The translations under genes and the position numbers were made by a program. This document shows positions 1 to 64,000 of a stretch of 64,000 bases of DNA, one piece after another. The stretch comes from an uncultured Candidatus Melainabacteria bacterium (GTDB lineage Bacteria > Cyanobacteriota > Vampirovibrionia > Gastranaerophilales > Gastranaerophilaceae). The stretch covers positions 372,001 to 436,000 of the forward strand of contig CATLFB010000002.1 of the NCBI GenBank assembly GCA_949927415.1, in the 5' to 3' direction. The notes under the pieces were generated by a model, which ran no database searches, was not told the DNA's origin, and saw only the letters and a list, made by a program, of their open reading frames with translations. Within the stretch, counting starts at the first letter, position 1; the number at the start of each line of letters is the position of its first letter.

Positions 1-1255
1 TGCAACGTTCTGCTGCTAGTAATATTGAACCAGAACCGCCAAAACAATCGAGAACTATATCGTTTTTAGATGACGCGTCCAGCAAAATCGAGTGGCACAT
101 TGCGATATTTTTGCATGTTGGATGCAGCTTCAGCAGCTCTAAAGAAGCCGGATTTGTCGCACGAACACCCGGATAATCCCAAACGTTAGTCCTGTATCTT
201 CCGTTTTTGCCAAGCTGAATATGGTTTTGATGTTTAGCTTTTCCTTTTTTAAATATCGGAATCGTTTCATGCTGGCTTCTATACATAGCCCCCATACCAC
301 CGACTAATTTGTTCCAGACTGCAATATTTTTCAGTTCGGTGTAATGTTTTTTGCCCTGTGTAAGTAAGGTATTTAATCCAGCCCAGTCCATGAAAATATA
401 ACTAAGACTGCCGTCACAGGAAAATTTAACAAGGTTCTGCATAAAGTTTGAGATAAACTCGGCAAACTCTGAATCTGTCATTTCACCTGATGCCATTGCA
501 AATTCTTCGTGCTGTGTTTTACCCAAACCGCAGACGTGACCGTTAATTCTGCAATTATAAGGCGGATCGGTTATAACGATTTGTGCAAGTTCGCCTTGCA
601 TAAGAATTTCAAAAGATCTGACAAGTAACGAATCTCCGCAATAAACGAAATGATCCCCCAGCCGCCACAAATCACCGAGCTTAACTTTAGGCGGAATGTT
701 AGCATCAAGCCAGGTTTCGTCTTCTTTCCCGTCATTATGGACTTTGTTTTTCTCAGAATCGTTGACGAGAAATATTTCATCGTAATCAACGGTATCAAAT
801 CCCAGATCCTCGAAAGTTACGTCGAACTTCATCAATTTCTCTATTTCTTCTTTAAGGTTTTCAAAGTTCCATCCGCCATCTTCTGCGATTTTATTATCCA
901 AAATTCTGATTGCATCAGCTTCTTCGGGTGTTAAGTTTTCAAGTATAATTGCGGGAATTTGAGTAAATCCGAGTTCTTTAGCTGCCAAAAGCCGCAATTC
1001 ACCCGCTATTATGTTGCGTTTTTCATCAAGTAAAACAGGATTTACGTATCCGAATTTCATAATTGCATTTTTTAACTTTTGAAGTTGTTTTTTTGAATGT
1101 TTTCGCAGGCTTTTGAGTTTTAATACGATTAAGTTGATGTCAATCATCTGTAAGTTACTTGATGAAGGTTTACCTTCTAAAAATGTTTTTTCCAAATGGC
1201 GCAGTGCTTGTGAAATGTCTTCACTGCTGAGAGTTCTTGTGTCATTTTTTGACAT
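1..1255 (-). CDS. ParB-like domain / adenine-specific DNA methyltransferase fusion (C-terminus outside window)
   Basis: Reading from the ATG at 1255, with GAGGAG upstream, gives about 418 residues and runs off the left edge. The N-terminal ~130 residues look like a ParB/sulfiredoxin-type domain (IIAGELRLLAAKELG matches the 'GxxRlxAakxlG' core). Next come a linker, a 'GDLWRLGDHFVYCGDS' segment, the catalytic TDPPYN motif (IV) and, near the edge, DCFGGSGS (motif I). That order is the beta class of amino-methyltransferases, and DPPY favours N6-adenine. Such fusions are typical of prophages and conjugative elements, where they act as orphan methylases; no matching restriction gene is adjacent. 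The target site cannot be read from sequence. Confidence 0.88.
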   Translation of the reverse strand, partial: MSKNDTRTLSSEDISQALRHLEKTFLEGKPSSSNLQMIDINLIVLKLKSLRKHSKKQLQKLKNAIMKFGYVNPVLLDEKRNIIAGELRLLAAKELGFTQIPAIILENLTPEEADAIRILDNKIAEDGGWNFENLKEEIEKLMKFDVTFEDLGFDTVDYDEIFLVNDSEKNKVHNDGKEDETWLDANIPPKVKLGDLWRLGDHFVYCGDSLLVRSFEILMQGELAQIVITDPPYNCRINGHVCGLGKTQHEEFAMASGEMTDSEFAEFISNFMQNLVKFSCDGSLSYIFMDWAGLNTLLTQGKKHYTELKNIAVWNKLVGGMGAMYRSQHETIPIFKKGKAKHQNHIQLGKNGRYRTNVWDYPGVRATNPASLELLKLHPTCKNIAMCHSILLDASSKNDIVLDCFGGSGSILLAAERC

Positions 1256-1279
1256 ATGTTTCTCCTCATTAATTTGTAC

Positions 1280-1296
1280 GTTCGAATAATTCGAAC
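1280..1296. promoter_or_regulatory. Palindromic operator candidate upstream of the ParB-methyltransferase gene
   Basis: GTTCGAA-TAA-TTCGAAC is a perfect 7-bp inverted repeat with a 3-bp spacer, 25-41 bp before the methyltransferase start codon, where a promoter would lie. A role as repressor site is inference. The rest of the 184-bp gap (1256-1439) also holds an AT-rich hairpin around 1399-1417 and no gene. Confidence 0.45.
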
Positions 1297-1439
1297 AGAC
1301 AGGCTTTTCCTGACCAAAACAATATAAAGATGTGTTTGAATAACCTAAAACCAGCATGAATAGTGGGTTTTGCTCAAAATCCACATGTAAGCATGACCGC
1401 TTTTATATAAAAAGCGTTTATTTGTGATATTCTTTTGCT

Positions 1440-1955
1440 ATGAAACAGAAAACTTGCAAAGAAAAATGCGCATATTGTCAAAGCTCAGAAAATGTTGTGT
1501 ATAAAAATAAAAATCAGTGTTATTGCAAAAGCTGCGGTAAGTATTTTAAACCCGGTTCGACACGCAAAGAATATTCAACAACAACGGCTTTGGTTTTAAA
1601 TACAATTTTAAGTTTGTTTTATCCAACAATAACAAAATTCAGCAATTTCAGAAACTTTGTGAAATCTTTAAAAGAAAAATCTGTACCTACAATCCACAAT
1701 GTTAAAATGAAGTATAAAAAAGTTCCTGGAACAACAAATCCCACAGATACTGGTGAATTGAGTATTGAGGGGAAGTTAAAGGATAGTATTATTTTAACCC
1801 GAACGAGTGACGGTTTTGTCATTACACGAGGTTTGGATGTCCGACAAAAAATTCGTTTTGATGATTTTATTATACATACATCTGGAATTGGCAATATGAC
1901 AGCAGATTATCATCTGAATGATGAAATTCAGTTTGGGGATGAGACTTATATATAA
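1440..1955 (+). CDS. Zinc-ribbon protein of unknown function
   Basis: 171 residues. The N-terminus has a zinc-ribbon signature, C10-x2-C13 and C29-x2-C32 (CAYC ... CKSC), the kind found at the front of IS1 InsA-like proteins and many small DNA-binding proteins. The rest has no recognisable domain, but residues ~105-170 are rich in beta-type segments. It stands between divergent and convergent neighbours in the accessory block. No SD sequence is visible; a TATTCT hexamer ends 6 nt before the ATG. Function unknown; a transposase-derived DNA-binding fragment is one possibility. Confidence 0.6.
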   Translation: MKQKTCKEKCAYCQSSENVVYKNKNQCYCKSCGKYFKPGSTRKEYSTTTALVLNTILSLFYPTITKFSNFRNFVKSLKEKSVPTIHNVKMKYKKVPGTTNPTDTGELSIEGKLKDSIILTRTSDGFVITRGLDVRQKIRFDDFIIHTSGIGNMTADYHLNDEIQFGDETYI

Positions 1956-1956
1956 C

Positions 1957-1986
1957 TGAAAAAGCTTGTATATTATTTATACAAGC
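1957..1986 (-). terminator. Intrinsic terminator of the TM2/FxLYD gene
   Basis: A 9-bp perfect stem (1964-1972 with 1978-1986, loop of 5). On the minus strand it is followed by TTTTT, so it ends transcription of the gene at 2001-2762. It lies between convergent genes and could also slow transcription from the left. Confidence 0.75.
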
Positions 1987-2000
1987 CTTCCGATCTCTTA

Positions 2001-2762
2001 TTAAAATCCATTTACATCTTTAATTTTATAAGTTGAAACATTATCTTCTAAAACAGGAGCTTTAAATTTCCATTTACCGTTTGGTTCAAGATTATTAATA
2101 TTGTCCATTGTACTATCAATTAAACTTCCTTCTGAATCATATAAATTTATTTCAACTTGTGCATACCCGATTGTTCTTGATGTATTATTCACAACGGTTC
2201 CGCATACCATACCATTGCCAAATTCATCTTTACAAGGATGATGTTCTGTTACTTCTAAATTAGATTTTTTAGATTGAGAAACCTGCTGAGGTGCTGATTT
2301 ATCTGTCTGTACAGATTGAGTTGTTGTTTCTGTCGTATTGTAGCCGTTAGAAAAATCTTTACAGAATTTGTAAGGATTACCGTTATACATGAAGAATAAT
2401 ATACCTAAAATCAAAAGAACTATACCTAAAGTTTTGTTATAACCTTGAAGTTCTTTGCCTGACTTATCTTTATACTTATTTAAGGAAATTGATATTAAAT
2501 CAATTAATGACCATACACCTAAACCGCCTAATGTAAATAATTGTAAAATACCTATACCGATATAGCCTGTATAAAATCTATGTATGCCAATCAGTCCAAG
2601 AAAATATGATAACCAGATTGTTGTTTTAAAAGATTTACTCTTAACGTTTTTATTTAACCATTCACCACAATGTTGGCATTTTTGAGCATCTGTTTCTATT
2701 AATCCACCACAGTAAGGGCAACATTTTGTTGCAACTTGTGCATTCATAGTTTGATTTTGCAT
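2001..2762 (-). CDS. Zinc-ribbon / TM2-domain / FxLYD-like membrane protein
   Basis: 253 residues. A short zinc ribbon (C15-x2-C18, C29-x2-C32) precedes a TM2 domain (residues ~45-92, including GLIGIHRFYTG and a second helix ending LIDLISI) and a third membrane segment (~111-124). The extracytoplasmic tail is a Ser/Thr/Gln-rich linker followed by a beta-rich module with VVNNTSRTIGYAQVEINLYD, which matches the FxLYD family. Function is unknown; TM2 proteins are small membrane proteins without a defined activity. It lies upstream of the terminator at 1964 and downstream of two genes for secreted or anchored proteins on the same strand. Confidence 0.8.
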   Translation of the reverse strand: MQNQTMNAQVATKCCPYCGGLIETDAQKCQHCGEWLNKNVKSKSFKTTIWLSYFLGLIGIHRFYTGYIGIGILQLFTLGGLGVWSLIDLISISLNKYKDKSGKELQGYNKTLGIVLLILGILFFMYNGNPYKFCKDFSNGYNTTETTTQSVQTDKSAPQQVSQSKKSNLEVTEHHPCKDEFGNGMVCGTVVNNTSRTIGYAQVEINLYDSEGSLIDSTMDNINNLEPNGKWKFKAPVLEDNVSTYKIKDVNGF

Positions 2763-2791
2763 TTTTCTTTTTTCCTTTCTTTTTCGTTTAT

Positions 2792-3124
2792 TTAAAAACC
2801 CAGTTCCAGCATTTTTACCATGTTACGTTGTTCCATATACGGATAGCTGTATTTATTCGGACCACCCTGTAGAACTGCTTTAAATGCAGCCATATAACCC
2901 ATACATCCAAAATTAAAGTCTTTACCTTGACAACATGGACTTTGTTTCATTGCACTTGCAGAAATGCCTGATACTAAATCAAAAGCACTTTTATCTCCTG
3001 CGTTATAGGCTTTACAAGCAGCAGCAAAGCCCATATCAAAACATTTAGCAGGATTTGTTTCGGCATAAGCAAACTTTGAAGTACAAAGCAGTATAATTGC
3101 TAATAATATTAAAAATTTTTTCAT
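2792..3124 (-). CDS. Small secreted cysteine-containing protein, unknown
   Basis: 110 residues with a clear Sec signal peptide (MKKFLILLAIILL...AYA|ET) and a mature part carrying five cysteines, suggesting disulfides or metal binding outside the cytoplasm. No family recognised. It sits 7 nt downstream of the 3132-3743 gene and reads in the same direction, so the two are probably co-transcribed. Confidence 0.65.
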   Translation of the reverse strand: MKKFLILLAIILLCTSKFAYAETNPAKCFDMGFAAACKAYNAGDKSAFDLVSGISASAMKQSPCCQGKDFNFGCMGYMAAFKAVLQGGPNKYSYPYMEQRNMVKMLELGF

Positions 3125-3131
3125 TTCTCTC

Positions 3132-3743
3132 CTATCTTAATTTCATAACATATTTATTATTTCGTACTAACAATTCCAAATTAATCGGATTTTTTGTATT
3201 AACAAAGTTCTTTGGCATTTCTGCAATAAAGTATACATCTTCGCTTGGAAGAGGCATTAAACTTATATTTGTTGTAAAATCGCTTTTATCTTTTGTTGTT
3301 TTTGCAGTGAAGCAATCAAATTCATACTTGTTGTTATAAACAACTTTTGCTTGCACTAAATCATTCAAATCAGTTTTTTTGTTAAAAAGACTTTTGATAT
3401 TTATGGTCGCATATAAAAGTCTGTTATTTTCATCTTTTGGCGAATAATATTTGTTTTCAGAATATGCCTCACCCCAGTAGTTGTAAGAAACTTTTACGAC
3501 AGGAGCGGATATTTTTTCTGTTATATTTTTATCTTTTACGGTAAATTCCATTTTGTCTTTATTAACATATTTCTGTCCGATTTTAATTTCTTCGGGAAAA
3601 TTGTACATGATTTTTTGAATTAAAGTTTCTTTTGACTGCAATTTTGTTTGCAGTCTGATTTGATTTGTTTCTACAGCATTAACAAGTAATGCGATAAAGC
3701 ATAAAATTAGAATAATTTTGTTAAATACAGATTTTTGTTCCAT
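3132..3743 (-). CDS. Signal-anchored extracytoplasmic protein, unknown
   Basis: 203 residues. One N-terminal hydrophobic segment (residues ~9-24) anchors or exports it; the rest is polar with alternating beta-type strands. The layout loosely resembles small extracytoplasmic immunoglobulin-like modules of the DUF4352 kind, but I do not recognise it confidently. It is the first gene of an apparent pair with 2792-3124. The start has AGGAGAG a few bases upstream, supporting it. Confidence 0.6.
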   Translation of the reverse strand: MEQKSVFNKIILILCFIALLVNAVETNQIRLQTKLQSKETLIQKIMYNFPEEIKIGQKYVNKDKMEFTVKDKNITEKISAPVVKVSYNYWGEAYSENKYYSPKDENNRLLYATINIKSLFNKKTDLNDLVQAKVVYNNKYEFDCFTAKTTKDKSDFTTNISLMPLPSEDVYFIAEMPKNFVNTKNPINLELLVRNNKYVMKLR

Positions 3744-3802
3744 TTTCTCTCCTAATATTTTTCTTCTTTTGTAATATTTCCTTTACTGTCAAGTATTAAA
3801 AA

Positions 3803-4765
3803 TTAGTCACCAAGACGAGCCTGATATGATGCTTTTTTCGGCTCGAAATAAGTAAGCTCTAGTGAATCATATTTTTGACCATTGAGAATTTTTCCTGTCT
3901 TGTCAATAAGTGCAAATTGTCCCTTGTGAGTGTCTGAACGATATGTCTGACCCTTTCCGAGATAAACCGCAGCATAACCGTCAATAAAAGGATTGGCAAT
4001 TTCTTCGCCATCATGACCTTCATAACTTCCAAATTGGGATGCTATAGCGTAGTTGCCTGTTTCATCAATATATCCCCATGTTGTACCGTTAAAAACCGCA
4101 GCCAAACCATCAGAAAATGCATCTGCAAAAACATATTTGTAAGGTAAAATTAATGTTCCTGAAGTGTTTATATATCCGTATTTATCCCCTTTTGTTACCG
4201 GAGCAAGATTCCCTTTAAACGGTTCAGCCCATTGATAAATAGGTTCAATGATAAACTCTCCGTTTTTGTTTATGTAGCCGTATTTTAAAGTATTTGGCTG
4301 TCTGTACATTGCAACGCCGTTATAAAAGTTGTAATCGTAGGAATATCCTGAATTCAGTGTTAATTCCGCAGGCATAGGTTCTATTGCAACTTCGCCTTTT
4401 GTATTGAAATATCCGATTTTAACATTGTTACTGATATCCTGAATGAAAAAGGCACACATTCCGTCATTAAAATCTGAAATGTAATCGTAAATCGGCTCAA
4501 CTACATATTCTCCCGACTTATTCACCAGGCCGTATTTTCCGTCTTTGAATATAACGGCTATGTTATCGGTAAAGATTAATTGTCCGATGTTACTAAAAAT
4601 TATCTTGCCGTCAGAAGTTTTATACGTAAATGAATAATCGGGGTTTTGAACTTCAATAAGTTCAATATTGTCAGGTGCAAATACTTTTTCAATCGGATTT
4701 GAACATCCGCATGTTGTAAGACATATTATTAGTCCACTCAAAACCATTAGATATTTTTTATTCAT
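3803..4765 (-). CDS. WG-repeat lipoprotein
   Basis: 320 residues. The N-terminus is a lipoprotein signal (hydrophobic core followed by LTTCGCSN; either cysteine 19 or 21 could be acylated). The body is about six WG (KWG) repeats, visible as KYGLVNKSGEYVVEPIYDYI, KIGYFNTKGE, KYGYINKNGEFIIEPIYQWA, KYGYINTSG, TWGYIDETG and QFALIDKTG. These repeats build beta-rich surfaces and are common in envelope proteins of gut bacteria; no enzymatic role is known. It is encoded alone on the minus strand, upstream of a divergent XRE gene. Confidence 0.82.
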   Translation of the reverse strand: MNKKYLMVLSGLIICLTTCGCSNPIEKVFAPDNIELIEVQNPDYSFTYKTSDGKIIFSNIGQLIFTDNIAVIFKDGKYGLVNKSGEYVVEPIYDYISDFNDGMCAFFIQDISNNVKIGYFNTKGEVAIEPMPAELTLNSGYSYDYNFYNGVAMYRQPNTLKYGYINKNGEFIIEPIYQWAEPFKGNLAPVTKGDKYGYINTSGTLILPYKYVFADAFSDGLAAVFNGTTWGYIDETGNYAIASQFGSYEGHDGEEIANPFIDGYAAVYLGKGQTYRSDTHKGQFALIDKTGKILNGQKYDSLELTYFEPKKASYQARLGD

Positions 4766-4955
4766 TAAACCCTCATAACATCTTATATATTTTTATTACG
4801 CATGTTATCAATACAAATCTGCAAAAAATAAATATATAATAAGGTGTTTATCTTTTTTATACTACCACAATGATGCTTTATCATGAAAAAGTAATCATGC
4901 AATAGGGTTGAACAAAAATTAAGCTAAATGTATGATAAAATAAGCGAGGAAATGC

Positions 4956-5276
4956 ATGAAAACAACAAAACAATTATTAGCATTACGTTTGAAAGAATTG
5001 CGAAAAAGTCGGGGCTTGACGCAAGAAAAACTCGCTGAAATGATTGGCAGGGATACCAAACATATTTCGAAACTTGAAATTGCAGGCTCATATCCGTCTG
5101 TTGAAACACTTGAAAGAATTGCGAATGCATTAAATGTAGAATTAAAAGATATATTTAATTTTGATGGTTTGCAAGAAAAGAATTACATAATAAAAGAATT
5201 TGAAAAACTTTTGAAATTTTCTGATGAAAAATATCTAAAAATGCTTTATAAGATTCATAAGGATTTGATTAATTAA
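4956..5276 (+). CDS. XRE-family helix-turn-helix regulator
   Basis: 106 residues. Residues ~8-65 form a Cro/CI-type HTH (LRLKELRKSRGLTQEKLAEMIG ... SYPSVETLERIANALNV), followed by a short helical tail. GAGGAAAT lies just before the ATG. It is convergent with 5279-5464 and divergent from the WG-repeat gene. It probably controls neighbouring accessory genes, but no operator is evident. Confidence 0.85.
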   Translation: MKTTKQLLALRLKELRKSRGLTQEKLAEMIGRDTKHISKLEIAGSYPSVETLERIANALNVELKDIFNFDGLQEKNYIIKEFEKLLKFSDEKYLKMLYKIHKDLIN

Positions 5277-5278
5277 TT

Positions 5279-5464
5279 TTATTCGTCATCTTCATCAATC
5301 GGAGCGATTTCATCAAGTTTAATGTAATATCGTTTACCTTTTTTATCTACGCAGGTGGCAAACCATACTCCGCCGTCTGCATATTCATTAAGCCATGTTT
5401 TGATAAGTAATCCGATTTCGTTTGTTTTTCTGTTAATAATTTTTGTTCCGTATGCGATGTCCAT
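5279..5464 (-). CDS. Small conserved-looking hypothetical protein
   Basis: 61 residues, beta-rich, with a strongly acidic C-terminus (EIAPIDEDDE). A good Shine-Dalgarno (AGGAGG, about 7 nt before the ATG) supports translation. No family recognised. It is transcribed toward mcrC with about 70 nt between them, and is not obviously in one operon with it. Confidence 0.55.
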   Translation of the reverse strand: MDIAYGTKIINRKTNEIGLLIKTWLNEYADGGVWFATCVDKKGKRYYIKLDEIAPIDEDDE

Positions 5465-5532
5465 AAGTTATCCTCCTATTACATAAATCGCTCTTATTGT
5501 GTATAATTGGAACTCTTTTTATATTATTTGTA

Positions 5533-6837
5533 TCATTCAGACACATTAAACAGTGTATTTATTTTATCTGTAAATAAGTTATTATCTGATTTATTTAATA
5601 CATTAACCGGTAAAACTATTATTTCCGTATTGTCAAAATAACTTAACGTTTTTAGAGTTACAAAATGTTCCCATTTTGGATAAGCTAGAAGAACTGTAAC
5701 CTTATTTAAGTTTTTTTGTTTCTTTAATATTTTTGAATATGCAAAAAGCTGGTATAAATCTTGTTGAGAAATATTGTAATAATTATCAATATCATCTTCA
5801 TTAAATAATTTCCATTTTGCATCAATAATTACGGCTTCTGTTTCATTGTCATTAAAAACAACAAAGTCCATTTGAGTATTAAAAATGTCTTTATTTCCAT
5901 CTTTTACTAAATAATATTTAGAAAATTGGCGTTTAATATTTTTAGATTTTTCGCACAAAATATTTTCAATATAATCTTCAAACATTTTTTCAAGAGGAAA
6001 TAACAAAGCCGGCATATTAACCTTTCCTCGTTTTGGGGCAAAGCTTTTATGTCTTAAAAAGAATTTTGCAAAATTAATTGGTCTTTCGTAGTAGCAATGA
6101 AGTCTGTTAATTTGTACATTATTTTCATCTTTATCAAGATTTATGCATTCGTCAACGTCATCAAAAATTACTAGCATTTTTCTCAAAATCTTTTTGTTTT
6201 CTTCATTTTTCGTTTCTTTTAAAAGATATAAACAAGCAGATTTCAAAATTCTATTTTCAGCAATATTATCATTAAAATCATCATATTCAACAAAGAATTT
6301 TTCTTTTGATATAAAATTTTTTCTTATGTGTTCGGTTAAATTTAATTTACCTTTGAAAAATTTCAAATTTTCTTGTTTTGTAGTATAGGATTTTTTTAAT
6401 CCTCTTTGCATAATGATTTTTAAATCTAGACAAAAAATTGCAATCATTATTTCAAGAATTTTTGTATTTTTTGCATTAATATTTGTATTAGAAACTTGTT
6501 TAAATTCTCGTTCAATATTATACGAAGCTTTTATTAAGTTATAGAATATTTGCCGTCCTTCTGTTTCTGAACTTTTATTGATTTTGGGCAGAATTTCTAC
6601 ATAAGTTCCGTCTTTGAGCTGAAATAAACCTGTATATTTTTTAATATCAATACAATTTTCTTTGTAGTTATACGTTAAACCATAATCAAATTCAGCACAA
6701 CAATATTCTTTTAACTCTTCAAAATGCGAACTATTACATCTGCATTTACAAATATCATTACACTCATCACATTCACAAGTTAAACACTGTTTAATTTTAT
6801 CATGTTCGTATGTAATAATTGTTTTATTATTTGTCAT
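5533..6837 (-). CDS. mcrC: McrC-family nuclease subunit of a type IV restriction system
   Basis: 434 residues. The C-terminal half is the PD-(D/E)XK nuclease: E287 (FEDYI), D324 (MDFVV), D339-A-K341 (IIDAKWK) and a following QQDLYQLFAY helix. The middle follows the McrC pattern that docks on the McrB ring (FQLKDGTYVEILPKI). McrC cuts DNA when driven by the McrB GTPase. The ATG overlaps the end of mcrB by 11 nt (ATGACAAATAA), so the two are translationally coupled. Odd feature: nine cysteines lie between residues 18 and 47 (C18, 21, 23, 26, 30, 32, 34, 46, 47) in a segment that is not part of typical McrC, perhaps metal-binding. Confidence 0.93.
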   Translation of the reverse strand: MTNNKTIITYEHDKIKQCLTCECDECNDICKCRCNSSHFEELKEYCCAEFDYGLTYNYKENCIDIKKYTGLFQLKDGTYVEILPKINKSSETEGRQIFYNLIKASYNIEREFKQVSNTNINAKNTKILEIMIAIFCLDLKIIMQRGLKKSYTTKQENLKFFKGKLNLTEHIRKNFISKEKFFVEYDDFNDNIAENRILKSACLYLLKETKNEENKKILRKMLVIFDDVDECINLDKDENNVQINRLHCYYERPINFAKFFLRHKSFAPKRGKVNMPALLFPLEKMFEDYIENILCEKSKNIKRQFSKYYLVKDGNKDIFNTQMDFVVFNDNETEAVIIDAKWKLFNEDDIDNYYNISQQDLYQLFAYSKILKKQKNLNKVTVLLAYPKWEHFVTLKTLSYFDNTEIIVLPVNVLNKSDNNLFTDKINTLFNVSE

Positions 6838-8728
6838 TTTCTTGAGCTTTTTCCAGAATTGTTAACCAATTTTTTTGAATATCATTTAAGTCCGTTTCAC
6901 TGCAATTTAATATGCAAGCTACAGTTTCAGTTTCATTGTAAAAATATTCGTTTAAAAACGGATATAGTTTATTTATGAATACTCGTTTTAAATCTTCTTT
7001 GCTTTTGACCTTCATGAAATATGAATGACCAATTTGGTGATCTTTATCAAATTTCTTGGTTATTCTGCAATTTATATTAGTAAGTAATGTAGCTAAGTTA
7101 ATATTTTCTACTATACTATTTTCTAAAATTTTAGGTTTAGGCATCATTTCTTCAAAGTCAAAACGTCTTCTAAGAGCAGTATCTAAAAGAGCAATAGATC
7201 TGTCTGCCGTATTCATTGTTCCGATTATATATAAATTATTAGGAACTCCAAAAGATTTTTGAGAATATGGGAGAGTAACCTTTAATTCGTGTTCTTCTCC
7301 AATTCTTTTATCTTCTTCGATTAATGTAATAAGTTCGCCAAATATTTTTGAAACATTTCCACGATTTATTTCATCAATAATTAAAATGTGTGGCTTGGAT
7401 TCTTCCTTATTTATTTTACCAGTAATGATTTTATTTAATTCATCGGTTTTTAAATCTGGATTGTAATCCGACTGTCCTTTTTTATTAGGTGAAAAATACC
7501 CGTATATAGATTGTTGTGAGAAAATTTTATCATTAATTTTTGAATAATGTATATCTTCACCCTTATATAACCATTCTACTTTTCTAAAATGAGTGTGTGA
7601 TATAGGAGTATTTTTATCATAGATATAATCACTTTTTACTTGAGCAATTGCTCTAAAATTTCTATTGCCGTTAGAAATGATTATAATATCACCAATATCC
7701 ATCCACTTAACAAATCTTTCAAGAGCTGTTGCGCCCCAACTATCATCAAGGTTTTTGAAATCTTGCCTTGTTTTGCATTCAGAAAAATCAATATCTTTCC
7801 AACCTAATGATACAACATTATTTTCAATACAATAGTCATAAATGTCGTCTTCTTTTTCTAAAGTATTGCCTAAAGACATTTTGAACACCTTTATATTTGA
7901 GAAATCTATTGGTTTTCTTTTTGTAGTTGTTGTTACTATTGTTTTTGCGTGGTCGCAAATATTTTTAAATATACCATTTTCAAGTGTATATCCTAATTTT
8001 TCATCATTTAAACTTGGTTTAATTCCTTCAACAAAATCTTCATAAGAATAAGATTGATGAAAAGTTACAAATTCAATTTGATGCGCTTCTTTTAATCTAT
8101 CAAATTCTTCTTTTATCTCTTTGTAATTTTCTACATTATTGTCAGAATCATATTTTATAATATCCTGCTTAATAATTTCAATTGCTTTAATTACTGTATT
8201 ATAGGTTTTTCCAGTTCCCGGAGGTCCGTATAATATTTGATTTAGCCTTAAATTTTTATTATTTTTAAATTTTGTATCCATATTTATATTTCCTGTAATT
8301 TCTTTTAATGTATTTGTATCGGCTTTATATGAAAGTTCGTATGGTGTATATTCTGGATATTTTATTTTCAGTTGATTACAATATTCTTGATAATTTTGCC
8401 AATTTTCTATATTGTTTTTAAATTCATTATATAATGGCATGACTTTATTAAATGGATAAAAAACGTTTGGTTCTAGCAAAAACAAAAAATGAGTTAATGC
8501 AGAAATCCCCAAAAAACGATATTTATTAGATATAAGTAAATCAAAATTCGAATCTATATTTTTATTGTTTTTCAGTTTTTCCGAGAAATTCCAAATATCA
8601 TCAATAATATAATCCTCTCTTGAATATGTAAATGGCATAAATAGGCATCGTCTATTATCAACAGAAGGTATGCCAGATATATCTACAGGTAAAGGTGCTG
8701 TTATTCCCATTTTTTCTATTATTATCAC
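6827..8728 (-). CDS. mcrB: McrB-family AAA+ GTPase (main part; N-terminus is in another frame)
   Basis: 633 residues in this frame. Walker A GPPGTGKT is at 168-175, FVTFHQSYSYEDFVEGIKP at 220-238, Walker B ILIIDEINRGN at 448-458, the NTP-sensing MNTADRS at 505-511 and the RRRF arginine region at 520-523. Between FKNICDHAK and Walker B lies an extra ~170 residues (~265-440, core VVSLGW ... GDIIIISNGNRNFRAIAQV) that resembles an EVE/PUA-like reader domain. The first codon here is a GTG without SD. The true N-terminus is the overlapping 8658-8921 frame, joined by a one-base shift at the A6 tract (8710-8715). McrB recognises modified bases and powers McrC. Confidence 0.9.
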   Translation of the reverse strand: MIIIEKMGITAPLPVDISGIPSVDNRRCLFMPFTYSREDYIIDDIWNFSEKLKNNKNIDSNFDLLISNKYRFLGISALTHFLFLLEPNVFYPFNKVMPLYNEFKNNIENWQNYQEYCNQLKIKYPEYTPYELSYKADTNTLKEITGNINMDTKFKNNKNLRLNQILYGPPGTGKTYNTVIKAIEIIKQDIIKYDSDNNVENYKEIKEEFDRLKEAHQIEFVTFHQSYSYEDFVEGIKPSLNDEKLGYTLENGIFKNICDHAKTIVTTTTKRKPIDFSNIKVFKMSLGNTLEKEDDIYDYCIENNVVSLGWKDIDFSECKTRQDFKNLDDSWGATALERFVKWMDIGDIIIISNGNRNFRAIAQVKSDYIYDKNTPISHTHFRKVEWLYKGEDIHYSKINDKIFSQQSIYGYFSPNKKGQSDYNPDLKTDELNKIITGKINKEESKPHILIIDEINRGNVSKIFGELITLIEEDKRIGEEHELKVTLPYSQKSFGVPNNLYIIGTMNTADRSIALLDTALRRRFDFEEMMPKPKILENSIVENINLATLLTNINCRITKKFDKDHQIGHSYFMKVKSKEDLKRVFINKLYPFLNEYFYNETETVACILNCSETDLNDIQKNWLTILEKAQENDK

Positions 8729-8921
8729 GTCTCATAAAAAAACGTAACATAAACGTAATAGGGTGAATTTCTTTTAGCTCAGTTTCTTTACCTTGCTTTT
8801 CTTCATCTTTAATGTGTCCAAAAATTTCATGTGCTAATGTACATAAAGAAAATCTATCATAGTTTTTGTGAATTATTGAATGCATTTCTTTAAAAAATGG
8901 TAACCAAGAAAATTGTGTCAT
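8658..8921 (-). pseudogene. mcrB: N-terminal segment of mcrB, out of frame with the rest
   Basis: The ATG at 8921 has a good SD (AGGAGT) and encodes MTQFSWLPFFKEMHSIIHKN...KEIHPITFMLRFFMRRD, which reads naturally into the ITAPLPVDISGIP start of the downstream frame if one A is removed from the A6 run at 8710-8715. In the native frame it continues 15 more residues and stops at 8658. The joined gene (6827-8921) would give about 697 residues. A sequencing error, a phase-variable ON/OFF tract, programmed +1 frameshifting or real inactivation would all look like this. Confidence 0.7.
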
Positions 8922-8975
8922 AATACTCCTAACTATTATTTTAATGAAGTCATCATATCATGAAAAAAATATTTT

Positions 8976-9209
8976 TTATAATTTTTCAATATACCAATTA
9001 GAATTTGTAAAATGGTTAAAATTCCATTGGAGTTGAAAATAAAAATCTGTTTCTATTGTATTGATATTTTTATTATGTTGTAAAAATTTCGGGAATTCTG
9101 TTCGTTTAAAACTTTCAAACGCTATTTGTATTTCTGGTGCAAATCTTTTAAGAAATTCATTATATTCTAGATTTAATAATTCTTTAGTTTTTTTATTTCT
9201 GATTATCAT
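8976..9209 (-). CDS. Small hypothetical protein
   Basis: 77 residues from the ATG at 9209 (a GTG at 9287 would add 26 hydrophobic residues, which I consider less likely). It carries NKKTKELLNLEYNEFLKRFAPEIQIAFESF and an aromatic C-terminus (YFQLQWNFNHFTNSNWYIEKL). Neither candidate start has a strong SD. No family recognised. It lies between mcrB and the small gene at 9332 in the accessory block. Confidence 0.4.
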   Translation of the reverse strand: MIIRNKKTKELLNLEYNEFLKRFAPEIQIAFESFKRTEFPKFLQHNKNINTIETDFYFQLQWNFNHFTNSNWYIEKL

Positions 9210-9331
9210 GCTTATATTTATTACTTTTAAATATAAGTTTATCAAGTTAATGATAAGTAATGTGTCTATACCCTTGATATAAAACACTTTCGAGTGATGT
9301 ATGTAAATACAAAACTTGAAAGGAATTTATT

Positions 9332-9478
9332 ATGGCAAATTTAGAAGAAGTAATTGGCGTATTAAACGAAGTCCAAAACTTAGATCCCGCGAACAGAACT
9401 GCTGATGTTTATATCGCATGCAAATACTTATTTATCACAAGACCGGATCAAGATGACGGTTATTATATTGAGCTTTAA
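9332..9478 (+). CDS. 48-residue hypothetical protein
   Basis: A short gene with SD AAAGGA about 5 nt before the ATG, encoding MANLEEVIGVLNEVQNLDPA ... and ending DDGYYIEL. It has acidic, helical character and no recognisable family. Its RBS and clean codon structure argue for it. It lies 83 nt upstream of the truncated gene at 9561. Confidence 0.5.
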   Translation: MANLEEVIGVLNEVQNLDPANRTADVYIACKYLFITRPDQDDGYYIEL

Positions 9479-9560
9479 TGATAACAATTATGTCAATGGA
9501 CTTGATTTCTCCTCTGACAAGAGTGATTTATGTAAGTAAGCAGAACAAAAAGGTATTTGT

Positions 9561-9791
9561 ATGGTATTAAACATTTTTGAAAAACGGATTAAGGCTTGGG
9601 AAGAACAATATGGGTCACTATCACCTGAAATTCAACGGAAAATCGACAAACTAGTTGAAAATTATGACAGAACTCAAAACGTTGAAAAAGATCACAAAGA
9701 AATTGTTCCATTTGTCTTGACCGCGTTTCACACCAATATTGATTGTTGCAATTGCCGTGCCATTTTCAAGATATTTAATATCTTTGTATGA
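9561..9791 (+). pseudogene. Truncated accessory gene facing an SSB remnant
   Basis: 76 residues. The first ~50 (MVLNIFEKRIKAWEEQYGSL ... RTQNVEKDH) look like a real helical protein start, with AAAAGG upstream. The remainder (FVLTAFHTNIDCCNCRAIFK) is the antisense of the SSB-like gene read on the other strand, so the original gene appears cut near 9,705. I do not recognise the family. Confidence 0.5.
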
Positions 9792-9839
9792 ACCAACGCG
9801 CCCCAATAAAATTACTTGATTTGTTTTAATTTTCATCAT
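9700..9839 (-). pseudogene. ssb: Single-stranded DNA-binding protein, 5' remnant
   Basis: From the ATG at 9839 (overlapping the stop of the upstream gene as ATGA) the product begins MKIKTNQVILLGRVGSYKDI and continues ENGTAIATINIGVKRGQDKW, an SSB OB-fold N-terminus, then loses similarity after ~48 residues and stops at 9651. Normal SSBs exceed 110 residues. It is the last member of a minus-strand phage-type gene string and ends at the junction with the 9561 gene. Confidence 0.7.
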
Positions 9840-10156
9840 TTCCCCTTTCTTATTTCTTCTGTATCTACAAAATCAAACAATAATGAATCAATTTCACCGG
9901 ATGCAATGCCATCATTGAACTTTTGCACCGCATAGGGCAAAGCCTGTGCCGGTGATATTAAATAATTATCTTTTTCAAGTGTCTGTTTAATAATTTCCGG
10001 AACATACTGATTCATTATTATTTTTTGGCTGTTTATTTCTCTAATTTGGCGGATGCGGTCTTTTAATTCCGCATGCAATTCGGAATTGTCTTCATATTTC
10101 ATTCCATATTGCAATTCATCCAAGATTAGATTTTTAACCCTTGAAACAATGTTCAA
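9836..10156 (-). CDS. Phage/ICE early-region protein, unknown
   Basis: 106 residues, mostly helical, starting MNIVSRVKNLILDELQYGMK. It belongs to the leftward gene string controlled from the immunity region and its stop overlaps the SSB start, so the two are coupled. A recombination or replication accessory role would fit the position before ssb, but no domain is visible. Confidence 0.6.
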   Translation of the reverse strand: MNIVSRVKNLILDELQYGMKYEDNSELHAELKDRIRQIREINSQKIIMNQYVPEIIKQTLEKDNYLISPAQALPYAVQKFNDGIASGEIDSLLFDFVDTEEIRKGK

Positions 10157-10192
10157 AAATCTTTTGATTTTTATTTGTCTTTACCTCTCTTT

Positions 10193-10429
10193 TTAATTAG
10201 TTTTTACAAAATTGTTTGAAAATTGATTTGAAATATTTTTTGTTTTAATAAAATCTTTTAATTCGGCTTTGGATTCAAAATCAATAAAACAACATTGCAT
10301 TCCCGCACCAACATCATGTCTTCCAAAATCAACATAATAATTTTTGCTTAATTTGCCATTTCTACATCTGAATGTGCGTTCAACTATTTCAAAATCATCA
10401 TTTTTAAATAGTGTTTTGAACTTTTCCAT
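10193..10429 (-). CDS. Small phage/ICE protein, unknown
   Basis: 78 residues, beginning MEKFKTLFKNDDFEIVERTF and containing YYVDFGRHDVGAGMQCCFIDF. AGAGAGGAA lies before the ATG. It is part of the leftward early operon. No family recognised. Confidence 0.55.
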   Translation of the reverse strand: MEKFKTLFKNDDFEIVERTFRCRNGKLSKNYYVDFGRHDVGAGMQCCFIDFESKAELKDFIKTKNISNQFSNNFVKTN

Positions 10430-10447
10430 GTTTGTTTCCTCTCTTTC

Positions 10448-10597
10448 TCATGCAATTTCTTTTGCAAGTTGTTCCATCTTTTCTTTTTGTTCCCATTTGT
10501 GAACTAACACCACATATTGCGCCATTCTGAAAATCTTTTCTTCATCTGTCATTGGTGTTTTGTCTATGGTTACAACAACATTTATTTCCTTTGCCAT
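10448..10597 (-). CDS. 49-residue phage/ICE protein, unknown
   Basis: A short gene beginning MAKEINVVVTIDKTPMTDEE, with a charged helical C-terminus (HKWEQKEKMEQLAKEIA). Its ATG lies 5 nt after the stop of the Cro-like gene at 10603-10797, with no gap for a promoter, so it is the second gene of the leftward operon. Function unknown. Confidence 0.5.
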   Translation of the reverse strand: MAKEINVVVTIDKTPMTDEEKIFRMAQYVVLVHKWEQKEKMEQLAKEIA

Positions 10598-10602
10598 GCC
10601 GG

Positions 10603-10797
10603 TTACTCCGCAAATAAATATTCAAATGAAACTTTGTTTCCAAATAATGAAAGTAAAATTTCAATTTCCTTACTTTTCCAATCTGATTTGCCGGCAAATT
10701 TTTTTCTTAATGTGGCAACTGACATGTGCAATTTCTTTGCCGTCACTGCCCTTGTTAAGCCATTACGCGCCATTTCTGCAATAATGTTTCTGTACAT
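10603..10797 (-). CDS. Cro/DUF739-like phage regulator
   Basis: 64 residues: NIIAEMARNGLTRAVTAKKLHMSVATLRKKFAGKSDW is a compact helix-turn-helix of the kind found in phage DUF739-type regulators, ending in VSFEYLFAE. It is the first leftward gene, divergent from the repressor at 11006. It likely competes for the shared operators at 10833-10990 in a CI/Cro-type switch; that assignment is inference from position and fold. Confidence 0.72.
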   Translation of the reverse strand: MYRNIIAEMARNGLTRAVTAKKLHMSVATLRKKFAGKSDWKSKEIEILLSLFGNKVSFEYLFAE

Positions 10798-10832
10798 CTC
10801 ACTTCCCTTATACTCAATACTCTTTCTCTCAA

Positions 10833-10990
10833 ATATTCCACATATTGAATATTGACAAAATCAACTACACTTCAATATGTGGAATATGTCAATAGTTTTT
10901 ATTCAATTAGTGGAATATTTTATTTACATATGACACAAAAACTTTCATTTTGTGGCATTATATAAGTGTTTGTGTCAATATGTGGAATAT
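10833..10990. promoter_or_regulatory. Operator array of the immunity region (four copies of TCAATATGTGGAATAT)
   Basis: The 16-mer TCAATATGTGGAATAT occurs exactly at 10872-10887 and 10975-10990, exactly on the opposite strand at 10833-10848, and with 14/16 matches at 10903-10918. A weaker version (11/16) lies at 10935-10950. Each has imperfect dyad symmetry (TTC...GAA). The sites fill the 209-bp gap between the divergent Cro-like gene and the repressor, and the last one touches the repressor RBS, so they are very likely the repressor/Cro binding sites. Confidence 0.8.
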
Positions 10991-11005
10991 AAAGGAAATG
11001 TAACA

Positions 11006-11383
11006 ATGCCTAAATTTAGTATTGAAAAAATGCAAGAAATTAGAAAATCCGCCAATCTTACTTATAAAAATTTGGCGGAATTAACTGAAATTAGTGAAAG
11101 TACAATAACAAAAATATTTGGTGGTTTTAACAAAAACCCAACTTTGTCATATTTAAGGAAAATTGCGGATGCTTTAAAATGTAGTCTTGATGATTTTTAT
11201 GAATGGGAATCAGAACCAACATCACCGTATTATTATGACTGCAAAACTGCGGAATTAGCACAAGAAATTCATGATAATCCGGATTATAGAATTTTACTTG
11301 ATGCAACGCGTGATTTAACACCGGAACAATTACAAGCAATTATAAATATGGCAAATGTGATAAAAGGAACTAATAATGGATAA
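11006..11383 (+). CDS. CI/ImmR-like XRE repressor
   Basis: 125 residues from the ATG at 11006, chosen because AAAGGAAA lies 6 nt upstream; the longer frame from 10952 reads through the operators. The HTH occupies residues ~4-62 (IRKSANLTYKNLAELTEISESTITKIFGG ... IADALKCSLDDFYEW). The C-terminal segment has no LexA-type autoprotease, so induction would rely on the next gene. Its stop overlaps the start of the ImmA-like gene by 8 nt. The layout matches ICEBs1-type ImmR/ImmA control. Confidence 0.82.
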   Translation: MPKFSIEKMQEIRKSANLTYKNLAELTEISESTITKIFGGFNKNPTLSYLRKIADALKCSLDDFYEWESEPTSPYYYDCKTAELAQEIHDNPDYRILLDATRDLTPEQLQAIINMANVIKGTNNG

Positions 11384-11594
11384 TTTTATGGTTGTGTATC
11401 AGAATTTACCGGAAAAAGTAAATGCATTTACAATGTATCACGCTGGTGATGACTATTACACAATCATTCTTAATTCCCACGTGTCCTATGATTGCGCAAA
11501 ACGCGCATTTAAACATGAATTAAAACATATTCAAAATAACGATTTTGTAAGGTTTAAAAATGTTGGAAGAATTGAAGAATTAACACATGTATAA
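11376..11594 (+). CDS. ImmA/IrrE-like short metallopeptidase (anti-repressor)
   Basis: 72 residues with the zinc-protease motif H47-E-L-K-H51 (FKHELKHIQNNDF), preceded by YYTIILNSHVSYDCAKRA, the pattern of short ImmA-type proteases encoded next to phage and ICE repressors. ImmA cleaves its partner repressor and releases the element. It overlaps the repressor gene, so the two are co-expressed. Family assignment rests on the motif plus context; activity is inference. Confidence 0.75.
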   Translation: MDNFMVVYQNLPEKVNAFTMYHAGDDYYTIILNSHVSYDCAKRAFKHELKHIQNNDFVRFKNVGRIEELTHV

Positions 11595-11605
11595 AGGAAA
11601 TAAAT

Positions 11606-11794
11606 ATGGAATTTGATGAAGAATTAGAAAATGAACTTGAAGAAAATGAAGATGAAGAAACACCGGAAGATATAACCGCCGGAATGTCATATAAGCAAGT
11701 TAAAATTGCAATAATTATTGGTGTAGTTATAACTATTGCAATATTTATTCCGGTGATTATGTTTATTGCAAAAATAGGAAAAATGTTTTCATAA
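11606..11794 (+). CDS. Small acidic single-pass membrane protein
   Basis: 62 residues: a very acidic N-terminus (EFDEELENELEENEDEETPE) followed by one hydrophobic helix (~33-55, IAIIIGVVITIAIFIPVIMF). Its stop overlaps the recombinase start (TAATG), making it part of the repressor-protease-recombinase operon. Function unknown. Confidence 0.6.
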   Translation: MEFDEELENELEENEDEETPEDITAGMSYKQVKIAIIIGVVITIAIFIPVIMFIAKIGKMFS

Positions 11795-13278
11795 TGTTAT
11801 TAAAAGCGGTTTTATATGCGCGTGTGTCTTCCGACCGTCAAGAAAAAGAAGGTTTTTCAATACCGGCGCAAAAGAAATTATTAAAAGAATATGCAAAAAA
11901 CAACAATATAAACATTGTTGCGGAATTTGTTGAACCGGAAACCGCCAAAAAAGCCGGAAGAACCAAATTTAATGAAATGTTGAAATACTTGCGCAAGCAT
12001 CCGCAAGTTAGAATCATACTTGTTGAAAAAACCGACCGTATTTATAGAAACTTAAAAGATTATGTAACATTGGATGAATTTAAGGATTTGGAAGTTCATT
12101 TGGTAAAAGAACATGAAATAATATCCGATAAATCATCATCACATGAAAAGTTTGTTTATGGTCTGAAAGTTTTAATGGCTAAAAACTACATTGACAATTT
12201 ATCGGAAGAAATAAGAAAAGGACTTCAAGAAAAATGCGCACAAGGTTATTACCCATCATCACTTCCAATTGGTTATGAAAACAAGGCAAATGCAACCGGC
12301 AAAAAAGAAATTTTTCTTTCATCTGATGCGCCATTTATTAAACAAATCTTTGAAAAATATTTGTTGGGTGATTACACATATAAATCATTGGCGCAAGAAA
12401 TGAGTGATGCGGGATTTTTTCCCAAAAATAGACAGTGCATCAATAAAACTGTTGAACACATTTTGCATAATGAGTTTTACACCGGCATTTTCTATTTCAA
12501 AGGTGTTAAATATTATGATGCAAAACATCCGGCAATTATCACACCGGAATTGTTTCTGAAAGTGCAAGAAAAAATGAAAAGCAAATATAAAATTGCACCA
12601 AAGAAACACAAATTTGCATATTCCGGATTTATCAAATGCGCACATTGCGGAAAATCTTTAATTGCGGAACTTCAACACGGAAAACACAATTCCGGTGATT
12701 ATGTTTATTATAGATGTCATAATTGCAAAGGAATAACAATCCGTGAAGATAGATTTGAAGATGCGTTCTATAATGATGTGTTGAAAAAAATTGAATTTCC
12801 GGAAGAATTTCACCAAGAAATCATCCGTGTTGCAAAAGAATTGGTTGAATGTGAAACCGTATTTGCGGAAACAAGCATGAATGAACTTCATCACAAAATT
12901 CAAGTGTTAAAAAGAAGATTATCCCAATTATACACCGATAGATGTGATGGAATGGTTGATGATGAAACATATTTAAACAAGCGCAATGAATGGCAAATGG
13001 AATTGGATAAAAATTTGGTTAAATATGAAAAAATCAACAATGCAAGTGATGGTTTTGTTGAAAGTGTTGATAATTTGTCGAACCTTTGCAAAAACGCACC
13101 GCAACACTATTTGCGCCAATCACAAGAACAAAAAAGAAAAATGATGAATTTGATAATGTCGAACCCTGTTTTTGATGGCTCAAACCTAATCATGCCGGTA
13201 GTTCCCGCCTTTGAATATGCAATGAAGTTAAAAAATGTGGAGACGAGGGGAGTCGAACCCCTGTCCAAAATGGATTAA
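11794..13278 (+). CDS. Large serine recombinase (integrase) of the ssrA-inserted element
   Basis: 494 residues. The catalytic resolvase domain begins YARVSSDRQEKEGFSIPAQK (nucleophile S12), followed by the 'recombinase' domain (~150-260), a zinc ribbon (CAHCGK ... CHNCKG, ~292-318) and a coiled coil (~355-420). The frame runs directly into the 3' end of ssrA: the last ~13 codons (VETRGVEPLSKMD) are tmRNA sequence read antisense, a usual sign that the integrase abuts its attachment site. Serine integrases catalyse attP x attB integration without host factors; excision needs a directionality factor, none of which is recognisable here. Confidence 0.93.
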   Translation: MLLKAVLYARVSSDRQEKEGFSIPAQKKLLKEYAKNNNINIVAEFVEPETAKKAGRTKFNEMLKYLRKHPQVRIILVEKTDRIYRNLKDYVTLDEFKDLEVHLVKEHEIISDKSSSHEKFVYGLKVLMAKNYIDNLSEEIRKGLQEKCAQGYYPSSLPIGYENKANATGKKEIFLSSDAPFIKQIFEKYLLGDYTYKSLAQEMSDAGFFPKNRQCINKTVEHILHNEFYTGIFYFKGVKYYDAKHPAIITPELFLKVQEKMKSKYKIAPKKHKFAYSGFIKCAHCGKSLIAELQHGKHNSGDYVYYRCHNCKGITIREDRFEDAFYNDVLKKIEFPEEFHQEIIRVAKELVECETVFAETSMNELHHKIQVLKRRLSQLYTDRCDGMVDDETYLNKRNEWQMELDKNLVKYEKINNASDGFVESVDNLSNLCKNAPQHYLRQSQEQKRKMMNLIMSNPVFDGSNLIMPVVPAFEYAMKLKNVETRGVEPLSKMD

Positions 13279-13641
13279 AACAAATCTCTACGAGTGTAGA
13301 TTTTTATTCGCTCAACTGATTCAGGAAAAAATCAATACCCGGTAAATCAGTCCTAGGTTTTATTTTAAGGAAACTCTAAACCTTGCAACGTTATCTTGAT
13401 GCACCTACATTGCTTCAATGCACTGCGTCTTGCATAATTGACCCATAAAACCGGCAAGATGGGCTTTATGAGTAGCCTCAATTGACTAAGCAGCTCTTCT
13501 TGCTGCGTTTCTGAAGTCAACTGCGATTACGTTTGAATCGTTGTTAGCATTTAATTTGTTTTGCTCGTTGATAACCGAGAACAGCGCTCGGACCCGCAAC
13601 CTGCTCCAACCGAAACATCCTGTCTAATCCAAAACGTCCCC
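13238..13641 (-). ncRNA. ssrA: tmRNA (transfer-messenger RNA)
   Basis: The 5' end GGGGACGTTTTGG at 13641 pairs with the 3' CGTCTCC ending at 13239 (7 bp including one G-U), and the T-arm GGGGTTCGACTCCCC is present. The CCA tail is not encoded. The tag frame (13548-13486) starts at GCT and ends at TAG, giving ANNDSNVIAVDFRNAARRAA. tmRNA rescues stalled ribosomes and tags the nascent chain for proteolysis. It is a one-piece tmRNA about 404 nt long; its 3' end coincides with the end of the serine recombinase gene, so the 3' portion was probably regenerated by integration. Confidence 0.95.
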
Positions 13642-13815
13642 ATATATTTAATTATTAATGTACCAGACCGCACTTTGTGCGGTGTCTAATCCAGTCGCTA
13701 TCTGAATATTTTTCTGAAATTTGACTAAATCTGTGAAGCCGCGACGCCATTTTGCACGTTTCGCTTAAACTCAACGGCAAAAGAAGGCAACGTCCCCATA
13801 TTTAATTATTAATGT
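13633..13815. repeat. Duplicated ssrA 5' end flanking a ~127-bp insert
   Basis: Copy A (13633-13661) carries the mature tmRNA 5' end. Copy B (13789-13815) repeats AACGTCCCCATAT then TTAATTATTAATGT, differing by one missing AT. Between them is a ~127-bp non-coding stretch with a 7-bp hairpin (ACCGCAC-TTT-GTGCGGT, ~13666-13682) and a second TGTCTAATCCA (13683-13693), which also occurs inside ssrA at 13621-13631. It looks like a small insertion with a direct repeat, or a partial duplication of the ssrA front. Confidence 0.65.
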
Positions 13816-13828
13816 TCTATTCTATTAT

Positions 13829-13856
13829 ATTATAACCTTATTTCATATTTTTTCAA
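13829..13856 (-). promoter_or_regulatory. Probable ssrA promoter
   Basis: On the minus strand TTGAAA (13851-13856), a 16-bp spacer and TATAAT (13829-13834). The predicted start is near 13822, just before copy B of the duplicated ssrA 5' end, so the primary transcript would carry ~180 nt ahead of the mature tmRNA. Confidence 0.6.
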
Positions 13857-13896
13857 GTAGTAATTAATTTAGAATTATGACAAATACGTTTAACAT

Positions 13897-14232
13897 TTAT
13901 TTCCTTATCAGTGTTGTAATTCCGGCAAGATTGTCGTTAATCTTGTGGGTCAGTGTGCAAGTTTTTTGCATGTATTTGATGAAAAGCTTAACTTTTCGCT
14001 TGTCTTGCGGTGAATAATTCTCAAAAATTTCTGTGGAATCCTGCAAGTTTTTCATGATTTTCAAAGCTGTGTAGAATGATAATATCGAATAAATATATGT
14101 CTCAGTCGACTCTTTCAAAATTTCATACATAATGTCATTGGTATCTTTAGATTTTAGAAACTCTTGTGAAAAATACATTTTGTGCATTTCTTCAATTGTT
14201 TCCAAGCAAGTTCTTGAAATACTTTCTTTCAT
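13897..14232 (-). CDS. Helical protein paired with an XRE gene, unknown
   Basis: 111 residues, entirely helical by composition (MKESISRTCLETIEEMHKMY ... HKINDNLAGITTLIRK). GGGAG precedes the ATG. It is divergent from the XRE gene at 14291, and an 11-bp inverted repeat brackets the shared promoter region. No family recognised; a regulator-controlled accessory module is plausible. Confidence 0.6.
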   Translation of the reverse strand: MKESISRTCLETIEEMHKMYFSQEFLKSKDTNDIMYEILKESTETYIYSILSFYTALKIMKNLQDSTEIFENYSPQDKRKVKLFIKYMQKTCTLTHKINDNLAGITTLIRK

Positions 14233-14241
14233 TTTTTCTCC

Positions 14242-14305
14242 CGTGCTATTTGCCTGTTATGCAAAATTAGTTTAACACTAAAATTAAAATATGACAAATA
14301 GCACG
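14242..14305. promoter_or_regulatory. Divergent promoter bracketed by an 11-bp inverted repeat
   Basis: CGTGCTATTTG (14242-14252) and CAAATAGCACG (14295-14305) are perfect inverted copies 42 bp apart. One lies beside the RBS of the leftward gene, the other inside the first codons of the XRE gene. Between them TAAAAT (14279-14284) sits 6 nt before the XRE ATG. Binding by the XRE product to both arms would repress both genes (inference). Confidence 0.6.
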
Positions 14306-14500
14306 ATTACTTTAATTCGTTCAAATATTAAAAAATATAGAAATGAAAAGAATTTATCACAAGAGCAATTAAGCGAAATGGCTGGAATTTCTTGCGACTA
14401 TTTGTCAGAGATTGAACGTGGTAAAAAAGTTCCGAGTATTAAAAGATTATGTATGATTGCGGATGCATTAGAAATTGATGCATATTTGTTATTGAAATAG
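14291..14500 (+). CDS. XRE-family regulator
   Basis: 69 residues, essentially one Cro/CI HTH domain: NIKKYRNEKNLSQEQLSEMA then GISCDYLSEIERGKKVPSIK, ending ADALEIDAYLLLK. It is divergent from a helical partner gene. No SD is visible; the -10-like TAAAAT lies 6 nt from the ATG, suggesting a leaderless message. Probably autoregulatory through the inverted repeat that overlaps its first codons. Confidence 0.85.
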   Translation: MTNSTITLIRSNIKKYRNEKNLSQEQLSEMAGISCDYLSEIERGKKVPSIKRLCMIADALEIDAYLLLK

Positions 14501-14507
14501 TTCTTTA

Positions 14508-15674
14508 TCAAAAAAATTCTTTCACCAGTGCCATCTCATTTTCTAATGTCATCTTTGGATTTTTAAGTTTCTTATTCAGAAGAAAATCAAAAATTTCCTT
14601 ATACTTTGGTGAGGGTTCAAATCCGGCTTCCTCTAGATGTTTTCCGGTTGTCGCTATTTTTATGCCGCGCAAATCGTCCAGATAATGCCGCGCAAGTTTT
14701 TCATCACACAAAACCGCAAAGAGTATAATACTCTCGATTTCTTTGCCGTCAAAAGCTTTGTAAATTGCAAAATCATCGTTCAAGCCAGAATTTTCAAGCG
14801 CCGCAAAATCGTCAAGAATTTTCTGTTCTTTACGTGTCAATTCAATCCGCGTCAAATCCCGCAAAATGCCTGCATAAATCAGCCAGATATTTTCTGATTC
14901 CGGTGCATATTGTGAAATTAGATTTTTAATTGTCGTTGAAGGGACTTGAACCCGATTTGGCGTCACAAGTTTGTAAATGCCGCTTTCAATGAATTCTTTA
15001 AAAAGCTCGTCGCTGTTTAAGCCAAGCGTTTCAATAAGTTCTTTTTTTACGCGTTTGAAACACATGTCGTAATTTATGTTTTGCAAATATTCATCACGCA
15101 GCGCGCGCGTGCGCGCATCTAGAATAAACCCGAAACGGTGGGAAAATTTAAGCGCGCGGATTATTCGCGTCGGGTCATCAACAAAACTTTCATCATGCAA
15201 AACGCGAATAATTTTATTTTTCAAATCTTCAAGCCCGCCGGTAAAATCAAAAATTTCGCCTGTTGAAACTGATTTGTAAAGCGAATTCACGGTAAAATCA
15301 CGCCGCATAACATCTTCTTTTAAAGAAACTCCGATTTTATCAACAACAGGCAAATGACCTTTGAGCGGGTAAGTTTCGGTACGGGTTGATGCAATATCCA
15401 CAACAGTATCCCCTCTACCTCCGGGAGAGGGTAGAATTTCGCCGTTTTCATCCTGAAAATGGCTGAAATTCGGGTGAGGGTTTAACTTCACGCGGATTGT
15501 CCCAAAATCAGGATTCACGCGGACTAATTCCCCGAACTCCGAACAATCCTCAATCGCGTTCCCTTCATAAACAATATCAACGTCAAGTGATTTTATTCCG
15601 AGAAGTTCATCGCGCACAACACCGCCTACGTAAAATAGTTTATTTGAAGTATCCTTTAAACTGATGATGTCCAT
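14508..15674 (-). CDS. cca: CCA-adding enzyme / poly(A) polymerase family nucleotidyltransferase
   Basis: 388 residues from the ATG at 15674 (an upstream in-frame TTG at 15710 lacks support and abuts a MITE). The class II nucleotidyltransferase head shows YVGGVVRDELLG, catalytic D31-V-D33 and a third acid at VVD93IA; RRDFTVNSLY and DDPTRIIRALKFSHRFGF follow. It adds or repairs the tRNA 3' CCA (or A) end. Odd: residues 65-90 (NPHPNFSHFQDENGEILPSP plus GGRGDT) interrupt the strand just before the third catalytic Asp and are encoded by a palindromic repeat (15411-15480). No SD; TAAAAT lies 7 nt before the ATG. Confidence 0.92.
   Translation of the reverse strand: MDIISLKDTSNKLFYVGGVVRDELLGIKSLDVDIVYEGNAIEDCSEFGELVRVNPDFGTIRVKLNPHPNFSHFQDENGEILPSPGGRGDTVVDIASTRTETYPLKGHLPVVDKIGVSLKEDVMRRDFTVNSLYKSVSTGEIFDFTGGLEDLKNKIIRVLHDESFVDDPTRIIRALKFSHRFGFILDARTRALRDEYLQNINYDMCFKRVKKELIETLGLNSDELFKEFIESGIYKLVTPNRVQVPSTTIKNLISQYAPESENIWLIYAGILRDLTRIELTRKEQKILDDFAALENSGLNDDFAIYKAFDGKEIESIILFAVLCDEKLARHYLDDLRGIKIATTGKHLEEAGFEPSPKYKEIFDFLLNKKLKNPKMTLENEMALVKEFF
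15411..15480. repeat. GC-rich palindromic element inside cca
   Basis: Two adjacent hairpins: CCCTCT...AGAGGG, then GAATTTCGCCGTTTTCA paired with TGAAAATGGCTGAAATTC (17 bp with one bulge), closed by CGGGTGAGGG. It keeps the reading frame and adds ~26 residues to the enzyme. Related copies lie at 32808-32832, 41821-41892 and, shortened, in mfd. Confidence 0.75.
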
Positions 15675-15710
15675 ATTGGGAATTTTAGCGTAAAATAGAA
15701 GTAGATACAA

Positions 15711-15861
15711 GTGAAACGTGAGAAGTGAAAAGTCCGTATCGTTATAAGATAATGGATTGATGCTTTCAATATTAGTTTTATAAAAATTTCAAAGACCAAA
15801 ATTTTGGAATGACACAAATTTTAATTATACGGTAAAGGACTTTTCACTTCTCACGTTTCAC
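15711..15861. repeat. MITE-like element A, 151 bp with 25-bp terminal inverted repeats
   Basis: The left end GTGAAACGTGAGAAGTGAAA (continuing AGTCC) is an exact inverted copy of the right end. The AT-rich interior has no coding capacity. The inner edge GTGAAAAGTCCGTATCG is shared with element B at 51.3 kb. It fills the gap between the cca start and the helicase RBS, and probably carries part of one or both promoters. Confidence 0.75.
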
Positions 15862-15887
15862 TTCCCACTCAAACAAAGGAGCCGCCA

Positions 15888-18800
15888 ATGTTACAGGAAG
15901 CAACAAAAGCATTAAATTCAGCATTTAACAACAGTTTTATAAAAAAATTAAGCCAATATCTTCACGACTGCGTCAGAGAAGAAGTTAAAAGCTCGACTTT
16001 CAGAAACCTAAAAGGCGACAAAGATAACAAATGGATTTTTCTTCAAGGTGATGAAGAACTTTTCACACAAGGAAAAGATTACATTTCACTTGACGGAAAA
16101 GACAGCAAACTTACTGAATTAATGCTTCAAAGCGAACTTGGCTCAAAAGACAAATATTTGATTTACGGATATTTATTTTTGGTTGGAAAAAGCAACAAAT
16201 CAAAACGCCAGAACGAATTTTTAACCCCGCTTCTTTATATGCCCTGCAAACTGGAAAGAAACGGTGTGAATATTAACTGTCTTCCGCTTGATGAAGTTCT
16301 TTCGCTAAACACCGGTGCACTTGCGGCTTTGATGCGCAAATCCGATGACGAAGATGAAACCGATATTATGCTTGAAGGACTTTTGGATGTTGTGCCGGAC
16401 TTGCCGATTACAGAAGAAAAGTTGAACATCTTTTTGACAACTTTGAAATCGCTCGTTCCGGAAGTTGAAATTTCATACAACAAATCCGATTACGAAACCG
16501 AAGACAATATTACAAAAACCTTAGAAAAAGATTTTTACAAAGAAAAAATCGACGGCGAAAATGTTGAAGATATTATTGAAGAGGAAGAAAATGCGCAAAA
16601 ACAGCGTGTTAAGCTGGAAAAAATTTCCGTAACTTATCAAAGCGCAATTATCTTGACAAAACGCCCTTCTATGACAGCCGGTGTGCTTCATGAACTTACA
16701 AGGATTGCCGAGCAGCCGAGCGGGATTTACCGCGAAACAGCATTGAGCATAATTAACGAAGAATTCGCGCAAAGCAAGGAAAAATCAGTTCCGATAAAAG
16801 ATATCAATAAAATCAAAGAATTCTACCCGATAACTCCGCTATCGCTTTCGGATACGCAGGAGCAGGTTGTAAAAAATATTGATAACAGCAGTTTTGTAGC
16901 GGTTCAGGGGCCTCCGGGAACCGGCAAATCGCAGACAATTGTCAATCTTGTTTCGCACCTTGTCGCAAACGGCAAAACCGTTCTTGTTGCATCACGTATG
17001 GACAAAGCAGTCGACGTTGTTGCTGAACGCCTGAACGAACTCGGTGCAAGCCATATGGCGCTTCGCGCAGGAAGATTAAATTACCAGCGTTCATTGAGCA
17101 ATGAATTAAACGCGCTTATTGCCGAACACTCAGCACTTGATGAAGATGTTGAAGACGCACTTTTTGCCGATGTTGACGACATGAAAAACCATCTTGATAT
17201 CCTCCGCGGCACTGAAGACAAGTGTGAAAAGATTATCAAACTTGAAAAATCCTGGCACGACAAGTCAATTGAAGTCGAAGAAGAAAGTGCACTTCATCCT
17301 GCACCAGTTTTCATCAGAAAAAATCTCAAAAAACCTGAAGTTGACTCTATCAGAAATATTATAAAAACTTTAAAAGAAAACAACGCTAAATCAGGAATTT
17401 TCAGCAAATTTACAAACTTTACGACGCTCTCAAACCTGAAAAAAATCCTAGATTTGAAAGAATTTGATGCAGATATGCAAAATCTGGCAAAACTCGCTGA
17501 AGAACTTCAGTTTGCAGCAAAAATTTGCGATATGAACACAGTTGAAGAACAAATTCAAAACCTCGGCAATCTTCACATCATGTCAGAACAAATCAGGCAG
17601 ATGAAAAAGAAACAGCCGCGTCTTGCCGTGAATATTCTCAAAAATAAGCGCCGCGAAGCTTTGAAAGCACTTTTACGCGACGAAAACAAGCGCCGCCGTT
17701 TGAAAGTTCACGCAAAATCTCTCGTTTCAAACAGAAAACGCCAGCAGACAAATATTCTTGAAGAAGAAGATTTCAAACCTCTTTTGGAGGCTTTCCCCTG
17801 CTGGTGTGTGACAACTTACGCGGTTTCAGATTCGCTGCCGTTGAAACCAGGAATGTTTGATGTTGCGATTATTGATGAGGCGTCACAGTGCGACATTGCA
17901 AGCTGTTTCCCGATACTTTTCCGCGCAAAACGCGCAGTAATTGTCGGTGATGACAAGCAATTACCGCACCTTTCCTTCCTCGAAAAAGCAAAAGAACAAT
18001 CTTTCCTGAGCCAGTACGGAATTCCCGACAAATACCAATTAATATGGCGTTTCAGGACAAATTCGATGTTTGATTTAGCGGATTATTATTCAATAAATTC
18101 AGTAATGCTTGATGAACATTTCAGAAGTCTTCCGCCCGTTATAAATTACTCAAACCACGAGTTTTACAACGACAGAATACGTGTTATGAAAAAAGACCGC
18201 AAAGATGATGTCGTTCTTGAGTTAGAGGAAGTTAAAGACGGAAAAGTTGATAGTGACGCAACCCGCAACCTTCCCGAAATCGAAGCAGTTGTAAAACGTG
18301 TTCACGAAATAGTAATCGAGGACGAACGCAAAAATCCGGAAAATCCTGTTTCAATCGGGATAATTTCACCATTCCGCGCGCAGGTTGAGCAGTTGAAAGT
18401 TTCGTTATCAAAAGTGCTTTCTGATCATATGATTAAGAAGCACCAAATCGAAATCGGTACCGCACACACCTTCCAGGGCGATGAACGCGACATAATCCTT
18501 ATTTCTTGGGCGATTGCAAACAACAGTTTTCCGCAAAGCCTTATTTTCTTACAAAAGCCAAATCTGTTTAATGTGGCGGTTACGCGTGCACGCTACAAAA
18601 CAATAAATTTCATATCAAAAGATCCAACTGAACTTCCGGAAGGACATTTCAGAAACTATATTAACTTAATCAAACATTACCAGAATACCCGTCAGGCAAT
18701 GCTTTCCGGTGAAATTGAAGAAAATGCTTACAAAAATGAACTTGAGCGTGAAATTGCTTCACAAATCCGTGAACTCGGTCATAAAGTTCAAGCCGGCGCT

Positions 18801-19013
18801 GACATTGCAGGTTTGAGTGCGGATTTGCTTGTTGACGAAAAAATTATCATCGAAGTTGACGGTGTGGAAGACAAAAACCACACCTCAATGCCGGCAATGA
18901 AAAAACAGGCAATCCTTGAACGCTGCGGATTTAAGGTTAACCGCATAACCTTCCGCGAGTGGCAGTATTCGTCTAAAGCCGCGCTCGACAGGGTTTTGAG
19001 AGAGCTCGCATAA
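15888..19013 (+). CDS. SF1 (Upf1-like) helicase fused to a C-terminal PD-(D/E)XK-type nuclease domain
   Basis: 1,041 residues. The N-terminal ~310 residues resemble the DUF4011-type leader of large helicases (FLTPLLYMPCKLERNG). Helicase motifs: Q motif LSDTQEQVV, Walker A GPPGTGKS (341-348), motif II IIDEASQ (~659), motif III GDDKQLPH, motif V GTAHTFQGDERD and motif VI NVAVTRAR. The last ~95 residues (EIASQIRELGHKVQAG ... LLVDEKIIIEVDG) are a restriction-endonuclease-like (MTES_1575/Vsr-like) fold. Such fusions are suspected in DNA repair or defence. The start has AAAGGAG 8 nt upstream. A MITE lies immediately 5'. Confidence 0.88.
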   Translation: MLQEATKALNSAFNNSFIKKLSQYLHDCVREEVKSSTFRNLKGDKDNKWIFLQGDEELFTQGKDYISLDGKDSKLTELMLQSELGSKDKYLIYGYLFLVGKSNKSKRQNEFLTPLLYMPCKLERNGVNINCLPLDEVLSLNTGALAALMRKSDDEDETDIMLEGLLDVVPDLPITEEKLNIFLTTLKSLVPEVEISYNKSDYETEDNITKTLEKDFYKEKIDGENVEDIIEEEENAQKQRVKLEKISVTYQSAIILTKRPSMTAGVLHELTRIAEQPSGIYRETALSIINEEFAQSKEKSVPIKDINKIKEFYPITPLSLSDTQEQVVKNIDNSSFVAVQGPPGTGKSQTIVNLVSHLVANGKTVLVASRMDKAVDVVAERLNELGASHMALRAGRLNYQRSLSNELNALIAEHSALDEDVEDALFADVDDMKNHLDILRGTEDKCEKIIKLEKSWHDKSIEVEEESALHPAPVFIRKNLKKPEVDSIRNIIKTLKENNAKSGIFSKFTNFTTLSNLKKILDLKEFDADMQNLAKLAEELQFAAKICDMNTVEEQIQNLGNLHIMSEQIRQMKKKQPRLAVNILKNKRREALKALLRDENKRRRLKVHAKSLVSNRKRQQTNILEEEDFKPLLEAFPCWCVTTYAVSDSLPLKPGMFDVAIIDEASQCDIASCFPILFRAKRAVIVGDDKQLPHLSFLEKAKEQSFLSQYGIPDKYQLIWRFRTNSMFDLADYYSINSVMLDEHFRSLPPVINYSNHEFYNDRIRVMKKDRKDDVVLELEEVKDGKVDSDATRNLPEIEAVVKRVHEIVIEDERKNPENPVSIGIISPFRAQVEQLKVSLSKVLSDHMIKKHQIEIGTAHTFQGDERDIILISWAIANNSFPQSLIFLQKPNLFNVAVTRARYKTINFISKDPTELPEGHFRNYINLIKHYQNTRQAMLSGEIEENAYKNELEREIASQIRELGHKVQAGADIAGLSADLLVDEKIIIEVDGVEDKNHTSMPAMKKQAILERCGFKVNRITFREWQYSSKAALDRVLRELA

Positions 19014-19080
19014 TGTTTAAAAGAAAATTTAATATCTGGCATTAAATTTTACAAATTTCAGATAAATTTGTTCAGAAATT

Positions 19081-19839
19081 TTACTGCCCGACAACTCTTA
19101 CAACTTTATACGGAATCTTGTTTTTAACCAAAAATTCGCCCCATTCAATTTGTTCGGGGCTCAACTTTTCATTCTTGCGTTTGACTTCAACAAAAATCAT
19201 TTCTTTATCGTTCCAGACAATGTAATCCGGGGTCCCGAGCGGATTGTACCCTCGCATACCCAGAATATGACTGAGAACTTTTGAAAATGTTTTGTTATCA
19301 ATTTTTTTGAAAAATTCCTGAACAATAGGAGATTTGAAATATTCTGTCGGATTTTTATAGCCTTCAAATTCCCACTCGTCAAGATCTCTAATATATCCGC
19401 CATTTTCGTGTTTTTTTATTTGTTGGTTTATAAAAGATGAAAGATTTGTTTTTTTGATTAATTTATATTTCCGGCGGATTTCATAATCCTCAGGATGTGC
19501 ATTTTTTATGTCATAATACATTCCGGATAGACCATACGGCTTGTAAATTTCCGGCGAATAAAGTTCATCTAAAAAAGAAAGTATAAAAATTCCATTCCAG
19601 AACGAATGCTCTGCCCTCATGACTTTGTAGCCGCTGTTTCTGTAATATTCAATGACAAATTTTTCGGTTGAGCATTTGTCTCCATTTGTACAGTAAAAAT
19701 AATTTTTCCCGAGTTCACCGGTTTTTAGAGCCGTAATAGAAATTGTGTTGTTCACGATTTCTTCGGGCAAAACCTGTTTTGCATAATCGGGCAATGCAAA
19801 ACAGGTCAGAAGCATTAATGTTATAAAAAATTTTTTCAT
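19081..19839 (-). CDS. VRR-NUC domain nuclease with an N-terminal signal-like sequence
   Basis: 252 residues. The C-terminal ~60 residues carry the VRR-NUC core: GTPD205YIVW, F-V-E218-V-K220 and LSPEQIEWGEFL, followed by YKVVRV. An upstream segment (GYKVMRAEHSFWNGIFILSF, DELY) resembles the FAN1-type lead-in. VRR-NUC proteins are Mg-dependent structure-specific nucleases normally in the cytoplasm. Here the first 20 residues (MKKFFITLMLLTCFALPDYA) are a convincing Sec signal or anchor, so the enzyme may act in the periplasm. It is convergent with the helicase-nuclease gene. Confidence 0.82.
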   Translation of the reverse strand: MKKFFITLMLLTCFALPDYAKQVLPEEIVNNTISITALKTGELGKNYFYCTNGDKCSTEKFVIEYYRNSGYKVMRAEHSFWNGIFILSFLDELYSPEIYKPYGLSGMYYDIKNAHPEDYEIRRKYKLIKKTNLSSFINQQIKKHENGGYIRDLDEWEFEGYKNPTEYFKSPIVQEFFKKIDNKTFSKVLSHILGMRGYNPLGTPDYIVWNDKEMIFVEVKRKNEKLSPEQIEWGEFLVKNKIPYKVVRVVGQ

Positions 19840-19855
19840 AATTATATTAATACTA

Positions 19856-20188
19856 TTAACAATAATTTAAATCAATCTTTTCAATGTAACACCTGCAATT
19901 CGGGTGCATATCATCAGGGATATTTTGTATTTTTGCAAACACCATACCTTCTAATTTTTTACATTTTTCACAAACTTTTGAATCATTTGCTGTATGCCAT
20001 ATATATGCCTTTCCGTTGTTCACAGTCGCCAAATCCCTATTTGAGGGAATTCCAATAGTAATTAATTGGTTATGAATTCGTTTTTCATATTTTTCAAATT
20101 CTGCCCCTGTCATTTTGCCAATTTTTTCACGAGTAAATATTTGTCGAACTCCTTCCTGTGAATTCATAAATCTTAAGTATTTTGACAT
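19856..20188 (-). CDS. Small protein with phage Mu F-like C-terminal motif and a repeated accessory-protein motif
   Basis: 110 residues from the ATG at 20188, chosen for its GGAGG 6 nt upstream. The C-terminal half (YIWHTANDSKVCEKCKKLEG, then DDMHPNCRCYIEKI) matches the cysteine/histidine pattern at the end of phage Mu gpF-like head-morphogenesis proteins and some toxins. The N-terminal half (EKIGKMTGAEFEKYEKRIHN, QLITIGIPSNRDL) closely resembles residues ~22-53 of the 42,583 gene. Orphan gene; could be a phage fragment or an effector. Confidence 0.65.
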   Translation of the reverse strand: MSKYLRFMNSQEGVRQIFTREKIGKMTGAEFEKYEKRIHNQLITIGIPSNRDLATVNNGKAYIWHTANDSKVCEKCKKLEGMVFAKIQNIPDDMHPNCRCYIEKIDLNYC

Positions 20189-20342
20189 AATACCTCCATT
20201 GATAAATCTTATAAACATTCACATTATATTGATAATTATAATGTTTTACATGTCCGTATTTTTACTTACTTCTAAAGAGTAATTGACAAAAAAATCCAGA
20301 TGGTGGCATGATTTTAAGCCAACTTGATCAACAAAAATATTA

Positions 20343-20369
20343 AAATTTACAAAATTTTTGTAAATTTTT
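20343..20369 (-). terminator. Probable priA terminator
   Basis: AAATTTACAAAA...TTTTGTAAATTT is an AT-only 12-bp stem with short loop, with a T-rich run on the minus strand after it. It lies 60 nt past the priA stop. The gap 20219-20428 shows no gene. Confidence 0.55.
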
Positions 20370-20428
20370 TGCTTAACATTATTTTTTCATACTTTAACTG
20401 AAAAGGATTACTGGAAAGGGCTTTGATG

Positions 20429-22858
20429 CTACAAAATATCAAGCGGGTCAACGTCTATCGCTAGTTTTATGTCTTTGGGCATAGTGATTTTGTTTAAAAA
20501 ACTTGAGATAAATCGGTGGCCTTTTTTGAGCATTTCATCAGGCGGCAAATTTTCAACCGATGCCGCAGGTGAATTTTCGCAAAACGAATCATTTCTATCG
20601 CTAAATCCTGTTTCATCCGCAAAAACTCCGGTCAAGTCCGATTTCTCCATTAACTTATTCTTGATAATAATCTGAAAACGATAAAGCCCGTTTATCCGCT
20701 CAATTACACAAGGAGTTGGCCCCAGAACTTCCAGCTGTTCGCCAAATCCCATCTTTTCGCACATCGTGCAGAGTCTCAGCGCAATTTCCTGAGCAGATTT
20801 TTCGGCGCGAAAATTGTTCGCAGAACTTAAAATCAGCCTTATAATCTGGCTGAATGGCGGGTAGTCAAATTCTCTTCGCGCAGCAAGTTCTGTGTGAAAA
20901 AATTCGTCGTAATTTTGCGATTTGGCACTTGCGAGCGCATAATAATCCGGATTGTATGTCTGGAAATATACTTTTCCCGAAAACTCTCCGCGCCCGGCAC
21001 GTCCGGCGACCTGCGTCAAAAGTTGAAACCCTCTTTCTGATGCCCGGAAATCCGGCAGGTTAAAACTTGCATCAGCTGAAATTACACCAACTAACGTGAC
21101 ATTCGGGTTGTCCAAACCCTTTGCAATCATTTGCGTGCCGACTAAAATGTCAATGTCGCCTTTTTGAAACCTCTCCAAAAGCCTTATGTGTTCACCTTTT
21201 CTGACCAAAATATCGCTGTCTATGCGCTCAATATTGTTTTCAGGGAAAAGGTCTTTAATGTATTGTTCGATTTTTTGCGTGCCGGTTCCGCTGTTTCGAA
21301 GCGCGTCAGAGCCGCAGGCAGGGCAAAAGTCCGGAAAATATTCTGCATGATTGCAGTAGTGGCATTTCAGCATCTGATCTTTTGCATGCCAAATCATCGG
21401 GATTGCGCAGTTCGGGCATTCGATTACATGACCGCAGGCTTTGCACTGCGTGAATGTCGAAAATCCGCGGCGGTTGATGAGCAAAATTACCTGCTGTTTT
21501 TTTTCTAATGTTTCTTTGATTGCGTTTTGCAAAGGAATTGAAATGACGTTTTTGTAAGCCGCGCGGCCGTAATCCTGCATGTTTATGACGGTGACTGGCG
21601 GAACTTTTGCATCATTAAACCGTTTTTTCAATTCAAAAAGATTTCCGGATTTTTCGGCTCTGTAATAGGTCGAAATATCAGGTGTCGCAGAACCCAGAAG
21701 GAGCGGGCAGTTGTGGAATTCTGCAAGTTTTTGCGCAACGACTTTCGCATCATATCTGGGGGCGGGGGAAGTCTGTTTGTAAGCGCTTTCATGCTCTTCG
21801 TCGATAATTATAAGACCTATGTTTTTTAACGGTGCAAAAACCGCAGAGCGTGCGCCTGCAAGGATTTTGATTTCATCTTTGTAAAGCTTTTGCCAGACAT
21901 CATAACGCTCGCCGTCAGAAATACTGCTGTGCCAGATGGCGACATCTTCGGTGCCGAATTTTTTTGCCATACGTTTGGTTAATTGTGATGCGAGTGCGAT
22001 TTCGGGCGCAAGGAAAAGGACATTTTTGCCGGATTTGATGCAGTCGTCGATGAGTTTGAAATAGACTTCTGTTTTGCCCGAAGCCGTTACCCCATGCAGA
22101 AGTATGGTTTGAGCAGCCGTTGTGTTTTTGCCGTTTTGTTCATTTGCGGGCAGGCGTGAAGTTTCGCGTGCGGCGTTTATTTTTTCTTTTATGCCTTCGT
22201 AAACATTTTTCTGATCGCCCGAAAGTTCAAATAACGGTTCTTTTTCTGAGATTTTCAAAATATCCAGGGGGTTTCTGTAAATATTTTCTTCCGTGAGTTT
22301 AAGGCAGCCGAGTGTTTCGAGTTTTTTTATAGTTGTGCGTGTTGTTTTGGCCATTTTTTCAAACATTATCAGAGGCATTTTGCCGGAAGTTTTCAATAAC
22401 TCCAAAACTTCAATCTGGCGTTTGGTGGCACCATCAAATGTCAAAAACTCAACTGCAAGTTCGCTTTTTGAGGCTTTTTCAATGAGTTTCATCGGAATTG
22501 CGGCGTTCAAAACCGTGACCAAATCGCAGCAATAATAATTTGCGACCCATTCGAGAAGTTTCAAATATTCGATGGAAAAAAGCGGGGTTTCGTCGATGAT
22601 TTTGCTGATTTTTTTTACCCTGAAATCTCCGGGCAGATAATCTGAAAATCCTACGCAGAATGCATTAATCAGCCCCTGCCGGCCGAAGGGGACAAGGATT
22701 GCCTGACCGATTTGGAGTTTTGTATTCATCTCGTCCGGAATCAGGTAGCTGAAAGTTTTTACGCCGAGGCCTGTGATGTTTACGAGCGCGAGGGCGTATT
22801 TTTGTGAAATTGGTGTGTTTTGGAAATTGTTTTCAAATAAATTCAGATTTTTTGACAT
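20429..22858 (-). CDS. priA: Primosomal replication-restart helicase PriA
   Basis: 809 residues. Walker A in LLHGVTASGKTEVY, DEEH in LIIIDEEHESAYKQ, GSATPD, and two zinc-binding clusters (CKACGHVIECPNC, then CHYCNH and CPACGS). The motif GRAGRGEFSGKV precedes the C-terminal domain. PriA reloads the replisome at stalled forks. Two stretches not typical of the family are a polar insert just before Walker A (RETSRLPANEQNGKNTTAAQ) and ~35 residues near the C-terminus (around FADETGFSDRNDSFCENSPA). Encoded alone. Confidence 0.95.
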   Translation of the reverse strand: MSKNLNLFENNFQNTPISQKYALALVNITGLGVKTFSYLIPDEMNTKLQIGQAILVPFGRQGLINAFCVGFSDYLPGDFRVKKISKIIDETPLFSIEYLKLLEWVANYYCCDLVTVLNAAIPMKLIEKASKSELAVEFLTFDGATKRQIEVLELLKTSGKMPLIMFEKMAKTTRTTIKKLETLGCLKLTEENIYRNPLDILKISEKEPLFELSGDQKNVYEGIKEKINAARETSRLPANEQNGKNTTAAQTILLHGVTASGKTEVYFKLIDDCIKSGKNVLFLAPEIALASQLTKRMAKKFGTEDVAIWHSSISDGERYDVWQKLYKDEIKILAGARSAVFAPLKNIGLIIIDEEHESAYKQTSPAPRYDAKVVAQKLAEFHNCPLLLGSATPDISTYYRAEKSGNLFELKKRFNDAKVPPVTVINMQDYGRAAYKNVISIPLQNAIKETLEKKQQVILLINRRGFSTFTQCKACGHVIECPNCAIPMIWHAKDQMLKCHYCNHAEYFPDFCPACGSDALRNSGTGTQKIEQYIKDLFPENNIERIDSDILVRKGEHIRLLERFQKGDIDILVGTQMIAKGLDNPNVTLVGVISADASFNLPDFRASERGFQLLTQVAGRAGRGEFSGKVYFQTYNPDYYALASAKSQNYDEFFHTELAARREFDYPPFSQIIRLILSSANNFRAEKSAQEIALRLCTMCEKMGFGEQLEVLGPTPCVIERINGLYRFQIIIKNKLMEKSDLTGVFADETGFSDRNDSFCENSPAASVENLPPDEMLKKGHRFISSFLNKITMPKDIKLAIDVDPLDIL

Positions 22859-22910
22859 AAAAATTAAATGTTAGTTTTGCCATAATATCAAGAAAGTTTT
22901 TTATGTTCTA

Positions 22911-23155
22911 TTCTTTCTTTTTGTTGCGAAGCAAAAAGAAAGAACAGAACCAAAGTTCACTACTGGCATTGATTGAGTGAAGCCATTTTCTACGGCTCGT
23001 ACCTCGCCTTGAAAAGAAGGCAAAACTCGCTAGTTAAAAAGCACCCCTAAGCTCAACATGAAGCGGGCAAACTCGCTTTATTATTTGTCGTGACCCTTTT
23101 ATCATTTATAACTGTCGCTCAAACAATGCCCGCTTTGTTGTTGTTTTGCTAAGGG
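22911..23155. repeat. Structured intergenic region with several inverted repeats
   Basis: The 331-bp gap between priA and the PC4 gene holds no gene. It contains a 13-bp stem TTCTTTCTTTTTG/CAAAAAGAAAGAA (22911-22944) and a GCCTTGAAAAGAAGGC hairpin (~23011-23026). It also has a 9-bp AAGCGGGCA...TGCCCGCTT pair ~70 bp apart. Parts (GTGAAGCC ... AAAAGAAGGCAA) resemble the insert upstream of ssrA at 13.7 kb, so it may be a dispersed repeat. Confidence 0.5.
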
Positions 23156-23189
23156 TTGCTAATTTAAAATATAACGAAAAGAATAAATT

Positions 23190-23420
23190 TTACTCTTCCA
23201 TAAATTCTTTTCTTGCTTCCTGAATAGCTTCTTCGAGCAAATCAAGCTGGTCGGGTGAAAAAGTTACGCCTTTTTTGGTCGGAAGCCAGGTTGCGCCTTC
23301 ATCAGTTGTGTAGAATATTCTCATATTCAAATAACTTCTTCCTTTGTATTCGCTGACAGAAATTTGTAATTGTTCAGTGTCGCTTCTCTCAATAGTCGCC
23401 AAAATTTTTGCATCTGCCAT
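23190..23420 (-). CDS. PC4/YdbC-type ssDNA-binding protein
   Basis: 76 residues with the bacterial PC4 (transcriptional coactivator p15) pattern: LQISVSEYKGRSYLNMRIFY, WLPTKKGVTF and a C-terminal dimerising helix (SPDQLDLLEEAIQEARKEF). Such proteins bind single-stranded DNA as dimers; roles in transcription or repair are proposed. AGGAGAG precedes the ATG. It follows the nif3 gene on the other side of a 70-bp gap and may have its own promoter. Confidence 0.8.
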   Translation of the reverse strand: MADAKILATIERSDTEQLQISVSEYKGRSYLNMRIFYTTDEGATWLPTKKGVTFSPDQLDLLEEAIQEARKEFMEE

Positions 23421-23492
23421 TATTCTTCTCTCCTAATTAACTGTTACTCAGATATCGTAGCATAAAAAAAAATCATCAAAAAGCTTTGAATT

Positions 23493-24197
23493 TTAAATAT
23501 AAATAAACGGACTTTTTTCTGCGGCGCGAACAGTTTCAACATAAGGTTTCAAAAGATTTTCCAAAACTTCCAACACCAAAATTTCGCTCTCAAAGTGCCC
23601 GATATCAAAAACCACAATTTTACTATCCAACGCCGTATGAAATTTCAAATCTCCGGTGACAAACGCATCCGCACCACTATCAAAGGCTTCTTCAATAAAT
23701 TCCGCTCCGCTTCCGGCACAAAAGGCTATCCTATGGAGATTTTCGATTCTGCGATTGTTGACATAACGCAAATTCGTCGAGAGGGGTTTTAATTTTTCCG
23801 CCAAATCTTTAACTGAAATTTTGCAATCAACATATCTGACAAAATCAGGATTCCCGTTTTCGCCGGTCTTAATCTGCGCCGGATTTTCAAGGTTGAGGTT
23901 TTTAATCAGCGTATCTGTTGTGCCGCCGCATGCGCGGTCGAGGTTTGTGTGCGCGCAAAAAATATTGATTTTTTTATATTCAAACGGTATGAAAAACAGC
24001 GGATGATGAGAAATTATCATATCGCAATTTTTTTCAAACGCCTCTTTAACAACATCATCTGTTACAGTCAGACACATCATGACTTTTTGAATTTCCGCAT
24101 CTTCCGATTCTGTTAGAATTCCGCAGCAATCCCAACTTTCGGCAAATTCAGACGGTGCAAAATTATTGATTATTTTGTAAATTTCCGCTCTGTGCAT
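23493..24197 (-). CDS. NIF3-like dinuclear metal-centre protein
   Basis: 234 residues from the ATG at 24197 (MHRAEIYKIINNF), which overlaps the coaBC 3' end by 35 nt. Metal ligands are in SHHPLFF and CAHTNLDRACGG, and in the C-terminal VTGDLKFH and FDIGHFESE. Typical bacterial length for the short form. The biochemical role of NIF3/YbgI proteins is unsettled; GTP cyclohydrolase annotations are not well supported. Third gene of the gmk-coaBC-nif3 operon. Confidence 0.9.
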   Translation of the reverse strand: MHRAEIYKIINNFAPSEFAESWDCCGILTESEDAEIQKVMMCLTVTDDVVKEAFEKNCDMIISHHPLFFIPFEYKKINIFCAHTNLDRACGGTTDTLIKNLNLENPAQIKTGENGNPDFVRYVDCKISVKDLAEKLKPLSTNLRYVNNRRIENLHRIAFCAGSGAEFIEEAFDSGADAFVTGDLKFHTALDSKIVVFDIGHFESEILVLEVLENLLKPYVETVRAAEKSPFIYI

Positions 24198-25428
24198 AAA
24201 CCTCTTTGAGAATTTCTTGTGCAATTCTGTTTTTTGACTGTTTGTCGAGTTTTTTTACGTCTAAATTTTTGTTTATTATATAAACTTCGTTTTCGTCGGA
24301 AGAAAATCCGATGTCTTTGCGGCTAACATCGTTTGCAACGATAAAATCACAGCCTTTTGCGGCAATTTTTGATTTTGCGTTTTCGATTAAGTTTTCGGTT
24401 TCAGCGCAAAAACCCACGATAATCGGGCGTGCGTCGGAGGCTTTTTCTTCGCTGTTTTTGCCGCCTTGATTGTCTTTTGCTTTCGCGCAATTTTTCATAG
24501 CGCAAAGCCCGCGCAAAATATCAGGATTTTTGACCAATTCAAGCGTAATTTCATCAACGTCTGCGGATTTTTTCATCTTTTGACCGCTCTTATTTTTTAC
24601 TCTGTAATCCGCGACTGCCGCCGCCATTATTATTAAATCCGCACAATTGTATTCTTCTTTTACTGCTTTTTCCATATCGAGTGCTGATTTTACTTTTTTT
24701 ACAGAATATGGCTTTTCAACATCTTTTGTCGTAATCAAAACAACGTCTGCGCCTTGCATGTGGGCAAAATCCGCCAGAGCAATCCCCATTTTGCCGGATG
24801 AGAAATTCGAGATGTATCTCACAGGGTCAATTTCTTCGATTGTGCCGCCTGCAGTGATGACGATTTTTTGTCCTTTTAGCAGTTTTTCTGTCGTTAAAAT
24901 TTCAATTGTTTTATTAAAAATTTTGTCTAAAGCGGCGAGTCTTCCATCTCCGGTTGTGCCGCAGGCAAGAAATCCGGTTTCGGGCGGAACATTTACAAAT
25001 CCTCTTGTAATCAGCTTTTCAAGATTTTGCTGAATTGCAGGATTGCTCCACATGTTAGAATTCATCGCGGGCGCTATTATAATCGGTTTTTTAAAAGCGC
25101 AGGCGATTGATGTTAAAAGGTTGTCACAAATCCCGTTTGCAAGTTTTGAAATCGTGTTTGCCGTTGCAGGCGCGATTACGAAAACATCGGCGCTGTCTGC
25201 AAAAGATATGTGTTCGGGCTTGAAATTGTCAATTGTGAATTGTTCTGTTGCAACATCGTTTGCGCTCAAGGTTTGCAGAGTCAAAATTGATACGAAATTC
25301 AAAGCATTTGGCGTACAAACAACCTGAACATTGGCGTTTTCGCGTTTGTACATCCTTACAAGTTCACAAATCTTGTATGCCGCAATGCCGCCGGTGATGC
25401 CGATTAGAATATTTTTCCCGCTAAGCAT
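24163..25428 (-). CDS. coaBC: Bifunctional phosphopantothenoylcysteine decarboxylase / phosphopantothenate-cysteine ligase
   Basis: 421 residues. The N-terminal flavoprotein (CoaC) has GITGGIAAYKICELVR, the catalytic-His region ISFADSAD and PAMNSNMWSNPA; its active-site lid cysteine is in GFLACGTTGDGRL. The C-terminal CoaB part begins ITAGGTIEEIDPVRYISNFS and contains AAAVADYRV. It makes 4'-phosphopantetheine in coenzyme A synthesis. A polar ~25-residue insert (around NCAKAKDNQGGKNSEEKASD) lies in the CoaB part. Overlaps gmk by 8 nt (ATGCTTAG). Confidence 0.95.
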   Translation of the reverse strand: MLSGKNILIGITGGIAAYKICELVRMYKRENANVQVVCTPNALNFVSILTLQTLSANDVATEQFTIDNFKPEHISFADSADVFVIAPATANTISKLANGICDNLLTSIACAFKKPIIIAPAMNSNMWSNPAIQQNLEKLITRGFVNVPPETGFLACGTTGDGRLAALDKIFNKTIEILTTEKLLKGQKIVITAGGTIEEIDPVRYISNFSSGKMGIALADFAHMQGADVVLITTKDVEKPYSVKKVKSALDMEKAVKEEYNCADLIIMAAAVADYRVKNKSGQKMKKSADVDEITLELVKNPDILRGLCAMKNCAKAKDNQGGKNSEEKASDARPIIVGFCAETENLIENAKSKIAAKGCDFIVANDVSRKDIGFSSDENEVYIINKNLDVKKLDKQSKNRIAQEILKEVYAQSGNLQNNQ

Positions 25429-25984
25429 TTTGCATTTCTCCGGAAATTACTCTTGAAAGTTCAGAAATTGCATCTTCAAGGTTGTCGTTAACAATTCTGT
25501 AATCAAATTTTTCGGCGCGTTCAAGTTCTGTTTTAACCTGTTCAAGCCGTTTTTTGATAGTTTCTTCATCTTCTGTACGGCGGCCTCTGAGTCGGTTTTC
25601 AAGTGTTTCGTAAGACGGCGGGCAGATGAAAATCAAAACAGCTTCAGGCATTTGTTTTTTTACCTGCAAAGCGCCTTGCGTGTCAATTTCAAGGATTATG
25701 TCTTTGCCTTCTTCGAGACATTGTTTGATGTATTTTTTCTTTGTGCCGTAAAAGTTTCCGGCAAATTCCGCCCATTCAAGAAATTTGTTATTTTCAATGC
25801 AGTTTTGAAATTCTTCTTTTGTCAAAAAGAAGTAATTTACGCCGTCAACTTCGCCGGTTCTGGGTTTTCTGGTTGTGCAGGAAATGGACAGCATAAAATT
25901 CGGATTCTTTTCTAAAAATCCTTTTAAAACGGTTCCTTTACCGACTCCGGATGAGCCGGATAGTACAAACAATTTTTTGTTCAT
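25421..25984 (-). CDS. gmk: Guanylate kinase
   Basis: 187 residues from the ATG at 25984 (MNKKLFVLSGSSGVGKGTVL), the usual family start. P-loop SGSSGVGKGT, GMP-binding RKPRTGEVDGVNYFF and EWAEFAGNFYGT, and lid RLRGRRTEDEETI are all present. It phosphorylates GMP to GDP. First gene of the gmk-coaBC-nif3 operon. It is divergent from a histidine kinase with only 14 bp between the start codons; TATAAT (25991-25996) ends 6 nt before the ATG and no SD exists, which suggests a leaderless mRNA. Confidence 0.95.
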   Translation of the reverse strand: MNKKLFVLSGSSGVGKGTVLKGFLEKNPNFMLSISCTTRKPRTGEVDGVNYFFLTKEEFQNCIENNKFLEWAEFAGNFYGTKKKYIKQCLEEGKDIILEIDTQGALQVKKQMPEAVLIFICPPSYETLENRLRGRRTEDEETIKKRLEQVKTELERAEKFDYRIVNDNLEDAISELSRVISGEMQNA

Positions 25985-25998
25985 ATTATAATTATACA
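25985..25998. promoter_or_regulatory. 14-bp divergent promoter core between gmk and a histidine kinase
   Basis: ATTATAATTATACA contains -10-like hexamers for both directions: TATAAT at 25991-25996 reading toward gmk and TATAAT at 25987-25992 reading toward the kinase. Each ends 6 nt before its ATG. Both transcripts would start at or next to the start codon, and any -35 contacts would lie inside the opposite coding region. Confidence 0.55.
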
Positions 25999-27192
25999 AT
26001 GAATATTTCCAATGAAAAAAATATTTGCGCATTTTTGAAAAAACTTAATACAATAACTTCGATGAAGGAGCTGTCGAAGTTTGCGGCATCCGAGATGCTT
26101 AATCTGACAAATGCCGCGGCATCATGCTTTTGCCTGATGAGTGTGATTACAAACAGGATTGAGATAAAACAGTTTGCCTATTCAGACACGAAAAGAAAAG
26201 ACAAACGCGTGACACATCTGGCAGAAAAGATTGCGCGTGTCGGCGTTGATATGCTGACGAATAAATTTGAAAACGATGATATTATTGAATATTTCAATTC
26301 GATTTCAAAAGATGAGGTGATAATTGAGCCGATTTATTACAAAAATACGGTTCTGGGGTTTGCCGCAATAATAAGCGGCAATCAGGCGTTTAATGAGAAA
26401 AATTCGACGCTTGCCGGAATCCTTATGGAAGGGCTCAATTCGCGTGTTGAGGTTTTGTTTTTGAATGAGGAACTTGACAAGACAAATCGTGAAAAAATTC
26501 AGTTTCTTGCAAGCATTTCGCATGAATATAAAACGCCTTTAAATTCCATTATCGGGTTTTCTGACATGCTGAAAACTGAACTTGTCGGAACAAACAATTA
26601 CAAGTATGTTGATAATATTTCGAAAAGTTCTAAGTTTCTTTTGAGCCTTATTCAAGACATTCTGGATATGGCAAGATCGGAATTCAAGCCGATGGAATTG
26701 AAGTATGAAACTTTCCGGCCGATGGAAGTTATAAAAGATATTATTTACAGTTTTGATGAAGTTATAAAAGAGAAGAACATAAATTTCAGCTACACGATGA
26801 TGGATGTTGAACTTACGGCGGATTTGAAACGGTTCAAGCAGTTGATTTACAATCTAATTTCAAACGCTTTGAAATTCAACAAACCGGACGGAAAGATTGT
26901 TGTCGTAACTTATGTTGATGAGAACAAAAATTACTTTTTTGAAATAAAAGATTCTGGCGACGGTATCAGGAAAAAGGATTATGAAAAAATCTTCAACTTT
27001 TTCTCGCAGGTCAACCGCGACAAACTCAAGCGCCAGCAAGGTTCGGGCGTCGGGCTTGCTCTGTGTAAGGTTATTGCTAACGCGCACCATGGCGATATCG
27101 GATTCAAATCAAGGCTTAATGTCGGAAGTACTTTTTGGTTCAGTATCCCGAAGGACGGCTATTTTGGTGATGATGAGGATATTTTTTATTAA
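25999..27192 (+). CDS. Cytoplasmic GAF-domain sensor histidine kinase
   Basis: 397 residues from the ATG at 25999. A GAF-like input domain (~1-150) leads to a coiled linker, HisKA with the phospho-acceptor in SISHEYKTPLNSIIGFSDML, and a HATPase_c domain (N-box NLISNALKFN, G1 KDSGDGI, G2 GSGVGLALCK). There are no membrane segments, so it senses a cytoplasmic signal. No response regulator is adjacent (orphan kinase). Confidence 0.9.
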   Translation: MNISNEKNICAFLKKLNTITSMKELSKFAASEMLNLTNAAASCFCLMSVITNRIEIKQFAYSDTKRKDKRVTHLAEKIARVGVDMLTNKFENDDIIEYFNSISKDEVIIEPIYYKNTVLGFAAIISGNQAFNEKNSTLAGILMEGLNSRVEVLFLNEELDKTNREKIQFLASISHEYKTPLNSIIGFSDMLKTELVGTNNYKYVDNISKSSKFLLSLIQDILDMARSEFKPMELKYETFRPMEVIKDIIYSFDEVIKEKNINFSYTMMDVELTADLKRFKQLIYNLISNALKFNKPDGKIVVVTYVDENKNYFFEIKDSGDGIRKKDYEKIFNFFSQVNRDKLKRQQGSGVGLALCKVIANAHHGDIGFKSRLNVGSTFWFSIPKDGYFGDDEDIFY

Positions 27193-27292
27193 AGGGGACG
27201 TTTAATTTCAGCCGGTTTGGTTTTAGATATGTGTGCTGAAAAATTACTGTAAAAGCCGTCGTCTTTTCGGCGTTTTGAGATTGGAGGTAACA

Positions 27293-27766
27293 ATGAGTAT
27301 TGAAAAAGTGAGAGAATATTTTAAAACACTCGGACGCGAGGGTGATATTTTGGAATTTGAAGTTTCGAGCGCGACTGTTGAACTTGCGGCACAGGCTTTG
27401 CAGGTTGAGGGAAAGCGAATTTGCAAAACACTTTCATTCAAATCCGATGAGGGCGCGATTTTGGTTTGCGCGGCAGGAGATGCAAGAATTGACAATAAAA
27501 AATTCAAATCAGTATTCGGCTTAAAGGCAAAGATGCTTTCCTTTGAAGAAGCGCTTGAATACACAGGGCATGCAGTTGGCGGTGTCTGTCCGTTCGGGAT
27601 TGAGCGTGGGGATGTCAGGGTTTATTGTGATGAATCTTTGAAAAGGTTTCAGACGGTTTTTCCGGCATGCGGAAGTTCGAATTCAGCAATAGAATTGACG
27701 AGCGCGGAACTCTTTGAATTTTCAAAAAGCGAAGCGTGGGTTGACGTTTGCAAGCTGCCGGGGTAG
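27293..27766 (+). CDS. YbaK/EbsC-type aminoacyl-tRNA deacylase
   Basis: 157 residues from the ATG at 27293, which has GGAGG 6 nt upstream; the longer frame from 27233 is unsupported. The YbaK fold shows VELAAQALQVEGKRICKTLS, DARIDNKKFKSVFG and HAVGGVCPFG. Such proteins hydrolyse mischarged tRNA (Cys-tRNAPro, Ala-tRNAPro). It stands alone, ~100 nt after the histidine kinase. Confidence 0.88.
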   Translation: MSIEKVREYFKTLGREGDILEFEVSSATVELAAQALQVEGKRICKTLSFKSDEGAILVCAAGDARIDNKKFKSVFGLKAKMLSFEEALEYTGHAVGGVCPFGIERGDVRVYCDESLKRFQTVFPACGSSNSAIELTSAELFEFSKSEAWVDVCKLPG

Positions 27767-27861
27767 TTGAGGCGAGTTTACCGGAAATTTTATACATCGG
27801 GATTGTGCGTAATTATGCAATGCAGTGCTGTGTTGATGGTTGTTTTTTGCGCATTTACAAT

Positions 27862-27912
27862 TAGACAAAACGGAAATATTATTATAAAATAGGTTTGTAG
27901 GTAAGTACTTAC
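27862..27912 (+). promoter_or_regulatory. Promoter with palindrome for the 28-residue peptide gene
   Basis: TAGACA (27862-27867), a 17-bp spacer and TAAAAT (27885-27890). Just past the predicted start is the perfect 12-bp palindrome GTAAGTACTTAC (27901-27912), a possible operator or 5' RNA hairpin. Confidence 0.6.
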
Positions 27913-27971
27913 AGCTTACTGCCCTCTGGCGCACGACAATGAAGCAAATGGTCAGAAAGGAGGTGGTAAGG

Positions 27972-28058
27972 ATGAAATCATTATTGGTCACAATAATAAA
28001 AGCCCTAGTTATACTAGAGCTTTTAGCTAAATTAATTTTAGCAATCATCACATTGTAG
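27972..28058 (+). CDS. 28-residue hydrophobic peptide (type I toxin-like)
   Basis: MKSLLVTIIKALVILELLAK continues LILAIITL to a TAG stop. A very strong SD (AAGGAGGTGG, 27957-27966) precedes the ATG, a promoter with 17-bp spacing lies ~75 nt upstream, and a 14-bp hairpin follows. The peptide is a single membrane helix with a few Lys/Glu. The gene design resembles type I toxins or small membrane-peptide genes; no antisense RNA can be demonstrated from sequence. An AAAGC...GCTTT hairpin also lies inside the coding region. Confidence 0.55.
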   Translation: MKSLLVTIIKALVILELLAKLILAIITL

Positions 28059-28067
28059 GTATGAAGC

Positions 28068-28102
28068 GGAACTCTAAGGAACTGAACCTTTCTTAGGGTT
28101 CC
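28068..28102. other. Stable hairpin downstream of the 28-residue peptide gene
   Basis: GGAACTCTAAGGAA pairs with TTTCTTAGGGTTCC (14 bp, two G-U, 7-nt loop). There is no T-run on either side, so it is not a standard terminator; it may protect the 3' end or form part of a regulatory RNA. The rest of 27767-28167 has no further gene. Confidence 0.6.
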
Positions 28103-28167
28103 CCCTACATGCATATTATTTACTATTTTTCATTAATTGTCAACCCTTTTGAACTCTGTATTTTTGC

Positions 28168-29574
28168 CTAATTCTTTGCCGCTTTGCGCTTTCTGATGTT
28201 TTCATAAACCAATAGCACCGTGCAAATTACAACGCAAATCATTGTCGAAATCATCCAGAATCCAATAGCTCCGTTCCAGCCGAATTTGTCAACAACAAAT
28301 CCTGTTCCGCTTGATGAAAGCGCCGCACCAACATATCCGAAGACGCCTGTGAACCCTATTGAGGCAGAGGCGACTTTTTTCGAACTGCTTTCCACAGCGC
28401 AAAGCCCGCCTATCAACATCTGAGGCCCTGCTGTGAAAACACCTATCATTGCTGCGTAAATAAAGTCTAAAGTGTTGTTCTCTGCAGGGTTTGCGGCAAA
28501 TGCCAGAAGCGATAGGATTAAACATATTAAGAAAATTATGTTTATCGGAGTTCTGTTGCCTTTGTATATTTTGTCGGAAATAATCCCCGCCAAAATCGCA
28601 CCGCCTGCACCAACAAGCGCCAGCGAACTGAGTTTTGAACTTGCAAGCGTCAGCGAATTCCCTTTGACTTCAACAAGATATTTTACAAGCCAGTCTTCTG
28701 TGCCGAAACGGATTATGTATACGAAAATATACGCAATCGCAAGCATCCAGATTACAGGATTGCATAGAATGTGTTTTTTGAAGATTTCAAAATATGAGCG
28801 TTCGTCTTTTTCTTCTGCGTTTTCGCACTTGATTTGCGGCTCTTCTCTGAACTTTTCAACGTCCGGAAGCCCGAGCGACTGCGGTTTGTCTCTCAATCTG
28901 TCAAAAAGCCAAATCCCTGTGATAATACAGATTATTGCAGGAATATAAAATGCCGCCATCCAGCCGAAATGATCAATTACAAACCCTGAAATCATAACAG
29001 CCGCAAATACGCCAATCTGGTGCGATGTTGACCACAATGACCATTTTGTGCCGCGTTCGGAGTTTGAAAACCAGTAAGAAAGGCTTTTTGCAACAGGCGG
29101 GAATCCGCATGACTGAAACCAGCCGTTAGCGCCCCAGAAAAAGCACATTACCCACAACAAAACCATCGCTGACGGAAGCCCAAAAAATGTTGCATGTCCG
29201 GGTGTTATGAACATTGAACTTAATACAAAGCACAAGTTGCAGATGGCAGATAAAATCAACGCGGTCGGCAAAAATGTTCTTACGTTTGACTTGTCTGCCA
29301 GAACCCCGTTTACAAATTTTCCAATCCCGTAGGTTACATACAAAGATGAGCCCAAAAGCCCGAGTTCAGTGTTTGAAAGATGAAGTGCCTCGCCCATTGA
29401 AGGCAGTGCAACCGCAATGTTTTTGCGGCAAATGTGAAAAACAACGTACGCGATAAAACTTGAATAGAAAATTCTCCATCTAAAATGCGAATACGTTTTT
29501 TTAATTTCGTCTTCGCTCATCGTAACTTCGCGAGCCGGCGGCTCTTTGAAAAATTCAATAAATCTGTTAGCCAT
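28168..29574 (-). CDS. Organophosphate:phosphate antiporter family (GlpT/UhpC-like) MFS transporter
   Basis: 468 residues with about 12 membrane helices. HICRKNIAVALPSM in helix 1, GIGKFVNGVLADKSNVRTFL in the first MFS loop and RGTKWSLWSTSHQIGVF match the OPA signature region. The family exchanges inorganic phosphate for glycerol-3-phosphate or hexose phosphates; UhpC members act as sensors. Substrate is not determined from sequence. AGGAAAAT precedes the ATG and only 3 nt separate it from the exonuclease stop, so it is the second gene of that operon. Confidence 0.9.
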   Translation of the reverse strand: MANRFIEFFKEPPAREVTMSEDEIKKTYSHFRWRIFYSSFIAYVVFHICRKNIAVALPSMGEALHLSNTELGLLGSSLYVTYGIGKFVNGVLADKSNVRTFLPTALILSAICNLCFVLSSMFITPGHATFFGLPSAMVLLWVMCFFWGANGWFQSCGFPPVAKSLSYWFSNSERGTKWSLWSTSHQIGVFAAVMISGFVIDHFGWMAAFYIPAIICIITGIWLFDRLRDKPQSLGLPDVEKFREEPQIKCENAEEKDERSYFEIFKKHILCNPVIWMLAIAYIFVYIIRFGTEDWLVKYLVEVKGNSLTLASSKLSSLALVGAGGAILAGIISDKIYKGNRTPINIIFLICLILSLLAFAANPAENNTLDFIYAAMIGVFTAGPQMLIGGLCAVESSSKKVASASIGFTGVFGYVGAALSSSGTGFVVDKFGWNGAIGFWMISTMICVVICTVLLVYENIRKRKAAKN

Positions 29575-29577
29575 AGT

Positions 29578-30495
29578 TTATTTTCCTGCCTTTATAATTT
29601 GAATGTTTCTTGTCTCCGTCAATTCCTGACGTGCCTCTTTTAGAATCTCTCTTTTGTCTTCATCAAGGCTGTAGCCGCCAACAAGCCTGTCTACAAAACC
29701 TGTGTTGAGTTTAACAGCTTTATCAAACGCGCCGACTTCTTCTAACACCTCTTTTATCTGATGAAAATCGTATCCGAACGAATGTTTTGAGTTGTAAACA
29801 AGAGTTTCACCGGTTTGTGAACGAATAGGCGTTCCGCCCTGTTCAAAATACAGTTTGAAAACTGATTTCAAATCCTGCAATTCCGATTGGAGCGTGTTGA
29901 TTGTGTTTTGAATTCTCAAAAATCTTTCGAACAAATATTCTACATTATCAAGTTGTTTGACTTCCCAATCGTATTTTTGAAGGTATAGTTTTTTCAATTT
30001 GGGATAACATAAAGCAAGCCCCATTGTATCAGCCATGGCTCTGTGGTGGTTTGTCAAATCCACGTTGAATTTTTTTGTAAGCGCCTCAAGCCCGTGCGAA
30101 TCCAAATCCGGATAAATTTCTTTAAACATCTGCTGGCTGTCAACGCGTGTGTTTTTGATTTCTTCGCCGGTTGTTCTGATTGCCGCTTCGTTTATGAATG
30201 TGTAATCGAAAATAGCGTTGTGTGCAACAATCGGATAGTCGCCTATAAATTCCAGAATCTTTGGCATAATTTCTTCTTCCGTCGGCGCATCCGCTACCAT
30301 TTCTGACGTAATCCCATGGATTGCAATACTTGATTTTCTGATATGCTGCTGCGGGTTGATTAAAGTTTGAAATTTGCCCTTGATTTTTCCGTTTTCAAGC
30401 CTTACTGCCGCAAACTCAACCATTCTCTCTTTTGTGTAATCCAGACCGGTTGTTTCTGTGTCCAAAACTATTTCTATAATCTTTTTTCTTACCAT
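29578..30495 (-). CDS. DnaQ-like 3'-5' exonuclease (DEDDh)
   Basis: 305 residues. The exonuclease domain has VLDTETTG (ExoI), AHNAIFDYTFI (ExoII) and HHRAMADTMGLA (ExoIII, with the catalytic His). The C-terminal ~130 residues are helical and not part of the standard domain. Such proteins proofread as Pol III epsilon or act on their own in repair; the extra C-terminal region prevents a firm dnaQ call. AGGATAAG precedes the ATG. First gene of a pair with the transporter. Confidence 0.88.
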   Translation of the reverse strand: MVRKKIIEIVLDTETTGLDYTKERMVEFAAVRLENGKIKGKFQTLINPQQHIRKSSIAIHGITSEMVADAPTEEEIMPKILEFIGDYPIVAHNAIFDYTFINEAAIRTTGEEIKNTRVDSQQMFKEIYPDLDSHGLEALTKKFNVDLTNHHRAMADTMGLALCYPKLKKLYLQKYDWEVKQLDNVEYLFERFLRIQNTINTLQSELQDLKSVFKLYFEQGGTPIRSQTGETLVYNSKHSFGYDFHQIKEVLEEVGAFDKAVKLNTGFVDRLVGGYSLDEDKREILKEARQELTETRNIQIIKAGK

Positions 30496-30589
30496 TTTCT
30501 TATCCTATTGAATTCTATTAAGATAATAGCACAAAAAATTTTTCTGTGATAAAATGGCGCATGTAAATTAATAAAATAAGGAGATATGT

Positions 30590-30913
30590 ATGTCTAATGC
30601 AGTTGATATTAATGATGCAGTATTTGAAACTGAAGTTTTGAATTCTGAAACACCTGTTGTAGTAGACTTTTGGGCACCATGGTGCGGACCTTGCAGAAAA
30701 CTCGGCCCGATTTTGGACGAAGTCGCAGGCGAATTCGGCGAAAAAGTTAAGTTTGTAAAAATGAACACAGACGACAACCTTGAAACAGCCAAAAACTATT
30801 CAATCAGCGGCCTTCCGAGCCTTCTGGTTTTCAAAAACGGAAAAGCTGTTGAAAGACTCGTAGGCTTGATGCCGAAATCTTCAATCATTTCAAATATTGA
30901 AAAACATTTGTAA
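30590..30913 (+). CDS. trxA: Thioredoxin
   Basis: 107 residues with the WCGPCRK redox site, F-W-A-P-W upstream and the cis-proline segment SGLPSLLVFKNGK. Cytoplasmic disulfide reductase that feeds ribonucleotide reductase and repair enzymes. AAGGAGATATGT precedes the ATG, and an extended -10-like TGTGATAAAAT lies ~45 nt upstream. A terminator follows at ~31 kb, so it is monocistronic. Confidence 0.96.
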   Translation: MSNAVDINDAVFETEVLNSETPVVVDFWAPWCGPCRKLGPILDEVAGEFGEKVKFVKMNTDDNLETAKNYSISGLPSLLVFKNGKAVERLVGLMPKSSIISNIEKHL

Positions 30914-30983
30914 TTGCGTGAATCGTGACGGGGTGCGTGATTTTTGCAGCTCTTAATTTTTACACACAATTGTAACATTTTAT

Positions 30984-31028
30984 AAAGTTGAATTTATATC
31001 GCGAAAGCCTTATGAATTCAACTTTTTT
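30984..31028 (+). terminator. trxA terminator
   Basis: AAGTTGAATT (30985-30994) pairs with AATTCAACTT (31015-31024), loop of 20 with possible inner pairing, followed by TTTTTTG. It lies ~75 nt after the trxA stop. Confidence 0.7.
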
Positions 31029-31110
31029 GCATTTTAATAAAATTTTACGCTAAAGCCATGCATAAATTGTGCCGTTAAATAAACAAAATAGTTTATGAAA
31101 GGCGCATAAA

Positions 31111-32445
31111 ATGACAAGCATTCAATCACTGCGTGATAAAATCCGCAAAGATGCATATCAACAGGCCTTAAGAGGCCCAAAAGACGGAATGACCGTTGAC
31201 AAATTGGTGGAAACCTTCAAAACCAATCCGAATTTTCAGGGCTGGTCAGATGATGAACTCCGTGAGTATGCCAACAGTGTAATGTCAAAGCACAATCAAC
31301 AGATTGTTTTGGGCGATATGGGGCTTTCATTAAGAAAGCAGGGCAAGCCTGAAAATCCCGAATGGCTTCAGTACACTTACGAAGAAATTCTTAAAATGGA
31401 AGATAACGGCGTTATGATTCCTGAGGATGTTTTGGAATGGGCGCATTCGGAGGCGGATGCAAACACTGTTGAATACCAGCTTGATACCGGCGATACGACA
31501 GACATTAACGATTCCGAAGGCCTTGCCGCTGATATTGGTGATGCCGGCGATATGGGCAAGAAAAATGTGGCAAAAGTTTTCAACAAGCAGGTTGTTGCGC
31601 AGGAAGAAATTTTGACAAAAGCTGAGGAAGAATTCAAACAGTATTCCGCAAAACTTGAAGTTGCGGCAGAAGATGCGCAGTCTGTTCAGAACAATGCCTT
31701 AAAAAAAGTTCAGGAAATGATGAACGAGTGGCAGGTTTTGGATGCGAAAGCCAAAAACGGTGATGAGATGACGCCGGATGAAAAAGCGCGTTACGGCCAG
31801 CTGGGATTTTTGATGGACAATGAAGTTAAGGCATCCACGGTTCAGATTGAAAATTTCACAACTGATTTTGACCGGATTACAAAGTTGATGCAGGGTGCTT
31901 CAAAAGATGCGAAAGTCGCGCAGGATTATGCATCTGACACAAGTTTTGCCGGCGAACTTATTACGCAGTACGAATCCGCTCACAAATCGTGTTCAGTCAC
32001 TGGCAACAATCATATTTTTGACGGCGCAACGGGTGTTGTAGATTTATTGAAAGCGAACACGATAGGCAAAAACCTTGCAGTAACATCGGTTAAGGGCGGA
32101 AACGTACTTCAAAGTGTGTCATTCAGTTCGGATAAATCGATTAAGAAAGTATCATCACAGATGAAGAGTATGGCCGAAAGCATTGACTCCGGCAGCGAAA
32201 ATATTTCGCGCGTCGTGTCAGAAGGTGAAGTTGAGGCAAAAACAGAGTCGCCTGTAAATAAAGACGAGACGATTGAGCCGCCAACGACAGAGGACAATCC
32301 TGAAGTTTTGGCTGAAGTTGACAGGCAGAATGAAAGCGAAAATGTTTTTGCGGAAAACGAAGATTTCAACAACATAGATTCGATATTAAAACGCACTCAG
32401 CGCAAATCCCCCAACCAACCCCCGGAACAAATCATCGTCACCTAA
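31111..32445 (+). CDS. Large acidic coiled-coil protein of unknown function
   Basis: 444 residues, no signal peptide. N-terminal ~110 residues are helical (SLRDKIRKDAYQQALRGPKD). Residues ~160-270 are predicted coiled coil (AQEEILTKAEEEFKQYSAKL, AAEDAQSVQNNALKKVQEMM). The C-terminal ~90 residues are disordered and acidic. GAAAGG precedes the ATG. I do not recognise a family; a structural or secreted substrate role is possible. Its stop is immediately followed by the composite repeat at 32.4 kb. Confidence 0.7.
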   Translation: MTSIQSLRDKIRKDAYQQALRGPKDGMTVDKLVETFKTNPNFQGWSDDELREYANSVMSKHNQQIVLGDMGLSLRKQGKPENPEWLQYTYEEILKMEDNGVMIPEDVLEWAHSEADANTVEYQLDTGDTTDINDSEGLAADIGDAGDMGKKNVAKVFNKQVVAQEEILTKAEEEFKQYSAKLEVAAEDAQSVQNNALKKVQEMMNEWQVLDAKAKNGDEMTPDEKARYGQLGFLMDNEVKASTVQIENFTTDFDRITKLMQGASKDAKVAQDYASDTSFAGELITQYESAHKSCSVTGNNHIFDGATGVVDLLKANTIGKNLAVTSVKGGNVLQSVSFSSDKSIKKVSSQMKSMAESIDSGSENISRVVSEGEVEAKTESPVNKDETIEPPTTEDNPEVLAEVDRQNESENVFAENEDFNNIDSILKRTQRKSPNQPPEQIIVT

Positions 32446-33140
32446 GGTACTACGGTACTACGTACGTAGATGGATTTTCGGTAGGGTGAAAGGAGCGTGA
32501 GCGACTGGAACCCGTAAGAGCAAACAATTCAACGGAGCGCGAGTCGGCAGAGGGTGAAAAGCGTTGCGGATAGCAACGTTTTGGAACCCGTTTAGCGCCG
32601 ACGAGCAAGACAGCGGCTTAAAGCCGTGAGGCTTTAAAAAGCGGAGTGCTTGAATTGTGCGCACCCGAATAATCCAGACACACTGGAACTGTCATAGCGG
32701 AGGCGCTTTTGACATAATTAGGCACGGAAGTGCAGAATTAGGACCGGGCGCTTGGAGCGGTCGGCGTCCTCTGACGATACCACAACACTCCGACGACAAT
32801 CGTCGCATCCCCTCTCCTGGTAGAGGAGAGGGTGGAATTTCAACTTGAGCCCGCTTGTGGCGGCGCGAAAGTTAGGTGCTACGCACGTAGACATACTGGG
32901 AACGGTAATACTGGAATCGCTTTTGGAAGAATTAGGCGTTGGACATTCAGGATTAGGCCGGAGGCGCTGAGAAAGGGCGACGACTTCTGACTATAATTGT
33001 GAAAATGCGACAGTTTAATTTCGTACGTAGACAAATGGGGCTGAATGAGATGAACGTAACTTTTGAAATAATTAGTAATAGATGTCAGAAATTATGAAAA
33101 TGACGCTTTTGAAAGGTCAACATCTTTTATAAATCTAGCC
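32446..33140. repeat. Composite repeat locus 1 (CTACGTACGTAG units and hairpin element)
   Basis: This 757-bp gap has no gene. It starts with GGTACTACGGTACTACGTACG just after the stop of the preceding gene; the palindrome CTACGTACGTAG is at 32458-32469. Then come a ~200-bp segment with inverted repeats (AAGCGTTGC/GCAACGTTTT around 32559-32582; CAATTCAA at 32524 and TTGAATTG at 32650) and degenerate ~140-bp units headed near 32676, 32879 (CTACGCACGTAG) and 33021. Between the first two units is the perfect 9-bp hairpin CCCTCTCCT-GGTAG-AGGAGAGGG (32810-32832). The order unit-hairpin-unit-unit matches locus 2 at 41.7 kb. Confidence 0.75.
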
Positions 33141-33190
33141 TTCCCGCCAACCGCAGTCCGGACGTCAAAGCGCAAAATCTGATTTTGTGC

Positions 33191-33202
33191 TAAAATGTTG
33201 TT
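33191..33202 (+). promoter_or_regulatory. Extended -10 element directly before the mfd start codon
   Basis: TGCTAAAAT (33188-33196) followed by GTTGTT and the GTG start of mfd at 33203. There is no SD. The spacing predicts transcription starting at the start codon. Confidence 0.5.
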
Positions 33203-36200
33203 GTGTTTGATATCGAAAATCTTGATAACGAAAATTATTCACAATTTCAGTACCTCGTCAAAAAAAGGTACTCATTTGCCGTAACCGGCCTGATTACAAT
33301 TCTGCGCCTGTTTTTGCTAAAGCAGGCCGCAAAAATCTCTAATAAAAAAATCCTTTTCATAACTTCAACCGAACAAAATGCTCTAAAATATCAAAACGAT
33401 TTGCGACGTGCGTTCGATATTGAAGCCTCACTTCTGCCATTCCAAAATATTTCGATGTATGAAACTGTTGCCCAAAACGGTTATGAATACTCAGAACAAG
33501 TACGGATTCTGCGCGAAAAACCCCAAATCGTTATTGCGCCGGTTAAAGTTATGCTCGAAAAATTCCCGAATGAGAAGTTTTTCGAAGAAAATATCCTGAA
33601 AATTAGTGTTGGCGATGAAATTGATGTCAAAGAAATCGGTGAAAAGCTTGTAAAACTCGGTTACAAACGCTCGACAATGGTAAGCGATATCGCGGAATTC
33701 TCAATCCGCGGCGACATCATTGACATATATTCGCTGGACAAAAAGCCGGTGAGAATTGAACTTTGGGGCGATGAAGTTGTTGATTTGAGATATTTTGACA
33801 ACGAAACCCAAAAATCAGTTGAAAAAATCAAAGAATTTGAAATTCTTCCTGTGCACAAGTATATTTTAACCGAAGAAAACAAAAAAACTTTCAACCTTTC
33901 GCCTGAACTTTCCGAACAACTGCAGGAAGAAGGCTATTTTGAAGGAATTGATGTTTACCAGAATTATTTCAATCCGGATTTGGTAAGCGTTTTGGACTAT
34001 TTCAAAGATTACCTCATCATAACCGATGAAACCGCCGAAGTTTATTCCCGATTTGAAAGCTTTGACGTCAGTTACGAAAATCAGATTGCAGAAAATTTGA
34101 AACTCGGCCTCCATTATGAATTGAAGGATAAAAACCATGTTTTGTTCGAAGAATTTATTCAAAAATTAGCCGGTTTTGTCAAAATCGGATTTAACAACTT
34201 TCTGGATGAAGAAATGGATGAGGTTGTGGAATTCAATACGCTTCCTTTGAAGAATTTCGAGGCAAATCTGGATGAAATCGCGGAATTTATTAAAAATCCC
34301 TCCTCCGCCTCGGGTGATACGTCACGCTTTCACCCCCTCACCTCTGCCTCTCCTCTTAGTGGCGAGGGGGCGTGCGCCGAATATTCGTCTGCTGCATCGT
34401 CCTACAGTATTGTCATCGCAACCGACTACAAAGAGCGCGTAAAAGAAATTCTAAAAGAGCGCGAAGTCTTTAACCTCATAACTTTTACCGACAGCATAAC
34501 ATCCCACGGCGGAATTCTTGAAGATTTCAAAACAATCATCTTCACGGACCGCGAACTTTTCAACAAACGTTCAAAAGAAGTGACGGCGTCCCGCAAATCC
34601 TACTACAAAGAAAAACCCGAATATATCGAAAACATTAATGATATAAAAGAAGGCGAATACGTTGTCCACAGCATTCACGGCGTCGGAATTTATAAAGGCC
34701 TGAGCCAGCAGGAAATCGACGGGCAAATGAAAGATTACCTGACAATTGAATACGCCTCAGAAGACCGCCTTCACATCCCCGCCGAACAAATCAACCTACT
34801 TGTCAGATACCGGGGCTCTGGCGCAGTAAGACCAAAACTGTCGCGTATGGGCGGCAAAGATTGGGAAAACACAAAAGCTCGCGTTAAAAAAGAAGTCGAA
34901 CAGGTTGCTTATGATTTACTGCGGCTCTATGCAAGACGTAAAATGCAGCAGGGAATAACTTTTTTGCCTGACACAAACTGGCAGGTCGAAATGGAAGAGG
35001 CTTTTGAATACACAGAAACTCCGGACCAGATGAAAGCGATAACGGACGTCAAATCGGATATGGAAAGCGACCGGCCTATGGACAGGCTTATCTGTGGAGA
35101 TGTCGGATTTGGCAAAACCGAAGTTGCAATGCGCGCGATTTTCAAGGCCGTCACGTCCGGAAAACAGGTGGCAGTAATCGTTCCGACAACGATTCTTGCA
35201 CTCCAGCATTTTCAAACCATAAGCGAACGCTTCAAACCGTTTGGGGTAAACGTCGAGCTTTTATCTCGTTTTCGAACCGCAAAAGAACAAAAAGAAACAA
35301 TTAAAAAACTCGCAACAGGAGAATGCGATGTCGTAATCGGCACGCACAGACTTTTGCAGGAAGGAATTGTCTTCAAAGATTTGGGGCTTCTCGTAATTGA
35401 TGAAGAACACAGATTTGGCGTCAAACATAAGGAAAAACTGAAATCTTTCCGCGAAAATATCGACATTATCACAATGTCTGCAACACCAATCCCGCGAACA
35501 CTTTACATGTCGCTTTCTGGCATCAAAGATATGTCAATAATCAACACGCCGCCTAAAAACCGTATGCCGATTAAAACTTACGTTGGCGTTTGGAATGAAA
35601 ACATGGTGAAAAACGCGATTATCCATGAACTTGACCGCGAAGGACAGGTCTTTTACCTTTACAACCGCGTGGAAACCATTGAAGAATTCAAATTCCAGCT
35701 CCAAAAGCTTGTGCCGAACGCCAGAATCGCGGTCGGACACGGACAAATGGATGAAAAAACGCTGGAAAAAGTTATCGTAGACTTTGCAAACCATGAATAC
35801 GATATACTTCTTTCAACAACGATTATCGAAAACGGAATTGACATACCAAACGCCAACACCATGATAATCCATGATGCCGACAGATTCGGGCTTGCACAGC
35901 TTTACCAGCTTCGAGGCCGCGTCGGGCGCTCGCAAAGGCAGGCTTACTGCTATTGTTTCTACAAGCAGAGCAAAGAACTAACAAAAGAGGCTTTCCAGCG
36001 GCTGAAAGCAATAAAAGAATTCACAACCCTCGGCAGCGGTTATCAGATTGCGATGAGGGACGTTGAAATCCGCGGTGTCGGAAATATTCTCGGCACAAAA
36101 CAGCACGGGCACATGATTAATGTGGGATTTGATACATATTGCCAGCTTTTGGAAGAAACAGTTCAGGAACTTCAGGGCGAAACGGTCAACAAAAACAATC

Positions 36201-36679
36201 CGGCGATTGTCGATATTAATGTCACAGCGTTTATTCCGGATATCTGGGTCGGCTCTGCCGAACAAAAAATGATTGAATATAAACGGCTTGCGGATGTTAA
36301 AAATGATGTTGAACTGGATTACATAACAGAAGAGTGGAAAGACCGGTTTGCTAAACCCCCTGAAAGTGTCGAAAATTTAATCAAACTTATCCGCCTGCGA
36401 CTTGCGGCAACTGATGTTGCGATTTCTCTGATTCGCGAAACGCCCGAAAATATCAGAATTTACATGCCGTTTAGAGAGCCTGAATGGAAAATTATCCAAA
36501 AAGGCCTGCCTTCAAATATATTAAAGAAAATAAAATTTACAATTGCCCCAAAGTCGTGCCAGGAGGGGAATTCCATTTTACTTTTGAATAATGCATATAT
36601 GAATTTTAATGAAGTATTTAACATTTTGACGGATTTGTTTTATTATATACATAAAATTAGTCACGAATTTACATATTAA
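33203..36679 (+). CDS. mfd: Transcription-repair coupling factor Mfd
   Basis: 1,158 residues from a GTG (an ATG at 33195 is out of frame). UvrB-homology region at the front, RNA-polymerase-interaction domain (EGEYVVHSIHGVGIYKGLSQ ... YLTIEYASEDRLHIPAEQIN), RecG-like motor with GDVGFGKTEVAMRA, DEEHRFGVKHKE, MSATPIPRTL, and the TRG region (QLRGRVGRS...AYCYCFY). It removes stalled RNA polymerase and recruits UvrA. Odd: residues ~365-400 (NPSSASGDTSRFHPLTSASP, LSGEGACAEYSSAASS) are a Ser/Ala-rich insert encoded by a GC-rich palindromic repeat. Confidence 0.96.
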   Translation: MFDIENLDNENYSQFQYLVKKRYSFAVTGLITILRLFLLKQAAKISNKKILFITSTEQNALKYQNDLRRAFDIEASLLPFQNISMYETVAQNGYEYSEQVRILREKPQIVIAPVKVMLEKFPNEKFFEENILKISVGDEIDVKEIGEKLVKLGYKRSTMVSDIAEFSIRGDIIDIYSLDKKPVRIELWGDEVVDLRYFDNETQKSVEKIKEFEILPVHKYILTEENKKTFNLSPELSEQLQEEGYFEGIDVYQNYFNPDLVSVLDYFKDYLIITDETAEVYSRFESFDVSYENQIAENLKLGLHYELKDKNHVLFEEFIQKLAGFVKIGFNNFLDEEMDEVVEFNTLPLKNFEANLDEIAEFIKNPSSASGDTSRFHPLTSASPLSGEGACAEYSSAASSYSIVIATDYKERVKEILKEREVFNLITFTDSITSHGGILEDFKTIIFTDRELFNKRSKEVTASRKSYYKEKPEYIENINDIKEGEYVVHSIHGVGIYKGLSQQEIDGQMKDYLTIEYASEDRLHIPAEQINLLVRYRGSGAVRPKLSRMGGKDWENTKARVKKEVEQVAYDLLRLYARRKMQQGITFLPDTNWQVEMEEAFEYTETPDQMKAITDVKSDMESDRPMDRLICGDVGFGKTEVAMRAIFKAVTSGKQVAVIVPTTILALQHFQTISERFKPFGVNVELLSRFRTAKEQKETIKKLATGECDVVIGTHRLLQEGIVFKDLGLLVIDEEHRFGVKHKEKLKSFRENIDIITMSATPIPRTLYMSLSGIKDMSIINTPPKNRMPIKTYVGVWNENMVKNAIIHELDREGQVFYLYNRVETIEEFKFQLQKLVPNARIAVGHGQMDEKTLEKVIVDFANHEYDILLSTTIIENGIDIPNANTMIIHDADRFGLAQLYQLRGRVGRSQRQAYCYCFYKQSKELTKEAFQRLKAIKEFTTLGSGYQIAMRDVEIRGVGNILGTKQHGHMINVGFDTYCQLLEETVQELQGETVNKNNPAIVDINVTAFIPDIWVGSAEQKMIEYKRLADVKNDVELDYITEEWKDRFAKPPESVENLIKLIRLRLAATDVAISLIRETPENIRIYMPFREPEWKIIQKGLPSNILKKIKFTIAPKSCQEGNSILLLNNAYMNFNEVFNILTDLFYYIHKISHEFTY
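34295..34402. repeat. Palindromic-element insertion inside mfd
   Basis: A 108-bp in-frame stretch of sharply higher GC than its surroundings containing CCCCCTCACCTCTGCCTCTC followed by CTCTTAGTGGCGAGGGGG. The CCCTCACC...CCTCTCC...GAGGGG order matches the element in cca (minus strand there) without its middle AT-rich hairpin. It adds 36 residues between Mfd domains. Confidence 0.65.
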
Positions 36680-36695
36680 AAGAAAGAGAGACATC

Positions 36696-37865
36696 ATGAA
36701 GGGAAAAAAACTCTTAATCACATTAGCGGCCTCCGCAATTCTTTTCACAGGCTGCGGCTTGAAATCAGGTAATGCGATTATCAAAGTTAACGACCGCAAA
36801 ATTACCCAGGGTCAGTTTGATGAAAAAATGAACAAAGCCATGGACAATTCAATGTTTAAACAAATGGGCGTAGACTTGAATAACGGCAAAAATACATTCA
36901 TCATCAATCTTATGAAAGTCAGAATTATTAATGAATTGGTTGTAAAAGCAATTCTTGAAGATGAAATTGAAAAACGCGGCATAAAAGTTACAAACAAAGA
37001 TACAGAAGAAGCAATCAAAGATATTATTCAGAAAGTTGGCTCAAAAGAACAGCTTGACGCTATTTTGAAACAAAACGGAATTTCAGCGGCTGACTTCAAA
37101 AAAGACGTCGCAGAACAGGTTAAAATCAAAAAACTTGCTGAAACTCTCGGAGAAGTTAATATTTCAGATGCTGAAGCAAGAAAATTCTACAATGATAACA
37201 AAGCACGTTTCAACCACCCTGAACAGGTTAAAGCGTCACACATCCTGATTGCCGCAAACAGAGGCGACCTTGAAGAAATTATCAAAGCCGAAAACGAAGG
37301 CAAAGAACTTTCAGAAGCTGAGTTGAAGGCAAAAGTTGATGAAAAAATCAAAGAAAAACGTGCAAAAGCAGAAGAAATTCTTGCCGAAGTTAAAAAAGAC
37401 ACAACAAAATTTGCCAAAATTGCAAAAGATAAATCAGAAGATCCGGGAACAGCGGTTAACGGCGGCGATTTAGGATTTTTCCCGAGAGGAAAAATGGTTC
37501 CTGAATTTGAAAAAGCCGCATTCGGCCTGAAACCGAATTCAGTATCAGAAATCGTTGAAACACCATACGGCTACCACATTATTTTCGTAACAGACAGAAA
37601 AGAAGCAGGTCAGGAACCGTTTGAAAAAGTTCAAAACGATATCAAAGATTACCTCAAAAACCAGATTCAGGTTGAAAAAGTCGATGAGCTTGTTGAATCT
37701 TTGAAAAAGAACGCAACAATCGAATATGTTGATCCGTCTTACGACCCTGAAAAACTTCAGGAAGAAGTTCAAAAACAATTCAACGCACCTCAGGAACAAG
37801 CGCCTGAACAGCCGAAAGATCAGAAAAAATCTGATAAAAAAGTTAAAAATATCCAGAAAAGATAA
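36696..37865 (+). CDS. PpiC-type peptidyl-prolyl isomerase lipoprotein (PrsA/SurA-like)
   Basis: 389 residues. Lipobox LFTGC20 after a hydrophobic signal. A SurA_N-like helical chaperone region (~25-160) leads to a parvulin domain (KASHILIAANRG ... DKSEDPGTAVNGGDLGFFPR, EKAAFGLKPNSVSEIVETPY, GYHIIFVTDRKEAG). The parvulin part is interrupted by a charged helical stretch (~190-230). The C-terminus is Gln/Lys-rich. It folds exported or outer-membrane proteins. It follows mfd by 16 nt and ends at a strong terminator. Confidence 0.9.
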   Translation: MKGKKLLITLAASAILFTGCGLKSGNAIIKVNDRKITQGQFDEKMNKAMDNSMFKQMGVDLNNGKNTFIINLMKVRIINELVVKAILEDEIEKRGIKVTNKDTEEAIKDIIQKVGSKEQLDAILKQNGISAADFKKDVAEQVKIKKLAETLGEVNISDAEARKFYNDNKARFNHPEQVKASHILIAANRGDLEEIIKAENEGKELSEAELKAKVDEKIKEKRAKAEEILAEVKKDTTKFAKIAKDKSEDPGTAVNGGDLGFFPRGKMVPEFEKAAFGLKPNSVSEIVETPYGYHIIFVTDRKEAGQEPFEKVQNDIKDYLKNQIQVEKVDELVESLKKNATIEYVDPSYDPEKLQEEVQKQFNAPQEQAPEQPKDQKKSDKKVKNIQKR

Positions 37866-37885
37866 TCAAACTTTTTTAAAACCAA

Positions 37886-37913
37886 AAATCCCGTCATCAA
37901 GGCGGGATTTTTT
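37886..37913 (+). terminator. Terminator after the PpiC-type gene
   Basis: AAATCCCG (37886-37893) pairs with CGGGATTT (37903-37910), followed by TTT. It lies 20 nt after the stop. Confidence 0.85.
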
Positions 37914-38083
37914 ATGCGAATTTTGGCAGGCAGAATTTGAAAAACCGTCTCCGCCTTAATTAATCTCCGCTTGAACGATTACGGCCGATTAGTGGCACCG
38001 GCAAGAAAATATTATAAAACTTTATAATTTCTTGCAAATTCATCGGTTATTTTATATATTATAAATTACAGAAGGGGTATGCG

Positions 38084-38797
38084 ATGAGTGATATTCAAAA
38101 AAGAATTCTAATAGTTGACGACGATGACGAAATCCGTGATTTGCTGGAGTTTGACGTATCGCAAAGCGGATATTTTGTAGACACGGCGCGTGACGGCATG
38201 GAAGGGCTGAATAAAGCTTTGAATAACGCTTATGATTTGATTCTGCTGGACGTTATGATGCCCAAGATGAACGGGTTCGACGTGTGCAAAAACATCCGTC
38301 AGGCAAAACTTGCAATCCCGATTCTCATGCTAACTGCCAAAGGCACAATTGATGATAAAACAGAAGGCTTTGACTGCGGCGCGGATGATTATCTTGTGAA
38401 GCCTTTTGATATTCAGGAAGTTCTTTTGAGAATCCGCGTTCTTCTTCGCAGAAACCAGATTGAAGAAACCAACAACCTTTCAAACGAAATCTTAAAAGCC
38501 GGCGATATCGAAATCTTTCCCGAAACTTTGGAATGCGTTGTCGTAAACAAACGCGTCAAACTGACCCCCACGGAATTCGAGATTTTGTACTGCCTGATTC
38601 AGCATTTCAACAATCCAGTGACGCTGGCAACTCTTTTAGATGAAGTCTGGGGTTACGATAGCGGCGAAGATGTCCGTATGCTGAGGGTTCATGTCGGAGG
38701 CTTACGTAATAAAATCGAATCGAATCCGAAAATCCCCAAATATCTTCACACTGTGACAAATGTCGGTTACAAATTAACGCCTTTTGCAGAAGGTTAG
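38084..38797 (+). CDS. OmpR/PhoB-family response regulator
   Basis: 237 residues: receiver domain (DDDDE, phospho-acceptor D56 in LILLDVMMP, T/K in LTAKG and VKPFD) and a winged-helix output (VKLTPTEFEILYCLIQHFNN, DEVWGYDSGEDVRMLRVHVG, GLRNKIE, VTNVGYKL). It is paired with the histidine kinase starting 5 nt downstream. AGAAGGGG precedes the ATG. Confidence 0.93.
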   Translation: MSDIQKRILIVDDDDEIRDLLEFDVSQSGYFVDTARDGMEGLNKALNNAYDLILLDVMMPKMNGFDVCKNIRQAKLAIPILMLTAKGTIDDKTEGFDCGADDYLVKPFDIQEVLLRIRVLLRRNQIEETNNLSNEILKAGDIEIFPETLECVVVNKRVKLTPTEFEILYCLIQHFNNPVTLATLLDEVWGYDSGEDVRMLRVHVGGLRNKIESNPKIPKYLHTVTNVGYKLTPFAEG

Positions 38798-38801
38798 ATT
38801 T

Positions 38802-40499
38802 ATGAGATTTTTCAAATTCAAACGCCTCAAAATAGTCGAACAAATTGCAATAGTTTTCTTTTTTGCAGTTCTGATTCCGATGAGCGTGAGCGGGTTTATC
38901 ATAAATAATGTCAACCAGCAGTCAATGCGCTCGCAGCTTAGAGAATCAGCCGTTCTTATTACAAATATGGTATCAGACGAGATTGATTTTTTCTCGGGCT
39001 CGATTTCGGGAAATCTTGAACAATTAGCGCTTTCTCTAAAATATTTTAAAGACCCCGCAAAACAGGCAAAATATTTGAAAGAAGTTAAATCAAGTATCCG
39101 AAATTGCGAAGATTTGGCCGTCGTATCTCCCGCAGAAGCCGAAAAAATCCACGAACAAAACAAACTCGAAAACAAGGTGACAATCACAGTCGCTCTTGAA
39201 AATGACAAAGTTCTTGTTGCCACATATTCTCTGGTGGAACTTCAGGATGAACTTTTTAACTCTCTTCAAGACGACAGCCGCCAAATTTACGTGCTCACAA
39301 ACGACGGCAAACTTATCGCATCACACAATTTCAAAGACGAAGATTTTCAAAAGACTATTTCACTTCTTCCAAAATCCATGAAAACCAATAAACCCGTGAT
39401 TTTTGGAGATGTCAAAAACCAGCCGCTTGTTTATGTGAAAAAAGACAATCCGAAAATTACGATTATCGTAAACACAACAGAATACGTCACAAACAAAACA
39501 ATTAACAAAAACCGGCTGAAAATAATTCTCTCGATTGCGGCTGCCACATTAATGATTCTTTTTGTCACAGCGCTTTATACATTCCATTTGTATATCAATA
39601 TCCGCCAGCTGTTCAAAGGCATAATCTCACTTTCAAAAGGTAATTACGAACGCCAGATACGACTTCTCGTCACAGCATTCACCCCTCACGAAATGGTTTT
39701 TCTAGCCTTTGAATTCAACCGAATGGCAAGCGAAATCCACAAATCTTACAAACAGCTGAAAAAAAATAATAAAGAACTGAAACAGCTAAACGAATTCCGC
39801 TCAAATCTTATTGATACCGTAAGCCATGAATTGAGAACACCTCTAACAAGCATTCAAGGCTACACAACACGTCTTATGCGAAGCGATATCGTGATTGATG
39901 AAGAAACAAAACAAAAATCTCTCAGAATAATTAAAGAACAATCAGAGCGGCTGAAACGCCTGATTGAAGATCTTCTCACAATTCCGGATATCGAAGGCAT
40001 GAGGCTTCGCACAAACCTTGAAACCGTTTATATGCCCGAAGTCTTTGAGACTGCGAGAATTCTGGTCAAAAACAAAGACAACAAACAAATTATAATCAAT
40101 ATCGCAGAAGATTTTCCAAACGTATCAGGCGACAAAACTCGTCTTGAACAGGTCTTTGTCAACCTGATAGAAAATGCCGTAAAATATGCCAATCCGGATT
40201 CGCAAATTGTCGTTGACACAGCTGTTGTTGATGGCAAAGCCAAATTCTTTGTCAAAAACGAGTGCAACGTGATTGCGCCAAAGCAGTTGAAAAAATTGTT
40301 TGAAAAATTTGTCCGAATGGATGACAATACAACACGCACAACACGCGGCACGGGGCTTGGATTGTTCATTGTAAAAGGGTTAGTTGAAGCGATGAGCGGA
40401 ACTATTGAACTTCATTCTGACACAAAATGCGGATTTTGCGCAGAAGTTACTCTAAACCTTGCAGAAATTCAAGAGGCAGCAAATGCATCGGGCAATTGA
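38802..40499 (+). CDS. Transmembrane sensor histidine kinase
   Basis: 565 residues from the ATG at 38802. First membrane helix ~15-37, extracytoplasmic sensor ~38-235 (Cache-like by length and layout), second helix ~240-265, HAMP, HisKA with DTVSHELRTPLTSIQGYTTR, and HATPase_c (NLIENAVKYA, GTGLGLFIVKGL; the G1 box is weak). It phosphorylates the preceding OmpR-type regulator. The last 17 nt overlap tadA. The ligand is unknown. Confidence 0.92.
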   Translation: MRFFKFKRLKIVEQIAIVFFFAVLIPMSVSGFIINNVNQQSMRSQLRESAVLITNMVSDEIDFFSGSISGNLEQLALSLKYFKDPAKQAKYLKEVKSSIRNCEDLAVVSPAEAEKIHEQNKLENKVTITVALENDKVLVATYSLVELQDELFNSLQDDSRQIYVLTNDGKLIASHNFKDEDFQKTISLLPKSMKTNKPVIFGDVKNQPLVYVKKDNPKITIIVNTTEYVTNKTINKNRLKIILSIAAATLMILFVTALYTFHLYINIRQLFKGIISLSKGNYERQIRLLVTAFTPHEMVFLAFEFNRMASEIHKSYKQLKKNNKELKQLNEFRSNLIDTVSHELRTPLTSIQGYTTRLMRSDIVIDEETKQKSLRIIKEQSERLKRLIEDLLTIPDIEGMRLRTNLETVYMPEVFETARILVKNKDNKQIIINIAEDFPNVSGDKTRLEQVFVNLIENAVKYANPDSQIVVDTAVVDGKAKFFVKNECNVIAPKQLKKLFEKFVRMDDNTTRTTRGTGLGLFIVKGLVEAMSGTIELHSDTKCGFCAEVTLNLAEIQEAANASGN

Positions 40500-40905
40500 T
40501 TATCTTTTGAAAAATGCAGCAGAAGGCGAAATTCCGGTCGGCGCGATTGTCGTAAAAGACGGAGAAATTATCTCTTCAGCCGTCAACCGCAAGGAAGAAA
40601 TGAATGATGTTTCATCTCATGCAGAAATCCTTGCAATCCGCGAAGCGGCCCAAAAACTCAAGCGCTGGCGGCTGGATGATTGCGAAATGTTTGTGACGCT
40701 TGAGCCCTGTCCGATGTGCGCGTGGGCAATTTTGCAATCCAGAATAAAATGCATATATTTCGGCTCTTATGATACTAAATACGGTGCGCTTTCTTCAGCT
40801 ATGGATTTGAGAAAGTTTTCGGATTCAAAACCAAAAGTTTTTGGAGGTATAATGGAAAAAGAGTGCGATGAAATTTTAAGACAATTTTTTGAGAGGATAA
40901 GATGA
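40483..40905 (+). CDS. tadA: tRNA-specific adenosine deaminase
   Basis: 140 residues from the ATG at 40483 (AGAGG 7 nt upstream, overlapping the kinase gene). Zinc/catalytic motifs SSHAEILA and EPCPMCAWAI are intact, and IKCIYFGSYDTKYGA follows. It converts A34 to inosine in tRNA-Arg(ACG). Co-transcribed with the two-component pair and with the next gene, whose ATG overlaps its stop. Confidence 0.94.
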   Translation: MHRAIDYLLKNAAEGEIPVGAIVVKDGEIISSAVNRKEEMNDVSSHAEILAIREAAQKLKRWRLDDCEMFVTLEPCPMCAWAILQSRIKCIYFGSYDTKYGALSSAMDLRKFSDSKPKVFGGIMEKECDEILRQFFERIR

Positions 40906-41690
40906 TTACAAAAACAGAACTTGACGAGTTGGTAAAAAAATACGAGGTGCCTGAATTCATTGCGCCGGATCCGATTAGTATTCCGCATATTTTTTCCACG
41001 AAAAAAGACATTGAAATCGCTGGTTTCATCGCCTCGCTTGTGGCTTACGGGAGCCGGAAAGTTTTTTTAAAAAAGCTTGATGAACTTTTCAAAATCGCAC
41101 AAAATGAGCCGCTGAATTTCATCCTGAATTTTGAGCCTGAAATTTTAGGTGATTTTAATTACCGCTTTGGCAAGCCTGATGATTTTGCAGAAATTTTCAA
41201 AATATTACGTACGCTTTACGAAAAAGATGGCGGGCTTGAAGAGCTTTTCAAATATGGTTATTCTCACTTTGCGGATAGACCGGAGGCGGGTGAAAAGATT
41301 CACTCAAGTGCGCGTGTGCAGAAGATGTTTTCAACCGTGACTGATTATTTCTATTCACGTGCAGACCAAAACGCCGCTCAGGGGTTTTATTTTATGATTC
41401 CGGACCCGCGAAAAGGCGGCGCGATGAAAAGGATGTGTATGTATTTGAGGTGGATGGTGAGAAAGCCGCCGGTTGATTTTGGAATCTGGGATTTTATGCC
41501 GCAGTCGGAGTTGTTGATTCCGCTGGATGTTCATGTTGCCAGAATTTCGCGTGAGATGGGGCTTTTGACAAGAAAGCAAAACGATTTCAAGGCTGTCATT
41601 GAACTAAGCGAAAATCTCAAAAAGTTCGACCCTCAAGACCCCTCTAAATACGATTTTGCCCTCTTCGGCTACGGTGTACTACGTACGTAG
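40902..41690 (+). CDS. TIGR02757/DUF2400 family protein
   Basis: 262 residues. FIASLVAYGSRKVFLKKLDE, GGAMKRMCMYLRWMVRKPPV and the C-terminal DPSKYDFALFGYG fit the TIGR02757 family, whose function is unknown (possibly DNA-repair-like HhH fold). The last codons (GGT GTA CTA CGT ACG TAG) and the stop are supplied by the composite repeat that begins right there, so the repeat inserted at the extreme 3' end of the gene without damaging it. Confidence 0.85.
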   Translation: MITKTELDELVKKYEVPEFIAPDPISIPHIFSTKKDIEIAGFIASLVAYGSRKVFLKKLDELFKIAQNEPLNFILNFEPEILGDFNYRFGKPDDFAEIFKILRTLYEKDGGLEELFKYGYSHFADRPEAGEKIHSSARVQKMFSTVTDYFYSRADQNAAQGFYFMIPDPRKGGAMKRMCMYLRWMVRKPPVDFGIWDFMPQSELLIPLDVHVARISREMGLLTRKQNDFKAVIELSENLKKFDPQDPSKYDFALFGYGVLRT

Positions 41691-42090
41691 ACACATTGGA
41701 TCTGTCATACAGGAGCCGCTTATGAAAGAACCAGTCGGGAAGTCCGGAATTAGGAAAGAGTCGCTAGGAAAGGTCGATGTCTTATTACTATTTCTGAAAA
41801 AGCCGGCGGTAATCGTCGCATCCCCTCTCCTGGTAGAGGAGAGTGCAGAATTTCTTAACGAGCGTCCCGCGAGTTTAGAAATTCGGGTGAGGTACTACGT
41901 GTACTACGTACGTAGACACACTGGGTCAGTCATATAGGAGCCGCTTGTGGAAGAATCAGTCGGAGAATTTCAGGATTAGGACGGCAGCGCTAAGAAAGGT
42001 CAACGTCTGGTGACGATAAATTGTAATGCGACTGTTAATTACTCATGTAGACATATTGAATCTGAATCCGATGAAAGCCGCTTGTTGACA
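41674..42090. repeat. Composite repeat locus 2 (CTACGTACGTAG units and hairpin element)
   Basis: CTACGTACGTAG occurs at 41679-41690 and 41904-41915, heading two ~140-bp units that share GTCATA-AGGAGCCGCTT, CAGTCGG, ATTAGGA and GAAAGGTC; a third partial unit starts near 42045. Between the first two is the hairpin element (41821-41892): CCCTCTCCT...AGGAGAG, then GAATTTCTTAA...TTTAGAAATTC, then GGGTGAGG. A 33-bp stretch (41811-41843) is identical to 32798-32830 in locus 1. No gene in this 454-bp gap. Confidence 0.78.
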
Positions 42091-42112
42091 ACTCAATTTA
42101 AAATGCTATGAT
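42085..42112 (+). promoter_or_regulatory. Promoter of the 42,145 gene
   Basis: TTGACA (42085-42090), 16-bp spacer, TATGAT (42107-42112). It lies at the end of the last composite-repeat unit, directly after the GCCGCTTG segment, so the repeat borders or contributes the -35 box. Confidence 0.7.
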
Positions 42113-42144
42113 AATTATCCGGTTCAGGATATGAAAGGATATTT

Positions 42145-42462
42145 ATGAGTGGAATTCCTGCAGTTCGAAACAGATTGGCGCAATTGAAATCAGAAAAAAT
42201 GTTGTCAGCTATGCTCGGCGATTACAAGGGATTTAAGCAGGCTTCAAAGGATTTTGCAAAACTTGCCGTGAACAATTTTGATGAACTAAAATCTCTGCCG
42301 GCGCAGCCGAAAGTGACAGTTCCTCTTTTTTCAAAAGGCGGATTAAGAATGATGAAAGTTTGGTTTCTTGAAAAATTCAGAGTGAAAACTCCTGATGAAA
42401 AACGTTTGGCGCAAATGGCAGAGCGCGAAGCTTTGCGCGACAAATTCATCAAATCGCGCTAA
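42145..42462 (+). CDS. Small basic helical protein, unknown
   Basis: 105 residues, basic and helical, ending KRLAQMAEREALRDKFIKSR. AAAGGA precedes the ATG and a consensus-like promoter lies upstream. No family recognised and no membrane segment. It is followed by a 120-bp gap and the 42,583 gene, probably a separate unit. Confidence 0.6.
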   Translation: MSGIPAVRNRLAQLKSEKMLSAMLGDYKGFKQASKDFAKLAVNNFDELKSLPAQPKVTVPLFSKGGLRMMKVWFLEKFRVKTPDEKRLAQMAEREALRDKFIKSR

Positions 42463-42582
42463 GCTTTCATCCGAAAAATTAATCCCTGTTTGTCCGTAAA
42501 ATTACGTACGCAAAAATGCGGACTTGCGGAGTGTGTTGTAATATTTCATAATAAGAAAGTATAGTTAAATAAGGAGAACATT

Positions 42583-43476
42583 ATGAAATTGAAAAACTTT
42601 TACAACAAAATCAGCAAAAAGAACAAGATTTATTACGCAGAAGAAATTGGTCGAATGAATAGTGACGAATTTAGAGCACATGAACCGGCCATCAATTATC
42701 AGCTAAATAATCTTGGAATCCCGCGTGAAAAAGATTTGTTAAACTCTGCGGAAGTTTATCAAATGCGTGCTCAAAATTCAAAAGGTAAAGGTTTTAATAC
42801 TTATTATACTGCAGACTATGATGAGAATATTCCGACAAAATTGATAAATGCCAATGTTTCTTATAAAGAGAAGTTAAATAAACATGGAATGACAAATTGG
42901 GAAGAAGTGCAGGATAAATTGTATACAGATGTAAGCAGTCTTGCAAAAGATTCCATCGCACACGCAAATTTGGCAAATGCTCGTCATGATTTTGAGTGTG
43001 CAAAGAAAGATAAAAATGCTTTTATTGTTAATAAGCGTACGGATTTGGGTAGTACGGAACTAAATAATTGGATGGATAAAGTTGGTATTCCAAAGAATTC
43101 TCGTGGTGTTATATACAATCATATTTCCAATGCCTCAACGAAGTTAGCAAATTCAAGGACTATTAATGACTACATAAAGAAAAATGAAGAAAAACTAAGA
43201 AATGGCAATATTGAAACTGATTTGATTGATTTCAAATTGAACAAAGATTTGGATGCTTTTCTTGGGATTCAACATGCTACATTGTACAAACCTCATATTG
43301 ATAAAGATGGATATTTCAATGCTTATGTAAATGATTATTATGATTTTGATTACCGCAAGCGAAATCTTAATCCTGCTAATATTTTGAATAATTGGGGGGC
43401 TGGTATGCAAGATAAGAAAAAACTTGAAAATTATTTTAATATATATTATATTCATAAGAAATTGAATGATAGGTAG
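42583..43476 (+). CDS. Accessory protein with the EIGxM...GIPxxxDL motif; candidate effector
   Basis: 297 residues, no signal peptide or membrane helix. Residues ~20-53 (YAEEIGRMNSDEFRAHEPAI, NYQLNNLGIPREKDL) match the N-terminal half of the 19,856-20,188 protein. The remainder is unrelated to it, rich in Asn/Lys/Tyr and unrecognised. AAGGAGAAC precedes the ATG. The next gene, a small multi-pass membrane protein, starts 7 nt after the stop. The pair looks like effector plus membrane immunity protein, but this is inference only. Confidence 0.6.
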   Translation: MKLKNFYNKISKKNKIYYAEEIGRMNSDEFRAHEPAINYQLNNLGIPREKDLLNSAEVYQMRAQNSKGKGFNTYYTADYDENIPTKLINANVSYKEKLNKHGMTNWEEVQDKLYTDVSSLAKDSIAHANLANARHDFECAKKDKNAFIVNKRTDLGSTELNNWMDKVGIPKNSRGVIYNHISNASTKLANSRTINDYIKKNEEKLRNGNIETDLIDFKLNKDLDAFLGIQHATLYKPHIDKDGYFNAYVNDYYDFDYRKRNLNPANILNNWGAGMQDKKKLENYFNIYYIHKKLNDR

Positions 43477-43483
43477 AAATATC

Positions 43484-44002
43484 ATGAATAAAAATATTTT
43501 AGGTTTGCTATATTATATAATTTATTTTTTTACCATCTCGTATGCATTTTTAAAATTTTTTATTTTATATTTTTCTGTTATTGTGCCAATAACTGAATAC
43601 CTTCCAACAGACAAGCTTGGACTTGGTGTGGACATAGTTACTATCATTGGACTATTTCTTATACTAGTCCCAATTTTATATAAACTTTTCAGCCCGTTTA
43701 TTGTCAGTATATTGTTAATTAAAAAGTGTCAAAACCCATTGATACTAAAAATTTATAACAACATCTCAACGCCAGTGAAAATTTTGTTGTCTTTGATTGC
43801 GCTGGATAGTGTTATTTTCTTGATTAAAGGATTGGTTACGAATGTCTGGGATTTTTCTGAATACATTATTGTTTATTCAGGTACGCTTACGTTCATCCCA
43901 ATCCTGCTTGTTGCGGTTTGGAATGTCGTAATGCAGAACCGAAATACTAAATATGCCGAACTTGGTAATAATAGAAAATTGTGGTTTGACAAATACCTCT
44001 AA
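43484..44002 (+). CDS. Four-helix membrane protein, unknown (candidate immunity partner)
   Basis: 172 residues from the ATG at 43484. About four hydrophobic segments (residues ~3-30, ~46-75, ~95-118, ~128-152), a short charged tail (NRNTKYAELGNNRKLWFDKY). No family recognised. Very AT-rich, unlike the housekeeping genes around it. It is coupled to the 42,583 gene by a 7-nt spacing and convergent with an HTH gene. Confidence 0.6.
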   Translation: MNKNILGLLYYIIYFFTISYAFLKFFILYFSVIVPITEYLPTDKLGLGVDIVTIIGLFLILVPILYKLFSPFIVSILLIKKCQNPLILKIYNNISTPVKILLSLIALDSVIFLIKGLVTNVWDFSEYIIVYSGTLTFIPILLVAVWNVVMQNRNTKYAELGNNRKLWFDKYL

Positions 44003-44232
44003 TCTTCATACAAATGTTTGTCCGGCACATCGTCCGGGATGTAGCGCAGGATGTCGTTTGGCGTGCAATCCAGTGCATAACAAAGTTTGTCGAGAGTTGC
44101 AAAGTCTATGCCTTTGGTTTTGTCGTTGTAAAGATTTAAAATAGTATGTCTGTCAAGACCGGTAAGTTTGACAATGTCGCGTTTATCCAGCTTTTTTATT
44201 CCCAAAAGTATTGAAAATCTGTTTTTTATCAT
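43999..44232 (-). CDS. HTH regulator (Cro/CI type, HTH_26-like)
   Basis: 77 residues from the ATG at 44232; the longer frame to 44289 lacks support. RFSILLGIKKLDKRDIVKLT, GLDRHTILNLYND and FATLDKLCYALDCTPNDILR form a compact HTH typical of small regulators of accessory genes. No SD; TATCAT ends 6 nt before the ATG. It is convergent with the membrane-protein gene (4-nt overlap). Confidence 0.75.
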   Translation of the reverse strand: MIKNRFSILLGIKKLDKRDIVKLTGLDRHTILNLYNDKTKGIDFATLDKLCYALDCTPNDILRYIPDDVPDKHLYED

Positions 44233-44394
44233 GTTAATATGATAACTTTTTGGTATGTTGAATACATTATTGGAGTTTATAATAACCAAATGGATGCTTT
44301 ACAAACTAAAATTTTTCATATATATTAATGTTAACTCAAAACTTAATTTTTTAAATATACCAATATCGCTTGTTCGAAAAGTACAAGCTCCATG

Positions 44395-44420
44395 AAAAAA
44401 CGCCGGTTGAAAAACCGGCG
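44395..44420 (-). terminator. Terminator of the PPi-phosphofructokinase gene
   Basis: CGCCGGTT (44401-44408) pairs with AACCGGCG (44413-44420). On the minus strand it is followed by TTTTTT (44400-44395). It lies ~23 nt past the stop. Confidence 0.88.
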
Positions 44421-44442
44421 CTTACTTTTTTCTTAAGTCAAA

Positions 44443-46125
44443 TTATGCATTGACAAGAGTTTTTTCTCTTTCAAGCTGAAGTGTGCAAGTTGTTACATCA
44501 CACACGCAAGACGGACCAAAATATTGAACAGCGCCCGGGAATAAATATCTGTCATTCATTGCCCAGTCTTCTCTGTGTTCTTCAAGTTGCTTGAATACAG
44601 GGCCGTCAAGTCTTACAAGGGCTTTTTGAATTACAGGTTTCATTTCGCCATGGCGTCTTTCCATATTCATCATCATTGTAAGCGGGATTCCGCCTGCAAT
44701 CCATTTGTCTGCAGGTTGTGTCAGATTTCTTACTGATGAAAGGTAACCGGTCAAACCGAAGTTGATTAGCGCAAATGCGTTGAAACCTAATGAATAGCAG
44801 TAATCTGCGTCAAAGTTTGACGGGAATGCGCATCTTCCTTCGTATCCGAAGAAGTGTGATTGTGCTGAGAATTTGCCGATGAAATCTCCCTGAGATTTCA
44901 ATTCATCAAGTCTTGTTGAAATCATTTCGATTAACAGTTTTTCAGTTTCGATTTTTGAAACCTGAACGTTTCCGTGCGGGTCACGGTCTGCAAGAAGCTG
45001 TTCTTTAATTAGAACAGGAAGTGATGAGTAAACTTTTGCATTTGCAGAATCAAGTCTGTTTTCAACGATGTCGAATTTTTCTCTGATTGTTGTTGCGTTA
45101 ACGAATGACGGGTCATTTTCCAATGCTGCCATGATGTCGTTGAGGTTTGCAATCATTGATTTCATTTCAGGAATGAATTCAATCAAGCCTTCCGGAATAA
45201 TTGCGATACCGAAGTTTTTGCCGCTGTTTGAACGTTTTACAATTACTTCTGACATGTAGTTGATAATGCTTTCCAGAGACATTTTTCTTTCTTCAACTTC
45301 TTCAGAAATCAAAGTGATGTTGGGCTGGGTTTGAAGGGCTGCTTCCAGTGCAACGTGAGAAGCTGAACGACCCATGATTTTGATGAAGTGCCAGTATTTT
45401 TTAGCGGAATTTGCATCGCGCTGTATGTTTCCGATAAGTTCAGCGTAAGTTTTTGTTGCAGTGTCGAAACCGAAAGAGATTTCAATCTGGTCGTTTTTCA
45501 AGTCGCCGTCAATAGTTTTCGGGCAGCCGATAACCTGAATGCCTGTATTGTTTTTAACGAACCATTCAGCAAGAAGTGCTGCGTTTGTGTTTGAATCGTC
45601 GCCGCCGATAATAACAACGGCAGAAATGTTCAACTTTTTGCAAACTTCAAGTGATTTTTGGAACTGTTCTTCGGTTTCAAGTTTGGTTCTGCCTGAACCG
45701 ATGATATCGAATCCGCCTGTGTTTCTGTATTGATCGATGAACTCGTCAGAAAATTCGACATATTTGCCGTCAATAATTCCTGATGGGCCGCCGAGGAATC
45801 CGTAAAGCTTGTTAGAAGAATTTGCCTGTTTCAAAGCGTCGTACAAACCTGCGATAACGTTGTGTCCGCCGGGAGCCTGTCCGCCTGAAAGGATTACACC
45901 GACATTTTTCGGCTGTGAAACTGACATTGAAATTGAGTTTTTAAAAGTTACAACCGGTTTGCCGTAAGTATTTTTAAAAAGGTTTTGGATTTGTTCCTGA
46001 TCTCTTACTGATTGAGTTGCTTCACCTTCTGCAACTTCAAGGCTGTTGATGCCCAATGCAAGAGTTGCGGGAAGTTTCGGCTGATACTTTAATCTTTCGA
46101 TTTGTAACGGTGAAAGTTTTTTCAT
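44443..46125 (-). CDS. pfp: Diphosphate-fructose-6-phosphate 1-phosphotransferase (PPi-PFK)
   Basis: 560 residues from the ATG at 46125 (AGGAAGAG 5 nt upstream). The long PFP type: [31 protein letters not shown], the PPi-type signature [43 protein letters not shown] and [17 protein letters not shown]. It catalyses reversible, PPi-dependent phosphorylation of fructose-6-phosphate in glycolysis/gluconeogenesis. Encoded alone with its own terminator. Confidence 0.95.
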
Positions 46126-46233
46126 ATTCTCTTCCTTTTGTTTAAAATTGTACTTGTACACTGATATTTTACTATAAAAAACAAAAAAGTGAAGAAAATA
46201 TAATTTTTCGCCTTTGACTTGAACTTTTAAAAT

Positions 46234-47610
46234 TTACGCTTCAATCGAACTTTTGAGCGCCTCAATTTTTTCAAAACTTCCGCTCTCAAAATAAATTCTC
46301 AATAAGGGCTCTGTGCCGCTTGGACGAACCAAAATCCAGCTTTCGTTGTCTTCAAGGTAAAGTTTTACGCCGTCTTTGAAATCTTTTTTTGTAATTTTGT
46401 ATCCGCAAATATTTTCTAATTTGCCGAATTTTTCTAAAACCGGCTTGATTTCAGAAACATCAGCAAGATGTTTGTCCACACGATTATTACAGAACTTGCA
46501 GCCGACAAATTCCTCCAAATCTTTTTGCAACTGTACAAGCGTTTTTCCCGAATACGCCATTGCTTCAAGAATGAGTAAATTTGCAAGGATTCCGTCTTTT
46601 TCCGGGATATGCCCCTGAATGCTTAAGCCGCCGCTTTCTTCTCCGCCGATTACCGGATTGAATTTTCTCATCGCTTCTCCGACATGTTTGAACCCGACAG
46701 CGGTTTCCACAACTTCAACACCGAGCTTTTCGGCAACTCTATCCAGCATAAGGCCTGCGCCGACGGTTTTGACAAGGGAACCTTTCAGATTTTTGTTTTT
46801 TGTCAGATGGATAAGCAATACAGCAATAATTTCGTTTGGTGTAACGTATTCACCATCCTCATTTATGACGCCGAATCTGTCAGCATCTCCATCGTTTGCA
46901 AAACCGATGGAATTCCCTTTTTCTTTAACTTGTTCAATCAATTCTTTTAAAAATTTTGGTTTGGGTTCAGGCATTCCGCCGCCGAAATTCGGGTCATGGT
47001 GCATGTGGAGGCTTTCGAATTTAATCCTGTGTTTTTCGAGCAGTTTGTCAAAATATCCGATGCTTGCTGAATATAGCCCGTCAAAAATGATGTTTGTTTT
47101 CAAAGTTTTGATTTTTTCAATATCAATCAGGGTTTCTATGTGGGCAAAATAGTCTTTTGAAAAGTCGTATTTTTCAAGTTTTCCTGTGCCGAATTTTTCA
47201 AATTCCACTTCCAAATTTGAAACAATTTCATTCGTAATGTCGGATGTCGCAGGACCCGCATAATCCGGAATAAATTTTATCCCGAGATATTCCGGCGGGT
47301 TGTGCGAGGCTGTGAACATCAAAGCACACGCGTTTAATTTTTTTGCATTGAATGCCAGAACAGGTGTTGGCAAAACCTTGTCGCTGTATAGGACTTTGAA
47401 TCCGAAATTTTTAAGAATTTCCGCCGCAAAATACGAAAATTCATCGGCCTTGTTTCTCGGGTCATAACCGATTATGATTAATTTTTCGCCGCCAAAGTTG
47501 TCGTAAATATATTTAGCTGTTGCATTGCAAACTTTTTCTACATTTTCTTTTATAAAATCTTTTCCTACAATCGCGCGCCAGCCGTCTGTCCCGAATTTAA
47601 TTCCGCTCAT
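46234..47610 (-). CDS. Phosphoglucomutase/phosphomannomutase family enzyme
   Basis: 458 residues. Four-domain alpha-D-phosphohexomutase: start GIKFGTDGWRAIVG, catalytic phosphoserine loop TASHNPPEYLGIKF, metal loop DGDADRFG, sugar-binding GGEESGG and the C-terminal phosphate loop RPSGTEPLLRIYFE. It interconverts hexose 1- and 6-phosphates; glucose versus mannose preference is not resolved. AGGAAAGGG precedes the ATG. Divergent from pheA with overlapping -10 elements. Confidence 0.93.
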   Translation of the reverse strand: MSGIKFGTDGWRAIVGKDFIKENVEKVCNATAKYIYDNFGGEKLIIIGYDPRNKADEFSYFAAEILKNFGFKVLYSDKVLPTPVLAFNAKKLNACALMFTASHNPPEYLGIKFIPDYAGPATSDITNEIVSNLEVEFEKFGTGKLEKYDFSKDYFAHIETLIDIEKIKTLKTNIIFDGLYSASIGYFDKLLEKHRIKFESLHMHHDPNFGGGMPEPKPKFLKELIEQVKEKGNSIGFANDGDADRFGVINEDGEYVTPNEIIAVLLIHLTKNKNLKGSLVKTVGAGLMLDRVAEKLGVEVVETAVGFKHVGEAMRKFNPVIGGEESGGLSIQGHIPEKDGILANLLILEAMAYSGKTLVQLQKDLEEFVGCKFCNNRVDKHLADVSEIKPVLEKFGKLENICGYKITKKDFKDGVKLYLEDNESWILVRPSGTEPLLRIYFESGSFEKIEALKSSIEA

Positions 47611-47634
47611 CCCGTTGCCCTTTCCTGTTATGTC

Positions 47635-47649
47635 TGGTATAATTATATT
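47635..47649. promoter_or_regulatory. Divergent promoter of the phosphohexomutase gene and pheA
   Basis: Rightward extended -10 TGGTATAAT (47635-47643) and leftward TATAAT (47642-47647, minus strand) overlap. Leaders would be ~23 nt (pheA, with CGGAG before the ATG) and ~25 nt (mutase). Confidence 0.6.
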
Positions 47650-47672
47650 TGAAATACGGAGTTAAGTAAACA

Positions 47673-48518
47673 ATGGATTTATCAAACGTTGAAAAAATCG
47701 CATATCTCGGCCCAAAAGCCTCGTTTTCCGAGATGGCTGCTGATATTTTCTGCACAAAATATAACATCAATCCATACCCCGAGCCTTTGAAAACCATCAG
47801 GCAGGTCATTGAATTTGTTGACGAGAATCCGAATGTCTTGGGTGTCATTCCGCTCGAGAATTCAATTGAAGGTTCTGTTCGCGAATCGCTTGATTCTCTG
47901 ATGCTTACGATAAATCCGAATGTCAGAATTCTTTCGCAGACGATTATGCCCATTCGCCATTGTTTGTTGTCAAAAACGACCGAATTTTACAGCATAACAG
48001 GTGTAATTTCTCATCCGCAGGCGCTTGCGCAGTGCCAGAATTTTATCCATGATGAAATGCCGCGAAATCTTAATCTTGTGGAAGCCGTGAGCACCGCAGA
48101 AGCCGCCAGAAGCCTTGCAAATTACAACCTTACATACGCTGCAATCGGAAGCGAAAAAACAGCCGAAGTTTACAACTTGAATATCTTAAAAGAAAATATC
48201 AACGATGACAAAAATAATCAGACGCGTTTTGCGCTAATCGGAGATTTCGAAACGGAAGAAACAGGCAGTGATAAAACTTCCCTCATTTTTGCCACGGAAA
48301 ATAAACCCGGCGCGCTTTTGGAAATTCTCCATATTTTCTATGAAAACGATATTAATCTTTCATACATTGTATCAAGGCCTTCAAAGCTGAAATTCGGTGA
48401 TTATAATTTCATTGTAAACTTTGACGGGCATATCAAAAATCCGAAAATTTTGAATACGTTAAAAGAAATCAAAGCAAAAACAACATTTATGCGATTGTTT
48501 GGTTCATACGAAAAATAA
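47673..48518 (+). CDS. pheA: Prephenate dehydratase
   Basis: 281 residues. The catalytic domain shows YLGPKASFSEMAADIF, GVIPLENSIEGSVRESLDSL, ISHPQALAQCQNF, STAEAARSLA and the TRFALIG motif. A C-terminal ACT domain (TSLIFATENKPGALLEILHI ... LSYIVSRPSK) binds phenylalanine for feedback control. It converts prephenate to phenylpyruvate. Monofunctional, no chorismate mutase. Confidence 0.95.
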   Translation: MDLSNVEKIAYLGPKASFSEMAADIFCTKYNINPYPEPLKTIRQVIEFVDENPNVLGVIPLENSIEGSVRESLDSLMLTINPNVRILSQTIMPIRHCLLSKTTEFYSITGVISHPQALAQCQNFIHDEMPRNLNLVEAVSTAEAARSLANYNLTYAAIGSEKTAEVYNLNILKENINDDKNNQTRFALIGDFETEETGSDKTSLIFATENKPGALLEILHIFYENDINLSYIVSRPSKLKFGDYNFIVNFDGHIKNPKILNTLKEIKAKTTFMRLFGSYEK

Positions 48519-48527
48519 TTTTTGCAC

Positions 48528-48557
48528 TTGACAGATTTCGCAAATCCGTGGTATATT
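48528..48557 (+). promoter_or_regulatory. Promoter of the phage-tail-like operon
   Basis: TTGACA (48528-48533), 18-bp spacer, TATATT (48552-48557), about 50 nt before the ATG at 48610, which has GGAAAGG upstream. Confidence 0.65.
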
Positions 48558-48609
48558 TGTATATCGCGTCTTATAAAAATAGTTCGTCAAATTTGTCGGA
48601 AAGGCAAAT

Positions 48610-49389
48610 ATGACAAATTCACTAATCCCCTATTCATTTACTCCAGGCACAAAAGCCAAAGCACAGGAAGTAAATGCAAACTTTATTGCATTGGCAGAAA
48701 AGATTGAGTCCAATGCTGAAACAATCGCGGCTAACAAAAGTTCTGCAGCCGAAGATACCGCAAAATGTGTACATAAGGAAGGCATCGAAACTGTTTCAGG
48801 AGTAAAGACCTTTTTAGGCAGTTCAACGACCCAGGCGCCTATTATTATGCGTCATGGCGATGCTAATCTTGCTTCACCTCCTTCAATATCATCAAATGTT
48901 GTTTTTGATATGCAGGATTCGGAAGGTGCGCGTGTGGGCGCTTTGTATAATACAATCCTCAGCGACGGTGCTGTACAAACTTCTATTCAGGCAATAAGAG
49001 GCTCTGTATATAATACGCTTGGTATGCATATAAGTAATTCCGGCCATTCCAGTTTGAGTGTTAACGGTAATGTCGTTCGTTATGTGAAATATACATACAA
49101 CAACGGTCCTACATGGTGCCGATTGTGGTCTGACGGCTGGTTGGAACAGGGCGGTGCTTTGTATGATATATCAGGTGAAGGTTCTGTTCTTACAATTACG
49201 TTCCCGCGGCCGTTTTATGACTTAGGTTACGGTGTATTTATACTTCGCGGCGGATTTTTCCAGAGAAACGAGCGTACAGATATGGGTATTACCGGTATGG
49301 CTGTTACCCACTGCACTATAGGTATAAATGCAGGTTCAAACGGATACGGCCGCTGGTTTGCATGCGGTTTGGATTCTACGTTAGCTTAA
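48610..49389 (+). CDS. Phage tail-fibre-like protein
   Basis: 259 residues. The N-terminus (YSFTPGTKAKAQEVNANFIA) is the usual start of phage tail/collar fibre proteins. The body is beta-rich and glycine-rich; the C-terminal region (GPTWCRLWSDGWLEQGG, TITFPRPFYDLGYGVFILRG, YGRWFACGL) looks like the receptor-binding tip of tail fibres. It is not in a prophage: neighbours are pheA and tyrS. Part of a two-gene unit with its own promoter and terminator. Confidence 0.8.
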   Translation: MTNSLIPYSFTPGTKAKAQEVNANFIALAEKIESNAETIAANKSSAAEDTAKCVHKEGIETVSGVKTFLGSSTTQAPIIMRHGDANLASPPSISSNVVFDMQDSEGARVGALYNTILSDGAVQTSIQAIRGSVYNTLGMHISNSGHSSLSVNGNVVRYVKYTYNNGPTWCRLWSDGWLEQGGALYDISGEGSVLTITFPRPFYDLGYGVFILRGGFFQRNERTDMGITGMAVTHCTIGINAGSNGYGRWFACGLDSTLA

Positions 49390-49424
49390 GTTACAGATTT
49401 TGATAAAAATAAAGGAGAAAAATA

Positions 49425-49889
49425 ATGTCATATATTTTAGAAAAACCATATACTGATGAACAATACGCTGATTTTGTTGTCGAACACAACCATAATAACG
49501 GCCGCAGAATCGAATTTGGAGAAAATGCAGTTTATGCCCTGGAGGCAAACGAAAAACTTGGTGAGGACGGAGTTCCTGTAATTAATGAAAACTTTGAAGC
49601 TGAAAAGGCTGCATTGAGACGTCAATATCTGGATGGTTTGTATCTGACAGCCGCCGATGTTGAGCGTGCGATTTATCAGGTAAAAGGAATCGACTTTGAC
49701 GATTTAATTAGTCTTGTTGAACAGTCCGGAAACCCTGATATTGATATCAAAGCATTGAAAATTGAATTGAGGGCAAACAATTTTTACAGAGGAAATCCAT
49801 ACATTCAGCAAATCGGACAGCTTTTGGGATTTTCAGATGAAAAACTTGACAAGTTTTTTGAATCCAAAAACGCAGGCGACTTAGAATAA
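49425..49889 (+). CDS. Tail-fibre-partner-like protein, unknown
   Basis: 154 residues, acidic and helical (MSYILEKPYTDEQYADFVVE ... DDLISLVEQSGNPDIDIKAL). AAAGGAGAAA precedes the ATG, 35 nt after the tail-fibre stop. Position and character fit a fibre-assembly or tail accessory protein. No firm family. Confidence 0.6.
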   Translation: MSYILEKPYTDEQYADFVVEHNHNNGRRIEFGENAVYALEANEKLGEDGVPVINENFEAEKAALRRQYLDGLYLTAADVERAIYQVKGIDFDDLISLVEQSGNPDIDIKALKIELRANNFYRGNPYIQQIGQLLGFSDEKLDKFFESKNAGDLE

Positions 49890-49913
49890 TAATTTCAAAA
49901 AGAGGGAGTGTTT

Positions 49914-49949
49914 CGTGCGGAGCGGCTTTGCTGCTCCGCACGATTTTTT
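49914..49949 (+). terminator. Terminator of the phage-tail-like operon
   Basis: CGTGCGGAGC (49914-49923) pairs with GCTCCGCACG (49933-49942), followed by ATTTTTTG. The 10-bp GC-rich stem is one of the strongest in the window. Confidence 0.92.
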
Positions 49950-50005
49950 GTAATTAGTATAAAATTTTTGTTTTTGCTACAATTGTTTTAACAAGGAGAT
50001 ATACT

Positions 50006-51229
50006 ATGGTTGAAATAAGAAATGAATTTATAGAACAGGCAAAAAGACTTGCGCGCGGAGCGGAAGTTTTGCCGGGCGGCATTGAAGAATTGGCCGTAAA
50101 ATTGCAGCATGCAAAAGATACAAACACACCATTGCGCGTAAAACTCGGGATGGATCCGACAAGACCGGATTTGCATCTCGGGCACACTGTTGTTATGCGA
50201 AAATTGCGTGAATTTCAAAAATTAGGGCATAAAGTTGTCCTAATCGTCGGCGGTGCAACCGCCATGGTGGGTGATCCTTCAGGCAAATCCGAAACACGCC
50301 CTTCTTTAACAAAAGAACAGGTTGAAGAAAACGCAAAATCTTATTTTGAACAAATGTCAAAGGTAGTTGATGTTAACAAGGCCGAAGTTACAAACAACGC
50401 TGACTGGCTGCATGCAATGAGTTTTACAGACCTTCTGAAGCTTGCCGCTCAAATGACGGTTGCGCAGATGATGACCCGCGACGATTTTGCAAAAAGATAC
50501 GCAGAAGGCCGTCCGATTTCGGTTCATGAATTTTTCTATCCGTTAATGCAGGCTTACGATTCTGTCGAAATCGACGCTGATATTGAACTTGGCGGAACGG
50601 ACCAGAGATTCAACACTCTTCTTGGCCGCCAGATTCAGGAGGCTTACGGCAAAAAATATCCGCAAATGGTAATCCTTTTGCCTTTGATTGAAGGTACTGA
50701 CGGGCTTGTTAAGATGTCAAAAACCTACCCGGAACACTGTATTTCTCTAACTGACAGCGCAAACGATATGTTCGGAAAATTGATGAGCATTCCGGACACC
50801 CTTATTGTGAAATATTTTACGCTTCTTACTGATGTTTCAGATGCGGAGTTAAAAGAAATCGAAAACAAACTGAAAGACCCGTCAATAAATCCGAGGGATT
50901 TGAAACTGAAACTTGCATACACAATAACAGAAGAATATCATGGAAAAGAAGGTGCTGACAAGGCTCAGGCTGAATTTATCAACGTTGTTTCAAACAAAGG
51001 GCTGCCGTCTGACATAGAAGAAGTCAAAGTCGAGATGGGCAAAAATATTCTTGACCTTCTTGTTGAATTAAAATTTGTGCAGAGCAAGGGTGAGGCAAAA
51101 CGCTTAATTCAGGGAGGCGGAGTCAAGATTGACGGCGAAAAAATTGCCGATATGGCTTATACTCTGAACTTTACTGAAAGTGTAATATTGCAGGCAGGCA
51201 AGCGTAAGTTTGCGAAGCTTGTTTTTTAA
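50006..51229 (+). CDS. tyrS: Tyrosyl-tRNA synthetase
   Basis: 407 residues. Class I motifs HLGH (in DPTRPDLHLGHTVVMRKLRE) and VKMSKTYPEH (KMSKS equivalent), tyrosine/tRNA region QAYDSVEIDADIELGGTDQR, and a C-terminal S4 RNA-binding domain (SKGEAKRLIQGGGVKIDGEK). It charges tRNA-Tyr. AAGGAGATATACT precedes the ATG. Encoded alone; a MITE follows. Confidence 0.96.
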   Translation: MVEIRNEFIEQAKRLARGAEVLPGGIEELAVKLQHAKDTNTPLRVKLGMDPTRPDLHLGHTVVMRKLREFQKLGHKVVLIVGGATAMVGDPSGKSETRPSLTKEQVEENAKSYFEQMSKVVDVNKAEVTNNADWLHAMSFTDLLKLAAQMTVAQMMTRDDFAKRYAEGRPISVHEFFYPLMQAYDSVEIDADIELGGTDQRFNTLLGRQIQEAYGKKYPQMVILLPLIEGTDGLVKMSKTYPEHCISLTDSANDMFGKLMSIPDTLIVKYFTLLTDVSDAELKEIENKLKDPSINPRDLKLKLAYTITEEYHGKEGADKAQAEFINVVSNKGLPSDIEEVKVEMGKNILDLLVELKFVQSKGEAKRLIQGGGVKIDGEKIADMAYTLNFTESVILQAGKRKFAKLVF

Positions 51230-51263
51230 GCCGTCACGGAAAGGCCGGAGGCTGAGGAAATGA

Positions 51264-51429
51264 GTGAGAAGTGAAGGTGAGTGGTGAAAAGTCCGTATCG
51301 GAGAATTTAATTTCAACAACATTTTTCGATATAAATATTTTATATATTTTATAAAAACTATAATCACCGGATTTTACTAAAAATAATTTTACGTAACCGA
51401 CCTTTCACCACTCACCTTTCACTTCTCAC
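51264..51429. repeat. MITE-like element B, ~166 bp
   Basis: Left end GTGAGAAGTGAAGGTGAGTG (continuing GTGAAAAGTC) is an imperfect inverted copy of the right end (GACCTTTCACCACTCACCTT, TCACTTCTCAC). The interior ATCACCGGATTTTACTAAAA and TTTCGATATAAATATTTTAT recur, inverted, in element C at 54.9 kb. No coding capacity. Confidence 0.82.
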
Positions 51430-51448
51430 CTACTAAAAAAGGACATCA

Positions 51449-52099
51449 ATGCTAAACATACTCAAACGCGGAATAACAAAAGTAAAAGAAGACATTCAGG
51501 TAATCTACGACAAAGATCCTGCGGCAAACAATTTGCTTGAGGTAATTTTGTGCTACCCCGGACTTCATGCACTGATTGCATACCGGCTTGCGCACCGGCT
51601 TTACAAATGGAACATTCCGCTTATTCCGCGTGTAATTTCTTATATCACAAGGATTATCACAGGGATTGAAATCCATCCGGCCGCACGAATCGGAAGACGG
51701 TTTTTCATAGACCATGGCGAAGGCGTTGTAATCGGCGCAACAACAATAATCGGCGATGATGTTTTGATTTACCAGCAGGTAACTCTCGGCGGAACAGGTA
51801 AAGAACAAGGCAAACGCCACCCGACTCTCGGCAACAGCGTTATTGTCGGGGCCGGTGCAAAAGTTTTGGGAAATATTACGCTCGGAAACCATGTGCGCGT
51901 TGGCGCAGGCTCCGTTGTTATGGAAGATGTTCCCGAATACTCCACTGTTGTCGGGGTTCCGGGAAGAATCGTGCAGCGAAAAGTCCGCGATGAAAACGGC
52001 GTTCTATTGCACAACAGAATTCCGGACCCTGTTAAATGCGAACTGAACAGACTAAAATACGAAGTTCAAGAGTTAAAGGATAGAATGAAGGGCGGATAA
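51449..52099 (+). CDS. cysE: Serine O-acetyltransferase
   Basis: 216 residues. Short SAT form: helical N-terminus, then left-handed beta-helix hexapeptide repeats (GIEIHPAARIGRRFFIDHGE, GVVIGATTIIGDDVLIYQQV, LGGTGKEQGKRHPTLGNSVI) ending in the VVGVPGRIV turn. It makes O-acetylserine for cysteine synthesis. AAAGGAC precedes the ATG; the MITE ends 19 nt upstream. The C-terminal helix (RLKYEVQELKDRMKG) is extra. Confidence 0.94.
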   Translation: MLNILKRGITKVKEDIQVIYDKDPAANNLLEVILCYPGLHALIAYRLAHRLYKWNIPLIPRVISYITRIITGIEIHPAARIGRRFFIDHGEGVVIGATTIIGDDVLIYQQVTLGGTGKEQGKRHPTLGNSVIVGAGAKVLGNITLGNHVRVGAGSVVMEDVPEYSTVVGVPGRIVQRKVRDENGVLLHNRIPDPVKCELNRLKYEVQELKDRMKGG

Positions 52100-52136
52100 A
52101 GCAATACTGTTCGCGCTACAACCTAAAATCTAAAAT

Positions 52137-52709
52137 TTAAAGTTTTTGCATTTTTTTTGCGATTTCTGCATGAATTCTGTTTGCGCGGTAAAGATAATTG
52201 GTAAGGCGCTCATAATTGGCTTTGGTTTCGCCATACGGAACTTTCATCGCGATAAGTTCATCAACATTTTCATTTATGCTCGCAAGCGTGTCCAAAGAAT
52301 CTCCCAAATCCGCGATTGATTTGAACTTTTTGGAAATTTTCGGGAAAAGTTTTCGTGAAAGAAAACGCTGAATTCTAATCAACACAGGAAGTTTTCTTTT
52401 CTCTTTTTTCTTCTGAGTTTTGAGTCGGATTTTGAAATTGTTTCTGACAAATTCTTCCTTCAATTCAGATAACTCTTTTTCCAGATGTTTTGCCTGAATT
52501 TTCAATTCCATTACATCAAGAAGTTTTCCGATTAATTCGCGCCCCTTGATTTTTTTGTTAATCTCTTCTAACGCTTCTTCCTTCTCATTAATCAGCATTT
52601 CAAGGCGCAAAGATTCGTCATCGACCTCAGGCAAAGTTTTGTCATTCAGTATGTTCAGGTCGTAGTCATTAAGTCTTTTTATGTTGCCTTTGAAGAAGTT
52701 CTCATTCAT
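52137..52709 (-). CDS. Coiled-coil hypothetical protein
   Basis: 190 residues, with a coiled coil (~35-90, LINEKEEALEEINKKIKGRE), a basic segment (~95-125, RLKTQKKKEKRKLPVLIRIQ) and a helical C-terminus. No membrane helix or known domain. It lies downstream of the LptF/G-type gene on the same strand (43-nt gap), so it may be co-transcribed with it. Confidence 0.65.
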   Translation of the reverse strand: MNENFFKGNIKRLNDYDLNILNDKTLPEVDDESLRLEMLINEKEEALEEINKKIKGRELIGKLLDVMELKIQAKHLEKELSELKEEFVRNNFKIRLKTQKKKEKRKLPVLIRIQRFLSRKLFPKISKKFKSIADLGDSLDTLASINENVDELIAMKVPYGETKANYERLTNYLYRANRIHAEIAKKMQKL

Positions 52710-52752
52710 ATTTGTTTATCCTAAAAAACGGGAAAAATATTTTTTGCGCAAA

Positions 52753-53874
52753 TTATTCTATTGTGTAAACTTTTTTGTAATACAATGCCGCCCCCGCAAG
52801 TGTCAAAACGATATTCGGCATCCACGCGGCCAAAAACGGTGCAATCGTCCCGGCTTCACCAAATGAAATCGAGAGCGCGCGAATCAGATAATACGCAAAA
52901 ATTATCAGAATACTGAACAGAAATCCGCGGTTATATCTTACCCTCGGAGGCGTAATCGCAAGCGGTACGCCGATTAGAACAAGCGCAATTGTTGTCAGCG
53001 GAAGTGCCAGTTTGTCGTAAAGTTCAATCAAAAGAACATTTTTCTGCTTTTCATCTACCTGCTGTGTGCCTTGAGAAAGGAATTTAACCAGTTGGGAAAA
53101 GTTCATTTCTTTTGCGACGTTTTTGTTCATTTCTTTTGACAAATCCATACCAAAGCGAAGTGTTGAATCTTCGAAAAGCGCTGTATTCAAGACTTTTCCG
53201 TCATCGCCGACGGTGTAGACTGCGCCCTTTTGGAAATTCCAGCCCTCGGGGCTTGTTTTGCCTTCATCTGCCTGAAGAATTTGGATTGTGCCTTCTTTTG
53301 ATGTGTCAAGAAGTGTTATGTTATGCAAAACTTTGTCTTCGCAATATCCGACATAAAAAAGCCGTTTTAAAACCCCGTTGTTTGAAAGTTCTTTGAATAC
53401 AAAATTCTGCTTTCCGTCAGGAATGTTTTTCTGACCCAAAGCCCAGAGCGCCAAATCTTTCGACTGCTTTGTCATCACCGGAACAACGGTTTCGTTAATT
53501 ACAAAACTGAAAACGGACATCACAATTGCGAAAACAAAAATCGGTTTTGCAATCCTGTTCAACCCGATTCCGCAGGCTCTCATAACTGTGATTTCGGATT
53601 TCAGACTCAATCCGTTCAAAGTCATAACCGTTGCCAGAAGAACGCCCATCGGAATTGTCATAACAATGACTTGCGGCAAATTCAGAATAATCATCATCAA
53701 CGCGACTTTAAACGGGATTCCGAAAAGCGAAATCTGCTTAATCAGCGTGATAAATGTGTCTGATGCAAAAATAATAGATGTGAAAATACACACACCCATT
53801 ATAAACATTTCAATAACCTGCCTTAGAATATATTTATCAAGCAATTTAATTCGTTTAGTTTCTGCATCAGCCAT
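52753..53874 (-). CDS. LptF/LptG-family (YjgP/YjgQ) LPS-export permease
   Basis: 373 residues with six membrane helices and a large periplasmic domain between helices 3 and 4. The N-terminal coupling region IPMGVLLATVMTLNGLSLKS EITVMRACGI is diagnostic. With LptB it forms the ABC transporter that extracts LPS from the inner membrane, so the cell is a diderm. Only one permease gene is seen here. No SD; TACTAT ends 6 nt before the ATG. Confidence 0.92.
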   Translation of the reverse strand: MADAETKRIKLLDKYILRQVIEMFIMGVCIFTSIIFASDTFITLIKQISLFGIPFKVALMMIILNLPQVIVMTIPMGVLLATVMTLNGLSLKSEITVMRACGIGLNRIAKPIFVFAIVMSVFSFVINETVVPVMTKQSKDLALWALGQKNIPDGKQNFVFKELSNNGVLKRLFYVGYCEDKVLHNITLLDTSKEGTIQILQADEGKTSPEGWNFQKGAVYTVGDDGKVLNTALFEDSTLRFGMDLSKEMNKNVAKEMNFSQLVKFLSQGTQQVDEKQKNVLLIELYDKLALPLTTIALVLIGVPLAITPPRVRYNRGFLFSILIIFAYYLIRALSISFGEAGTIAPFLAAWMPNIVLTLAGAALYYKKVYTIE

Positions 53875-53897
53875 AATTTAATAGTATCCCAAAATAT

Positions 53898-54863
53898 CTA
53901 AAATTCCAACAAAACTTTTAAAGTTTCTTTTTCCTTGTTTTTTTCAAACGCTTCGATGGCGTCATCAGCCTTGAAGCGTGCTGAAATCAGCGGTGAAAAA
54001 TCAACTTTGCCGGATTTCAAAAGCCTTAATGCCGCGCCAAATTGTCCGCAGCGCGAGCCGAGAACAGTAATTTCATCAATAACAATCGGCGCAAGGTTGA
54101 ATTCTTTAGACGCTGCAACCGTGCTTTTTAAAACAAGAGTTCCGCGTGGTTTTGTGAGCGCCAGTGCTGTTTCAAATCCGGAAATCGAGCCGGTTGCCTC
54201 AACCACAACATCGTAAGTCTTTTCGACTTTCAAATCCTGCAGAAGTTTTGTCTCAACCCCTTGAGCGCGTGCAATGTCAAGTTTGTTTTGGTGTTTTCCG
54301 ACTAAAATGACGTCTATATTCTGCGCATTTAAAGTTAATGCCGTAATAAGTCCGAGTTTGCCGTCTCCAAGAACAATGACTTTTTCAAAAGGTTTGATGT
54401 GAAGTTGTTCTGTGATTTCGCAAGCTGCGGCAAGCGGTTCTACAAAAACGGCCTGTTCATCAGTTACGTTTTGGGGAACTTCAAATAAAACTTCTGTCGG
54501 CATTGTAAAATATTCAGCAAAACATCCGTCTTTTCGCCAAATTCCGAGCGTATGACGGTTCGGGCAGTGGCGGTAAAGTTTTTGGGCACAATAAGGGCAA
54601 TCGGGCTCTTTGCAGCCATAGCTGATTTCAGATACAACGCGTTTGCCAACCAAAGACTTATCAGGGCCGTTAACTTCTTCAACAATCCCGACGGCTTCAT
54701 GTCCGAGAATTCCTTTATATCCCATATAACCTTTGGTGATTTCAAAATCCGTGTTGCAAATTCCGGCCAAAGTCACTCGGATTAAGGCTTCGCCTTTTTG
54801 CGGAACGGGTTTTTCGTAATCATTTACAAGTTTCAATTCTTTATCAAATACAACAGCTTTCAT
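53898..54863 (-). CDS. Zinc-dependent medium-chain alcohol/polyol dehydrogenase-like protein
   Basis: 321 residues. Catalytic zinc region AGICNTDFEITKGY and LGHEAVGIVEE; structural-zinc cysteines in CKEPDCPYCAQKLYRHC; Rossmann GDGKLGLITALTL. Substrate unknown (threonine/sorbitol dehydrogenase relatives). AAGGAGAACC precedes the ATG. Encoded alone; MITE C lies just upstream of it. Confidence 0.9.
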   Translation of the reverse strand: MKAVVFDKELKLVNDYEKPVPQKGEALIRVTLAGICNTDFEITKGYMGYKGILGHEAVGIVEEVNGPDKSLVGKRVVSEISYGCKEPDCPYCAQKLYRHCPNRHTLGIWRKDGCFAEYFTMPTEVLFEVPQNVTDEQAVFVEPLAAACEITEQLHIKPFEKVIVLGDGKLGLITALTLNAQNIDVILVGKHQNKLDIARAQGVETKLLQDLKVEKTYDVVVEATGSISGFETALALTKPRGTLVLKSTVAASKEFNLAPIVIDEITVLGSRCGQFGAALRLLKSGKVDFSPLISARFKADDAIEAFEKNKEKETLKVLLEF

Positions 54864-54909
54864 GGTTCTCCTTATTAAAGTGTAATTGTGGCGTATGGAT
54901 GTGAGGGGG

Positions 54910-55060
54910 TGAAAAGTGAGAGGTGAGTGGTGAAAAGTCGGTTACGTAAAATTGTTTTAGTAAAATCCGGTGATTATCGTTTTTTATAAAATATTTATAT
55001 CGAAAAATATTGATGAAATTTAATTTTCGATACGGCCTTCTCACCTCTCACTTCTCACTT
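54910..55060. repeat. MITE-like element C, ~151 bp, inverted relative to element B
   Basis: Ends GTGAAAAGTGAGAGGTGAGT... and ...CTCACCTCTCACTTCTCACTT are inverted repeats. The interior (GTCGGTTACGTAAAATT, TAGTAAAATCCGGTGATTAT, AAAATATTTATATCGAAAAA) is element B reversed with few differences. It lies between two leftward genes. Confidence 0.82.
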
Positions 55061-55069
55061 CTGTCCTAT

Positions 55070-55270
55070 CTAACTTTTTGCAACAACTTCCGCCACAAGT
55101 TCGCCGTAGCTGTTGAAATGTCCGTCGGTTTCTTCAACTACATAGTTCAAGCCTTCTTTGCCTTCTATTGCTTTTTCTGCGGCATCCATGGCTTCATCGT
55201 AGTCTGTGTAATCTCCGATTAGGGTTCTTGTTATTTCCGAATAATTTTTCTCTGTATAAACGTGATACAT
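55070..55270 (-). CDS. Small acidic hypothetical protein
   Basis: 66 residues (MYHVYTEKNYSEITRTLIGD ... VVEETDGHFNSYGELVAEVV) with a strong SD (AGGAGGATATT). Alternating beta and helix pattern; no family recognised. It is upstream of element C and the dehydrogenase on the same strand. Confidence 0.6.
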   Translation of the reverse strand: MYHVYTEKNYSEITRTLIGDYTDYDEAMDAAEKAIEGKEGLNYVVEETDGHFNSYGELVAEVVAKS

Positions 55271-55408
55271 AATATCCTCCTTGCAATTATTTTAGCACGA
55301 AAAAGAGAAGAGTGAAAATTCACAAGATTTAATGCCCAACCGCAAAAATATAAACCATTAACCTCTTTTTGCGTCTCACTAATTACCGTTCACTTTCCCG
55401 GCCTGCCA

Positions 55409-55437
55409 TTGACAGAATTGTAAAAATATATTAAGAT
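55409..55437 (+). promoter_or_regulatory. Promoter of the zf-TFIIB gene
   Basis: TTGACA (55409-55414), 17-bp spacer, TAAGAT (55432-55437). A ~60-nt leader follows, with a CCGGC...GCCGG hairpin and AGGAGG before the ATG at 55506. Confidence 0.72.
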
Positions 55438-55505
55438 AAATCTGCAATTAGAAAAATGCCGGCTGGTTCGTGCCGGTTCAAATCTGAATTTAGGAGGATT
55501 AAGAA

Positions 55506-56024
55506 ATGTCTGATACATTACAACCTATCAACTGTCCTGCATGCCACAAAGAAATGAAGAAAATATTTATTCCATCAGAAGGAATAAATGTTGACATTTG
55601 CCTTGACGGATGCGGCGGAATCTTTTTTGATAACAGAGAGTTCAAAAAGTTTGATGAAAAAGCAGAAAAAATTGACGAGATTTTAGAGGCAATTGAAGGA
55701 AAAGACTTTGAAAAAGTTGACGAAAGCCTTCCGAGAACCTGCCCGGTCTGCGGCTCAAAAATGGTTAAGAACTATTCAAGCGCAAACCGCACAATTCAAA
55801 TAGATGAATGCTACAGCTGCGGCGGAAAATTCCTTGATAACGGTGAGTTGCAGCAAATTCGCGCAGAATTTGACACTGAAGCCGAACGCTCTGAAGCAAC
55901 AATGCAGGAACTCTATAAAACAGTCGGCGTGAAACTTCATGAAATGGAAGCTGAAAAAAATGCCGCAAATGCAAAACGCTCGCTTGCAAATAAATTATTC
56001 AGAAGAATGATTTACGGCAGATAG
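55506..56024 (+). CDS. Double zf-TFIIB-type zinc-ribbon protein
   Basis: 172 residues with two zinc ribbons of the zf-TFIIB family: CPACHKEM ... CLDGCGGIFFDNREF (residues ~9-49) and CPVCGSKM ... CYSCGGKFLDNGELQQI (~79-115). The C-terminus is helical and basic. Function of the family is unknown. Own promoter and terminator, so monocistronic. Confidence 0.85.
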   Translation: MSDTLQPINCPACHKEMKKIFIPSEGINVDICLDGCGGIFFDNREFKKFDEKAEKIDEILEAIEGKDFEKVDESLPRTCPVCGSKMVKNYSSANRTIQIDECYSCGGKFLDNGELQQIRAEFDTEAERSEATMQELYKTVGVKLHEMEAEKNAANAKRSLANKLFRRMIYGR

Positions 56025-56093
56025 TTAGAGCTTTATAGTCTAAAGGTTAAAAAGTTTTGGAATCTTTTATTCCAACTTTAATTTCAAAAAAAA

Positions 56094-56126
56094 GAAAACC
56101 GGATGAGATTTTCATTCCGGTTTTTC
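56094..56126. terminator. Bidirectional terminator between convergent genes
   Basis: AAAACCGGATGA pairs with TCATTCCGGTTTT (one bulge), with A-run before and T-run after. It serves the zf-TFIIB gene and the M48-like gene. Confidence 0.85.
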
Positions 56127-56147
56127 TTTTTGATTAAAAATTTTTAA

Positions 56148-56975
56148 TTATTTTTCAGATGAATTTGCAAAGTTTTCTAATAAAGTATAAGTTACATCCC
56201 ATCCGTTCAAGCCGCCTGTTGCTTTGTATTTGGCGATTTGTTTTGTTCTTTCGGCTTTTTTCTTTGCCTGTTCTTTTTCGAATTTCGCAAGAAGTTTTTT
56301 GCTTGAAGTTCTTTCCTTCACAATCGGGTCAGCGTATGTAAGGAAAAATCTGTATTCGTTGCAAGCGTAACCTGCTTTAACTTTTGACGGATAATTGTAC
56401 GTCAGGTAATCATAAGTGTTCATTGCTCTTTTTGAATTTGCCGGCTGGCTTTTGAGGGTTTCCATAACGCTTGCAGGCATTTTTGTAACCCAGACAACCA
56501 TAGCAAGCGGATTGTAACCAGCGGTAATCATCAAATCCACACCAGTAATGTCAGCGTCCATGTTGTCGCGTTCGGTTACTTTGTTTTGAGCGTAAGTGCT
56601 GTTGGCTGCAGTGTTTAGAATGTTGTCGCTGCTGAGGTTTTCGGCAAGTGCCGCTTTTGCAAGCGTGCGCCATTTTTCTTTTGACACCTGAGCATTCATA
56701 ATTCTGCCGATTTCATTGGAAATAACTGCCGCTACTTCGTTGTCATTTCCTGCATATTGAAGATTTTCTTTGCTCACCTGAATTTCTTTTGTTGTTGTTG
56801 CGTTTGAATTGTCAGCCGCCTTTTCAACTATTTTGAAAGTCAGGCTTGACGGAAGCCCGTTTTTGGTGACAATCTGTTTTCCTACAACCGGAACTCTTGC
56901 ATTTGTGTCGTATGCGGCCTGCGCCGGAAGTACGAAAACAAGAGAGGCTAAAATACTTAATAAAACTTTTTTCAT
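56148..56975 (-). CDS. Exported M48-like protein with degenerate active site
   Basis: 275 residues from the ATG at 56975 (AGGAGGG upstream). Signal peptide cut after AQA20. Residues 77-95 (NDNEVAAVISNEIGRIMNA) align with the M48 helix 'ED-ELAAVLAHEIGH', but both zinc histidines are replaced (N87, R91). The later ligand region reads NMDADITGVDLMITAGYNPL, as in the 'EADRLGLxLMxxAGYdP' motif, with Asp for Glu. So the fold is M48-like and the enzyme is probably inactive. Likely periplasmic scaffold. Confidence 0.78.
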   Translation of the reverse strand: MKKVLLSILASLVFVLPAQAAYDTNARVPVVGKQIVTKNGLPSSLTFKIVEKAADNSNATTTKEIQVSKENLQYAGNDNEVAAVISNEIGRIMNAQVSKEKWRTLAKAALAENLSSDNILNTAANSTYAQNKVTERDNMDADITGVDLMITAGYNPLAMVVWVTKMPASVMETLKSQPANSKRAMNTYDYLTYNYPSKVKAGYACNEYRFFLTYADPIVKERTSSKKLLAKFEKEQAKKKAERTKQIAKYKATGGLNGWDVTYTLLENFANSSEK

Positions 56976-57025
56976 CCGTTCCCTCCTTCTTTTTATAAAA
57001 TACACTTTTTGTACCTGTTTTTTGA

Positions 57026-57054
57026 TTGTATTCTAATACAAAATATTGTATAAT
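57026..57054 (+). promoter_or_regulatory. Promoter with palindrome over the -35 of the GAF/HD-GYP gene
   Basis: TTGTAT (57026-57031), 17-bp spacer, TATAAT (57049-57054). TTGTATT-CT-AATACAA (57026-57041) is a perfect palindrome covering the -35 box, a likely repressor site. Confidence 0.65.
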
Positions 57055-57082
57055 AAAAAATATAATGTGTAAAAGGGTGGTT

Positions 57083-58813
57083 ATGAACAAGTTGGAAGAT
57101 AAGGATTACAAAAAAATCGGGGACGGAAAATTATTAATCGGCCATGCGCTCGCATCTCTTAACAGAGAAAATTTGGTGCAGGCTAAAGAAGATTTTACAA
57201 ATGCTTTGAATATTTTCAAAAATAATAATTCAGTTCCTTATATTTCAGTCTGTTTAAGTTTTCTGGGCCTTACAGACTACATTATCGACAACAACAATTA
57301 CGGAAATTCGCTTGCACTGGTTCATGACGGAGCTTATATGGCAGATTATTCAAATTCGCTGAGTGCAAAACTCGTGAACGAATTTGTCGCAGGAAGCATT
57401 TGCTTTGCCGAAAAAAATGACAAAGTTGCCCTTCTGCATTATGAAAACGCCAAAAATCTCGCGCTTGAAGAAGATGAATTTAAGCTTCTGGAATTTATCA
57501 TAAGCCGCATAAAACAAATCAAATCCGGCAGCAGTTTCACAATCCCCGTTCAGAACGATCCGCTTGTGTCTTTGGTGAAAATCGGCCGCTCAATTACGGC
57601 ACTCACAGACATTAATGTTCTGTTGAAAGTAATAGCCGAAGAGACAAAAAACGCAATGCAGGCTGACAGATGCACCGTATTTATTTATGACAGAGAGCGA
57701 AATGAAATCTGGTCAAAAGTTGCGCTTGGAATGGACAGTCAGGAAATCCGTTTCCCGGCAGACAAAGGGCTTGCCGGATATGTTGTAAAGACCGGCGAAA
57801 CGCTTAATATTGCGGATGCTTACAACGATTCAAGATTTAACAAGGATGTTGATTCAAAAACCGGCTACAGAACAAAAACAATTCTTTGTATGCCGATAAA
57901 AAATAACAATCAGGAAATAATCGGCGCATTTCAGGTTTTGAATAAAGCGGACGGACCGTTTACTAAAAACGACGAGGATTTGCTTGTTGCAATCGGCGGC
58001 AGTGCAAGTATTGCGCTTGAAAATGCACAGCTTTTTGAACAGCAGAAAGAACTTTACAAAGAGCAAAAACGACTTTTCGAAAGTTTTATCAACACTCTTG
58101 CCTCCTCAATCGATGCGCGCGACAAGATTACAGCAGGTCATTCTTCACGTGTGAAGCTATATTCAATGCTGATAGCAGAAGAACTTCATCTGGATGAAAA
58201 CACAAAAGAACTTATCGAAAAAGCCGCAATCCTTCATGATATCGGCAAAATCGGCATTCGCGACAGCGTTCTTCAAAAAGAAGGCAAATTGACTCCGGAA
58301 GAATACAGCCATATTCAGGAACATGTGAAAATTACGCACAATATTCTCGACAACATCAGCATGTCAAGCGATTTCAGAATAATCACGGAAATCGCCTGCT
58401 CGCACCATGAAAAATACGACGGCTCCGGATATTACAGGCATCTGAAAGGTGAGGATATCCCCTTTGGCGGAAGAATTCTTGCGGTTGCGGATGTTTTTGA
58501 TGCAATCACTTCGCGCCGCCACTACCGCGACAAAATGCCTATCAAAAACGTAATTGATATCTTAATTAAAGATTCCGGAACTCATTTTGATAAAAATCTT
58601 GTCGATGTCTTCATGAAAATTTCGTGCGATAAGATTATCAAAGTGTTTCTGACCGAAAATCACAACAGTTTCAAATCTGAAGATCGTGAAACTTTGAGCA
58701 ATTACAATCTTCGCGATATTTTCGAATTCATCGTAAACGAAAATGTAAATTCTGAACAAAAAGCTATTGTGGAATTGTTTAATTACTATTATTCTGGTAA
58801 TATACAGAGTTAG
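57083..58813 (+). CDS. TPR-like / GAF / HD-GYP signalling protein
   Basis: 576 residues from the ATG at 57083 (AAGGGTGG upstream). The N-terminal ~150 residues are helical repeats. A GAF domain (~180-325) holds VFIYDRERNEIWSKVALGMD and FQVLNKADGPFTKNDEDLL. The HD-GYP domain has HDIGKIGI, HHEKYDGSGYY and the LKGEDIPFGGRILAVADVFD region. HD-GYP enzymes hydrolyse cyclic di-GMP. The GYP tripeptide reads GYY here, so specificity or activity may differ. First gene of a run with a TPR protein and two response regulators. Confidence 0.9.
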   Translation: MNKLEDKDYKKIGDGKLLIGHALASLNRENLVQAKEDFTNALNIFKNNNSVPYISVCLSFLGLTDYIIDNNNYGNSLALVHDGAYMADYSNSLSAKLVNEFVAGSICFAEKNDKVALLHYENAKNLALEEDEFKLLEFIISRIKQIKSGSSFTIPVQNDPLVSLVKIGRSITALTDINVLLKVIAEETKNAMQADRCTVFIYDRERNEIWSKVALGMDSQEIRFPADKGLAGYVVKTGETLNIADAYNDSRFNKDVDSKTGYRTKTILCMPIKNNNQEIIGAFQVLNKADGPFTKNDEDLLVAIGGSASIALENAQLFEQQKELYKEQKRLFESFINTLASSIDARDKITAGHSSRVKLYSMLIAEELHLDENTKELIEKAAILHDIGKIGIRDSVLQKEGKLTPEEYSHIQEHVKITHNILDNISMSSDFRIITEIACSHHEKYDGSGYYRHLKGEDIPFGGRILAVADVFDAITSRRHYRDKMPIKNVIDILIKDSGTHFDKNLVDVFMKISCDKIIKVFLTENHNSFKSEDRETLSNYNLRDIFEFIVNENVNSEQKAIVELFNYYYSGNIQS

Positions 58814-58824
58814 GGGAGAAATTT

Positions 58825-60366
58825 TTGACAAAAAACAGAGTAAAATTTTTATTATTGACGTTACTTCTGTGCAACTGTACAGCGGTTTGGGCTGAAAATC
58901 CTTATGCAAAAATCCAGCCGGCAAACCCGATTTCCGCATCTCCGTCTGTTGACTTTACATTTTTGCAACCTAAAAAAGCAACGCTTACCAAAAACGATTT
59001 ATACAACCAGTATGCAATCGGTCTGAACAGGTTTATGCAGAGCAATGTGAAATCAGCCTATGCCGATTTTAATGTCCTGATTGAAACTATGAATCAAAGT
59101 GACTATGCGTATTTGCAGTTTGCAACCAAAATGGCGGATATCGGCTTTTTCAACCTCGCTGAGCGTTCGCTCGAAAAAGTCCGCGACAAAGATATATCAA
59201 ATCTTTTGAACGATGAAATAAAAAGGTTCTATTTCCCCTCCGCGAAACTTTCAAAAGCCGACGAAGTTTATCTTGGAGAAGTTTTTTCTAACATAATCTA
59301 CAATGACCAGAGCCGCGAAGCAACAGCGGAATTGGTTAAAAATACGATTCTTATGCAGGGAAGCGATTATGCAAATTATCTGGCGTCTCTCGGCTCTTTA
59401 AAATCCGGAAATCAGGATGCGGCACTAAAATATATTGATTCGGCTTTATTAAAAAATCCGCAGAATATAAATTACAACAAGCTTAAAGCAGAAGTGCTCG
59501 CTCAGGGGAAAAAGCCGCAAAATGCTTTGAAAATAGTCAGTTCAATCAAGCAGCAGCCGCTTATTACAGCTGAATACGCCAACAAAATAAACTCGCTTGA
59601 ACAATACATTCTTTTCAAAACCGGCAAAAATGAAACGGTTAAAAATTATCATCTCGGATATTATTATTACTACGAAAAAGAATTGAACAAGGCTCAAAGA
59701 ACTCTTCAGGGCGCTGTTTCTGCAAAGAAAAAGACAAATAAAGATGTTTATGCGCTTCTTTCTCGTGTTTATTTTGATATGAAAGAATTTGAAAAAGCGC
59801 AGGATATTGCCCTGAAGGCTTACAAGATTGATAAAAACAATGTCACGGCACTTCTCGTTCTCGGTGATATAAGCTTCAGAAACAAAGATTACAAAACAGC
59901 ATTGAAATACTACGAAGATGCGGCTTCAAACGAAAAAGAATCTCCTCTTCCGCTTGTAAGGCTTGCCGAAACATATCAAAAACTGGAAAAAGATAAAAAA
60001 GCAAAAGATATTTTTGCAAAAATTCTGAAAACCCGCTCTGACTGCTGTCAGGCATATTATCACATGGCGCTTTACGACAAAGACAGAGAACTTCCGTATC
60101 TAAAAAAATCACTTGCGCTGGATATTACATACAAAGACGCATGGATTGATTTGGCGCGTATAGAAATTGAGAAACAAAACATCCATCATGCAAAGACATA
60201 TCTTGCAATTGCGGGGTATATTGACGAAAATGATTTTAGATATTATTATTATCAAGGGTTGATTGCAAAAGCTGAAGGCTTGAGTAAAGATGCAAACGAT
60301 AATTTCCAAAAAAGCCTGAAACTCAATCCGGATTACAGTCCTGCCAAAGAGGAACTCAGTATATGA
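58825..60366 (+). CDS. Exported tetratricopeptide-repeat protein
   Basis: 513 residues from a TTG start (GGGGAGAAA upstream). Signal peptide ends ...TAVWA|EN. At least eight TPR-type helical pairs follow, e.g. SGNQDAALKYIDSALLKNPQ, KEFEKAQDIALKAYKIDKNN, NKDYKTALKYYEDAASNEKE and SKDANDNFQKSLKLNPDYSP. Probably a periplasmic or envelope scaffold. Its stop overlaps the next response-regulator ATG (ATGA). Confidence 0.88.
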   Translation: MTKNRVKFLLLTLLLCNCTAVWAENPYAKIQPANPISASPSVDFTFLQPKKATLTKNDLYNQYAIGLNRFMQSNVKSAYADFNVLIETMNQSDYAYLQFATKMADIGFFNLAERSLEKVRDKDISNLLNDEIKRFYFPSAKLSKADEVYLGEVFSNIIYNDQSREATAELVKNTILMQGSDYANYLASLGSLKSGNQDAALKYIDSALLKNPQNINYNKLKAEVLAQGKKPQNALKIVSSIKQQPLITAEYANKINSLEQYILFKTGKNETVKNYHLGYYYYYEKELNKAQRTLQGAVSAKKKTNKDVYALLSRVYFDMKEFEKAQDIALKAYKIDKNNVTALLVLGDISFRNKDYKTALKYYEDAASNEKESPLPLVRLAETYQKLEKDKKAKDIFAKILKTRSDCCQAYYHMALYDKDRELPYLKKSLALDITYKDAWIDLARIEIEKQNIHHAKTYLAIAGYIDENDFRYYYYQGLIAKAEGLSKDANDNFQKSLKLNPDYSPAKEELSI

Positions 60367-61010
60367 AAATAAATATCCTTATTGTAGAAGACCATGAACT
60401 AACAAGATTCGGACTCAAAACAACTTTTGAGGGCGTTGATTACATCGAAAATATTTACGAGGCGGAATCTGCTGAGCGCGCGCTTGAAATATTTAATGAC
60501 AATCAGATTGATGTTGTAATTATGGATTTGGGGCTTCCCGGCATGAACGGCATTGAGGCAACCCGAAAACTTCGCGATACAAATAAGGATGTGAAAGTTA
60601 TTATTCTGACGTCCCACAACGACGAAAAAGAAGTTCTTAACAGCCTGAAAGCCGGCGCAAACGCTTATTGTTCAAAAGAAATTAACCCCCAAAGGCTTGT
60701 CACGGTTGTCCAGTCAGTTGCTGACGGCGCTGCATGGTTTGATCCGAGTATAGCGCATATTGTTTTGAAAGCGTCTACAAGTTCGCGCCGTTTTGATACT
60801 GATGCAAGCGGTAAAGATTACGATTTGACAACCCGCGAAAAACAAATCCTCAAACTTATGACAGAAGGGTATTCAAACATGGAAATCGCACAGCTTCTTG
60901 TAATAAGCATTAATACAACAAAAGCCCATGTTGCAAGTATTCTTCAAAAACTTGAAGTTGATGACAGATTGCAGGCAGCCCTGAAGGCTCTGAAAAATAA
61001 TATCGTATAA
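60363..61010 (+). CDS. NarL/FixJ-family response regulator
   Basis: 215 residues: receiver with phospho-acceptor D55 (VVIMDLGLPG) and a LuxR-type HTH (LTTREKQILKLMTEGYSNME, ISINTTKAHVASILQKLEVD). Translationally coupled to the TPR gene. Its kinase is not adjacent; the orphan kinases at 26.0 kb or elsewhere could serve it. Confidence 0.93.
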   Translation: MKINILIVEDHELTRFGLKTTFEGVDYIENIYEAESAERALEIFNDNQIDVVIMDLGLPGMNGIEATRKLRDTNKDVKVIILTSHNDEKEVLNSLKAGANAYCSKEINPQRLVTVVQSVADGAAWFDPSIAHIVLKASTSSRRFDTDASGKDYDLTTREKQILKLMTEGYSNMEIAQLLVISINTTKAHVASILQKLEVDDRLQAALKALKNNIV

Positions 61011-61020
61011 AGGAATTAAA

Positions 61021-61647
61021 ATGTGTGCTTGTGCAAATGTTTTATTAGTTGACGATAACCCTAAATATTTGAAAGATGCCCTGCCATATTACGGCTACAA
61101 TGTCCGAACAGCTTTGGACGGAATACAGGCGCTGGAAATCCTTACAACCGAAAAAGAAAAATTCGATATAGTGCTTCTGGATGTTATGATGCCGAATTTC
61201 GACGGCTGGCAGACCCTGAAAGCTATCCGAAAGCATGAAAAAACAAAATACCTTCCTGTTATAATGATAACAGCGGTTTCAGAAGAGCAAAAAGTTATCG
61301 CAGGCCTCAAAAACGGTGCTGATGATTACATTACAAAACCCTTTGTCCTTCCAAATCTCTTAGCCCGCATGGAAGCTGTTCTGCGCCGTGCAGAATGGGT
61401 TAAGCAGGAAAAAGGTCCGCAGCTGTCGTTCAAATCGAACGAAACCCTGCAAGCCCTTTCCCCGCGCGAGCGCGAAGTCTTGACATTGGCCGCAAAAGGT
61501 GCAAATAATAAAGATATAGCCGAAAAATTAGTGTTGTCAGAGGTTACAATTAAGAGCCACCTTAACAGTATCTTTAAGAAACTGAAGGTGACAAGCCGTA
61601 CACAGGCAGTATTGCTGGCTATGCAGATGGATTTGATAAAAAATTAA
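61021..61647 (+). CDS. Response regulator with LuxR-type output
   Basis: 208 residues: receiver (D54 in IVLLDVMMPN, VISEEQ.. region AVSEEQ, TKPF) and LuxR HTH (LSPREREVLTLAAKGANNKD, LSEVTIKSHLNSIFKKLKVT). N-terminus MCACANVLLVDDNPKY. AAAGGAATT precedes the ATG, 10 nt after the previous regulator. Two tandem LuxR-output regulators behind a c-di-GMP-type phosphodiesterase suggest one signalling module. Confidence 0.92.
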   Translation: MCACANVLLVDDNPKYLKDALPYYGYNVRTALDGIQALEILTTEKEKFDIVLLDVMMPNFDGWQTLKAIRKHEKTKYLPVIMITAVSEEQKVIAGLKNGADDYITKPFVLPNLLARMEAVLRRAEWVKQEKGPQLSFKSNETLQALSPREREVLTLAAKGANNKDIAEKLVLSEVTIKSHLNSIFKKLKVTSRTQAVLLAMQMDLIKN

Positions 61648-61675
61648 TTTAAAATATACATAAAAGGAGAATAAA

Positions 61676-62206
61676 ATGATTGATTATACTAAAGAAGAAT
61701 TAGTCGAATTATTACAAAAATATCCCGAAAAATTTAACGAATGGAAACATGAGCAGGAAGAAGTTGACCTTAGCGAAGTCGACTTTTCAGGCATAAACCT
61801 TGCTGAAATAGATTTTACAGACGTTGATTTGAATTCAAGTTCATTTGCGGATTGCGTATTGTCTTTCATAAAATTTAATAATACAGATTTAACTTCAGTT
61901 GATTTCACCCGTGCGCGGGTTGTTGAATGCGACTTTACAGATGCCCTGATGAACGGTGCGGATTGCAGTTATGCAGAAATGACCTACTGCAACTTTACAG
62001 ACACTGATATGGCCGGATGTATTTTTTCCGAAAGCGATTTGAGCAATTCTGATTTGACCGCTTCCATCAACCTTCACGCCTGCCGTTTTGATGAGGATAC
62101 AATCTGGCCGGATAATGAATTTATGCCGGAAGGGTTTGACGCTCAATACAGCGACGATTTGTCTTCTTTGAAAGATGATGAAGACGCTGTTGTCGGTGAT
62201 TACTAG
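61676..62206 (+). CDS. Pentapeptide-repeat protein
   Basis: 176 residues. About 20 tandem pentapeptides of the A(D/N)LxX type (LSEVDFSGINLAEIDFTDVD, MNGADCSYAEMTYCNFTDTD) form a right-handed beta-helix, with an acidic C-terminal tail. No known activity; DNA-mimic gyrase protection (Qnr-like) is one known role of the fold, not shown here. AAAAGGAG precedes the ATG. Last gene of the signalling run, ending at a perfect terminator. Confidence 0.85.
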   Translation: MIDYTKEELVELLQKYPEKFNEWKHEQEEVDLSEVDFSGINLAEIDFTDVDLNSSSFADCVLSFIKFNNTDLTSVDFTRARVVECDFTDALMNGADCSYAEMTYCNFTDTDMAGCIFSESDLSNSDLTASINLHACRFDEDTIWPDNEFMPEGFDAQYSDDLSSLKDDEDAVVGDY

Positions 62207-62230
62207 AATTTTGACCCTAAATAAAATATT

Positions 62231-62260
62231 AAAAAAGCCGGTTTTAAAACCGGCTTTTTT
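62231..62260. terminator. Bidirectional terminator
   Basis: A perfect 30-bp palindrome (AAAAAAGCCGGTTTT then its inverse) between the convergent pentapeptide and DAHP-synthase genes. Confidence 0.93.
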
Positions 62261-62266
62261 GTTCTC

Positions 62267-63316
62267 TTAATTTACATTAGCGCTCAGACAATTCTGTTCG
62301 TAGTGAAGGCTTTCGCTGAATTTGTTCAACCGTGCCATAACCTCTTTAAACATCGGTATCGGAAGGCTCTGTTTGCCGTCAGAAAGCGCGTTTTCAGGAT
62401 CATGGTGAACTTCAATCATAATTCCGTCAGCGCCAACTACAAGCCCCGCTTTTGCTAACGGTTCAATCAAATATCTTTGCCCTGTTCCATGGCTCGGGTC
62501 AACGATAATCGGAAGATGCGAATATTTTTTGATGACAGGAATTGATGCGATATCCATGACGTTTCTGGTGAATGCGCTGTCAAAGCTTCTGATTCCGCGC
62601 TCGCATAGTATTACATTGCGGTTGCCCTGATACATAATATGTTCTGCTGCAAGCAAAAATTCTCTAATAGTACTTGCAAGCCCGCGTTTTAGAATAACCG
62701 GTTTGTTTGAGCGTCCGACTGCCTGCAGCAGTTTGAAGTTTTGAACGTTTCTTGCGCCAATCTGCAATACATCAACGTATTCGCACATCATATCCAAATC
62801 ACATGCGTCCATAACCTCAGATACTGTCAAAAGTCCGGTTTCTTCGCTTGCTCGTTTTAGATATTGAAGCGCCTTTTCTCCAAACCCTTGAAAATCATAG
62901 GGAGAAGTTCTCGGCTTGAACGCGCCGCCTCGTAAAAATTGACAGCCCATTTCTTTTGCCGCAAGCGCAACCTTCAAAAGTCCTTCGTAATCCTCTTCAA
63001 CCGAACACGGACCAACCATCGAAACCGGTTTGTTGTTTCCGCCGATTTTTACCCCGTTGGAAAATTCTATCACAGTGTCTTCTTTTTGGCTGTCGCGCGA
63101 TGCAAGCCTGTAGGGTTCTCGTATTACTTTTACTTCTTTTACGCCTTCAAAAGCCGCAATTCTGCCGGGCGTAATTGACGTTTTATCACCCAGCGCGTCG
63201 ATTACAGTGTGAACTTCGCCTTCGTTGCAGCGTACTTTAAATCCGTTTTCTTTTAATAAATCCAAAACTCTCTGGATATTAACTTTAGTCGCGGTGCGCT
63301 CCATTATAATAATCAT
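62267..63316 (-). CDS. aroF: 3-deoxy-7-phosphoheptulonate synthase (AroF-type)
   Basis: 349 residues. An N-terminal regulatory (ferredoxin-like) domain of ~75 residues precedes the TIM barrel: GPCSVEEDYEGLLKVALAAK, LRGGAFKPRTSPYDFQGFGE, LQIGARNVQNFKLL, KPVILKRGLAST, CERGIRSFD, PIIVDPSHGTGQR and DGIMIEVHHDPENALSDGKQ. It makes DAHP, the first step of the shikimate pathway. GAGGAG lies 9 nt before the ATG at 63316. Type I-beta subgroup by architecture. Confidence 0.95.
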   Translation of the reverse strand: MIIIMERTATKVNIQRVLDLLKENGFKVRCNEGEVHTVIDALGDKTSITPGRIAAFEGVKEVKVIREPYRLASRDSQKEDTVIEFSNGVKIGGNNKPVSMVGPCSVEEDYEGLLKVALAAKEMGCQFLRGGAFKPRTSPYDFQGFGEKALQYLKRASEETGLLTVSEVMDACDLDMMCEYVDVLQIGARNVQNFKLLQAVGRSNKPVILKRGLASTIREFLLAAEHIMYQGNRNVILCERGIRSFDSAFTRNVMDIASIPVIKKYSHLPIIVDPSHGTGQRYLIEPLAKAGLVVGADGIMIEVHHDPENALSDGKQSLPIPMFKEVMARLNKFSESLHYEQNCLSANVN

Positions 63317-63382
63317 CTTTTTTCTCCTCGGGGTTGGGTAAAAACTTCTGCGCTACCAGTGTAGCATAAAGTTTTTTTCGAA

Positions 63383-63985
63383 TCAATTTTTAGTTAATTT
63401 TCTTTTCAAAACTTTGGCAGGATAATATTCGGGTAAAATTCTCAAGCAGTTTTCAATAGAATTCAGCGCCCTTTCGGTTTTTCCTTCTGCCTCATAAACA
63501 TATCCAAGCATCACATGAAGTTCGGGGTCATGATAAAAGTAAGTTTTGGCGCGTTCAAGGTAAAATTTTCCGTACGAATGAAGATTGTTGTTCAGAAATA
63601 CGCGGCCGATGTATTTGTAAGTTTCGGGGTTGACGGATGAAAACATGTCTGCGTATTTGATAATTTCTTCGACATATTCACCTTTTTCGTAATTTATTAA
63701 AAGGTTCAAATCTATTTCTAAAAAATTCCTCAAATCAAAATAAGTCGGATAGGGAGCCTGTTTTTCAAGAAGAATTTTTGTGACCATATTTCCCCATCTG
63801 GCGCGTGTTTCAAGGTCTTGAAGGTCGGAAAAAAGATTTTCCGCCTCTTTTAATTCATCGTTTAAAAGTTTGCAATATGCAAGTTCAAGCCTGTAATTAT
63901 TTTTTTCAAAAAAACTTTGACATTCACTATCAAGAGCGAATGTCAAAAGTTTATTTTTTGCTTTTTCTAAATCGTAAAATGCCAT
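63383..63985 (-). CDS. TPR-like helical protein
   Basis: 200 residues of helical repeats; the C-terminal pair (LHVMLGYVYEAEGKTERALN, SIENCLRILPEYYPAKVL) is a clear TPR. Cytoplasmic by sequence (no signal peptide). Function unknown. It lies near the window edge, so its operon partners are not visible. Confidence 0.75.
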   Translation of the reverse strand: MAFYDLEKAKNKLLTFALDSECQSFFEKNNYRLELAYCKLLNDELKEAENLFSDLQDLETRARWGNMVTKILLEKQAPYPTYFDLRNFLEIDLNLLINYEKGEYVEEIIKYADMFSSVNPETYKYIGRVFLNNNLHSYGKFYLERAKTYFYHDPELHVMLGYVYEAEGKTERALNSIENCLRILPEYYPAKVLKRKLTKN

Positions 63986-64000
63986 TATCTTCTGTCAGAT

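Follow-up and report, generated by a model that had tools for sequence, protein, structure and literature searches.

A widespread clade of phage large serine integrases predicted to insert at tRNA and tmRNA 3' ends, with attP inside the integrase gene

The large serine integrases of LI/A118, phiC31, Bxb1 and TP901-1 resemble the recombinases described here in domain order, catalytic residues, a short crossover core and a 5-bp offset of a motif in attP (PMC3783163); in the LI integrase it is the zinc-ribbon motif whose distance from the centre is 5 bp greater in attP than in attB (Rutherford et al., PMC3783163). Unlike these enzymes, the present clade appears to target tRNA and tmRNA 3' ends, to carry attP within the integrase gene and to exchange its tail on integration. 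Serine integrases have been reported as not known to specify tRNA genes (PMC4383910), and a 2011 survey called their use of such genes rare, giving as its two cases a mycobacterial AICE at tRNA-Leu and Ralstonia phage phiRSM1 at tRNA-Ser (PMC3218068). The serine recombinase of Paracoccus phage Pami6, at tRNA-Met, is a third (PMC6536676), and tRNA goes unmentioned in the main text of the LSR atlas of Durrant et al. AICE, phiRSM1 and Pami6 likewise place a serine recombinase at a tRNA gene, yet they are isolated cases and are likened to the present clade by target alone.

Other resemblances are to systems built on tyrosine recombinases. Islander-type tDNA islands also lie at tRNA/tmRNA 3' ends (PMC4383910), but they depend on a tyrosine integrase, whereas here the enzyme is of the serine type and a displaced tDNA fragment of 20 bp or more is absent: the source genome (G000) holds a single ssrA 3' end, and alphaproteobacterial genomes mostly hold single tRNA copies. 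In mycobacteriophage BPs, with its integration-dependent immunity, attP is likewise inside a gene of the lysogeny module and the target is a tRNA gene; integration removes an ssrA-like tag from the repressor, and the integrase is also tagged (PMC4557955, PMC9262239). There, however, a tyrosine integrase with a 35-bp core cuts the repressor gene, whereas here attP lies within the integrase gene, and a serine integrase apparently severs the end of its own gene and acquires a tail read antisense from the tRNA; the clade is not an instance of BPs-type immunity, since both the gene and the enzyme family differ. Archaeal suicidal (SSV-type) integrases share attP in their own gene, frequent tRNA targets and partition of the gene on integration, and have been stated to be exclusively archaeal (PMC8371274). 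They are tyrosine recombinases destroyed on integration, the halves being non-functional, whereas in the serine enzyme studied here only the tail is swapped and the catalytic and DNA-binding body keeps its complete domains when integrated.

The locus lies in a 64,000-nucleotide stretch (the window, G000:C2:372001-436000, C2 being the contig), probably from a gastranaerophile, as the nearest loci of named origin come from Candidatus Gastranaerophilales MAGs; the features at the junction are as follows.

11794..13278, + strand: large serine recombinase (LSR, integrase), 494 aa; Pfam Resolvase, Recombinase and Zn_ribbon_recom
13237..13641, - strand: ssrA (tmRNA), the target gene, its 3' end forming the attB side of attL; ARAGORN and Rfam
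13236..13241, no strand: position matching the 6-bp crossover core, TGTGGA (against ACTGGA in G170); from G170 attL/attR and the alignment of integrated and free forms, deduced for the window copy
13253..13258, + strand: T-loop complement TCGAAC, presumed zinc-ribbon motif of attB, 12 nt after TGG; offset by 5 bp relative to attP in relatives
14508..15710, - strand: host flank, gene of polyA-polymerase/CCA-adding type; Pfam PolyA_pol, adjoins ssrA in congeners (synteny)

ARAGORN and Rfam agree on a one-piece tmRNA at 13235/13237-13641 (- strand) with the tag ANNDSNVIAVDFRNAARRAA. In the LSR a Resolvase catalytic domain is followed by a Recombinase domain and a zinc ribbon with a coiled-coil, for which the AlphaFold model has helices at residues 337-417; catalytic residues such as R10, S12, R82 and R85 are invariant in the LSR alignment. 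These properties identify the gene as a large serine integrase with predicted recombination activity. The model falls below a pLDDT of 50 only at residues 266-271 and 482-494, and the latter (the last 13 residues; ETRGVEPLSKMD plus the preceding codon) are encoded antisense by the tmRNA 3' end, into which the ORF crosses at codon 482 with an overlap of 42 nt. The initial annotation had the recombinase ending antisense inside ssrA and took ssrA for the attachment site of an element with a serine recombinase, both of which hold; its remark that a serine integrase at a tDNA is unusual agrees with the literature (PMC4383910, PMC3218068). It overlooked that these last 13 residues appear to come from ssrA because attP sits inside the LSR gene.

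Relatives of the LSR were gathered from 146 related genomes, IMG/VR and GTDB genomes, the genome scan using the closer of two alignment sets (A2; the first, A1, was too diverse), which gave a survey set of 182 distinct LSRs above 110 bits. The geometry of the window gene recurs in 134 of them, which abut a tRNA/tmRNA 3' end or its remnant in antisense, usually with an overlap of 10-145 nt. Their targets include tmRNA and the tRNAs for Ala, Arg, Asn, Asp, Gln, Glu, His, Ile, Leu, Met, Pro, Ser and Val, and their hosts include Gastranaerophilales, Alphaproteobacteria (Sphingomonas, Mesorhizobium, Bradyrhizobium and Caulobacter), Gammaproteobacteria, Planctomycetota, Acidobacteriota and Zixibacteria. 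The two nearest homologues (67% and 66% identity) are also at tmRNA. In a quick tree, built without bootstraps and with several outer rows on long branches, 107 of the 141 members of the main side are tDNA-associated, and the window's branch (SH-aLRT 96) holds six tmRNA-targeting LSRs, three without an RNA neighbour and one cut contig (L183). What looks like a tRNA-Leu stands at the end of the latter, so that the branch is not uniformly directed to tmRNA. On the opposing side, 23 of the genomic LSRs surveyed lie without an adjoining RNA gene, and tandem insertion accounts for only some of these. Judged from sequence, the window gene is nevertheless a member of a widespread, little-described clade of phage LSRs whose attB is a tRNA/tmRNA 3' end; earlier descriptions of such a clade are possible beyond the open-access literature. 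A whole clade that specifies these ends contrasts with the earlier "not known" or "rare", and serine integrases docking at conserved tRNA ends may aid DNA insertion into poorly tractable bacteria. The source genome holds two further elements of the clade, a prophage of ~59 kb at tRNA-His (C3 ~182.8-242 kb) and an element at tRNA-Arg(TCT) (C5 114269-115678).

The putative crossover is a core of 5-11 bp at the extreme 3' end of the RNA gene (the discriminator/CCA end), a position that leaves the RNA gene unsplit. Tandem insertions at tRNA-Arg(TCT) expose both junctions, with the shared cores GGGTATTTTTT, GGGTA and AGGGTA, and at tRNA-His the shared core is GCCCCATTT; the core at the far end of the tRNA-His prophage of G000 was not identified. 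A pattern scan with a 14-nt tmRNA core gave too many chance matches. For the prophage at ssrA in G170, attL (CATAAACTGGAGACGG) and attR (AAATACTGGACATGATG) share the 6-bp core ACTGGA, and attR is adjoined by the displaced downstream flank of ssrA, which includes the terminator and can be recognised by its likeness to the unoccupied flank in congeners. The TCGAAC motif keeps a fixed distance from the core that is greater by 5 bp in attP than in attB: TGG+12 in attB and TGG+17 in attP for tmRNA, TGG+15 and TGG+20 for tRNA-Asp and tRNA-His, and TACCC+10 and TACCC+15 for tRNA-Arg. A short core together with this shift is found in relatives at tmRNA, Asp, Arg and His, and the spacing suggests that the zinc ribbon contacts TCGAAC. 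The attP pattern (TGG N17 or N20, then [TC][CA]GAAC) occurs in the last 220 nt of 21/24 free-form LSR genes, compared with 14/985 control windows. Such a simple recognition rule makes targets and attP predictable from sequence and explains how one enzyme family could move among tmRNA and almost every tRNA isotype.

LSRs of the clade also occur on many virus contigs without an adjoining tRNA. On several of these contigs the LSR points with its 3' end towards a lysis gene, which in the integrated G170 prophage stands at the far end; this arrangement identifies the contigs as free forms. Free and integrated forms align up to the RNA 3' end and diverge beyond it. The missing part of the integrase gene is found again at the far ends of integrated elements, where orphan tails follow directly after the core in the orientation of the LSR: at tmRNA in G170 (..QIKKYKKCA*, E 1.5e-10) and G169 (..IEIYKKCA*), at tRNA-Arg in G011 and G008 (..WAIMKDVA*, ..WAILKDVA* and ..WAILKSAA*), and at tRNA-Asp in G028 (..SRYIA*) and G044 (..HKKIA*). 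The tails of G169, G028 and G044 have weak scores and are assigned by position, core and motif spacing; the search for such tails was confined to branches other than the alphaproteobacterial one. As in suicidal integrases, attP thus appears to lie in the integrase's own gene, as indicated by the orphan tails and by the alignment of free and integrated forms. Target, core, in-gene attP and tail exchange can all be read from the sequences of relatives; the window copy represents the attL side only, and its core and former tail are deduced from those relatives.

The endings of the exchanged tails differ between the two forms. Among LSRs in virus contigs without an RNA neighbour, 16/21 end in [AVLIC]A (LAA, LVA, KCA, KAA or LCA) and so resemble ssrA tags, compared with 2/134 integrated LSRs and 9/274 other ORFs of the same loci (Fisher p ~1e-15, uncorrected for relatedness and inflated, the free forms being mutually related). 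Codon position 3 is the most variable in free tails, which implies that they are translated and under some constraint. The tails of L205, L206 and L210 end otherwise, and two tandem tRNA-Arg tails end in KY rather than AA.

We propose that the zinc ribbon would read the nearly universal T-loop (TCGAAC), with crossover in the 5-11 bp core, so that a phage-derived element would come to lie at the extreme 3' end of ssrA with the RNA gene unsplit. In the free phage the enzyme would carry a phage-encoded tail of ~15-45 residues, usually ending in -AA, -LVA, -CA or similar; integration would sever the piece that encodes this tail and leave it stranded at the prophage's far end; the integrated enzyme would gain a short disordered tail translated antisense from the RNA gene. 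If the free tail is an ssrA-like degron, the integrase would be unstable in the free phage but would persist in the lysogen; there, as long as no directionality factor is present, the stabilised enzyme would re-insert any excised copy. That the free tail is such a degron, so that the integrase is stabilised by integration and lysogeny tends to become fixed, has by analogy with phage BPs about an even chance of being correct. The same balanced judgement applies to the combined proposal that the clade reads the universal T-loop, inserts at the last nucleotides of the RNA gene and uses integration as a protein switch, replacing a degron by an RNA-antisense tail that stabilises the enzyme only in the lysogen. 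By exchanging its own C-terminus on integration, such an integrase would constitute a compact and directly testable genetic switch.

Almost as credible, at a little under even probability, is an in-gene attP with a tail exchange that has no regulatory role, the C-terminus being dispensable and the -AA ending being due to common ancestry or to another function such as partner binding. Integrated tails are mutually unrelated and modelled as disordered, which implies that an enzyme lacking a fixed tail is functional or tolerated; free forms are also phylogenetically clustered, and some tails end otherwise. However, Ala-ending tails recur in the tmRNA, Asp, Arg, His and Ala-type branches in otherwise different sequences, codon position 3 varies most in the tails, and phage BPs provides the precedent of a proven degron. 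The explanation as a whole (an LSR clade directed to tDNA ends, attP within the gene, tail exchange and a remnant copy in the window), the degron step apart, appears to us very probable.

To the left of the integrase, the element contains the following genes.

10952..11383, + strand: XRE/Cro-type repressor of the element; Pfam HTH, 70% identical to the repressor of the G169 tmRNA prophage
11376..11594, + strand: 72-aa protein between repressor and integrase, with no Pfam match; 71% identical to the G169 gene in the equivalent position
9836..10156, - strand: 106-aa early gene, divergent from the repressor; 70% identity over 76 aa to the G169 gene in the equivalent position
6827..8728, - strand: McrB-like AAA GTPase/ATPase, probable cargo; Pfam AAA_5
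5533..6837, - strand: McrC, probable cargo; Pfam McrBC PF10117, E 2e-74
2..1384, - strand: ParB-like/DNA methyltransferase gene, probable cargo, continuing beyond the left edge; 28% identical to a gene of the tRNA-His prophage of G000

The four ssrA-proximal genes (LSR, 72-aa protein, XRE repressor and divergent 106-aa gene) correspond to the lysogeny module of G169 at 67-71% identity, and the G169 prophage, also at ssrA, carries structural genes. No capsid, terminase or tail genes were identified in the window element and its far end is missing, so that it is not an intact prophage bounded by two att sites. A DUF2130 gene follows ssrA within ~1.7-3.3 kb in G007, G011 and G010, whereas in G000 only its 3' part is left (C2:369937-370437), ~14.8 kb from ssrA and joined to a 3'-truncated RhuM gene; the left junction of the element was placed by this truncated gene. 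Most simply, the DNA between about window -1560 and 13237, including McrBC and the ParB/methyltransferase gene, is an insertion whose far end was lost by deletion, apparently into the DUF2130 gene. No further trace of the far end was found: the congener ssrA 3' flank was absent from G000, and C2:312-386 kb held no orphan integrase tail of the window element. The window element is best read as the remnant of a tmRNA prophage, a lysogeny module with defence cargo, and, its far attachment site having been lost, this copy should no longer excise by itself. The suggestion that the whole left block is element cargo is upheld as probable, since ssrA stands on one side of the block and, on the other, the gene that in congeners comes soon after ssrA; the far attachment site that would bound it has apparently been deleted. 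The mcrB gene seems to be frameshifted (6827-8921), ORF 8658-8921 (-) resembling the start of its N-terminal domain and ORF 6827-8728 (-) the remainder, by inactivation or possibly by assembly error.

It is conceivable, though on balance doubtful, that the left block is a composite of several insertions and that only the lysogeny module (~9.8-13.2 kb) came from the tmRNA element. Only four genes match the G169 prophage, in which RhuM, the methyltransferase, the WG-repeat gene and McrBC have no counterpart, and the left junction is a deletion scar. Against this, the entire block is enclosed by ssrA and the DUF2130 gene, and prophage-derived islands commonly carry defence cargo.

A further alternative, that another integrase, for instance of the tyrosine type, made the insertions and that the LSR merely adjoins the site, is very unlikely. 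Insertion into tDNA is classically tyrosine-integrase work (PMC4383910), and fragments starting at the anticodon region near L276, L252, L255 and L302 point to additional insertions at some of the RNA genes concerned. However, the cores measure 5-11 bp and not 20 bp or more, the 5-bp motif offset is of the serine type, and the gene split by attP is the serine gene itself. The initial annotation had expected a 20-40 bp duplicate of the ssrA end and counted its absence as refuting integration. No second copy was present in the window or in the whole genome, where a 24-nt probe allowing <=3 mismatches matched only ssrA itself; yet this does not refute integration, because a duplicate of 20-40 bp is the signature of tyrosine integrases and the core in relatives is only 5-11 bp. 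Lacking a long duplicate, such integration sites are easily missed. That the overlap is a chance read-through of an unrelated gene into ssrA, in keeping with last 13 residues that are unconserved and poorly modelled, is exceedingly improbable and was ruled out by the survey of relatives, in which the identical geometry recurs so widely (134/182).

A crossover at the anticodon loop was also considered, from tRNA 3'-half fragments near some alphaproteobacterial LSRs, and rejected, most genomes holding a single matching copy; the sole duplicate (G166) looks like a two-element locus, where the fragment is better explained by a second insertion. The recombinases L252, L255, L276 and L302 adjoin tRNA 3' halves that start near the anticodon, and at L276 the tRNA 3' end occurs again 10.3 kb further on, which suggests that a single tRNA holds two elements.

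The search of the genus yielded ten complete ssrA genes. Unoccupied ssrA genes, which the initial annotation had proposed to look for in relatives, are seen in G007, G008 and G006, which have a native 3' flank (CCACCATTAAAATTCAGAGGCTT.., a terminator) in common, whereas the sequence differs directly after the ssrA 3' end in G000, G001, G003, G005, G010 and G011; such differing flanks imply that the site has been altered repeatedly. In G011 (L005) a short direct repeat of the gene end (CGTCTCCAATTT) stands ~110 bp downstream and may mark where an element has been lost. The ssrA T-stem exists in two versions within the genus (L002-L011), CAGGGG..CCCCT and CGCGGG..CCCGC, distributed independently of close kinship. 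Occupied tRNA/tmRNA genes often have no encoded CCA (window 13235-13241; L053, L085 and L097) and so would depend on an enzyme that adds CCA; the conserved neighbour of ssrA (14508-15710) is a gene of this kind. At the other end of the gene, the ssrA 5' end with its leader (AACGTCCCCATATTTAATTATTAATG) is repeated ~155 nt upstream (window 13634-13815). The two copies, perhaps left by a duplication or belonging to a small RNA, flank a segment that can also be recognised in front of ssrA in G004, G008, G010 and G011.
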